IMG/VR virus record: IMGVR_UViG_3300031886_000041 | Coordinates: 1 to 24,321 of that record | Length of the DNA: 24,321 nucleotides | Source: a virus | Strand: one strand, 5' to 3' | In this document: positions 1 through 24,321 of the stretch, one piece after another | Layout of the letters: the number at the start of each line of letters is the position of its first letter | Position numbering within the stretch: the first letter of the stretch is position 1 | The notes under the pieces: generated by a model | Told to the model about the DNA's origin: nothing | Seen by the model: the letters and a program-made list of their open reading frames with translations, nothing else | The model's database searches: none | Position numbers and translations under genes: made by a program

Positions 1-294
1 AAAATCAATATACGTATCAGAATCAGCAGGCCTACCAATTTTAGTATCTATATCTATTTGAGCAAATGAACCAGTAGAAACTGATGAGCCAGATACATTA
101 CCAGTTACTTCAATTGATCCAGTTGTTTGCGAGTCTGAAGTTATAACATGTTTTATAGCGGCGGAACCATCATTCTTTTCGAAAAATATTCGACCATCGT
201 TTGTGTTTATTGCTAATTCGCCTAAATTTAAATCGGAAGTTGTTGGAACTTTTCCGGCTGTCGACGAACGTCTAAGCTTAATTATTTGTGCCAT
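1..294 (-). CDS. Tail fibre / adhesin N-terminal part (3' end cut by window)
   Basis: The frame opens at ATG 294 and runs out of the window after 98 codons, so only the N-terminus is visible. It begins MAQIIKLRRSS and continues with GELAINTNDGRIFF, a pattern seen in N-terminal anchor domains of phage fibres and Mtd-type receptor-binding proteins (short LRR-x-S/T stretch, then GELAxNxxDGxxF). It is followed by Ser/Gly/Thr-rich beta-type sequence (VTGNVSGSSVSTGSF). The start is supported by AAGGAG at 305-310, 10 bases upstream. The N-terminus resembles that of the 862-residue fibre-like gene upstream (both start MAQIIKxRR), so the two are likely paralogues binding the same site on the virion. 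Fibre role is inferred from sequence style and position. Confidence 0.75.
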   Translation of the reverse strand, partial: MAQIIKLRRSSTAGKVPTTSDLNLGELAINTNDGRIFFEKNDGSAAIKHVITSDSQTTGSIEVTGNVSGSSVSTGSFAQIDIDTKIGRPADSDTYIDF

Positions 295-339
295 TATATA
301 ACGGCTCCTTTATCTACGCGGGTATTTACCCAGTTACTA

Positions 340-561
340 CTACTTGACTACTACAAATAGCTGTTTTACACTACGAAAAAAATCTTTGCTGGCTTTGGAC
401 ACATAATCCATATTTCTCTGAACTTGTGTAAATCCTTTATCCTTTTGAACCTGTCTATTTAGCTGGTCCAATTTCTTATGTAATTCTGCAATATCCTTAA
501 TCCAATCTCTAACTTCTTTCTGAAATTTTTTACTACTACCTACTGGACTATCTTTTGGCAT
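340..561 (-). CDS. Small charged helical protein between two fibre genes
   Basis: A 73-residue protein starting MPKDSPVGSSKKFQKEVRDW. A longer reading from 615 is possible, but the ATG at 561 overlaps the stop of the upstream fibre gene by one base (TAATG), the usual coupling arrangement in this window, so I prefer it. Residues 11-68 are Lys/Glu/Gln-rich with hydrophobic residues spaced as in amphipathic helices (VRDWIKDIAELHKKLDQL), suggesting a helical hairpin or coiled coil. I do not recognise the family. Its place between two fibre-type genes would suit a fibre chaperone or small attachment protein, but that is inference. The reading frame ends with three consecutive in-frame stops (TAG TAG TAA, 342-334). 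Confidence 0.6.
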   Translation of the reverse strand: MPKDSPVGSSKKFQKEVRDWIKDIAELHKKLDQLNRQVQKDKGFTQVQRNMDYVSKASKDFFRSVKQLFVVVK

Positions 562-3149
562 TAAAATGATCCGCCATCTATTGTTTGAGTCATGGCCCAA
601 GCTGAACCATTCCATTGTACATATTCTCCAGCTGTATCACCATTGGTGCTGGTACTTGATGGAGCCGTAACGAAATCTACAGTTTCGTCAGCTGCTTGAT
701 ACATTATTCTTGGTACAGTAGTTGTTGAATAATTTAATTTTAAATCACTACCAACTTCTAAAGCAGAAGCACTAACTTGGAACCCTGCTTGAGCATGTAA
801 CTCGCCTACAAAATCTGCAACTCCAGCTACATTAAGTGTTCCATCAATATCAACATCATCCAAGTTTGCTGTTCCATTAATATCTGCATTACCTTCAATA
901 TCTAATGAATCACCATCTATTTCACCAGTTACAGTTATACTATCAACATAAACATCTTTCCAACGAACTCCTGTAGAACCTAAATCGACATCACTATCGG
1001 ATTGTGGTCCGAATATATTATCGCCCAAATAAACTTGTTCTACATTAGCCGCATAAAAATGTATTTCATCTGCGGTTTCAAAATCTATTTTTGTTTGGTC
1101 ATCTTCACCAATTTTTATATCTGTTGCTAATAATGATGTAATAGTTGTCTGTGCTGATGTTATTGCAACATCATTAGCGTTTGCAGTTATACCATCTCCA
1201 CCAATTACATTTATCACTCCACTTGTGGCAGTCGTTCCTGCTCCTGCTAATCCTGTGGCTACACCATCGGATAGATGAGCGTCGTCAACCGCACCAGCGG
1301 CCAACTCATCGCTATCTACTGCATCATCTGCCAAATGTTCATTGTCAATAGAACCTGCCGCATAATGTTCTGAATCAATTTCATCATCGCCTATCATTGC
1401 GTTAACAACTTCACCTGTCCCAATGGATATTGTTACATTACCCGTTGCACCGCTTACATCTATACCACTTCCTGCTACCGCTGTTGATACATAATTTCCT
1501 GTTGTTCCAGTACCAAGAGTAATCTGTCCGCCGTTTGCTGAGTCAGCGTGAGTATGAGTAGCGTTTGTAAAACTACCAATCGTTGGTGTGGTTAAAGTTT
1601 TATTTGTAAGTGTGTCGGTTGAACTAATAGTTACTAGATTAACTTCTGCATCTTTCAATCCACCTATCCATCGATCTTCACTAACATCCCAAAGTAATGA
1701 ACCAGTTTCTGCCGTATCTTCATCTCTAATATAAAAACCACCATCACCTGCTGCCGCACCGGCATTTAATTCTATAATTCTATCCCCGATATCAAGCTGT
1801 GAAGAACTAATAAAAGTTGTAGTTCCCATAACATCTAATGAACCAGCAATAGTTAACTTACCATCTGCTAATGTCATCAAGTCTGTATCAGAAGTATGTC
1901 CAATTGTTGTACCATTAACGATTACACTATCTACAGTAAGTGTCGTTAATGTCCCAAGACTTGTTATATTGGGTTGAGTTGCTTGAGTTGTTGCTGTATT
2001 CGGTGCTAAACCAGCTATTGTAGATACCGCTCCTGCAGTTAAACCTGCTGCGGTTCCTGTTAAGTTTGTTGCTACACCACTTGCTGGTGTTCCCAACGCT
2101 GGTGTTACTAATGTGGGTGAAGTTGCAAAAACTGCTACACCGGTTCCTGTTTCATCAGAAAGAATACCGCGTAATTGTGCAGATGTAGTTGCTGCCATAA
2201 CCGATAAATTATTTGAAGTATAAACTCCACTAGTTACTGTATCTGCGTTCCCTGTTAATGCACCTATAAATCCAGTTGCAGTTATTTTTCCGGTTGACGG
2301 ATTATATGTTAAAGTTCCATCTGATTCTAATCCAATATTTCCACCATCTACATCACCAGCTGAAGTAAATATAATTGCGTTATCTTCGTTTGTAGATTCA
2401 TTATCAGAAATGGTTACTGTTGTTGCTACAGCTGCAGTTGTTGCGTTTGTTACTGTAACTCCTGCAATAACTGTATTTAAAGCCGATCCGCCAACAGTAA
2501 TTGCATCGGCTTCTAATGTCCCATCGACATCAACATCAACTGAAACATCTAATGAACCTGTCAAGGATAACAAAGTTCCATCAAATGTAGCGTTTGCTTC
2601 TCCGTTAACTGTAGATGAATCGACAGAAGATACTAATCTATTATTACCAGAATTTGTATATGAAGCAATTGCTGCTGAAGTTAAATTTGTTATTCCACCA
2701 CCATCGCCTACTAAGTGACCAAAAGAACCTGTTGAAGCTCCAGAACCACTAACAGAACCATCAGACTGTATACTAAAATTACTACCTGTTGCGGTAAAGG
2801 ATCCTGAAACACCTAAACTACCTGTAACAAATTGACCGGCTATATTACCAGTTAAATCTAAAGTTGAATTTCCAGCAGTATGTAAATAAACTAATTTATA
2901 CGTTGCTGTATCATAAAATTGAATATCGTTGTATGATGCACCTATATTACCAGCAGTTAATGTTGGTACAGTTGAACCATAATGAAGACGACCGACAACG
3001 AAACCACTCGCATTTGCTCCATCACCTATATGAACAATTGGAGTTCCGGAAAAAAATGATCCTGTTGATACTCCAATTTCTGCAGCATTAAGCGTCTTAG
3101 TCTTAAGCTGTTCTGGGGTTCCTCGTCTATGTTTTATAATCTGAGCCAT
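561..3149 (-). CDS. Large fibre-like virion structural protein
   Basis: An 862-residue protein with N-terminus MAQIIKHRRGTPEQL followed by AAEIGVSTGSFFSGTPIVHIGDG, the style of phage receptor-binding/fibre N-terminal anchors (RRGT...GEIGV...IGDG). The rest is low in Cys, Lys and Arg and rich in Gly, Ser, Thr, Asp and Ala, with many short beta-strand repeats (TGSLGVSGSFTATGS near residue 110; TDTLTNKTLTTPTIGSFTN in the middle; DGTANLDDVDIDGTLNVAG-like repeats near the C-terminus), as expected for an elongated beta-structured trimeric fibre. The segment DSDVDLGSTGVRWKDVYVDS resembles a motif common in phage fibres. The start has GGAG about 8 bases upstream and an AT-rich box at 3181-3190. Tail fibre or baseplate-attached adhesin is the best guess; the host receptor is unknown. 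Confidence 0.75.
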   Translation of the reverse strand: MAQIIKHRRGTPEQLKTKTLNAAEIGVSTGSFFSGTPIVHIGDGANASGFVVGRLHYGSTVPTLTAGNIGASYNDIQFYDTATYKLVYLHTAGNSTLDLTGNIAGQFVTGSLGVSGSFTATGSNFSIQSDGSVSGSGASTGSFGHLVGDGGGITNLTSAAIASYTNSGNNRLVSSVDSSTVNGEANATFDGTLLSLTGSLDVSVDVDVDGTLEADAITVGGSALNTVIAGVTVTNATTAAVATTVTISDNESTNEDNAIIFTSAGDVDGGNIGLESDGTLTYNPSTGKITATGFIGALTGNADTVTSGVYTSNNLSVMAATTSAQLRGILSDETGTGVAVFATSPTLVTPALGTPASGVATNLTGTAAGLTAGAVSTIAGLAPNTATTQATQPNITSLGTLTTLTVDSVIVNGTTIGHTSDTDLMTLADGKLTIAGSLDVMGTTTFISSSQLDIGDRIIELNAGAAAGDGGFYIRDEDTAETGSLLWDVSEDRWIGGLKDAEVNLVTISSTDTLTNKTLTTPTIGSFTNATHTHADSANGGQITLGTGTTGNYVSTAVAGSGIDVSGATGNVTISIGTGEVVNAMIGDDEIDSEHYAAGSIDNEHLADDAVDSDELAAGAVDDAHLSDGVATGLAGAGTTATSGVINVIGGDGITANANDVAITSAQTTITSLLATDIKIGEDDQTKIDFETADEIHFYAANVEQVYLGDNIFGPQSDSDVDLGSTGVRWKDVYVDSITVTGEIDGDSLDIEGNADINGTANLDDVDIDGTLNVAGVADFVGELHAQAGFQVSASALEVGSDLKLNYSTTTVPRIMYQAADETVDFVTAPSSTSTNGDTAGEYVQWNGSAWAMTQTIDGGSF

Positions 3150-3180
3150 TTAAAATCTCCAATAATGCGCACACATTTGT

Positions 3181-3190
3181 TAATAAATAC
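3181..3190 (-). promoter_or_regulatory. AT-rich box, candidate phage promoter element
   Basis: The coding strand reads GTATTTATTA here, in the 46-base gap between the 141-residue gene and the 862-residue fibre gene, ending about 31 bases before the ATG. Almost the same box occurs at 6596-6605, 9514-9523 and 12100-12109, all in intergenic gaps. It is not the canonical T4 late promoter TATAAATA on the coding strand; promoter function is inferred from position and recurrence. Confidence 0.4.
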
Positions 3191-3195
3191 TACTT

Positions 3196-3621
3196 TTATT
3201 CAAAACCATCGCCTAAATCTATTACCGTATCCGCGCTTTGGGTGGTCCATGTACCCAATCCTTCTATCTTTAATTTTGCTTCTTCTGTTATTCCTTGAAG
3301 AGCGCCATCAACAAGTTTAACACTGCTAGAAACTATATGTGGTTTATCTAATTCCAGTTGATGAAAGACTGCAGATCCGCAAACAACTAAACCACCTACT
3401 TCTAACGCACCGTTAATTTCATTTGTAAAAAATTTATCCAATCCTTCATCTGATTTTAACCCAGTAACTACCATAGTATCAAATACGGGATCAGGATTAT
3501 ACCAATTTACCGTATTTTCTGTTACACCGGTGGGAGGTGGGATTTCAATATTACTACCTGTTACCGATAAACCACTACCGCTAACAGATAAATATAAACT
3601 ATTTTTAGGGCCGGATGCCAT
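3196..3621 (-). CDS. Small structural protein sharing the gp15-like C-terminal module
   Basis: A 141-residue protein of no family I can name. Residues 1-35 are Ser/Gly-rich (SLYLSVSGSGLSVTGSN) and resemble fibre repeats. Residues 78-141 align with the last 66 residues of the upstream gp15-like protein with about one gap. Shared positions include F-x-Q-L (F86, Q88, L89), AKLxIxGLG (115-123) and AD-xx-IDLG near the end (130-137). It is therefore probably a paralogous virion component built on the same C-terminal domain. The start is ATG with AAGG about 10 bases upstream, 13 bases after the gp15-like stop. Likely a neck, tail-tip or decoration protein; function unknown. Confidence 0.7.
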   Translation of the reverse strand: MASGPKNSLYLSVSGSGLSVTGSNIEIPPPTGVTENTVNWYNPDPVFDTMVVTGLKSDEGLDKFFTNEINGALEVGGLVVCGSAVFHQLELDKPHIVSSSVKLVDGALQGITEEAKLKIEGLGTWTTQSADTVIDLGDGFE

Positions 3622-3634
3622 CTAATTGTTTCCT

Positions 3635-4915
3635 TTAGTTAAATGCGTCGCCACCTAAATCAATAATATTTGAGTCCGCTACGTTTGAAAAAATACCCAA
3701 TCCTGCAATTTCTAATTTTGCACTATGAGTTGCTTCACCTATAATTGCATCTCCGATTTCCATTGCTCCAGAAACTATCATTGCTGCGGAACCAGAATCC
3801 AATTGTCTAAATATTGTCTGGCCATTTACTATCATAGATCCACTAACCGTCATTGATCCAGAAACATTAAATGATTCAATAGTAATATTATCACCAACTT
3901 CTATAGCACTAGCCGTAACCGTATTAAATGTTACATTATCATCAAGTTTTATTGTATCTATTACTTCACTGTAACCATTGTACTGAATAAATTCATTTCC
4001 ACTAGCAAACGATACATTTTGACCTGCTATTATTTTAAGGTTTTCAAATTGTCCACTAGTTCGTGTAACACCGCCAGTGTTTACTGTTGATAATACCCTA
4101 ACTGTTTTAACACCCTCTGTATCTATATCAGTTATTGGTAAAATGCTTAATTCACTTTCATTTTCTACGGTAATTTGTTTTGGTGTTATAAATTTTTCAG
4201 TATTAACAGGATTAAACTGTTCGGGTAACAAATATCCTCTAAGGGTTACCGAAAATGTAGTTTTTATATTTCTCCGGTCATTCTCATACTCACTGCCATC
4301 TTCAAAACTATCAATGGTAGTTCTAAATCTAAATTTTCCTGGTTCTCCCCAATAAGAACCTTCAGCCCAATTAATCTTTTCAACAACAGAATTCATTTGA
4401 TCTGTAAAACTAGTCCAGACTGTAAAATCGTAACTTAATACCATATAATCAGGAACTGAAACTGCATACATTTCCTTCTTTGGAATAATTCCTTTAAGAG
4501 CAGATAATTTATCATATCTGTTTTCTCTAGTATACTGTGACTGAAATGTTTGAAAAAGTTTTGGAGATTGTGGATCTAACTTATCTACTGGAATTGATTC
4601 ATCCTTAGTCATAGATGTACGTTTAAACGCAATTGCCGGAGCCATTATTTTTCTTTTACGATCTCGTATGTAACCCTGTCGTTGTATAGCAGCCCATCGT
4701 TCTGGATTTGCATAAATAACTGGAACCTTTACTTGTTCTCCATGCTCTACTATAGTGGGCTTTATTACATTTTCAAAATAATAAAATATAGCTGAATCAA
4801 TATCTAATAAACCGACCGAAAGATTTTTTGTCGTATCTGATGCTCTAGAAACTTCACGACCTCTATTTCTCTTTTCTGCTTCCGTTTGTCTATTTTTTGG
4901 TGTTTTCTTTGCCAT
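3635..4915 (-). CDS. 15: gp15-like proximal tail sheath stabiliser / tail terminator with extra C-terminal module
   Basis: Residues about 32-236 follow the pattern of T4 gp15, the protein that caps the tail tube and sheath and joins tail to head. Visible matches are GEQVKVPVIYANPERW (59-74; T4 has an FIRVPITYASKEHF stretch), a Pro-rich IMAPAIAFKR (90-99), YMVLSYDFTVWTSFTDQMNSV (157-177; T4 IYELSIFTRYEDDMFQI) and IKTTFSVTLRGYLLPEQ (217-233; T4 IEWSLTFEVNGWMYPP). T4 gp15 is 272 residues; this one is 426. The extra C-terminal part, from about residue 250, is beta-rich and fibre-like (SGSMTVSGSMIVNG) and ends in a 66-residue module repeated in the next gene. The N-terminus is basic. The ATG overlaps the gp14-like stop by one base (TAATG). 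The gp15 call is from remembered family pattern, not a search. Confidence 0.75.
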   Translation of the reverse strand: MAKKTPKNRQTEAEKRNRGREVSRASDTTKNLSVGLLDIDSAIFYYFENVIKPTIVEHGEQVKVPVIYANPERWAAIQRQGYIRDRKRKIMAPAIAFKRTSMTKDESIPVDKLDPQSPKLFQTFQSQYTRENRYDKLSALKGIIPKKEMYAVSVPDYMVLSYDFTVWTSFTDQMNSVVEKINWAEGSYWGEPGKFRFRTTIDSFEDGSEYENDRRNIKTTFSVTLRGYLLPEQFNPVNTEKFITPKQITVENESELSILPITDIDTEGVKTVRVLSTVNTGGVTRTSGQFENLKIIAGQNVSFASGNEFIQYNGYSEVIDTIKLDDNVTFNTVTASAIEVGDNITIESFNVSGSMTVSGSMIVNGQTIFRQLDSGSAAMIVSGAMEIGDAIIGEATHSAKLEIAGLGIFSNVADSNIIDLGGDAFN

Positions 4916-5400
4916 TACTGTGCTCTAGTTCTTTCAACGTTTAATCTAGTAACTTCTGTTAAATAAGCCGTTGCTATTACAGAGTGATTTTGATCAAACA
5001 TTCCTCCAACAAGTTGATTTTCGTTAACTGCATTAATTGCCCAATAAGCATAATTCCATTCTAAATAATCCCCAATATCAACTATAACATCCGAATCTAT
5101 TAATGATTGTCTTAAAAAACCAAACGTTGCATTTTGGTTTAAATCTGGACCGAATTCAGTTTGTTCAAAATCAAAATCTTCAGCTTCAATAGTACAAGCT
5201 AATTTAATTCCCTTACTCCAAGCCTTTCCACTAGAAGCTTCTCCATAAAGGTTTGTTTCAGTTTCGTATGCATCTACCTTGTAGAGATGTACAATTTGAT
5301 TTATTATACCATCTTTACTGGTTTTTGGGTCCCCCAATACTTCCTTATTTACGGTATCGAAAAAGTCTAAATCCCTGTTCCGTATAAATCTTCCAGCCAT
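4915..5400 (-). CDS. 14: gp14-like neck protein
   Basis: A 161-residue protein between the gp13-like and gp15-like genes, the same order as in T4. It carries a pattern typical of reduced gp14-like neck proteins in distant T4 relatives: INQIVHLYKVDAYETETNLYGEA, where T4 has a REY-x-DxxFGED stretch, and DSDVIVDIGDYLEWNYAYWAINAV, which resembles the gp14 segment on baseline-state and interface positions. Length is well below T4 gp14 (256 residues). The expected role is completing the head connector so that the assembled tail can dock. The start has AGGA about 8 bases upstream. Identity rests mainly on gene order and weak motif likeness, so a generic head-tail connector protein is the safe alternative. 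Confidence 0.6.
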   Translation of the reverse strand: MAGRFIRNRDLDFFDTVNKEVLGDPKTSKDGIINQIVHLYKVDAYETETNLYGEASSGKAWSKGIKLACTIEAEDFDFEQTEFGPDLNQNATFGFLRQSLIDSDVIVDIGDYLEWNYAYWAINAVNENQLVGGMFDQNHSVIATAYLTEVTRLNVERTRAQ

Positions 5401-5404
5401 TGAG

Positions 5405-6562
5405 TTATCCTATATAAATGCTAAGCGGTACTTTACTCAGTTTCTCCTGTAAACGTGCACCTTCTTCGCTATCAGCTTCCATCATTATCCTTCTGCTGGT
5501 TTGTTCTAATGTTTCTCTAAGCTCTGCAATTAAAGCTTCTTTTTCCGTGGTAGCTTCACTACGTAAAGTTTCGCCATCCATGTTAATTTCTGAATTTGGA
5601 ATGGGAACTGATCCAAATTTACTCCTAATATTACCTAGAAGTTCTTTGCACAATGCCAATCCATATTTTCTGATCCACTGTTTTCCTACATCATTAATAA
5701 ACTTATATTGCATATTATCATACGGAACATTGGAAAAATCCGAAATAACATCAGCAGATCCACTATAATTTGCTTGTGTTGAATTGTCTCTATCTGAAAC
5801 AACAATATAATCAAACCATAATTTATAATCGCTTAATGGTATTGGAAACAATTTTAATTTATTATTAATAAGAGTAAAAGAATACGCTGATTTTCTAATT
5901 TGATCATTAAATTCTATTGCTTGTAATCTAAGTAAATCTTCGAAAACTGGCATTAAAACAAATGATGTAGCCGGAGAAAATTGACCAAATCCAAACCCTT
6001 CTACAAAATTTGCTGTTCCATAACCCGTAGTTGAATACGGATCATAATATTTGTTAACCGCTGGTTTTGCTTCATGAAAAATTTTCTTAATTTCAATTGC
6101 TTCTCCAGAATGAGATACACTAGCATACAATGCATTTAGATCGTAATCTTGACTTCCACTAACAACATCTATACTTCCTTTTTGCCAATCTACAAATCCA
6201 CCTACACCAACTTCAGCACCATATTGCTGACTAATATTAATAACATTTCCTAAATTTGGTGTTATTCTCTTGTGTGTAAAATCATTAGTTGACCCGGTAA
6301 CTTGACCTTTTAGATGAAGTAAATTATCCCTAATATTAAATTGGTTTACCTGAGCACTATATTCTGATACAGCTTCTTCAAAGCATGCATAAAAAGATCC
6401 GGATTGTAATTCTACATCTACAATCGGATACCCTAATCGTCTTCCGGACCAATCTGCAAATTTATCTGCAGAAGATGTGAATTCACTATCGGCATCATAA
6501 AAACCGTAAGGTGTTTGACCAGAAGAAAATGTGCTACTTCCTTGCCATATTGTTACAGCCAT
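5405..6562 (-). CDS. 13: gp13-like neck protein
   Basis: A 385-residue protein beginning MAVTIWQGSSTF. A TTG 12 bases further upstream is in frame, but it overlaps the GGAG ribosome site (6569-6572), so the ATG at 6562 is the real start. Features recalled from T4-type gp13 neck proteins are YPIVDVELQSGSFYACFEEAV (about 45-65) and, near the C-terminus, WIRKYGLALCKELLGNIRSKF (296-316) followed by PIPNSEINMDGETLRSEA and a charged helix. gp13 sits below the portal and, with gp14, closes the DNA-filled head before tail joining. T4 gp13 is 309 residues, so this one is somewhat longer. It is the first gene after the capsid terminator and is preceded by an AT-rich box at 6596-6605. Confidence 0.75.
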   Translation of the reverse strand: MAVTIWQGSSTFSSGQTPYGFYDADSEFTSSADKFADWSGRRLGYPIVDVELQSGSFYACFEEAVSEYSAQVNQFNIRDNLLHLKGQVTGSTNDFTHKRITPNLGNVINISQQYGAEVGVGGFVDWQKGSIDVVSGSQDYDLNALYASVSHSGEAIEIKKIFHEAKPAVNKYYDPYSTTGYGTANFVEGFGFGQFSPATSFVLMPVFEDLLRLQAIEFNDQIRKSAYSFTLINNKLKLFPIPLSDYKLWFDYIVVSDRDNSTQANYSGSADVISDFSNVPYDNMQYKFINDVGKQWIRKYGLALCKELLGNIRSKFGSVPIPNSEINMDGETLRSEATTEKEALIAELRETLEQTSRRIMMEADSEEGARLQEKLSKVPLSIYIG

Positions 6563-6595
6563 TTTATTCTCCAAGCTATGTACATATTTACTCTG

Positions 6596-6605
6596 TAATA
6601 AATAT
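6596..6605 (-). promoter_or_regulatory. AT-rich box, candidate promoter for the neck module
   Basis: The coding strand reads ATATTTATTA, 33 bases before the gp13-like ATG and about 36 bases downstream of the intrinsic terminator that ends the capsid gene. A terminator followed at once by this box is what a new transcription unit would look like. It is the best placed of the recurring boxes; function is inferred. Confidence 0.45.
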
Positions 6606-6634
6606 CATAAACCCGAACTTGTAACCGCTAAAAT

Positions 6635-6661
6635 AAAAAAGGGGCTCAAAAGAGCCCCTTT
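6635..6661 (-). terminator. Intrinsic terminator after the major capsid gene
   Basis: On the coding strand a perfect stem GGGGCTC / GAGCCCC with a TTTT loop (6641-6658) is flanked by A and T runs, and the T-run TTTTTTATTTT follows. It lies about 30 bases after the capsid stop codon. The stem is long, GC-rich against an AT-rich background, and uninterrupted, so it is a confident rho-independent terminator. The flanking A run means it could also stop transcription from the other strand. Confidence 0.92.
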
Positions 6662-6688
6662 AATACTGATACAAATATAAAGCCTAAA

Positions 6689-8308
6689 TTAGACGTTATC
6701 TGTATGTGCGACGTTGATCAGGCCGTAAAATTCATTACGAACCATTTTCTTAGCGTAGCGAGTCATCACGCCTCTACGAGGAGTGAAGTTAGTTGGATCA
6801 TAAACAACTGGTGTTAAGATCAACGGAACATACGGAGCATATACAGCACCTGTTTCTAGGAACTGTGCGCCTCTGAATCCAGCCAAGATTTGATCATCTT
6901 GTAAATAAGGATTCTTGAACACGTTGAAACGGTTGTTTAACATACCAACTTTTTGAACGCCCATAGCGTATGATTTGGTCACATCACCATCTGAATCTGT
7001 AGCAAATCCAGGAATTGACTCAAGAACAGTAGCAACTTCAGGTGATACCACGATGAAGTTTGCGCCACCACGTAGAGTTTTCTTGTGGATTGCGTTAGAA
7101 ACGGATTGTATTTTGTTACCAAGTGTTTGATACCAATCGCCTTTTGTGTAGGCATTTGATGCACCTGATAATTCAGTGTATTCACCACCGGAATATTCAT
7201 ATCCAACGCGTGCGGACCAGTTTTCGGTCTTAGCAGATGCGTTAGATTTTAACATATCGATGATTTCCAAATCGATCTCCATGGTTACATACTCAGAAAG
7301 CATTGCAGTCAATTCTGCTTCAGCATCGACAGCATGATAAGCGTTAAGATCTTGAGCAAGCTCAGGAGTCCATACAGCTTTCAACTTACGAGTCTTAGCA
7401 GTGATTGCGATTGAACGCATCTGGATGTCAACTTCAGGAATACCAGCATTAGATTCTTCAGGATTAGATCCTTCTGAAGCAAATGTAGTTTCGAAGTCAC
7501 CACGTGAGGTGTCAGATGGAGCTACGTGATACGCAATATTAACGACGTCTGCCAATGGAGTATCTTTACCAATCGAACCTGATACGATCATTGATACGGT
7601 AGTACCACTAATTGTAGTGAACGCTGGGTAATGAGCTCTAATCTTTGCAGCCGCTGAACCGGACATTATAGCCCATGCTTTCGCACCGTCTATATCGCCA
7701 TCAGTTGGTGCAGTAAAGGAAATCTTAGTAAGAGATCCTGCTGCAGCCGAAGCTGAAAGGTTTGCATCGAAATGTACGTCAGCTACAGAAGCGGTTGCAG
7801 AGTTTGCATCCGAAACTGCTACTGAAGCAACTGAGTCGTTTATTGAGTAACCCCATTTACCGGCACCGTAAAGACCGCCGGAAGGGTCGCCAGAGCTAGA
7901 AGTATCGCCATACAAGTCACTTGCTTTGGCATGATTATTTTCACCCTGTTGTGTTGAACCATATTTGAAGTCTAAGTAAAAAATTAGACCAGATGGTAGG
8001 TTCATAGGTTGTACAGAAACAAATTCCTGTGCAGATAGTTCAGCAAAGATCCTACGAACTAATGGAAGGGCAACGCCACTCCATTGTTCTTGGTTTGCTG
8101 AAGTTCCCACTTGAGAAGCTTCATCAATTAACTGCTTCGCTTGGTTTTCCAAGAGAACAGCCATTCCAGGAGCTTCTTTTTCGTCTTTAAGTCCTTCGAG
8201 TAGGCCTGTTGGCTCCCACTTGTTGACCAATTTACGTGAGGAATCTAAAAGCACATTATGCGGATTGTACCCACCCATTACATCTTTGATTTCTTTGTTA
8301 AAAGACAT
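6689..8308 (-). CDS. 23: Major capsid protein, T4 gp23 type
   Basis: A 539-residue protein (T4 gp23 is 521) that forms the hexamers of the head. Family matches: LPLVRRIFAEL and SVQPMNLPSGLIFYLDF (81-114; T4 GVQPMNSPTGQVF), LKAVWTPELAQDLNAYHAVDAE (309-330; T4 LKAQYSIELAQDL), RGGANFIVVSPEVATVLE, and a C-terminal YAPYVPLILTP...TRYAKK stretch. Residues about 155-290 are Ser/Ala/Gly-rich and probably form the surface insertion domain. A processing site is plausible after Glu63 (IDE|A), matching the (I/L)xE rule of T4 protease gp21 and close to the T4 cut after Glu65. The gene follows the scaffold by 13 bases, has GGAG before its ATG, and is closed by a strong terminator. Codons here are visibly more GC-rich than in most neighbours, as expected for a highly expressed gene. 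Confidence 0.95.
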   Translation of the reverse strand: MSFNKEIKDVMGGYNPHNVLLDSSRKLVNKWEPTGLLEGLKDEKEAPGMAVLLENQAKQLIDEASQVGTSANQEQWSGVALPLVRRIFAELSAQEFVSVQPMNLPSGLIFYLDFKYGSTQQGENNHAKASDLYGDTSSSGDPSGGLYGAGKWGYSINDSVASVAVSDANSATASVADVHFDANLSASAAAGSLTKISFTAPTDGDIDGAKAWAIMSGSAAAKIRAHYPAFTTISGTTVSMIVSGSIGKDTPLADVVNIAYHVAPSDTSRGDFETTFASEGSNPEESNAGIPEVDIQMRSIAITAKTRKLKAVWTPELAQDLNAYHAVDAEAELTAMLSEYVTMEIDLEIIDMLKSNASAKTENWSARVGYEYSGGEYTELSGASNAYTKGDWYQTLGNKIQSVSNAIHKKTLRGGANFIVVSPEVATVLESIPGFATDSDGDVTKSYAMGVQKVGMLNNRFNVFKNPYLQDDQILAGFRGAQFLETGAVYAPYVPLILTPVVYDPTNFTPRRGVMTRYAKKMVRNEFYGLINVAHTDNV

Positions 8309-8321
8309 TGAGTTTCTCCAA

Positions 8322-9410
8322 TTAAATAATGTTTGCTAATTTCTTCATACGAGCTTTAAAGTCTGTTTGCTCGCCGATGATAGGTCGTTTAGAAGTGGTT
8401 GATTTAATAGGCTTAGAAGCAGCAGATTTACGTCTAGCAGATTCATTCATCGATTTACGTTTCATTGACTCAGCGAATGTAGTATAAACAAGTTTAACTT
8501 CACGTACGTTAGTAGTGCGATCAAACTGTTCAATTACTTTCATTTTTTGAGCTTCAGTTACGTTACGACTTCTGAATAGCTTATTCGTATAAAGTAGCTT
8601 TGCATTCAAAAGATTTACCTCTGAAAGTTTATCTTTCAGATACATCACAGTTTGCTTGTACTCTTCGAGTTCAGCAGCTGGATCTTCAGGTTCATCTTCT
8701 TCAGCAACAGGCTCTTCATCTTCGTCTTCCATACCTTCTTCTTCGGAAAGTGCTTTGATGATTTCATCCAAGTCAAGATCCTCGTCTTCATCAGCATATT
8801 CTGCTGCTGGAGCTTCCGGAGCTTCTGGAACTTCTTCATCTTCTGCTGGCATTTCTGGTTCCGGAATTTCTTCCTCGCCTTCTTCATCTTCCATGCCCAT
8901 TTCCTGTTCGAGTTGTCTGAGGACTTCTTCTAGATCTGGATCTTCATCCTCATCATCCATTGCGGGTTCATCTTGTTCACCCATTGGTTGATCAGGAGCT
9001 TTTTCAGCATCTTCGTCTTCCATGCCCATTTCTTGATTTTCGCCCATGGCTTGATCAACTTTTTCGGCATCTTCATCTTCCATACCAGCTTCAGCTGGAG
9101 CGCCTTCTTCTTCAGGACCTTGAGCATCTGCTTCAGAAGCAGCGGCTTCAGGTTCTTTATTGTCAGCGGCACCTATTTCAGAAGAATCCATTTCCTCTTC
9201 TATCTCATCACCTTCTTCTTCATCCTGTTCTTCAACAGAACTATCACCGTCTTCCTCATCGTCGCCTTCCATTTCAGCTTGAAGCTTTTTAGAAAGCATT
9301 GATTTCAGATGTGGAGTAAAGGCCTCTTCGAGAGCTAATTTAGCATTCGCTAGCGCGGTTTCGCGTACTGCTTTTGCGTCAGCGATTGCTTCCTGGATTA
9401 ATTTATCCAT
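8322..9410 (-). CDS. 22: Prohead core scaffold protein, gp22-like
   Basis: A 362-residue protein directly before the capsid gene. Residues 1-48 are helical and mixed charge (MDKLIQEAIADAKAVRETAL). Residues about 49-245 are extremely acidic and low-complexity, with three near copies of GMEDEDAEK/GMEDEEGEE. Residues about 250-362 are helical and increasingly basic (KDKLSEVNLLNAKLLYTNKL, then a Lys/Arg-rich tail ending ARMKKLANII). An acidic, helical protein between protease and capsid is the T4 gp22 arrangement, where it forms the internal core and is then degraded by gp21. T4 gp22 is 269 residues. The acidic core gives long meaningless Ser- and Lys-rich frames on the other strand and in other frames. 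AAGGAG (9418-9423) precedes the ATG by 7 bases. Confidence 0.85.
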   Translation of the reverse strand: MDKLIQEAIADAKAVRETALANAKLALEEAFTPHLKSMLSKKLQAEMEGDDEEDGDSSVEEQDEEEGDEIEEEMDSSEIGAADNKEPEAAASEADAQGPEEEGAPAEAGMEDEDAEKVDQAMGENQEMGMEDEDAEKAPDQPMGEQDEPAMDDEDEDPDLEEVLRQLEQEMGMEDEEGEEEIPEPEMPAEDEEVPEAPEAPAAEYADEDEDLDLDEIIKALSEEEGMEDEDEEPVAEEDEPEDPAAELEEYKQTVMYLKDKLSEVNLLNAKLLYTNKLFRSRNVTEAQKMKVIEQFDRTTNVREVKLVYTTFAESMKRKSMNESARRKSAASKPIKSTTSKRPIIGEQTDFKARMKKLANII

Positions 9411-9432
9411 ATTAATTCTCCTTATAAGAGAT

Positions 9433-9501
9433 TTTACATTGTAAAGTTATTGGGAACTTTAATCGGTTGATTAATTTCGAAACACTCAACGAATGTGAGT
9501 G
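9433..9501 (-). promoter_or_regulatory. Hairpin-rich leader before the scaffold gene
   Basis: The 125-base gap 9411-9535 holds four short perfect inverted repeats: 9483-9501 (CACTCA/TGAGTG, 7-base loop), 9459-9474 (TTAATC/GATTAA, 4-base loop), 9442-9461 (TAAAGTT/AACTTTA, 6-base loop) and 9433-9445 (TTTAC/GTAAA, 3-base loop). The second and third overlap, as do the third and fourth, so they cannot all form together. An AT-rich box (9514-9523) lies upstream and the scaffold ribosome site (9418-9423) downstream. It may be a regulatory leader for scaffold and capsid, an RNA-processing site or a weak terminator after bS21. AT-rich DNA makes some short repeats by chance. Confidence 0.45.
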
Positions 9502-9513
9502 CATTATTATTTT

Positions 9514-9523
9514 TAATAAATAT
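9514..9523 (-). promoter_or_regulatory. AT-rich box, candidate promoter for scaffold and capsid
   Basis: The coding strand reads ATATTTATTA shortly after the bS21 stop and about 100 bases before the scaffold ATG. It matches the boxes at 6596-6605 and 12100-12109 exactly over ten bases. If it is a promoter, the transcript would start just before the hairpin-rich leader, giving a structured 5' untranslated region. Confidence 0.4.
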
Positions 9524-9535
9524 ACTTAATATATT

Positions 9536-9733
9536 CTAAAGTGCGGCTTTTTTTGATTTAATCCTGGCGCGCACCAGACCACGAGCTTTTCGCTCTCTTT
9601 TTATAGCTGAGGGTTTTTCATAAAACTGACGCTGCTGTACTTCATGTAGTATACCAGCATCTTTTACTTTTTTCTTAAATTTTTTGAGAGCTAATTCAAA
9701 CTTATTATTTATAACCTTAACGTATATTGCCAT
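9536..9733 (-). CDS. rpsU: Phage-encoded ribosomal protein bS21
   Basis: A 65-residue basic protein with the bS21 pattern: MAIYVKVINNKFELALKKFK at the start, AGILHEVQQRQFYEKPSAIK in the centre (E. coli bS21 has [20 protein letters not shown]), and a Lys/Arg-rich C-terminus. bS21 sits on the small ribosomal subunit near the anti-Shine-Dalgarno region and influences initiation; it is one of the ribosomal proteins known to be carried by marine phages. The gene follows the 168-residue gene with no gap, its ribosome site (AGAGGA) lying inside that gene's end, so it is likely co-translated with head genes. The phage protein may swap into host ribosomes and favour phage messages, but that is inference. 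Identification is strong. Confidence 0.93.
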   Translation of the reverse strand: MAIYVKVINNKFELALKKFKKKVKDAGILHEVQQRQFYEKPSAIKRERKARGLVRARIKSKKAAL

Positions 9734-10240
9734 CTAGTCCTCTTCGTTCAATTCTCTTATTTCAAAATACCGATTTAAGATTCCACCCATATCTTCGTAC
9801 AAAGCGGCCATTCTATCTTGAAGTGATTGAGCTTCATTTGCAATTTTCTGAAATCCGCCGGCCTGTTTTTTAAGATCATTCATATTACGTTGAACAGTTA
9901 CCTTATCAAACCAATCAGCTGTTTCATCTACAACATGTTTTTGTGCTGACTTAGAAATTTCAACAAACATGTTTGCAACTTCTGCTAAATTATGTTTTTT
10001 GTAAATAGATGGACCATAGCTTCCAAAATTATGAACCTTTTCAATTAAGTCTTCTCTAGTCATTAATCTTTCATCTTCTTCTTTTGCTACTAAATTTTTA
10101 GCAATAGATAATAGCTGTGTACTATTCATTTTTTTACCAACTTTAGATTCAAAATTATGAATTGGTTTAAGTGTTACTAATCCACCTATTGTTTCGTCTA
10201 ATAATTCTTTTAGTTTCATAGATTTTTCTTTTTTGGCCAT
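9734..10240 (-). CDS. Conserved-looking helical head-module protein, unknown
   Basis: A 168-residue protein, rich in charged residues and predicted helical, of no family I can name. It starts MAKKEKSMKLKELLDETIGG, has a central segment (FGSYGPSIYKKHNLAEVANM) and ends in a helical stretch (KKQAGGFQKIANEAQSLQDR) plus an acidic tail. The start has AGGA about 8 bases upstream, inside the end of the protease gene, and its stop is directly followed by the bS21 start. Placement between protease and scaffold genes suggests a prohead core or head-assembly accessory protein (the place of small core proteins such as gp67/gp68 in T4), but no sequence likeness to those is visible to me. Confidence 0.7.
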   Translation of the reverse strand: MAKKEKSMKLKELLDETIGGLVTLKPIHNFESKVGKKMNSTQLLSIAKNLVAKEEDERLMTREDLIEKVHNFGSYGPSIYKKHNLAEVANMFVEISKSAQKHVVDETADWFDKVTVQRNMNDLKKQAGGFQKIANEAQSLQDRMAALYEDMGGILNRYFEIRELNEED

Positions 10241-10241
10241 C

Positions 10242-10847
10242 TTATTTTCCTGTTAAAATGTTTTGTATGTCGTATTCGACCATTGCCCATTTGCTAGAAC
10301 TAGAAGAAATTTTCCTATTTGATTTTCCTTCTGATATTGGACTGAGAAATGCGCCGTGTGTAGACGGATTAGATACGAAGTCAAACGCAATTAATTCAAA
10401 ATCCCCTTGAACTTCATCACCCTTTGATTCTTGTTTAATAGATCCCAAACCTCTTGAGCTAATACCTAATTTTATACCGCTTTTAAATAGTTCCTTTAAT
10501 ATATTACCAGCAGGAGTACTCAATACTTCAACAGTACCAACTAAGTCATTTCCGCCCCAATGCATTTCTAATATATTGTGAGATACATTTTGAAGATTGA
10601 CAACTGAACTATCCGGATGATCTAATTCACCCATAGCTCTACGCTGTTTGATAAATTCACTGGTATATTTTTTTGCTTCTCTAACTAAAATATCCTTTGG
10701 ATAAACTCTACCATTTTGATTCTGAGACTCAGCTCTTTGTAAAACTCCCTTTACAATTAATCTACCATTATTGCTTGAAATGGATTCATTTATTTGTTCT
10801 GGAGTTACTTCAAATGGGATTATATCTACTAATAATGCTTTATTCAT
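10242..10847 (-). CDS. 21: Prohead maturation protease, gp21-like
   Basis: A 201-residue serine protease of the T4 gp21 type, which digests the scaffold core and trims the capsid protein during head maturation. Visible elements are GVLQRAESQNQNGRVYPKD (34-52), the catalytic histidine region GELDHPDSS (His77), and the serine region LGISSRGLGS (Ser130/Ser131). FDFVSNPSTHGAF (155-167) follows, as in related proteases. T4 gp21 is 212 residues, so length fits. The C-terminal Ser-rich stretch (ISSSSSKW) may be an autoprocessed tail. Its ATG overlaps the upstream stop by one base (TAATG). Neighbouring scaffold and capsid genes are its expected substrates. Confidence 0.9.
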   Translation of the reverse strand: MNKALLVDIIPFEVTPEQINESISSNNGRLIVKGVLQRAESQNQNGRVYPKDILVREAKKYTSEFIKQRRAMGELDHPDSSVVNLQNVSHNILEMHWGGNDLVGTVEVLSTPAGNILKELFKSGIKLGISSRGLGSIKQESKGDEVQGDFELIAFDFVSNPSTHGAFLSPISEGKSNRKISSSSSKWAMVEYDIQNILTGK

Positions 10848-11245
10848 TATACTAGTTCCTTAACTTTTGTTGAGAGTCTAAGTAATCGTTCTGATATTCT
10901 GTTTAAGGCCGTCTTTGTTCGTTTCATATAGTCAGCAGATTCAAATTTCATTTCATTTTTCAATTTAATATTGTATTTTACGGCTCTTTCTATCATGTAA
11001 ATACTGTCTCTAATATTCGACATAGACTTAGCTAATTTTTGTTTAGTCGTATAATTTTCATCGTTACGATAGTGCCAATAATTTTCCTTTACTACTTCCA
11101 TACCATCAGAAAGTTTTAAATCGTCTTCATCTTTATCACCAAACGCATTAGGTGTTTGGTATCCAGGAATATTACCAGTTACGCTAGCTTCTTCTAGCTC
11201 TTTCTTAATAAGTTCTCTAATATATTCTCTAAGATCTGACTGCAT
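10847..11245 (-). CDS. Helical head-module protein, unknown
   Basis: A 132-residue protein starting MQSDLREYIRELIKKELEEA. A second in-frame ATG lies three codons upstream (11254), but AGAGG (11255-11259) touches that one and sits 9 bases before the ATG at 11245, so the latter is preferred. The start lies inside the end of the upstream gene (overlap of 17 bases). An N-terminal amphipathic helix is followed by a Gly/Pro/Asn-rich linker (TGNIPGYQTPNAFG, about residues 23-36) and a C-terminal helical region with Arg and Lys. I do not recognise it. Position between portal and protease suggests head assembly. The linker has a conserved look that should find relatives in other marine T4-like phages. 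Confidence 0.7.
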   Translation of the reverse strand: MQSDLREYIRELIKKELEEASVTGNIPGYQTPNAFGDKDEDDLKLSDGMEVVKENYWHYRNDENYTTKQKLAKSMSNIRDSIYMIERAVKYNIKLKNEMKFESADYMKRTKTALNRISERLLRLSTKVKELV

Positions 11246-12071
11246 GCTTAACATCCTCTAAGAGCTGATAGAATCTCATTAATTTTAATACATTGTCAGT
11301 AATTTTCCCCTTAGACGTGTCAACTTCTTCAATCAATTTAATACATTCTCTAATCTTTATCTTGACTACTTTATTGCCTATTTTTGGAAATACCTTTTTT
11401 AAACTATGAGATATTAATTTGAACTTAGATTCCATAAACTCATTCAATCCATTAGTATTTGATATATTGTTTATGAATTCCTTTAAAACATTCTTTTGTT
11501 CAGGTAACAAGCTCTTATATTTGTTATTGAACTTTTCAACTAAGATTTTATAAGCTAAGGAACGCAAATCTTTGTTTTCCTTTCTCATTTTATCCAATAA
11601 CTGTGCTTCTTTTTTCTCAACCTTTCTAGTAATATGTTCTACAATCGTAAAATGATTTTTAGAATTAACTGCGGGGTTAGAATAATCCTCATGCAAAACA
11701 TTATTAATAGCGGCTAAGAGTCTATAATTCGAAACGTGAGACTTAAAAAAATCGTTTATATCAAAATTTTCTTTTATTTGTTTAATAAGTTCGTATTTCT
11801 CTCTTTGGAGTTTTTTACGATCAATTACTTTATTATAAGCTTTAATTGTAGTTTCAACTAAATGATGTGCTCGATCCTTATCGGCATATTTTGCTTCTAT
11901 TATAACATTAAAAAGCTGATTTTCCTTGAAAAGCTGTGATTTTTTATTAAAATTCTTTTTTAAAATGTTAATCGCAGAAGACTTGCTTTCTTTATTAAGA
12001 ATATCCGCCGTTATTTGTCGGGTAATAAGCTCGAATAAGAGCCCCGTATTTCTGTACTTCGAATGTTTCAA
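11229..12071 (-). CDS. Helical Lys-rich protein after the portal, unknown (TTG start)
   Basis: A 280-residue, almost entirely helical and Lys-rich protein starting (M)KHSKYRNTGLLFELITRQI. The start codon is TTG, supported by AAGGGG (12078-12083) 6 bases upstream; no ATG lies close by in frame. The N-terminal KYRNTGLLFEL stretch looks like a conserved signature, and the rest has long runs of charged heptads, but I cannot name a family. It sits between portal and protease genes and begins a group preceded by an AT-rich box at 12100-12109. A core, chaperone or portal-associated role in head assembly is plausible but unproven. Confidence 0.75.
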   Translation of the reverse strand: MKHSKYRNTGLLFELITRQITADILNKESKSSAINILKKNFNKKSQLFKENQLFNVIIEAKYADKDRAHHLVETTIKAYNKVIDRKKLQREKYELIKQIKENFDINDFFKSHVSNYRLLAAINNVLHEDYSNPAVNSKNHFTIVEHITRKVEKKEAQLLDKMRKENKDLRSLAYKILVEKFNNKYKSLLPEQKNVLKEFINNISNTNGLNEFMESKFKLISHSLKKVFPKIGNKVVKIKIRECIKLIEEVDTSKGKITDNVLKLMRFYQLLEDVKHAVRS

Positions 12072-12099
12072 ATTTAACCCCTTAGCTAAGTTTATTCGT

Positions 12100-12109
12100 T
12101 AATAAATAT
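12100..12109 (-). promoter_or_regulatory. AT-rich box, candidate promoter
   Basis: The coding strand reads ATATTTATTA in the 53-base gap after the portal gene, ending 28 bases before the TTG start of the next gene. This is the same sequence and nearly the same distance as at the gp13-like gene. The gap shows no clear terminator. Confidence 0.4.
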
Positions 12110-12124
12110 TATGCTAGAAGAAAA

Positions 12125-13918
12125 TTAAAGCTTTTCTTTTGAACCGTTTAATTCAGATTCAATATCTTCGACTTCGTTAATCATTTGTTTTTCTTTTTCA
12201 CCATAATGCTTTTTCAATGCATTGTAATGCGAAAGAGCCAACGGACTTTTCCTATATGTGTGTTTCGTAGATCTATCTGCATCTAGTGCATGCGTATAAT
12301 CATATTTTCCTAAAGCATCTCGGACACCTAATGTTTCTCTATCTTCTGTTTCTCTATCCGTTTTTTCATCATCTTCATCTTCATCATCTTCGTGATCAGG
12401 TTTATGAGAATCCTGTTTCAATTGTCCTTCCTGTGCAGGTTGGGCCGGATCTGATCCTTCATTTTCTATACTATTTAGTCTATATGCATCTTTTTTATCA
12501 TCAACAACTTGTTTGCCAATAGTTTCCACATCTTCATCAGTAAAATTAAAAACGTTATCATATATCCACTGTTTAGATACTAAAGCTTCAGCTTTCATAT
12601 CTCTTGCAATTGAATTTTTCTTTTCCCAAAGATCTAACCTTTCTTGTTCGTATATGGTAGAAGGATTAGTAAGTTCTAAATCAAAATCTACTAATGCAGC
12701 GTCTGTATATCCTTGAGAATACAAATGAGCAACCGCTATTTTAGTAAGTTCACTTACAACAATTCTTTGAATTCTTTCAATTGTTCTTGCAAATCTAACA
12801 TCTTCTGCAGCTAATGTAGCCTTAGATCCAACTTGTTCTTCATACCCTAAGAATGCTTTTGGAATTTTAAGAGAAGCCAATAATTTATTTCTCAAATATT
12901 CAATATCTTCTACTGCTTCGTACGTTAATCCTGGAAGAGATTCTATACCGGTGCCACTATCACCACCACGAACTGGTAAATAAAAATCTTCAGTAAGGTT
13001 TTGCATATTATATTTTAAATTGTATTCACCTGTATTCTCATCAACAACTGGCGCTTTTTTCATCTTATCGATGATTCTTTTCATATAATTATCAACTTCA
13101 CCTGGAGGTAAATTACCAATATCAACCTTAAACACTCTCTTTTCCGGTGCTCTCATAATTCTATGAATCAACATAGCATCTTCCATAAGTTGTAATTGTT
13201 TCCAAACTCGTCTGCCACCCTCAATCATACTTTTTCCGTATGGAATGTAATTGGAGTCCGATAGTAACCTAAAGTGTGCCATTTCAAAATTCTCTATTTC
13301 GTTTCTACTCGGATTACCGGCTACGTTTCTAGGATCTGTAGCGTCCAATACAAATTTTACATCATTAGGACTTTCAGGATCCCATCCCTCAATTCTTGAT
13401 ACGTCGTATGGAGAAAGTGGCATTACATTAATAACACCATATCCTTCTGCTACTTCCATGTGCAAGAAGAAATCACCGTACTTAACCATATTTCTAACCC
13501 ATGGCCATAGATTAAATTCTATGTTTAAAATATCGTAAAATAAATTGTGTAATATTTCTGCAATTTGAGTATTATTTGATTTTATTTCCAATACGTTTCC
13601 GTATTCAGATTTCATTGTCGACTCATCTGCATATACATCCATTGCTGAAGATATAATTGCATCATCATCCATCGCTTCATAATCCCGAAACAGTGCAACT
13701 CTCTGAGCTTTAGCCAATTCTCCAGAATAACCCATATATCCACCATAACCAGATTGAGTAGTGTATAGTTTAGTATACCGATCCATTAGGGTTTTTGATC
13801 CTGCCTGAATATTATCAGTATCAACAATTTTTAACTTTCTACCTCCAACGTTTCTTACTATAACGTTAGATGAAAATAGTCTTCTTATTCGATCGTAAAA
13901 TGTATCATTTTTTGCCAT
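12125..13918 (-). CDS. 20: Portal vertex protein, gp20-like
   Basis: A 597-residue protein forming the dodecameric DNA gate of the head. Recognisable portal stretches are MVKYGDFFLHMEV (144-156), MAHFRLLSDSNYIPYGKSMI (213-232), LIHRIMRAPEKRVFKVDIGN (250-269), DIEYLRNKLLASLKIPKAFLG (338-358) and VRFARTIERIQ (374-384). These match T4 gp20 in order; T4 gp20 is 524 residues. The extra length is a C-terminal acidic, Asp/Glu-rich and disordered tail (about 485-597). It starts two bases after the terminase stop without a good ribosome site, so translation is probably coupled to the terminase gene. It is the docking site for the terminase during DNA packaging. Confidence 0.95.
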   Translation of the reverse strand: MAKNDTFYDRIRRLFSSNVIVRNVGGRKLKIVDTDNIQAGSKTLMDRYTKLYTTQSGYGGYMGYSGELAKAQRVALFRDYEAMDDDAIISSAMDVYADESTMKSEYGNVLEIKSNNTQIAEILHNLFYDILNIEFNLWPWVRNMVKYGDFFLHMEVAEGYGVINVMPLSPYDVSRIEGWDPESPNDVKFVLDATDPRNVAGNPSRNEIENFEMAHFRLLSDSNYIPYGKSMIEGGRRVWKQLQLMEDAMLIHRIMRAPEKRVFKVDIGNLPPGEVDNYMKRIIDKMKKAPVVDENTGEYNLKYNMQNLTEDFYLPVRGGDSGTGIESLPGLTYEAVEDIEYLRNKLLASLKIPKAFLGYEEQVGSKATLAAEDVRFARTIERIQRIVVSELTKIAVAHLYSQGYTDAALVDFDLELTNPSTIYEQERLDLWEKKNSIARDMKAEALVSKQWIYDNVFNFTDEDVETIGKQVVDDKKDAYRLNSIENEGSDPAQPAQEGQLKQDSHKPDHEDDEDEDDEKTDRETEDRETLGVRDALGKYDYTHALDADRSTKHTYRKSPLALSHYNALKKHYGEKEKQMINEVEDIESELNGSKEKL

Positions 13919-13919
13919 A

Positions 13920-15488
13920 TTATATTAACCAAGTTAGTGATTCTTTGTGGTCTCCTACAGGTTGTTTCCAACCGTAATCGTTTTCATCTTCAACAGTATA
14001 AATTCCAGAGCTAGAATCCATTTTGTCCATGGCGTCTCTAGTAACTCTCAAATTTTCTTCATGAAGTCTTAATGCCGTTTCTCTGATCCATAGTCCAATT
14101 GCCATGCTCATGACCAGATCGTCATTGTATCCTTTTAAAGCTTCTGCCTTACCATTATTAAATATAAATACAAATAATTCATCTACAAGTCTAATAGAAT
14201 TAATTTTAACTGATCTATCTCTAAGAAACTTAGATAAGTTTTCTATCATTAATGGTCTACTCTTCATAGAAGTTGTAAAACCTGGAACCATCATTCTATT
14301 TTCACCACGGTATTTGTTTGTATATTGTGTCTTTGAATCGACATACTTTAAATCTTTTTTCATCCAAAATAAATTTTTGTATTCTCTATCAATTAATGTT
14401 TGTAATACTGCCCATCCAACATTGTTATTCTCAACAACTAATAGTGCATCATTATATTCTGTTGCTACTGACATTAAAATAGTAGAATATCTTGTTGTAT
14501 CTTCTTTAGATCTGTATTCTGCAACCTGTTCCATAGTTTCCAAATCCAATACATGAAAAGCAGAATAATCAACTCCATCTCCGCGAGCAACGTCAGCTGA
14601 TATTAAATATTTTTTGCTAGCTTCTGGATTTTTCCATACCCAAAAATCATCACTATATCTTTTTTCCATAGGTTCACAAACTGTTTTATCCTGAATTTCC
14701 TTTATTAATGTACCTGGAATTACAGATTGTCCAGAACTTATAAAATCACAATCACACTCTTGAGCTGCCATATCTGGACCTAACAATTTATCTTGATCAT
14801 TTCGCCACTCTTGTCCACGATTTGGATGAACTGTCCAGTGTAACTTAATAAAATTGAAATTATTAATTCCTTCTTCTGCATCTGTCCATGTTTTATGAAA
14901 CCAGTTTCCCATACCATTTGGAGTAGACAGTGCAATACACTTACCGCCAGTTGCCAGCGTCTGTTGTGATGCGGTCCATATTTCATCTATATTTTTAATA
15001 AATGCTGCCTCATCAATTATCAAAAGTGACAGTGCTTCAGATCTACTAGCTTCTCCTGTTGAAGAAACTGCCTTTATTTGGGAACCATTATTATATCTTA
15101 ATGATAATTTATTATCTTCAATACATCCTTGTTTCAACCATGTTGGTAATTCTTTATGCATAACCCTAACTTTAGTAACAAGATTTTTTGCTACATCTTG
15201 TTTGGTAGCAATTACAAGTATGTTTTTATCGGCATGAAAATTCATTAACCATAAAGAATATCCTGCGGATAAGGTAGAAAGACCCAATTGTCTAGCCTTT
15301 AATATCACATTATAATCGTTGTTTTTAAAGTCACCAAGAGTTCGTTCTTGAAATGAATATAAATCAAACTTTATTTTTCCCTTTACTGGATGCTGAATTG
15401 TGCAGTATTCCTTCATAAAGTATGCCGGATCTAAAGCGCACTTAATATATTCTTCTTTAATCTTTTGTTTTATTTGTTTATTAGACAT
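13920..15488 (-). CDS. 17: Large terminase subunit, gp17-like
   Basis: A 522-residue packaging motor and headful nuclease. The ATPase domain shows Walker A KARQLGLST (64-72), Walker B LLIIDE with catalytic Glu (155-160) and the coupling motif LSTPNG (187-192). The RNase H-like nuclease domain shows SADVARG (Asp299), VVENNNVG (Glu353) and YNDDLVMSMAIG (Asp456/457), the expected acidic triad. T4 gp17 is 610 residues, so this form is compact, mostly because the N-terminus is short. Its ATG overlaps the upstream zinc-ribbon gene by 8 bases (ATGTCTAA). The portal gene, its docking partner, follows directly. All catalytic residues I looked for are present. Confidence 0.96.
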   Translation of the reverse strand: MSNKQIKQKIKEEYIKCALDPAYFMKEYCTIQHPVKGKIKFDLYSFQERTLGDFKNNDYNVILKARQLGLSTLSAGYSLWLMNFHADKNILVIATKQDVAKNLVTKVRVMHKELPTWLKQGCIEDNKLSLRYNNGSQIKAVSSTGEASRSEALSLLIIDEAAFIKNIDEIWTASQQTLATGGKCIALSTPNGMGNWFHKTWTDAEEGINNFNFIKLHWTVHPNRGQEWRNDQDKLLGPDMAAQECDCDFISSGQSVIPGTLIKEIQDKTVCEPMEKRYSDDFWVWKNPEASKKYLISADVARGDGVDYSAFHVLDLETMEQVAEYRSKEDTTRYSTILMSVATEYNDALLVVENNNVGWAVLQTLIDREYKNLFWMKKDLKYVDSKTQYTNKYRGENRMMVPGFTTSMKSRPLMIENLSKFLRDRSVKINSIRLVDELFVFIFNNGKAEALKGYNDDLVMSMAIGLWIRETALRLHEENLRVTRDAMDKMDSSSGIYTVEDENDYGWKQPVGDHKESLTWLI

Positions 15489-16020
15489 TTAATTCAATTT
15501 CTAATTCTTCTAAAATTTTATCTACATTTGATAACGTATTATCTAAATTTTCTAAAGCATCTCTTGCTTCTTCTTTCATTTGTTCTGGTACTTTATGTTT
15601 GTCAATATGAACAAAACCACTATCAACATTTACAGGTTCAACTATTTCTAAATCTCCATTATCTAACCAATTCTTAATAGAATCAACCTGATCTAATATT
15701 GCAGATCTACGATTTTGATAATACTTTTTCTTTTCCCATAATTCATATTTTCCAGTTGTTCTAAGTTCATGCTCAAGTTGTTGTTGACAATCAAAACAGT
15801 GTCCGAACAATTTCCACATTTTATCGTCTAAGCTGCTTTTCATTACCTTTTTACACTCTGAACAAAACCAAGGCATACGAACTTCTGACATTATCTTAGT
15901 AAGCTCGGACTCGATATTACCCTTAGGTTTTTTTGTTTCATTATTCATGCTAACAAAAATCTTTTTTTCTGGTTCTTTACCAGTTAACAAATCTCTTAAA
16001 TATCTATCTTCTTGATTCAT
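15481..16020 (-). CDS. Zinc-ribbon protein immediately upstream of the terminase
   Basis: A 179-residue protein with four cysteines arranged as two pairs: FCSEC (Cys53, Cys56) and HCFDC (Cys75, Cys78), a typical zinc-ribbon spacing. The N-terminus is charged and probably disordered; the C-terminal half is helical (KKKYYQNRRSAILDQVDSIK and an acidic helix ending EELEIELNV). It lacks any likeness I can see to T4 small terminase gp16, although it occupies the place of gp16 directly before gp17. The 8-base overlap with the terminase ATG points to co-expression. It could bind DNA or assist packaging, but that is inference; a hypothetical zinc-binding protein is the safe name. Confidence 0.75.
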   Translation of the reverse strand: MNQEDRYLRDLLTGKEPEKKIFVSMNNETKKPKGNIESELTKIMSEVRMPWFCSECKKVMKSSLDDKMWKLFGHCFDCQQQLEHELRTTGKYELWEKKKYYQNRRSAILDQVDSIKNWLDNGDLEIVEPVNVDSGFVHIDKHKVPEQMKEEARDALENLDNTLSNVDKILEELEIELNV

Positions 16021-16023
16021 AAC

Positions 16024-18579
16024 CTATCTCGCAAACTTCATTAGTCCAGTAATCTGATTTATTGGAGCAAAAAAGCCGGTAAATTTATATGTCTTTCCCT
16101 TAAACTTGAAAACTAAACCCTCTGAAGGAACAAGTTTATCTAAATCACCCATGGCCGCTATCTTATTAAGCTGGGTTTTTAATTTAGACAAAGATGAAGG
16201 ATTTTTAGTTTTTCTTATAGCTTTTGCCGCTTTATCTAAATCTTTACGTAAATTTTGAACAGTTTGATCTGGATTTGGTGCTATCCAATTACTAACATTA
16301 GACAATATTTCTGCACCCAATTCAAAGAATAATGCTTCAAAGGGTTTCATATTAGCCTTTAACATTTTTTCATGATCTAACTTTTCAGTTGTTTTAACCC
16401 AATCAACAAACTCAGGGTGTTCTTCCTTTAACTTGTTAATTTCAGTCATCTTATATGATTTGTCTCTAAATGCCCATCTTTTCATAAGTGAATATAATAT
16501 ATCATCTGTTATATTTGCAAAATCTGTAGAATTGGCGCCTGCTAAGATATATTCAAGCCAAAACATTTGGTGATAAATTGAAACCTCATCTGTATCCTTC
16601 AATTTATATATATTCTTGAGATTGTTCAAAGCGCTAAAAAACTTTGATCTAAGCTTAGCATAATCCTTGGACTTCGTTACGTTTAAAACATTTGGACCAC
16701 CAAACGAGAATTTAGATTCAATATTCTTATTTATTTTGTTTATTGCTGCGGCAATCTTTGTACCACCATCTTTTACTTCACCCTTTGGAACCCAGTTTTC
16801 ATCATATTTTAAAATTCCGTGAAATATTAATTGTGCACCAGCATCATAATCTATAACGTTCTTAGTAGACGGGTAAATTATTTCTAGATTTGCCCAGTTT
16901 TTACCATTATCAAAGAACGATAATTGATCTTTCTTGTTTAGTTTTTCCAATACTGCTTTTAAATCTTGCATAGAATAAACAAATGCATCTCTAACATTTG
17001 GTATGTGATGTTTGAATTTGTTTTCTACGTCTTTAAGGGACATTCCTCCACTTTTTAAATTTCCCTTATTTCTAGCGGCTCGTGCTTTACCGTTTATAAC
17101 CGATATCATAATATTTTGACCGTCTAGTTTTTCAGTTGCTGATACTTCTTTGCTTAACTCTCCCTGTAACCCTTGATCTATTATGGATTTTAAATCTCCA
17201 AAAGTTAGACCGTAATCATCAAACGGGTGTGCCATGTGACCATAAGCTCCTCCCATAAGTAATAACTCCTTTTTTCTTATAACCTGTTCTTTAAATGCTG
17301 AAGTAAATAAATCAAATATTTTTTGATCAAAATACCCAAACATTTTCTTAAAAAATTTCTTTTTAATGTCTACATCATATTTTTCTGAACCCAATAATTT
17401 TCTCATTGTAGTTCCACTTATTTCTTGACCTCCTACTCGTACTGAAATATGCGGGGCTTTTAATGTATATCCATGCTTTTTAAATCCAGCTAAACGCATA
17501 TAATTTTTTTTGTATGGTTTAAAATAAGAACCGCCCGTTAAACGTCCTTCATCCTTTTCTCCAAGTGCAAACACAATAGCCGTTGTATCTTCATCATACT
17601 TCTTCATTATCCCCTTTGGAATGTACGGTTGTTTTTCCATTTTAATTGCTGATCCGTTAATTCCCATTTTCTGCATGTGTTTTTTCTTTTCACCAAAACT
17701 CATAGGATGTCTACTACCGCCCGTCTTATTGCTAGTTGCTATAAAAACGTCATCAAACCTCTTCTTTAAATGATCATATACTTCTTTGTGATGAGGACCA
17801 AATGGTTGAAACCTTCCTGGATAAACTGCAATTATTTTTTTAATACCTGGTGCCTCAATAGAGCTTGCTTCTTTGACTTCGCTCTTACTTTTAGAAAATT
17901 CAATTGCTTTTAACTGAGCCATTGCTTTTTTCTTGGACGAATGTGTACCTAAACGGGTTCCGCCCTTCTTTGGATAAACAACATATTCTCCATCAACTTT
18001 CTTTATAGTTTCTTTCAATGATACTATAATGCACTCATTTAATTTACCGTGCATAGAACCAAGACCAGCGCCTTCTGGTACTTCACCGGTTGGAATTATT
18101 ACAACTTTACTCTTACGTTCCTTACCTATGCCCATCCACTTAATAATCTCCCATCCTAATTCCTTAATTATCTTTTCCATTTCTTTCATATACTTTTTAT
18201 CGCCGCCATCAAGAGTAGAGTCGCCCGTCTGTATTGTACCACCGTAAGAAACAGTATCTGCTCTACCTTTCATTCCGGAACCATCATCTATCATCATTCC
18301 TAATTGATAGTATGGATCTTCTGCCTTATCTGATAAAATATAATCTACAACTGGCCAGCCCATTACTTTAGCTGCCTTTGATTTTGAAATTTTCTTATAA
18401 TCAGAAAAACCTGAAAAGTAATCGTATAGTCCTTCATCTGAATAGACGCCTTGTACTTGACTACTCTCCTTTAGAATTTTAGTCTCGTACAAAAATTGTT
18501 CAATAGTATCATCATCTAATACTACAGAGTTTTCTCCGTACATTACATCGTAAGCTAATCGTTTTGAAAATTTAGACAT
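16024..18579 (-). CDS. Fusion of NMNAT/cytidylyltransferase-like and KxDG ligase-like domains
   Basis: An 851-residue multidomain protein. Residues 1-240 are of unknown type, ending in a GTRLGTHSSKKKAMAQL stretch (207-223) seen near phage head proteins. Residues about 245-400 form an HxGH-superfamily nucleotidyltransferase: YPGRFQPFGPHHKEV (253-267, where the usual first His is Gly261 and His264 remains) and EISGTTMRKLL (386-396), as in NMN adenylyltransferases. Residues about 440-851 resemble covalent nucleotidyltransferases (RNA/DNA ligases): motif I EKLDGQN (Lys484), a NLEIIYPS stretch (564-571) like motif III, motif IV SEGLVFKF (819-826) and motif V KTYKFTG (829-835). Reaction and substrate are unknown; NAD-related chemistry, RNA repair or end-joining are options. 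It lies between the muramidase and packaging genes; start ATG with AGGA upstream. Confidence 0.8.
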   Translation of the reverse strand: MSKFSKRLAYDVMYGENSVVLDDDTIEQFLYETKILKESSQVQGVYSDEGLYDYFSGFSDYKKISKSKAAKVMGWPVVDYILSDKAEDPYYQLGMMIDDGSGMKGRADTVSYGGTIQTGDSTLDGGDKKYMKEMEKIIKELGWEIIKWMGIGKERKSKVVIIPTGEVPEGAGLGSMHGKLNECIIVSLKETIKKVDGEYVVYPKKGGTRLGTHSSKKKAMAQLKAIEFSKSKSEVKEASSIEAPGIKKIIAVYPGRFQPFGPHHKEVYDHLKKRFDDVFIATSNKTGGSRHPMSFGEKKKHMQKMGINGSAIKMEKQPYIPKGIMKKYDEDTTAIVFALGEKDEGRLTGGSYFKPYKKNYMRLAGFKKHGYTLKAPHISVRVGGQEISGTTMRKLLGSEKYDVDIKKKFFKKMFGYFDQKIFDLFTSAFKEQVIRKKELLLMGGAYGHMAHPFDDYGLTFGDLKSIIDQGLQGELSKEVSATEKLDGQNIMISVINGKARAARNKGNLKSGGMSLKDVENKFKHHIPNVRDAFVYSMQDLKAVLEKLNKKDQLSFFDNGKNWANLEIIYPSTKNVIDYDAGAQLIFHGILKYDENWVPKGEVKDGGTKIAAAINKINKNIESKFSFGGPNVLNVTKSKDYAKLRSKFFSALNNLKNIYKLKDTDEVSIYHQMFWLEYILAGANSTDFANITDDILYSLMKRWAFRDKSYKMTEINKLKEEHPEFVDWVKTTEKLDHEKMLKANMKPFEALFFELGAEILSNVSNWIAPNPDQTVQNLRKDLDKAAKAIRKTKNPSSLSKLKTQLNKIAAMGDLDKLVPSEGLVFKFKGKTYKFTGFFAPINQITGLMKFAR

Positions 18580-18643
18580 AGTTTCCTATCTACCCTTAAT
18601 ATACACAATAAAAACGTAAAAGTACATGCTTTTTTTAATTTTT

Positions 18644-19120
18644 TTACACCTCTAAGCTACGCTTAAACCAGCCAAAATAAAATTTAGCCAGGTCTGGCTT
18701 TCTTTCAATTAGAGTGACGTAATATTTTACCCTGTACGCCCTTACTCTTTGTAATTCAACATTCTGCAATGCGCCAATAGTCTTGGGTCCCATGCCGCCA
18801 TCTACTTTCAATCCTGCACCCTTAGCGTTAGCCGTTTCTTGCATAATCTTGGTCGCACGACTTCTTCCCATATTGACACACATATCAAAATAAACGTGTC
18901 TAAGTTCATCAGGAAGATCTTCACAATGATTTCTATCCCAATAATCTCTTCTATAAATATCCTTAGCCGCATCTTCCGTGAGGTTTTTGATGTCTACATT
19001 TGGATACGCTCGTTTAGAAACACCAAAATTAGTCTCACCACCCGGATCTTTAGGGTCATTTACATAACCACCTTCGTGATGTAGAACTACGTCTATTATT
19101 TCATCAAAAGTTATTTTCAT
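18644..19120 (-). CDS. GH108-family muramidase (endolysin)
   Basis: A 158-residue peptidoglycan hydrolase. The N-terminal part has the GH108 signature LHHEGGYVNDPKDPGGETNF (13-32) with the catalytic Glu at position 16, and RRDYWDR (57-63). The C-terminal part has KVDGGMGPKTIGAL (105-118), the pattern of the small peptidoglycan-binding domain that usually follows GH108. Length is normal for a one-piece GH108 lysozyme. There is no signal peptide or N-terminal membrane segment, so release would need a holin, which I do not see nearby. It cleaves the glycan backbone of the cell wall at lysis. GGAG precedes the ATG. A virion-associated role is also possible given its place next to fibre genes. Confidence 0.92.
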   Translation of the reverse strand: MKITFDEIIDVVLHHEGGYVNDPKDPGGETNFGVSKRAYPNVDIKNLTEDAAKDIYRRDYWDRNHCEDLPDELRHVYFDMCVNMGRSRATKIMQETANAKGAGLKVDGGMGPKTIGALQNVELQRVRAYRVKYYVTLIERKPDLAKFYFGWFKRSLEV

Positions 19121-19137
19121 TTTATTCTCCTATTGTA

Positions 19138-19146
19138 TATAAATAT
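19138..19146 (-). promoter_or_regulatory. AT-rich box variant before the muramidase gene
   Basis: The coding strand reads ATATTTATA, a variant of the TATTTATTA boxes, overlapping the last base of the upstream gene. It ends only about 17 bases before the muramidase ATG, closer than the other copies, so the transcript leader would be very short. This is the weakest member of the set. Confidence 0.25.
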
Positions 19147-20300
19147 TACTTTTTATTGTGAACAGCTACACCATTAACAAAATAAATATCATCATCTTCT
19201 ACGTCCAAATCCCATGTTGGTATACCTTTATTATCAGATCCCATATCCCATTCTTCTTCAAGAGCCACAATCGTCGCATCTACTGTAGAACTTCCTGAAA
19301 CCATAACCATTATATCTCCGATTGCCAATTGATGAACAGTTTTAACCATATCATATATTTGATTTGTATAATCAGGATTATATGATGCAACTGTTCCATC
19401 TTTACGAATAAAAGGATGATCTATTGTATGTTCTAATACTTCAATATTTGCCCAACCATTTAAATCGTAACCTCTAACTGAAGTTTTCATCATAGCAGCG
19501 CGCATTGGATTTGATCCGCTCATTACTGTAGCCGTACTTAACGTTCCTGAACCGGAACTAAATGAAAGTACAGATTCTCCAATAGAAACGTCTTCAATAT
19601 TTTTCTCAGTATAATCTGACATCATAATTTTAGAACCAGATTTAAAGCAACTTCCACCAGCAATATCCCAATTAACAGTCCACACAAAAGTAGCATCATC
19701 TCTAGCTGGTGTATCGATGTCCATATCAACTTCAATTGAATCATTACCTACCCCGGATATATTATCTTTCCGCATTCTCCAATACGGATTTGAACCAGTT
19801 GCTCCTAGAACATCATCGTCACCGGATGCCGCAAGTGTATTCCAATTATCTGGAGAACTATCCGTATTTTCCATCGCAAGTTGCATATTATCAAATGAAC
19901 CAGCATCTCCATAAATGTAAGTAACACCAGTTAACGTCGCACCATCTGGAGCCGTATACAAAATCCTATAAACATTTGAATATCCTGGACTAGTTGTTAC
20001 ATTTGAAGTTGCTGATTGCCCAGCATCTACGTTACCAATTGTTACCCAACTTCCAGTTGGATTAGTATTAGTCACACCAGCTTTGTCATGATCATACGCA
20101 TAAAATTCAGTCATTGCATGCGGAGCATCACCGTCCGGTCTATCACCTGAAGCGTTAGCTGTATTAATGGTTCCTTCCGAACCATCAGATAAATTCTTCA
20201 ATGTTACATTTGAATTTACTGTAGTACCAGCATAATTGTTATCGTCCAACTCATTATACAATTTGTTTAACGATAATTCTCCTGAGGCAGGAACTGCCAT
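19146..20300 (-). CDS. Virion structural protein with C-terminal Hint autoprocessing domain
   Basis: A 384-residue protein. The N-terminus MAVPASGELSLNKLYNELDD, with HAMTEFYAYD at 61-70, follows a pattern common in marine phage tail and collar proteins (GELSL...MSEFYGY). A beta-rich region of unknown type runs to about residue 215. From Cys218 the sequence is a Hint (intein-like) domain: CFKSGSKIMM and IEDVSIGESVLSF (block A), EHTIDHPFIRKDG (289-301; block B Thr292/His295) and, at the very end, YFVNGVAVHNKK (373-384; His381-Asn382). Only Lys-Lys follows the His-Asn, so there is almost no C-extein and splicing would join almost nothing; N-terminal cleavage or ester formation at Cys218 is more likely. 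Start supported by GGAG. Confidence 0.85.
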   Translation of the reverse strand: MAVPASGELSLNKLYNELDDNNYAGTTVNSNVTLKNLSDGSEGTINTANASGDRPDGDAPHAMTEFYAYDHDKAGVTNTNPTGSWVTIGNVDAGQSATSNVTTSPGYSNVYRILYTAPDGATLTGVTYIYGDAGSFDNMQLAMENTDSSPDNWNTLAASGDDDVLGATGSNPYWRMRKDNISGVGNDSIEVDMDIDTPARDDATFVWTVNWDIAGGSCFKSGSKIMMSDYTEKNIEDVSIGESVLSFSSGSGTLSTATVMSGSNPMRAAMMKTSVRGYDLNGWANIEVLEHTIDHPFIRKDGTVASYNPDYTNQIYDMVKTVHQLAIGDIMVMVSGSSTVDATIVALEEEWDMGSDNKGIPTWDLDVEDDDIYFVNGVAVHNKK

Positions 20301-20310
20301 TTAATCTCTC

Positions 20311-20589
20311 CTATTCTGAATAGGAACCTGAGTAAACAACAACGCCAGTTGCATCACTAGAAGCAGTATAAGCAGGTATTGCAGTAAAAAATTCCTTTTC
20401 TACAACATACAATTGTGCGTATCTAGTTTCTGATCCAACTTCCATTGCTACCCAATCTCCTTCATTAACCAAGTCCTTTAACGAACCAGTCGCCCAAACA
20501 TTGTCTGCATCTTCTCCCATGCCTACAAACGTTCCAGCTTGAAGCGTGAATTCTCCAGGAATTCTAACGTCTTTGGATACTGTTGCCAT
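20311..20589 (-). CDS. Small beta-rich protein, unknown
   Basis: A 92-residue protein starting MATVSKDVRIPGEFTLQAGT, with probable beta-strands (GDWVAMEVGSETRYAQLYVVE, broken by Gly) and a Ser/Thr/Gly-rich C-terminus (YTASSDATGVVVYSGSYSE). No family is recognised. It lies two bases after the glycosyltransferase stop with GGAG 6-7 bases before its ATG, in the fibre region. A small virion or fibre-associated protein is likely from context only. Confidence 0.65.
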   Translation of the reverse strand: MATVSKDVRIPGEFTLQAGTFVGMGEDADNVWATGSLKDLVNEGDWVAMEVGSETRYAQLYVVEKEFFTAIPAYTASSDATGVVVYSGSYSE

Positions 20590-20590
20590 G

Positions 20591-21721
20591 TTAATTCTCC
20601 ATTAGATTGTTAATTAATTTATTATATATATTGATAGTTTTTTCATTATTCGGAGAAAATCTATCTAAAATCCGTTCAACCTGATAATCATATAATTCCA
20701 AATTATCATCGTGAAATTTTAATGCTTCTATTAATTTATCTTCAGCCATTTCAAAATTCCAATCTTCATAATAATAACCTGCGTCTTTACACATATCAGC
20801 ATTATGAATTATGGGATAACGTAAATACATAACATCCAAATAATAGTAATTTAGAGGATTTCCCCAATGATGGCTAACTACTACATCTGTATAATCTTTT
20901 AAATACTCGTACACTGGAAACCAATCATTTATATACGCTTTTACAGTATCATTTTCCCATACATCACAACTTTCAAAAAATGCTACCAAATTTGGATTAT
21001 CCTTATAAACCTTCAAATTATTAATAGACAACTGACTTATTAAATCCGGTTCTCGTCTGTATACATTTTCAGCTATTAATGTAGGATACGTAAACGCTTT
21101 TAACCAATCCCTATTTGGTTCCATTATAGAAACCCGTTTAGGTATATTAGAAGGTTCGTACGCTGCATCGTCGTAAGAATATCCTATAGAATCCAATCCA
21201 GCATCTATAAACTTAGGATCATATAAAAATGGTATAGCTTTACAATTTACCTTATGTAGTGTGTTAATAAAATAATGAGAAATTTTATAATTCTGAGGAA
21301 TAGTCCATACATCATCGTAGTTTGGATGCATCGATCTATGGAAAGGATGATCAGCAGTTCTTTCAAATAGAATATCTATTATATGAGTTTGATATTTTGC
21401 TCCACAATTATAATATACAACTTTAGTCGGACGATCCTCAAACCATTCCAAATCTTTATCATGAATTTCTCCACCAAGAACAAGAAGCAAATCATAATCA
21501 AACTTATCTTCAGCTATAATAGCATGATAACTATCTACAGGATAATCGTAAACATTGAAAGAAAATTTCTGTGTACAATCAACTCCCTTAACTGTATTAA
21601 GCATAGTAACATCGTGATCGTGACGTAAACACGTAGTCAAATTTACAACATTCTGTAATATTCCAGTAACGTGAGGATGTTCATCATGATCTTCCACGCC
21701 GAATGTAACTCCTATTTTCAT
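20591..21721 (-). CDS. GT-B glycosyltransferase-like protein (DUF2827-like)
   Basis: A 376-residue protein resembling the DUF2827 family, whose members look like GT-B glycosyltransferases. Matching stretches are MKIGVTFGVEDHD...GILQNVVNL at the N-terminus, SIMEPNRDWLKAFTYP (198-213), and in the C-terminal donor-binding half SHHWGNPLNYYYLDVMYLRY (283-302) with PIIHNADMCKDAGYYYED. It likely transfers a sugar from a nucleotide-sugar donor. Substrate is not visible; neighbouring Ser/Thr-rich fibres or host surface glycans are candidates. The gene sits inside the fibre cluster with a GGGGGGA ribosome site about 3-4 bases before ATG. No signal peptide or membrane segment, so it acts in the cytoplasm. 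The family match is from memory and should be searched. Confidence 0.7.
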   Translation of the reverse strand: MKIGVTFGVEDHDEHPHVTGILQNVVNLTTCLRHDHDVTMLNTVKGVDCTQKFSFNVYDYPVDSYHAIIAEDKFDYDLLLVLGGEIHDKDLEWFEDRPTKVVYYNCGAKYQTHIIDILFERTADHPFHRSMHPNYDDVWTIPQNYKISHYFINTLHKVNCKAIPFLYDPKFIDAGLDSIGYSYDDAAYEPSNIPKRVSIMEPNRDWLKAFTYPTLIAENVYRREPDLISQLSINNLKVYKDNPNLVAFFESCDVWENDTVKAYINDWFPVYEYLKDYTDVVVSHHWGNPLNYYYLDVMYLRYPIIHNADMCKDAGYYYEDWNFEMAEDKLIEALKFHDDNLELYDYQVERILDRFSPNNEKTINIYNKLINNLMEN

Positions 21722-21730
21722 AAATCCCCC

Positions 21731-22018
21731 CTAAACGTCAATGAACGCGCCGGTGATTAAACCTGTCACATGCTCATACGACTGTGATAGGTATGAATTA
21801 TCTCCAGCTTTATCACATGGTATGTGTTCGTAATCTATCTGATCCATCTGCCGAGCTCCTGCAGCACACGAACCACTAGATGCATACACATTTAAATAAA
21901 CCTTCATCTCTGACTGGTCTCCTCCACGTGGTTGCGAAAAAACCAGATGATCTATTCGTGCATACGCTTGATCATGTGTAGTTCCAAATGAACTTGTAAA
22001 CGGAAATTGTATTGCCAT
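21731..22018 (-). CDS. Small fibre-adjacent protein, unknown
   Basis: A 95-residue protein starting MAIQFPFTSSFGTTHDQAYA. It contains VYLNVYASSGSCAAGARQMD and two cysteines (about residues 51 and 68), otherwise beta-like sequence. Family not recognised. Its ATG overlaps the stop of the long fibre gene by one base (TAATG), so it is probably translated together with the fibre. Small genes directly after fibre genes often encode fibre assembly or tip proteins in T4-like phages, which is a possibility only. Confidence 0.65.
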   Translation of the reverse strand: MAIQFPFTSSFGTTHDQAYARIDHLVFSQPRGGDQSEMKVYLNVYASSGSCAAGARQMDQIDYEHIPCDKAGDNSYLSQSYEHVTGLITGAFIDV

Positions 22019-24321
22019 TATGTTACCTCTTTTATTTTATTAATTTCTTGTTTTAATTCTTCTATTTGTAATTGTTGTTCTTGCATAGCCTGAGATAATA
22101 GAGTTACTAATGGACCGTAACTTATATTTCTAAATCCAGCATTATCAATATTAATACTATACGGAATAATATCTTCAACATCTTGAGCTATAAAACCATA
22201 CTTACGTCCTTTAGGTTGACCGGTCGTATACCCCACTTTACTCTCTTCATCTGTCGATATCGTATCGTGAATTTGTTTCCACTTATACGATACAGCATTT
22301 AACTTCAATACCTTTTCTAATGAACCTGATAGTTGGTTAACACTTTCCTTAAGTCTACCATCAGAATACGCAATAACATCTCCAGTAGCACGTATAGTTC
22401 CACCAACATCTAGATGATATGTCCAAGTATAACCACCGCTACCTAAGTAATCATTTATCTTAACCATATTAGATCCACTTCTAAAGGTCATACAATAACC
22501 GTAGCTAGCTCCATCCGTGCTATCCGTTCCATGAAATCCATAATAACCTGAGGATGTGGCTGAATCATGCAAAGCAGTACCATGGGCAATTTTTATATGA
22601 TGCTGTGCACTACCTCCACCTGCAGAATCGCTTACATTTGGTCTATTACTCGTACCTAATGAAAATCCTCCTCCAATGTATTGTGATCCAACCCCAGTAC
22701 CGGTAGCAAAAGTAAGGCTGTGTCCATTACCATCATGACCCCTATACGCCCTAATCGCCGATGATCCTAAAGCTGTGTCGGCATTATTCAGCCATATTTG
22801 AGGATTAGCACCAAGGGCTTCTATTAAAATATCACCACTACTATCATTATTAAACTGAATACCAAAATCAGCACCACCTCCGGCCTCCGGTTCGTAAACT
22901 GTTAAAGATCCAGAAATAGTTGTTGTACCATCGGACTTAACATGAAATTTAGGATCAGCTACAGTTGGTATATTAATTTCACCACCGCTCATCGTAACAG
23001 GAGCTTGTCCGGAAATAGCTAATTTTGCTTCAGAACCTAGGACGGATTGTTGAGTCGCAACAACTTCACTCGCTGCTGCACTCGTTGCTTTGTTTGTAGA
23101 TATTGTAGCCTGTTGAGTCGCGACTGTTTGAGCCGATTCTGCATCATCTTTAGCGTCTTCCGCATCATCTTTATGAGATTCTGCAGAAGCCTTAGCTACA
23201 ACAGCTTCAGATTTTGCAACTACAGCCAGATCCTTTGCAACGATACCTTCAGATTTTGCAACTACAGCCAAATCCTTTGCAACGACTGCTGAAGATCTTG
23301 CTGTGTCAGCTTGACCCTGATAAGTGTTTGCCTGATCTTTATATCCGCTCGCTTGACCTTGATAACTATTTGCTTGGTCTTTATATCCACTTGCTTGACC
23401 CTGATAAGTGTTTGCCTGGTCTTTATATCCACTTGCTTGACCCTGATAAGTGTTTGCCTGGTCTTTATATCCGCCAGACGTCGTAGCTTGTTGAGTAGAA
23501 ACTACTCCACTTGAAGTTGCTGTTGATGCTGAAGTTGTAGAAGTAGTTGCACTTTGACTTGAAGCCGTGGCTTGCTGAGCGGAAACCACTCCACTTGAAG
23601 TTGCCGTAGATGCTTTTGTTACCGCCGTATCTCTCGATGTAGCTGCTGACCCTGAAGCAACAACTGCTGAAGATCTTGCTGTGTCGGCTTGACCTTGATA
23701 AGTATTTGCCTGATCTTTGAAGCCTGAAGCTTGTCCTTGATAAGTATTTGCTTGGTCTTTATATCCGCTTGATTGACCCTGATAAGTATTTGCCTGGTCT
23801 TTAAAACCCGATGCTTGACCCTGATACGTGTTTGCTTGATCTTTGTACCCACTCGATTGAGATGCACTTTGACCAGAAGCCGTTGCTTGCTGTGTAGAAG
23901 TAGTAGCTTGTTGAGAGGAAACAGTTCCACTTGAAGCTGAAGCTGTAGCTTGTTGAGCTGAAACCACTCCACTCGAAGTTGCTGTACTAGCTTTTGTTAC
24001 TGATGTATCTCTCGATGAAGCTGCCGAACCAGAAGCAACAACTGCTGAAGATCTTGCCGTATCGGCTTGACCTTGATAAGTGTTTGCTTGATCCTTATAT
24101 CCACTAGATTGTTGTGAATACGTATTTGATTGATCCCTGAATCCGCTAGATTGTGTAGCACTTTGACCAGAAACAGTGGCAGCATTTCCAGAAGTAGTAG
24201 CACTTTGACTTGAAGCTGTAGCTTGTTGAGTAGAGGTAGTTGCTTGCTGTGTAGAAACAGTTCCACTTGAAGCTGAAGCTGTAGCTTGTTGAGCTGAAAC
24301 TACTCCGCTCGAAGTTGCCGT
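22018..24321 (-). CDS. Long coiled-coil tail fibre with S74 self-cleaving chaperone (5' end cut by window)
   Basis: An open frame runs from the right edge for 767 codons; a GTG at 23967 is only an internal Val, so the true start is outside. Visible residues 1-434 are 62 heptads without a register break, rich in Ala/Ser/Gln, including many SGYKDQANTYQGQ units. Residues about 435-650 are beta-rich and carry Gly/Ser-rich receptor-type sequence. The last 115 residues are a Peptidase_S74 intramolecular chaperone: YSDGRLKESV (cleavage expected before Ser653 at 22363-22365), LNAVSYKWKQ, KYGFIAQDVEDIIPYSI and a C-terminal heptad helix. Such domains trimerise the fibre and cut themselves off. It is therefore a trimeric tail fibre or spike. 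The following gene overlaps by one base. Confidence 0.9.
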   Translation of the reverse strand, partial: TATSSGVVSAQQATASASSGTVSTQQATTSTQQATASSQSATTSGNAATVSGQSATQSSGFRDQSNTYSQQSSGYKDQANTYQGQADTARSSAVVASGSAASSRDTSVTKASTATSSGVVSAQQATASASSGTVSSQQATTSTQQATASGQSASQSSGYKDQANTYQGQASGFKDQANTYQGQSSGYKDQANTYQGQASGFKDQANTYQGQADTARSSAVVASGSAATSRDTAVTKASTATSSGVVSAQQATASSQSATTSTTSASTATSSGVVSTQQATTSGGYKDQANTYQGQASGYKDQANTYQGQASGYKDQANSYQGQASGYKDQANTYQGQADTARSSAVVAKDLAVVAKSEGIVAKDLAVVAKSEAVVAKASAESHKDDAEDAKDDAESAQTVATQQATISTNKATSAAASEVVATQQSVLGSEAKLAISGQAPVTMSGGEINIPTVADPKFHVKSDGTTTISGSLTVYEPEAGGGADFGIQFNNDSSGDILIEALGANPQIWLNNADTALGSSAIRAYRGHDGNGHSLTFATGTGVGSQYIGGGFSLGTSNRPNVSDSAGGGSAQHHIKIAHGTALHDSATSSGYYGFHGTDSTDGASYGYCMTFRSGSNMVKINDYLGSGGYTWTYHLDVGGTIRATGDVIAYSDGRLKESVNQLSGSLEKVLKLNAVSYKWKQIHDTISTDEESKVGYTTGQPKGRKYGFIAQDVEDIIPYSINIDNAGFRNISYGPLVTLLSQAMQEQQLQIEELKQEINKIKEVT
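23020..24321 (-). repeat. Heptad-locked (21-bp periodic) repeat region inside the fibre gene
   Basis: The translated stalk divides into 62 consecutive 7-residue units with no phase slip. Common units are QANTYQG, QASGYKD/QASGFKD, VSAQQAT, TATSSGV and VVAKDLA-type. Units are ordered in larger cycles: TATSSGV-VSAQQAT..., then SGYKDQANTYQG pairs, then QADTARS-SAVVASG-...-TKAS. The first two cycles are 16 and 18 units (112 and 126 residues); the third changes into VVAK(D/S) units near 23200-23280. Pair-unit number varies between cycles, as expected from slippage or recombination. Confidence 0.9.

What the first reader, a model, noticed from the sequence alone, without database searches (positions are those of the whole stretch)
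16024..18579. Nucleotidyltransferase fused to a KxDG ligase-like domain beside the packaging genes
One 851-residue protein holds an adenylyltransferase-type site (GRFQPFGPHH, ISGTTMR) and a covalent-nucleotidyltransferase site (EKLDG, EGLVFK, KTYKFTG), plus an unassigned 240-residue N-terminal part. NMN adenylyltransferases make NAD from NMN, and NAD-dependent ligases return NMN, so a fusion could recycle its own cofactor. Equally, it could repair or tag RNA or DNA ends. KVP40 NatV is a known phage fusion of an NMN adenylyltransferase with a Nudix domain, but I know of no described pairing with a ligase. The usual first His of HxGH is replaced by Gly261, which may mean altered chemistry or a family-wide variant.
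Basis: partly seen in the sequence, partly recalled or inferred. Interest (0 to 1): 0.75.

Follow-up and report, generated by a model that had tools for sequence, protein, structure and literature searches.

The report
Phage polyprotein joining NAD-maker and ligase
A widespread marine virus protein joins an NAD-making-type enzyme to an RNA-ligase-type enzyme and carries built-in cut sites that suggest it is packed into the virus head, cut into separate enzymes and injected, probably to mend RNA that the bacterium breaks in self-defence.

Summary
Window 16024-18579 (minus strand) encodes 851 residues with a NadM-like HIGH adenylyltransferase domain (about 245-430) and a KxDG covalent-nucleotidyltransferase domain (436-851). 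A confident AlphaFold2 model of the latter (pLDDT 91) matches only ligases at the top, led by T4 RNA ligase 1. Catalytic motifs are conserved in 177 of 177 distinct ligase domains. The ligase has an unusual ~200-residue helical insert between motifs IIIa and IV and no C-terminal domain.

The pairing is family-wide (>=558 marine viral hits) and lies next to the terminase gene (183 of 191 loci). The GPHH variant is also family-wide (88/129). The same two folds are adjacent or fused in reverse order in many cyanophages, where the ligase half is the unassigned DUF6267.

New here: modules are shuffled and bounded by the T4 prohead-protease motif [LI]xE. The window encodes that protease. In about 20 loci the ligase is split into two genes, and a fresh LxE/IxE/MxE site sits at the split (11/11, versus 0/165 unsplit). 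Best reading: a head-packaged polyprotein of RNA-repair and NAD enzymes, cut during head maturation and injected. NAD recycling inside the fusion is not excluded but unsupported. Packaging, cleavage and every activity are predicted, not assayed.

The parts
16024..18579 (-). 851-aa fusion protein: N-domain, NadM-like adenylyltransferase, KxDG ligase
   Evidence: ORF; 50 relatives in the first viral scan, >=558 hits with the ligase profile
18466..18579 (-). residues 1-38: predicted propeptide ending in ILKE|SSQ (T4-type prohead protease motif L/I-x-E)
   Evidence: Glu38 invariant in 22 divergent N-domains, nearly always with L/I at -2; looser motif in 118 of 123 N-domains vs 6.9% of control stretches; consensus from PMC9026906
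18010..18465 (-). residues 39-190: N-domain of unknown function, a module that also occurs between NMNAT and ligase; second motif LNE|CII at 180-185
   Evidence: Domain order shuffled among relatives; no Pfam or PDB match
17869..18009 (-). residues 191-237: basic linker (GGTRLGTHSSKKKAMAQL) ending in EVKE|ASS before the NMNAT domain
   Evidence: alignment
17290..17847 (-). residues 245-430: NadM-like HIGH-superfamily adenylyltransferase
   Evidence: TIGR01527 arch_NMN_Atrans best NCBIfam hit (below cut-off); profile vs PDB 2qjt/2r5w and MJ0541 E to 3.4e-5; Foldseek top hit 2r5w prob 1.00, E 0.015
17788..17817 (-). GRFQPFGPHH, HxGH variant (first His to Gly, second His kept)
17401..17421 (-). 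ISGTTMR nucleotide-binding motif
16027..17274 (-). residues 436-851: RNA-ligase-fold covalent nucleotidyltransferase
   Evidence: AlphaFold2 pLDDT 91.1, pTM 0.88; Foldseek PDB top hits all RNA ligases
17119..17133 (-). motif I EKLDG, nucleophile Lys484
   Evidence: invariant 177/177; aligns with T4 Rnl1 KEDG, Lys99
16870..16890 (-). motif III NLEIIYP, Glu566
   Evidence: invariant Glu; aligns with T4 Rnl1 NFEFVAP
16153..16767 (-). residues 605-809: all-helical insertion between motifs IIIa and IV
   Evidence: secondary structure of model; same layout in DUF6267 by motif spacing
16105..16122 (-). motif IV EGLVFK, Glu820
   Evidence: invariant EGxxF
16075..16095 (-). motif V KTYKFTG, invariant Lys832
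   Evidence: invariant KxTG
10242..10847 (-). prohead protease (Peptidase_S77, T4 gp21 family), the predicted processing enzyme
   Evidence: PF03420 E=1.8e-28; own motifs INE|SIS near N-terminus and ISE|GKS near C-terminus
6689..8308 (-). major head protein with LIDE|ASQ at residue 63, aligned to T4 gp23 cleavage after Glu65
   Evidence: phrog_138 E=3.8e-76
13920..15488 (-). terminase large subunit (packaging context)
   Evidence: phrog_2 E=1.4e-48

Best explanation
The gene encodes a late polyprotein of a T4-like marine phage. It is packed into the prohead, cut by the prohead protease after [L/I]-x-E motifs into separate enzymes, and injected with the DNA. The C-terminal enzyme is a Rnl1-like RNA ligase: it would take AMP from ATP onto Lys484, pass it to a 5'-phosphate RNA end and seal it, most likely to repair tRNA or other RNA cut by host defence RNases. 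The middle enzyme is a NadM-like adenylyltransferase that would make NAD+ from NMN and ATP and so offset NAD loss or feed NAD-using repair steps. The fused or adjacent presence of the same two folds in other phages suggests that the two activities serve one process. Shown by computation: two domains, motifs, module shuffling, position of motif sites. Inferred: packaging, cleavage, substrates, biological role.
For: Ligase fold: AF2 pLDDT 91; PDB matches led by T4 Rnl1 (E 1.7e-3, prob 0.96), archaeal RNA ligases and T4 Rnl2. NMNAT: (2r5w, prob 1.00). Active-site conservation. Fusion conserved: every ORF with an intact 5' end and a full ligase domain has the NMNAT in the same ORF except L053, where a weak NMNAT match lies in the next gene, and the TGA-containing loci L038/L039. 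RNA-repair company in the same ORFs: CCA/poly(A) polymerase head domain E=6.8e-30 and phrog tRNA nucleotidyltransferase 3e-62, HD domain 2.6e-8, P-loop kinase (Zeta_toxin 3.7e-11, phrog polynucleotide kinase 7e-6). Processing: gp21-family protease in the window; head-protein sites in the window at T4-like places; E immediately before modules whatever lies upstream (P-loop kinase 24/24, HD 6/6, AFAVRG module 15/15, PRKKGQHR module 15/15); split ligases with a new [LIM]xE site at the split, 11/11 (8/11 strict [LI]xE) vs 0/165 unsplit; N-terminal [LI]xE in 85/107 family ORFs vs 289/865 others. T4 cleavage rule L/I-X-E and capsid targeting from PMC9026906.
Against: No proteomic or biochemical data. 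Sequence-only comparison with RNA ligases is weak: hhalign A6 vs T4 Rnl1 family E=0.12, no better than the terminase control E=0.11; only the register of motifs agrees, and the PDB Foldseek E-values are modest (none below 1e-3). The short motif is common by chance (33% of other ORFs have one near the N-terminus; 41% of TerL). In the window the ligase is preceded by KKELLLM|GG, not the LxE|GG seen in many relatives. Kinase, HD and CCA modules are absent from the window protein itself. Related sequences are not independent. The cyanophage pair lies outside the head gene cluster, so head packaging is not general for the pairing.
Confidence: 0.55

Rival explanations
1. Self-recycling NAD-dependent ligase: the ligase takes AMP from NAD+, releases NMN, and the attached NMNAT turns NMN plus ATP back into NAD+.
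For: Pairing of the two folds recurs as fusion in either order and as adjacent genes. An invariant His-rich segment (GHMxHPFDD) lies about 35 residues before the nucleophile, roughly where LigA keeps its NMN-binding Ia domain (from knowledge), and a similar HLEHxED lies in DUF6267.
Against: Closest folds are ATP-using RNA ligases, LigA is not in the listed matches. The LigA Ia signature (Y..D.P...D.EYD) is not seen by eye. If the polyprotein is cut, the two enzymes separate.
Confidence: 0.1
2. Ordinary late fusion enzyme made and used in the infected cell, not packaged or cut; the [LI]xE matches are chance or remnants of domain borders.
For: The motif is short and frequent; no proteomics; the cyanophage pair lies with replication and nucleotide genes.
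Against: New sites at the split point of the ligase, sites before modules with unrelated upstream sequence, 118/123 at the N-domain, constant head-gene location.
Confidence: 0.25
3. The ligase-fold domain modifies something other than RNA ends (for example caps or adenylylates RNA, protein or DNA nicks), with the HIGH domain supplying a nucleotide adduct.
For: No C-terminal specificity domain and a novel helical insertion; HIGH domain below the NMNAT cut-off in the window; DUF6267 has no known function.
Against: RNA ligases dominate the fold matches and RNA-repair modules are fused in relatives.
Confidence: 0.2

Closest known systems
T4 RNA ligase 1 (RnlA, tRNA repair with PseT)
   Same: Best solved-structure match (9do4); motif I KxDG and motif III NxE...P..N..V..Y align in register; phage tRNA repair as likely role
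   Different: Here about 254 residues between motif III and IV (68 in Rnl1) because of a helical insert; no C-terminal domain after motif V; fused to an NMNAT-like domain; predicted head protein
DUF6267 (PF19782) plus 'cytitidyltransferase' of cyanophages (S-PM2, P-SSM4)
   Same: Same two folds, KWDG/EGxV/KxV motifs, helical insert between motifs by spacing, shared H-x-x-H-x-x-D segment; structural match to S-PM2 protein E=3.8e-5, prob 1.00
   Different: Reverse order or separate genes; located beside mazG/gp41, not head genes; HxGH intact; no significant sequence match to the window protein
Bifunctional NMN adenylyltransferase/Nudix (NadM; KVP40 NatV)
   Same: NMNAT fold and motifs; Nudix modules occur in related loci L038, L049
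   Different: Partner here is a ligase; NadV not found in two large relatives, whereas PMC9503650 reports NadV in every NadM phage
T4 internal proteins and Alt; polyvalent proteins (PMC5512222)
   Same: Late head-cluster location, predicted protease-removed propeptide, many enzymatic modules in one chain
   Different: Cut sites predicted between modules rather than only at the ends; RNA ligase plus NMNAT core; no embedded peptidase; a split ligase in some members

Membership tests
KxDG covalent nucleotidyltransferase (ligase) superfamily | Motif I KxDG plus motifs III, IV, V | tested here: met
   Motifs I, IV, V invariant in 177 distinct sequences; motif III Glu invariant in alignment A6
KxDG covalent nucleotidyltransferase (ligase) superfamily | ATP-grasp-like ligase fold | tested here: met
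   Model pLDDT 91; the top PDB matches (ranks 1-26) are all ligases, best E 1.7e-3
Pfam RNA_ligase PF09414 | Score above the curated cut-off | tested here: not met
   18.9-20.9 bits vs 27
Rnl1 family (T4 RnlA) | C-terminal helical domain after motif V; Rnl1-like sequence | tested here: not met
   Motif V ends about 20 residues before the C-terminus; hhalign not significant
NAD-dependent DNA ligase LigA | Ia NMN-binding domain, OB, zinc finger, HhH, BRCT | tested here: not met
   No room or match for the later domains; LigA absent from the listed fold matches; Ia motif checked by eye only
NadM-like NMN adenylyltransferase | HIGH-superfamily fold with GRFQPF..(H)xxH and SGTxxR | tested here: met
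   Profile and fold matches, SGTxxR or DGTxxR in most members; first His replaced in 91/129
NadM-like NMN adenylyltransferase | Above TIGR01527 equivalog cut-off | tested here: not met
   18.9 bits vs 181.2
NadM-like NMN adenylyltransferase | NMN is the substrate | not testable with these tools
   Needs an assay
T4-type head-internal protein cut by gp21 protease | Prohead protease of the S77 family in the same genome | tested here: met
   PF03420 E=1.8e-28
T4-type head-internal protein cut by gp21 protease | L/I-x-E site near the N-terminus | tested here: met
   ILKE at residue 38, invariant Glu
T4-type head-internal protein cut by gp21 protease | Found cleaved inside virions | not testable with these tools
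   Needs virion proteomics
Polyvalent proteins (Iyer 2017) | Multidomain effector, shuffled modules, virion-associated locus | tested here: inconclusive
   Multidomain and shuffled, head cluster; virion presence unknown
DUF6267 (PF19782) | Pfam match | tested here: not met
   No hit in the window protein; relation by fold and motif order only

The most novel reading that the evidence does not exclude
A head-packaged polyprotein that carries a complete RNA-repair and NAD-supply kit, in which the ligase uses NAD+ and the linked adenylyltransferase regenerates it; in some phages the ligase is delivered as two fragments that the prohead protease frees to assemble into one enzyme. It would be the first NAD-dependent RNA ligase with built-in cofactor recycling, and DUF6267 of cyanophages would be the same system.
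Probability: 0.08. Interest if true: 0.9.

Novelty: new variant of a known kind. Interest (0 to 1): 0.7.

Why it matters
It proposes a function for an abundant unassigned pair in marine phages: DUF6267 next to or fused with 'cytitidyltransferase' in about 200 phage records, mostly cyanophages, becomes an RNA-ligase-type enzyme paired with a HIGH adenylyltransferase. It suggests that T4-like phages deliver RNA-repair and NAD enzymes with the DNA, before any viral gene is expressed, using the head protease to release them. The split ligases give a natural test: a protease site appears exactly where a new N-terminus is needed.

Tried and rejected
First AlphaFold2 job on the full length was poor (pLDDT 60.6); only the NMNAT region was usable, and the N-domain stays unresolved. 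PDB profile searches with the ligase alignments gave only chance hits (RSV F protein; eS6). hhalign against T4 Rnl1, Rnl2 and DUF6267 was not significant by score; only motif register was used. ADP-ribosyltransferase-like insert in L028/29/31/34 and Ntn-hydrolase-like module in L091/L174/L200 are look-alikes by eye, no Pfam support, so not used as evidence. Split intein for the split ligases was rejected: the N-half simply ends with MISW(R/K)ED or RA/RT/KV and no intein segment follows. Trans-splicing intron not tested. Assembly error as the cause of the splits is unlikely because two arrangements recur in many metagenomes. PADLOC search gave nothing. No tRNA in the window. Literature searches for the pairing, Mel-JY01, DUF6267 and cytitidyltransferase found nothing.

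Full report
OBSERVATION. The window is a 24,321-base virus record. All genes named in this report lie on the minus strand: major head protein, S21, S77 prohead protease, portal, terminase, the target gene, a GH108 lysozyme and tail fibre genes. The target ORF is 16024-18579, 851 aa. Single-sequence scores are weak, so I tested the claim on relatives and on structure.

FAMILY. tblastn finds three relatives among 50,697 phage records: Microcystis phage Mel-JY01, where the gene is annotated as cytidylyltransferase-like, and two huge phages. Seven hits in bacterial and archaeal assemblies are all in MAG contigs, which I take to be phage contigs. Domain orders vary: NMNAT-N-domain-ligase is the commonest, then N-domain-NMNAT-ligase (the window type), then NMNAT-ligase. 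Each ORF with an intact 5' end and a full ligase domain carries the NMNAT in the same ORF, apart from L053 (a weak NMNAT match in the next gene) and loci with in-frame TGA.

LIGASE DOMAIN. With a 65-sequence alignment AlphaFold2 gives pLDDT 91.1 and pTM 0.88. Foldseek against the PDB lists T4 RNA ligase 1 first (E 1.7e-3, prob 0.96), then archaeal RNA ligases, an Aquifex ligase and T4 Rnl2. The viral structure library adds named RNA ligases and the S-PM2 cytidyltransferase protein. E-values against the PDB are modest. Motifs I, Ia, IV and V are conserved in 177 of 177 sequences, and the motif III glutamate is invariant in the alignment. The layout is unusual: about 200 residues of helix lie between motifs IIIa and IV, and motif V is almost at the C-terminus. 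Profile comparison with the T4 Rnl1 family aligns motifs I and III in register but is not significant, no better than a terminase control. The claim therefore rests on fold and motifs, not on sequence significance.

ADENYLYLTRANSFERASE DOMAIN. The profile matches NadM-type enzymes (2qjt/2r5w, MJ0541), and Foldseek ranks the Francisella NMNAT/ADP-ribose pyrophosphatase first. The first His of HxGH is replaced in 91 of 129 distinct domains, while the second is invariant. NMN as substrate is inferred.

POLYPROTEIN LAYOUT. In related ORFs further modules are fused: P-loop kinase, HD phosphohydrolase, tRNA nucleotidyltransferase head domain, Nudix and others. The T4 prohead protease cuts after L/I-X-E (PMC9026906; head assembly review PMC9958956). 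Sites of this type sit before modules regardless of what lies upstream; at the N-domain in 118 of 123 cases, versus 6.9% of control stretches, using a looser pattern; and near the N-terminus in 85 of 107 family ORFs versus 289 of 865 others. Linkers hold 89 strict motifs versus 41.8 expected from shuffling. The strongest case is the split ligases: in two sets of loci the first ~58 ligase residues, including the KxDG lysine, are encoded in a separate downstream gene, and the remaining part begins right after ELLSE, ELMSE or GITE/LITE. All 11 distinct junctions have [LIM]xE (8 of 11 fit strict [LI]xE), versus 0 of 165 unsplit ligases. The window encodes the S77 protease, and its head protein has LIDE|AS where T4 gp23 is cut. 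The window protein has ILKE at 38, LNE at 182 and VKE at 237; its ligase is preceded by KKELLLM, which does not fit, so its release there is uncertain.

CONTEXT AND FUNCTION. The gene lies upstream of the terminase in 183 of 191 loci. RNA-end enzymes in the same chains favour RNA repair; published work describes phage RNA ligases as counter-measures to tRNA-cutting defence and describes head-packaged NAD enzymes (PMC7824862, PMC9503650). NadV, reported to accompany NadM in phages (PMC9503650), is absent from Mel-JY01 and from LR756508 and present in LR756500, so classic NAD salvage is not the whole story.

CYANOPHAGES. The S-PM2 protein found by structure is DUF6267 (E 1.6e-111) followed by a HIGH domain, that is, the same two folds in reverse order. 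tblastn finds both parts together in 201 phage records, often as a hypothetical protein next to a 'cytitidyltransferase'. DUF6267 has conserved KWDGAP, a D in the motif-III position, EGxV and KxVxR, plus an HLEHxED segment resembling GHMxHPFDD. This supports a functional link between the two enzymes but lies outside the head cluster, so head packaging is a feature of the window's lineage only.

VERDICT. Observation confirmed; interpretation partly supported. The thing is a new variant: a predicted head-packaged polyprotein with an RNA-ligase-type enzyme of new layout and a NadM-like enzyme. I give about 0.85 that the C-terminal domain is an active covalent nucleotidyltransferase, 0.6 that NMN is the substrate of the middle domain, 0.7 that the protein is packaged and cut, and 0.5 for RNA repair as the role. 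These are judgements.

Noticed in passing
L038 2402-2404 and 2825-2827; L039 6958-6960; L040: In-frame TGA inside the ligase gene, at a conserved Tyr/Trp place, suggests that these phages read TGA as Trp.
   Followed up: partly
L153-L160, L163, L164; L170, L171, L176, L185, L193, L197, L198, L200-L202: Ligase gene split into two genes in permuted order, the KxDG part downstream of the rest, in two different arrangements.
   Followed up: yes
L361:13486-15261: S-PM2 DUF6267-cytidyltransferase ORF (591 aa) is whole in LN828717 but annotated as two separate ORFs (p138, p139) in AJ630128.
   Followed up: partly
window 9536-9733: Phage-encoded ribosomal protein S21 (PF01165, 9.8e-13) inside the head gene cluster.
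   Followed up: no
window 19146-20300: Protein with a Hint/intein-like segment (CFKSGSKIMMSDYTEKNIEDVSIGESVLSF ... VHN), seen by eye; no PHROG match.
   Followed up: no
L028, L029, L031, L034 insert between NMNAT and ligase: Looks like an ADP-ribosyltransferase (RG, STS-like, ExE) by eye, without Pfam support.
   Followed up: partly
L174:4441-5340, also L091 and L200: Ntn-hydrolase-like module whose preceding IDE/VDE/IEE site would free an N-terminal Cys; no Pfam or PDB support.
   Followed up: partly
record of L204 (G008), about 13852-14421: A 2463-residue open frame of the same family, the longest seen.
   Followed up: no
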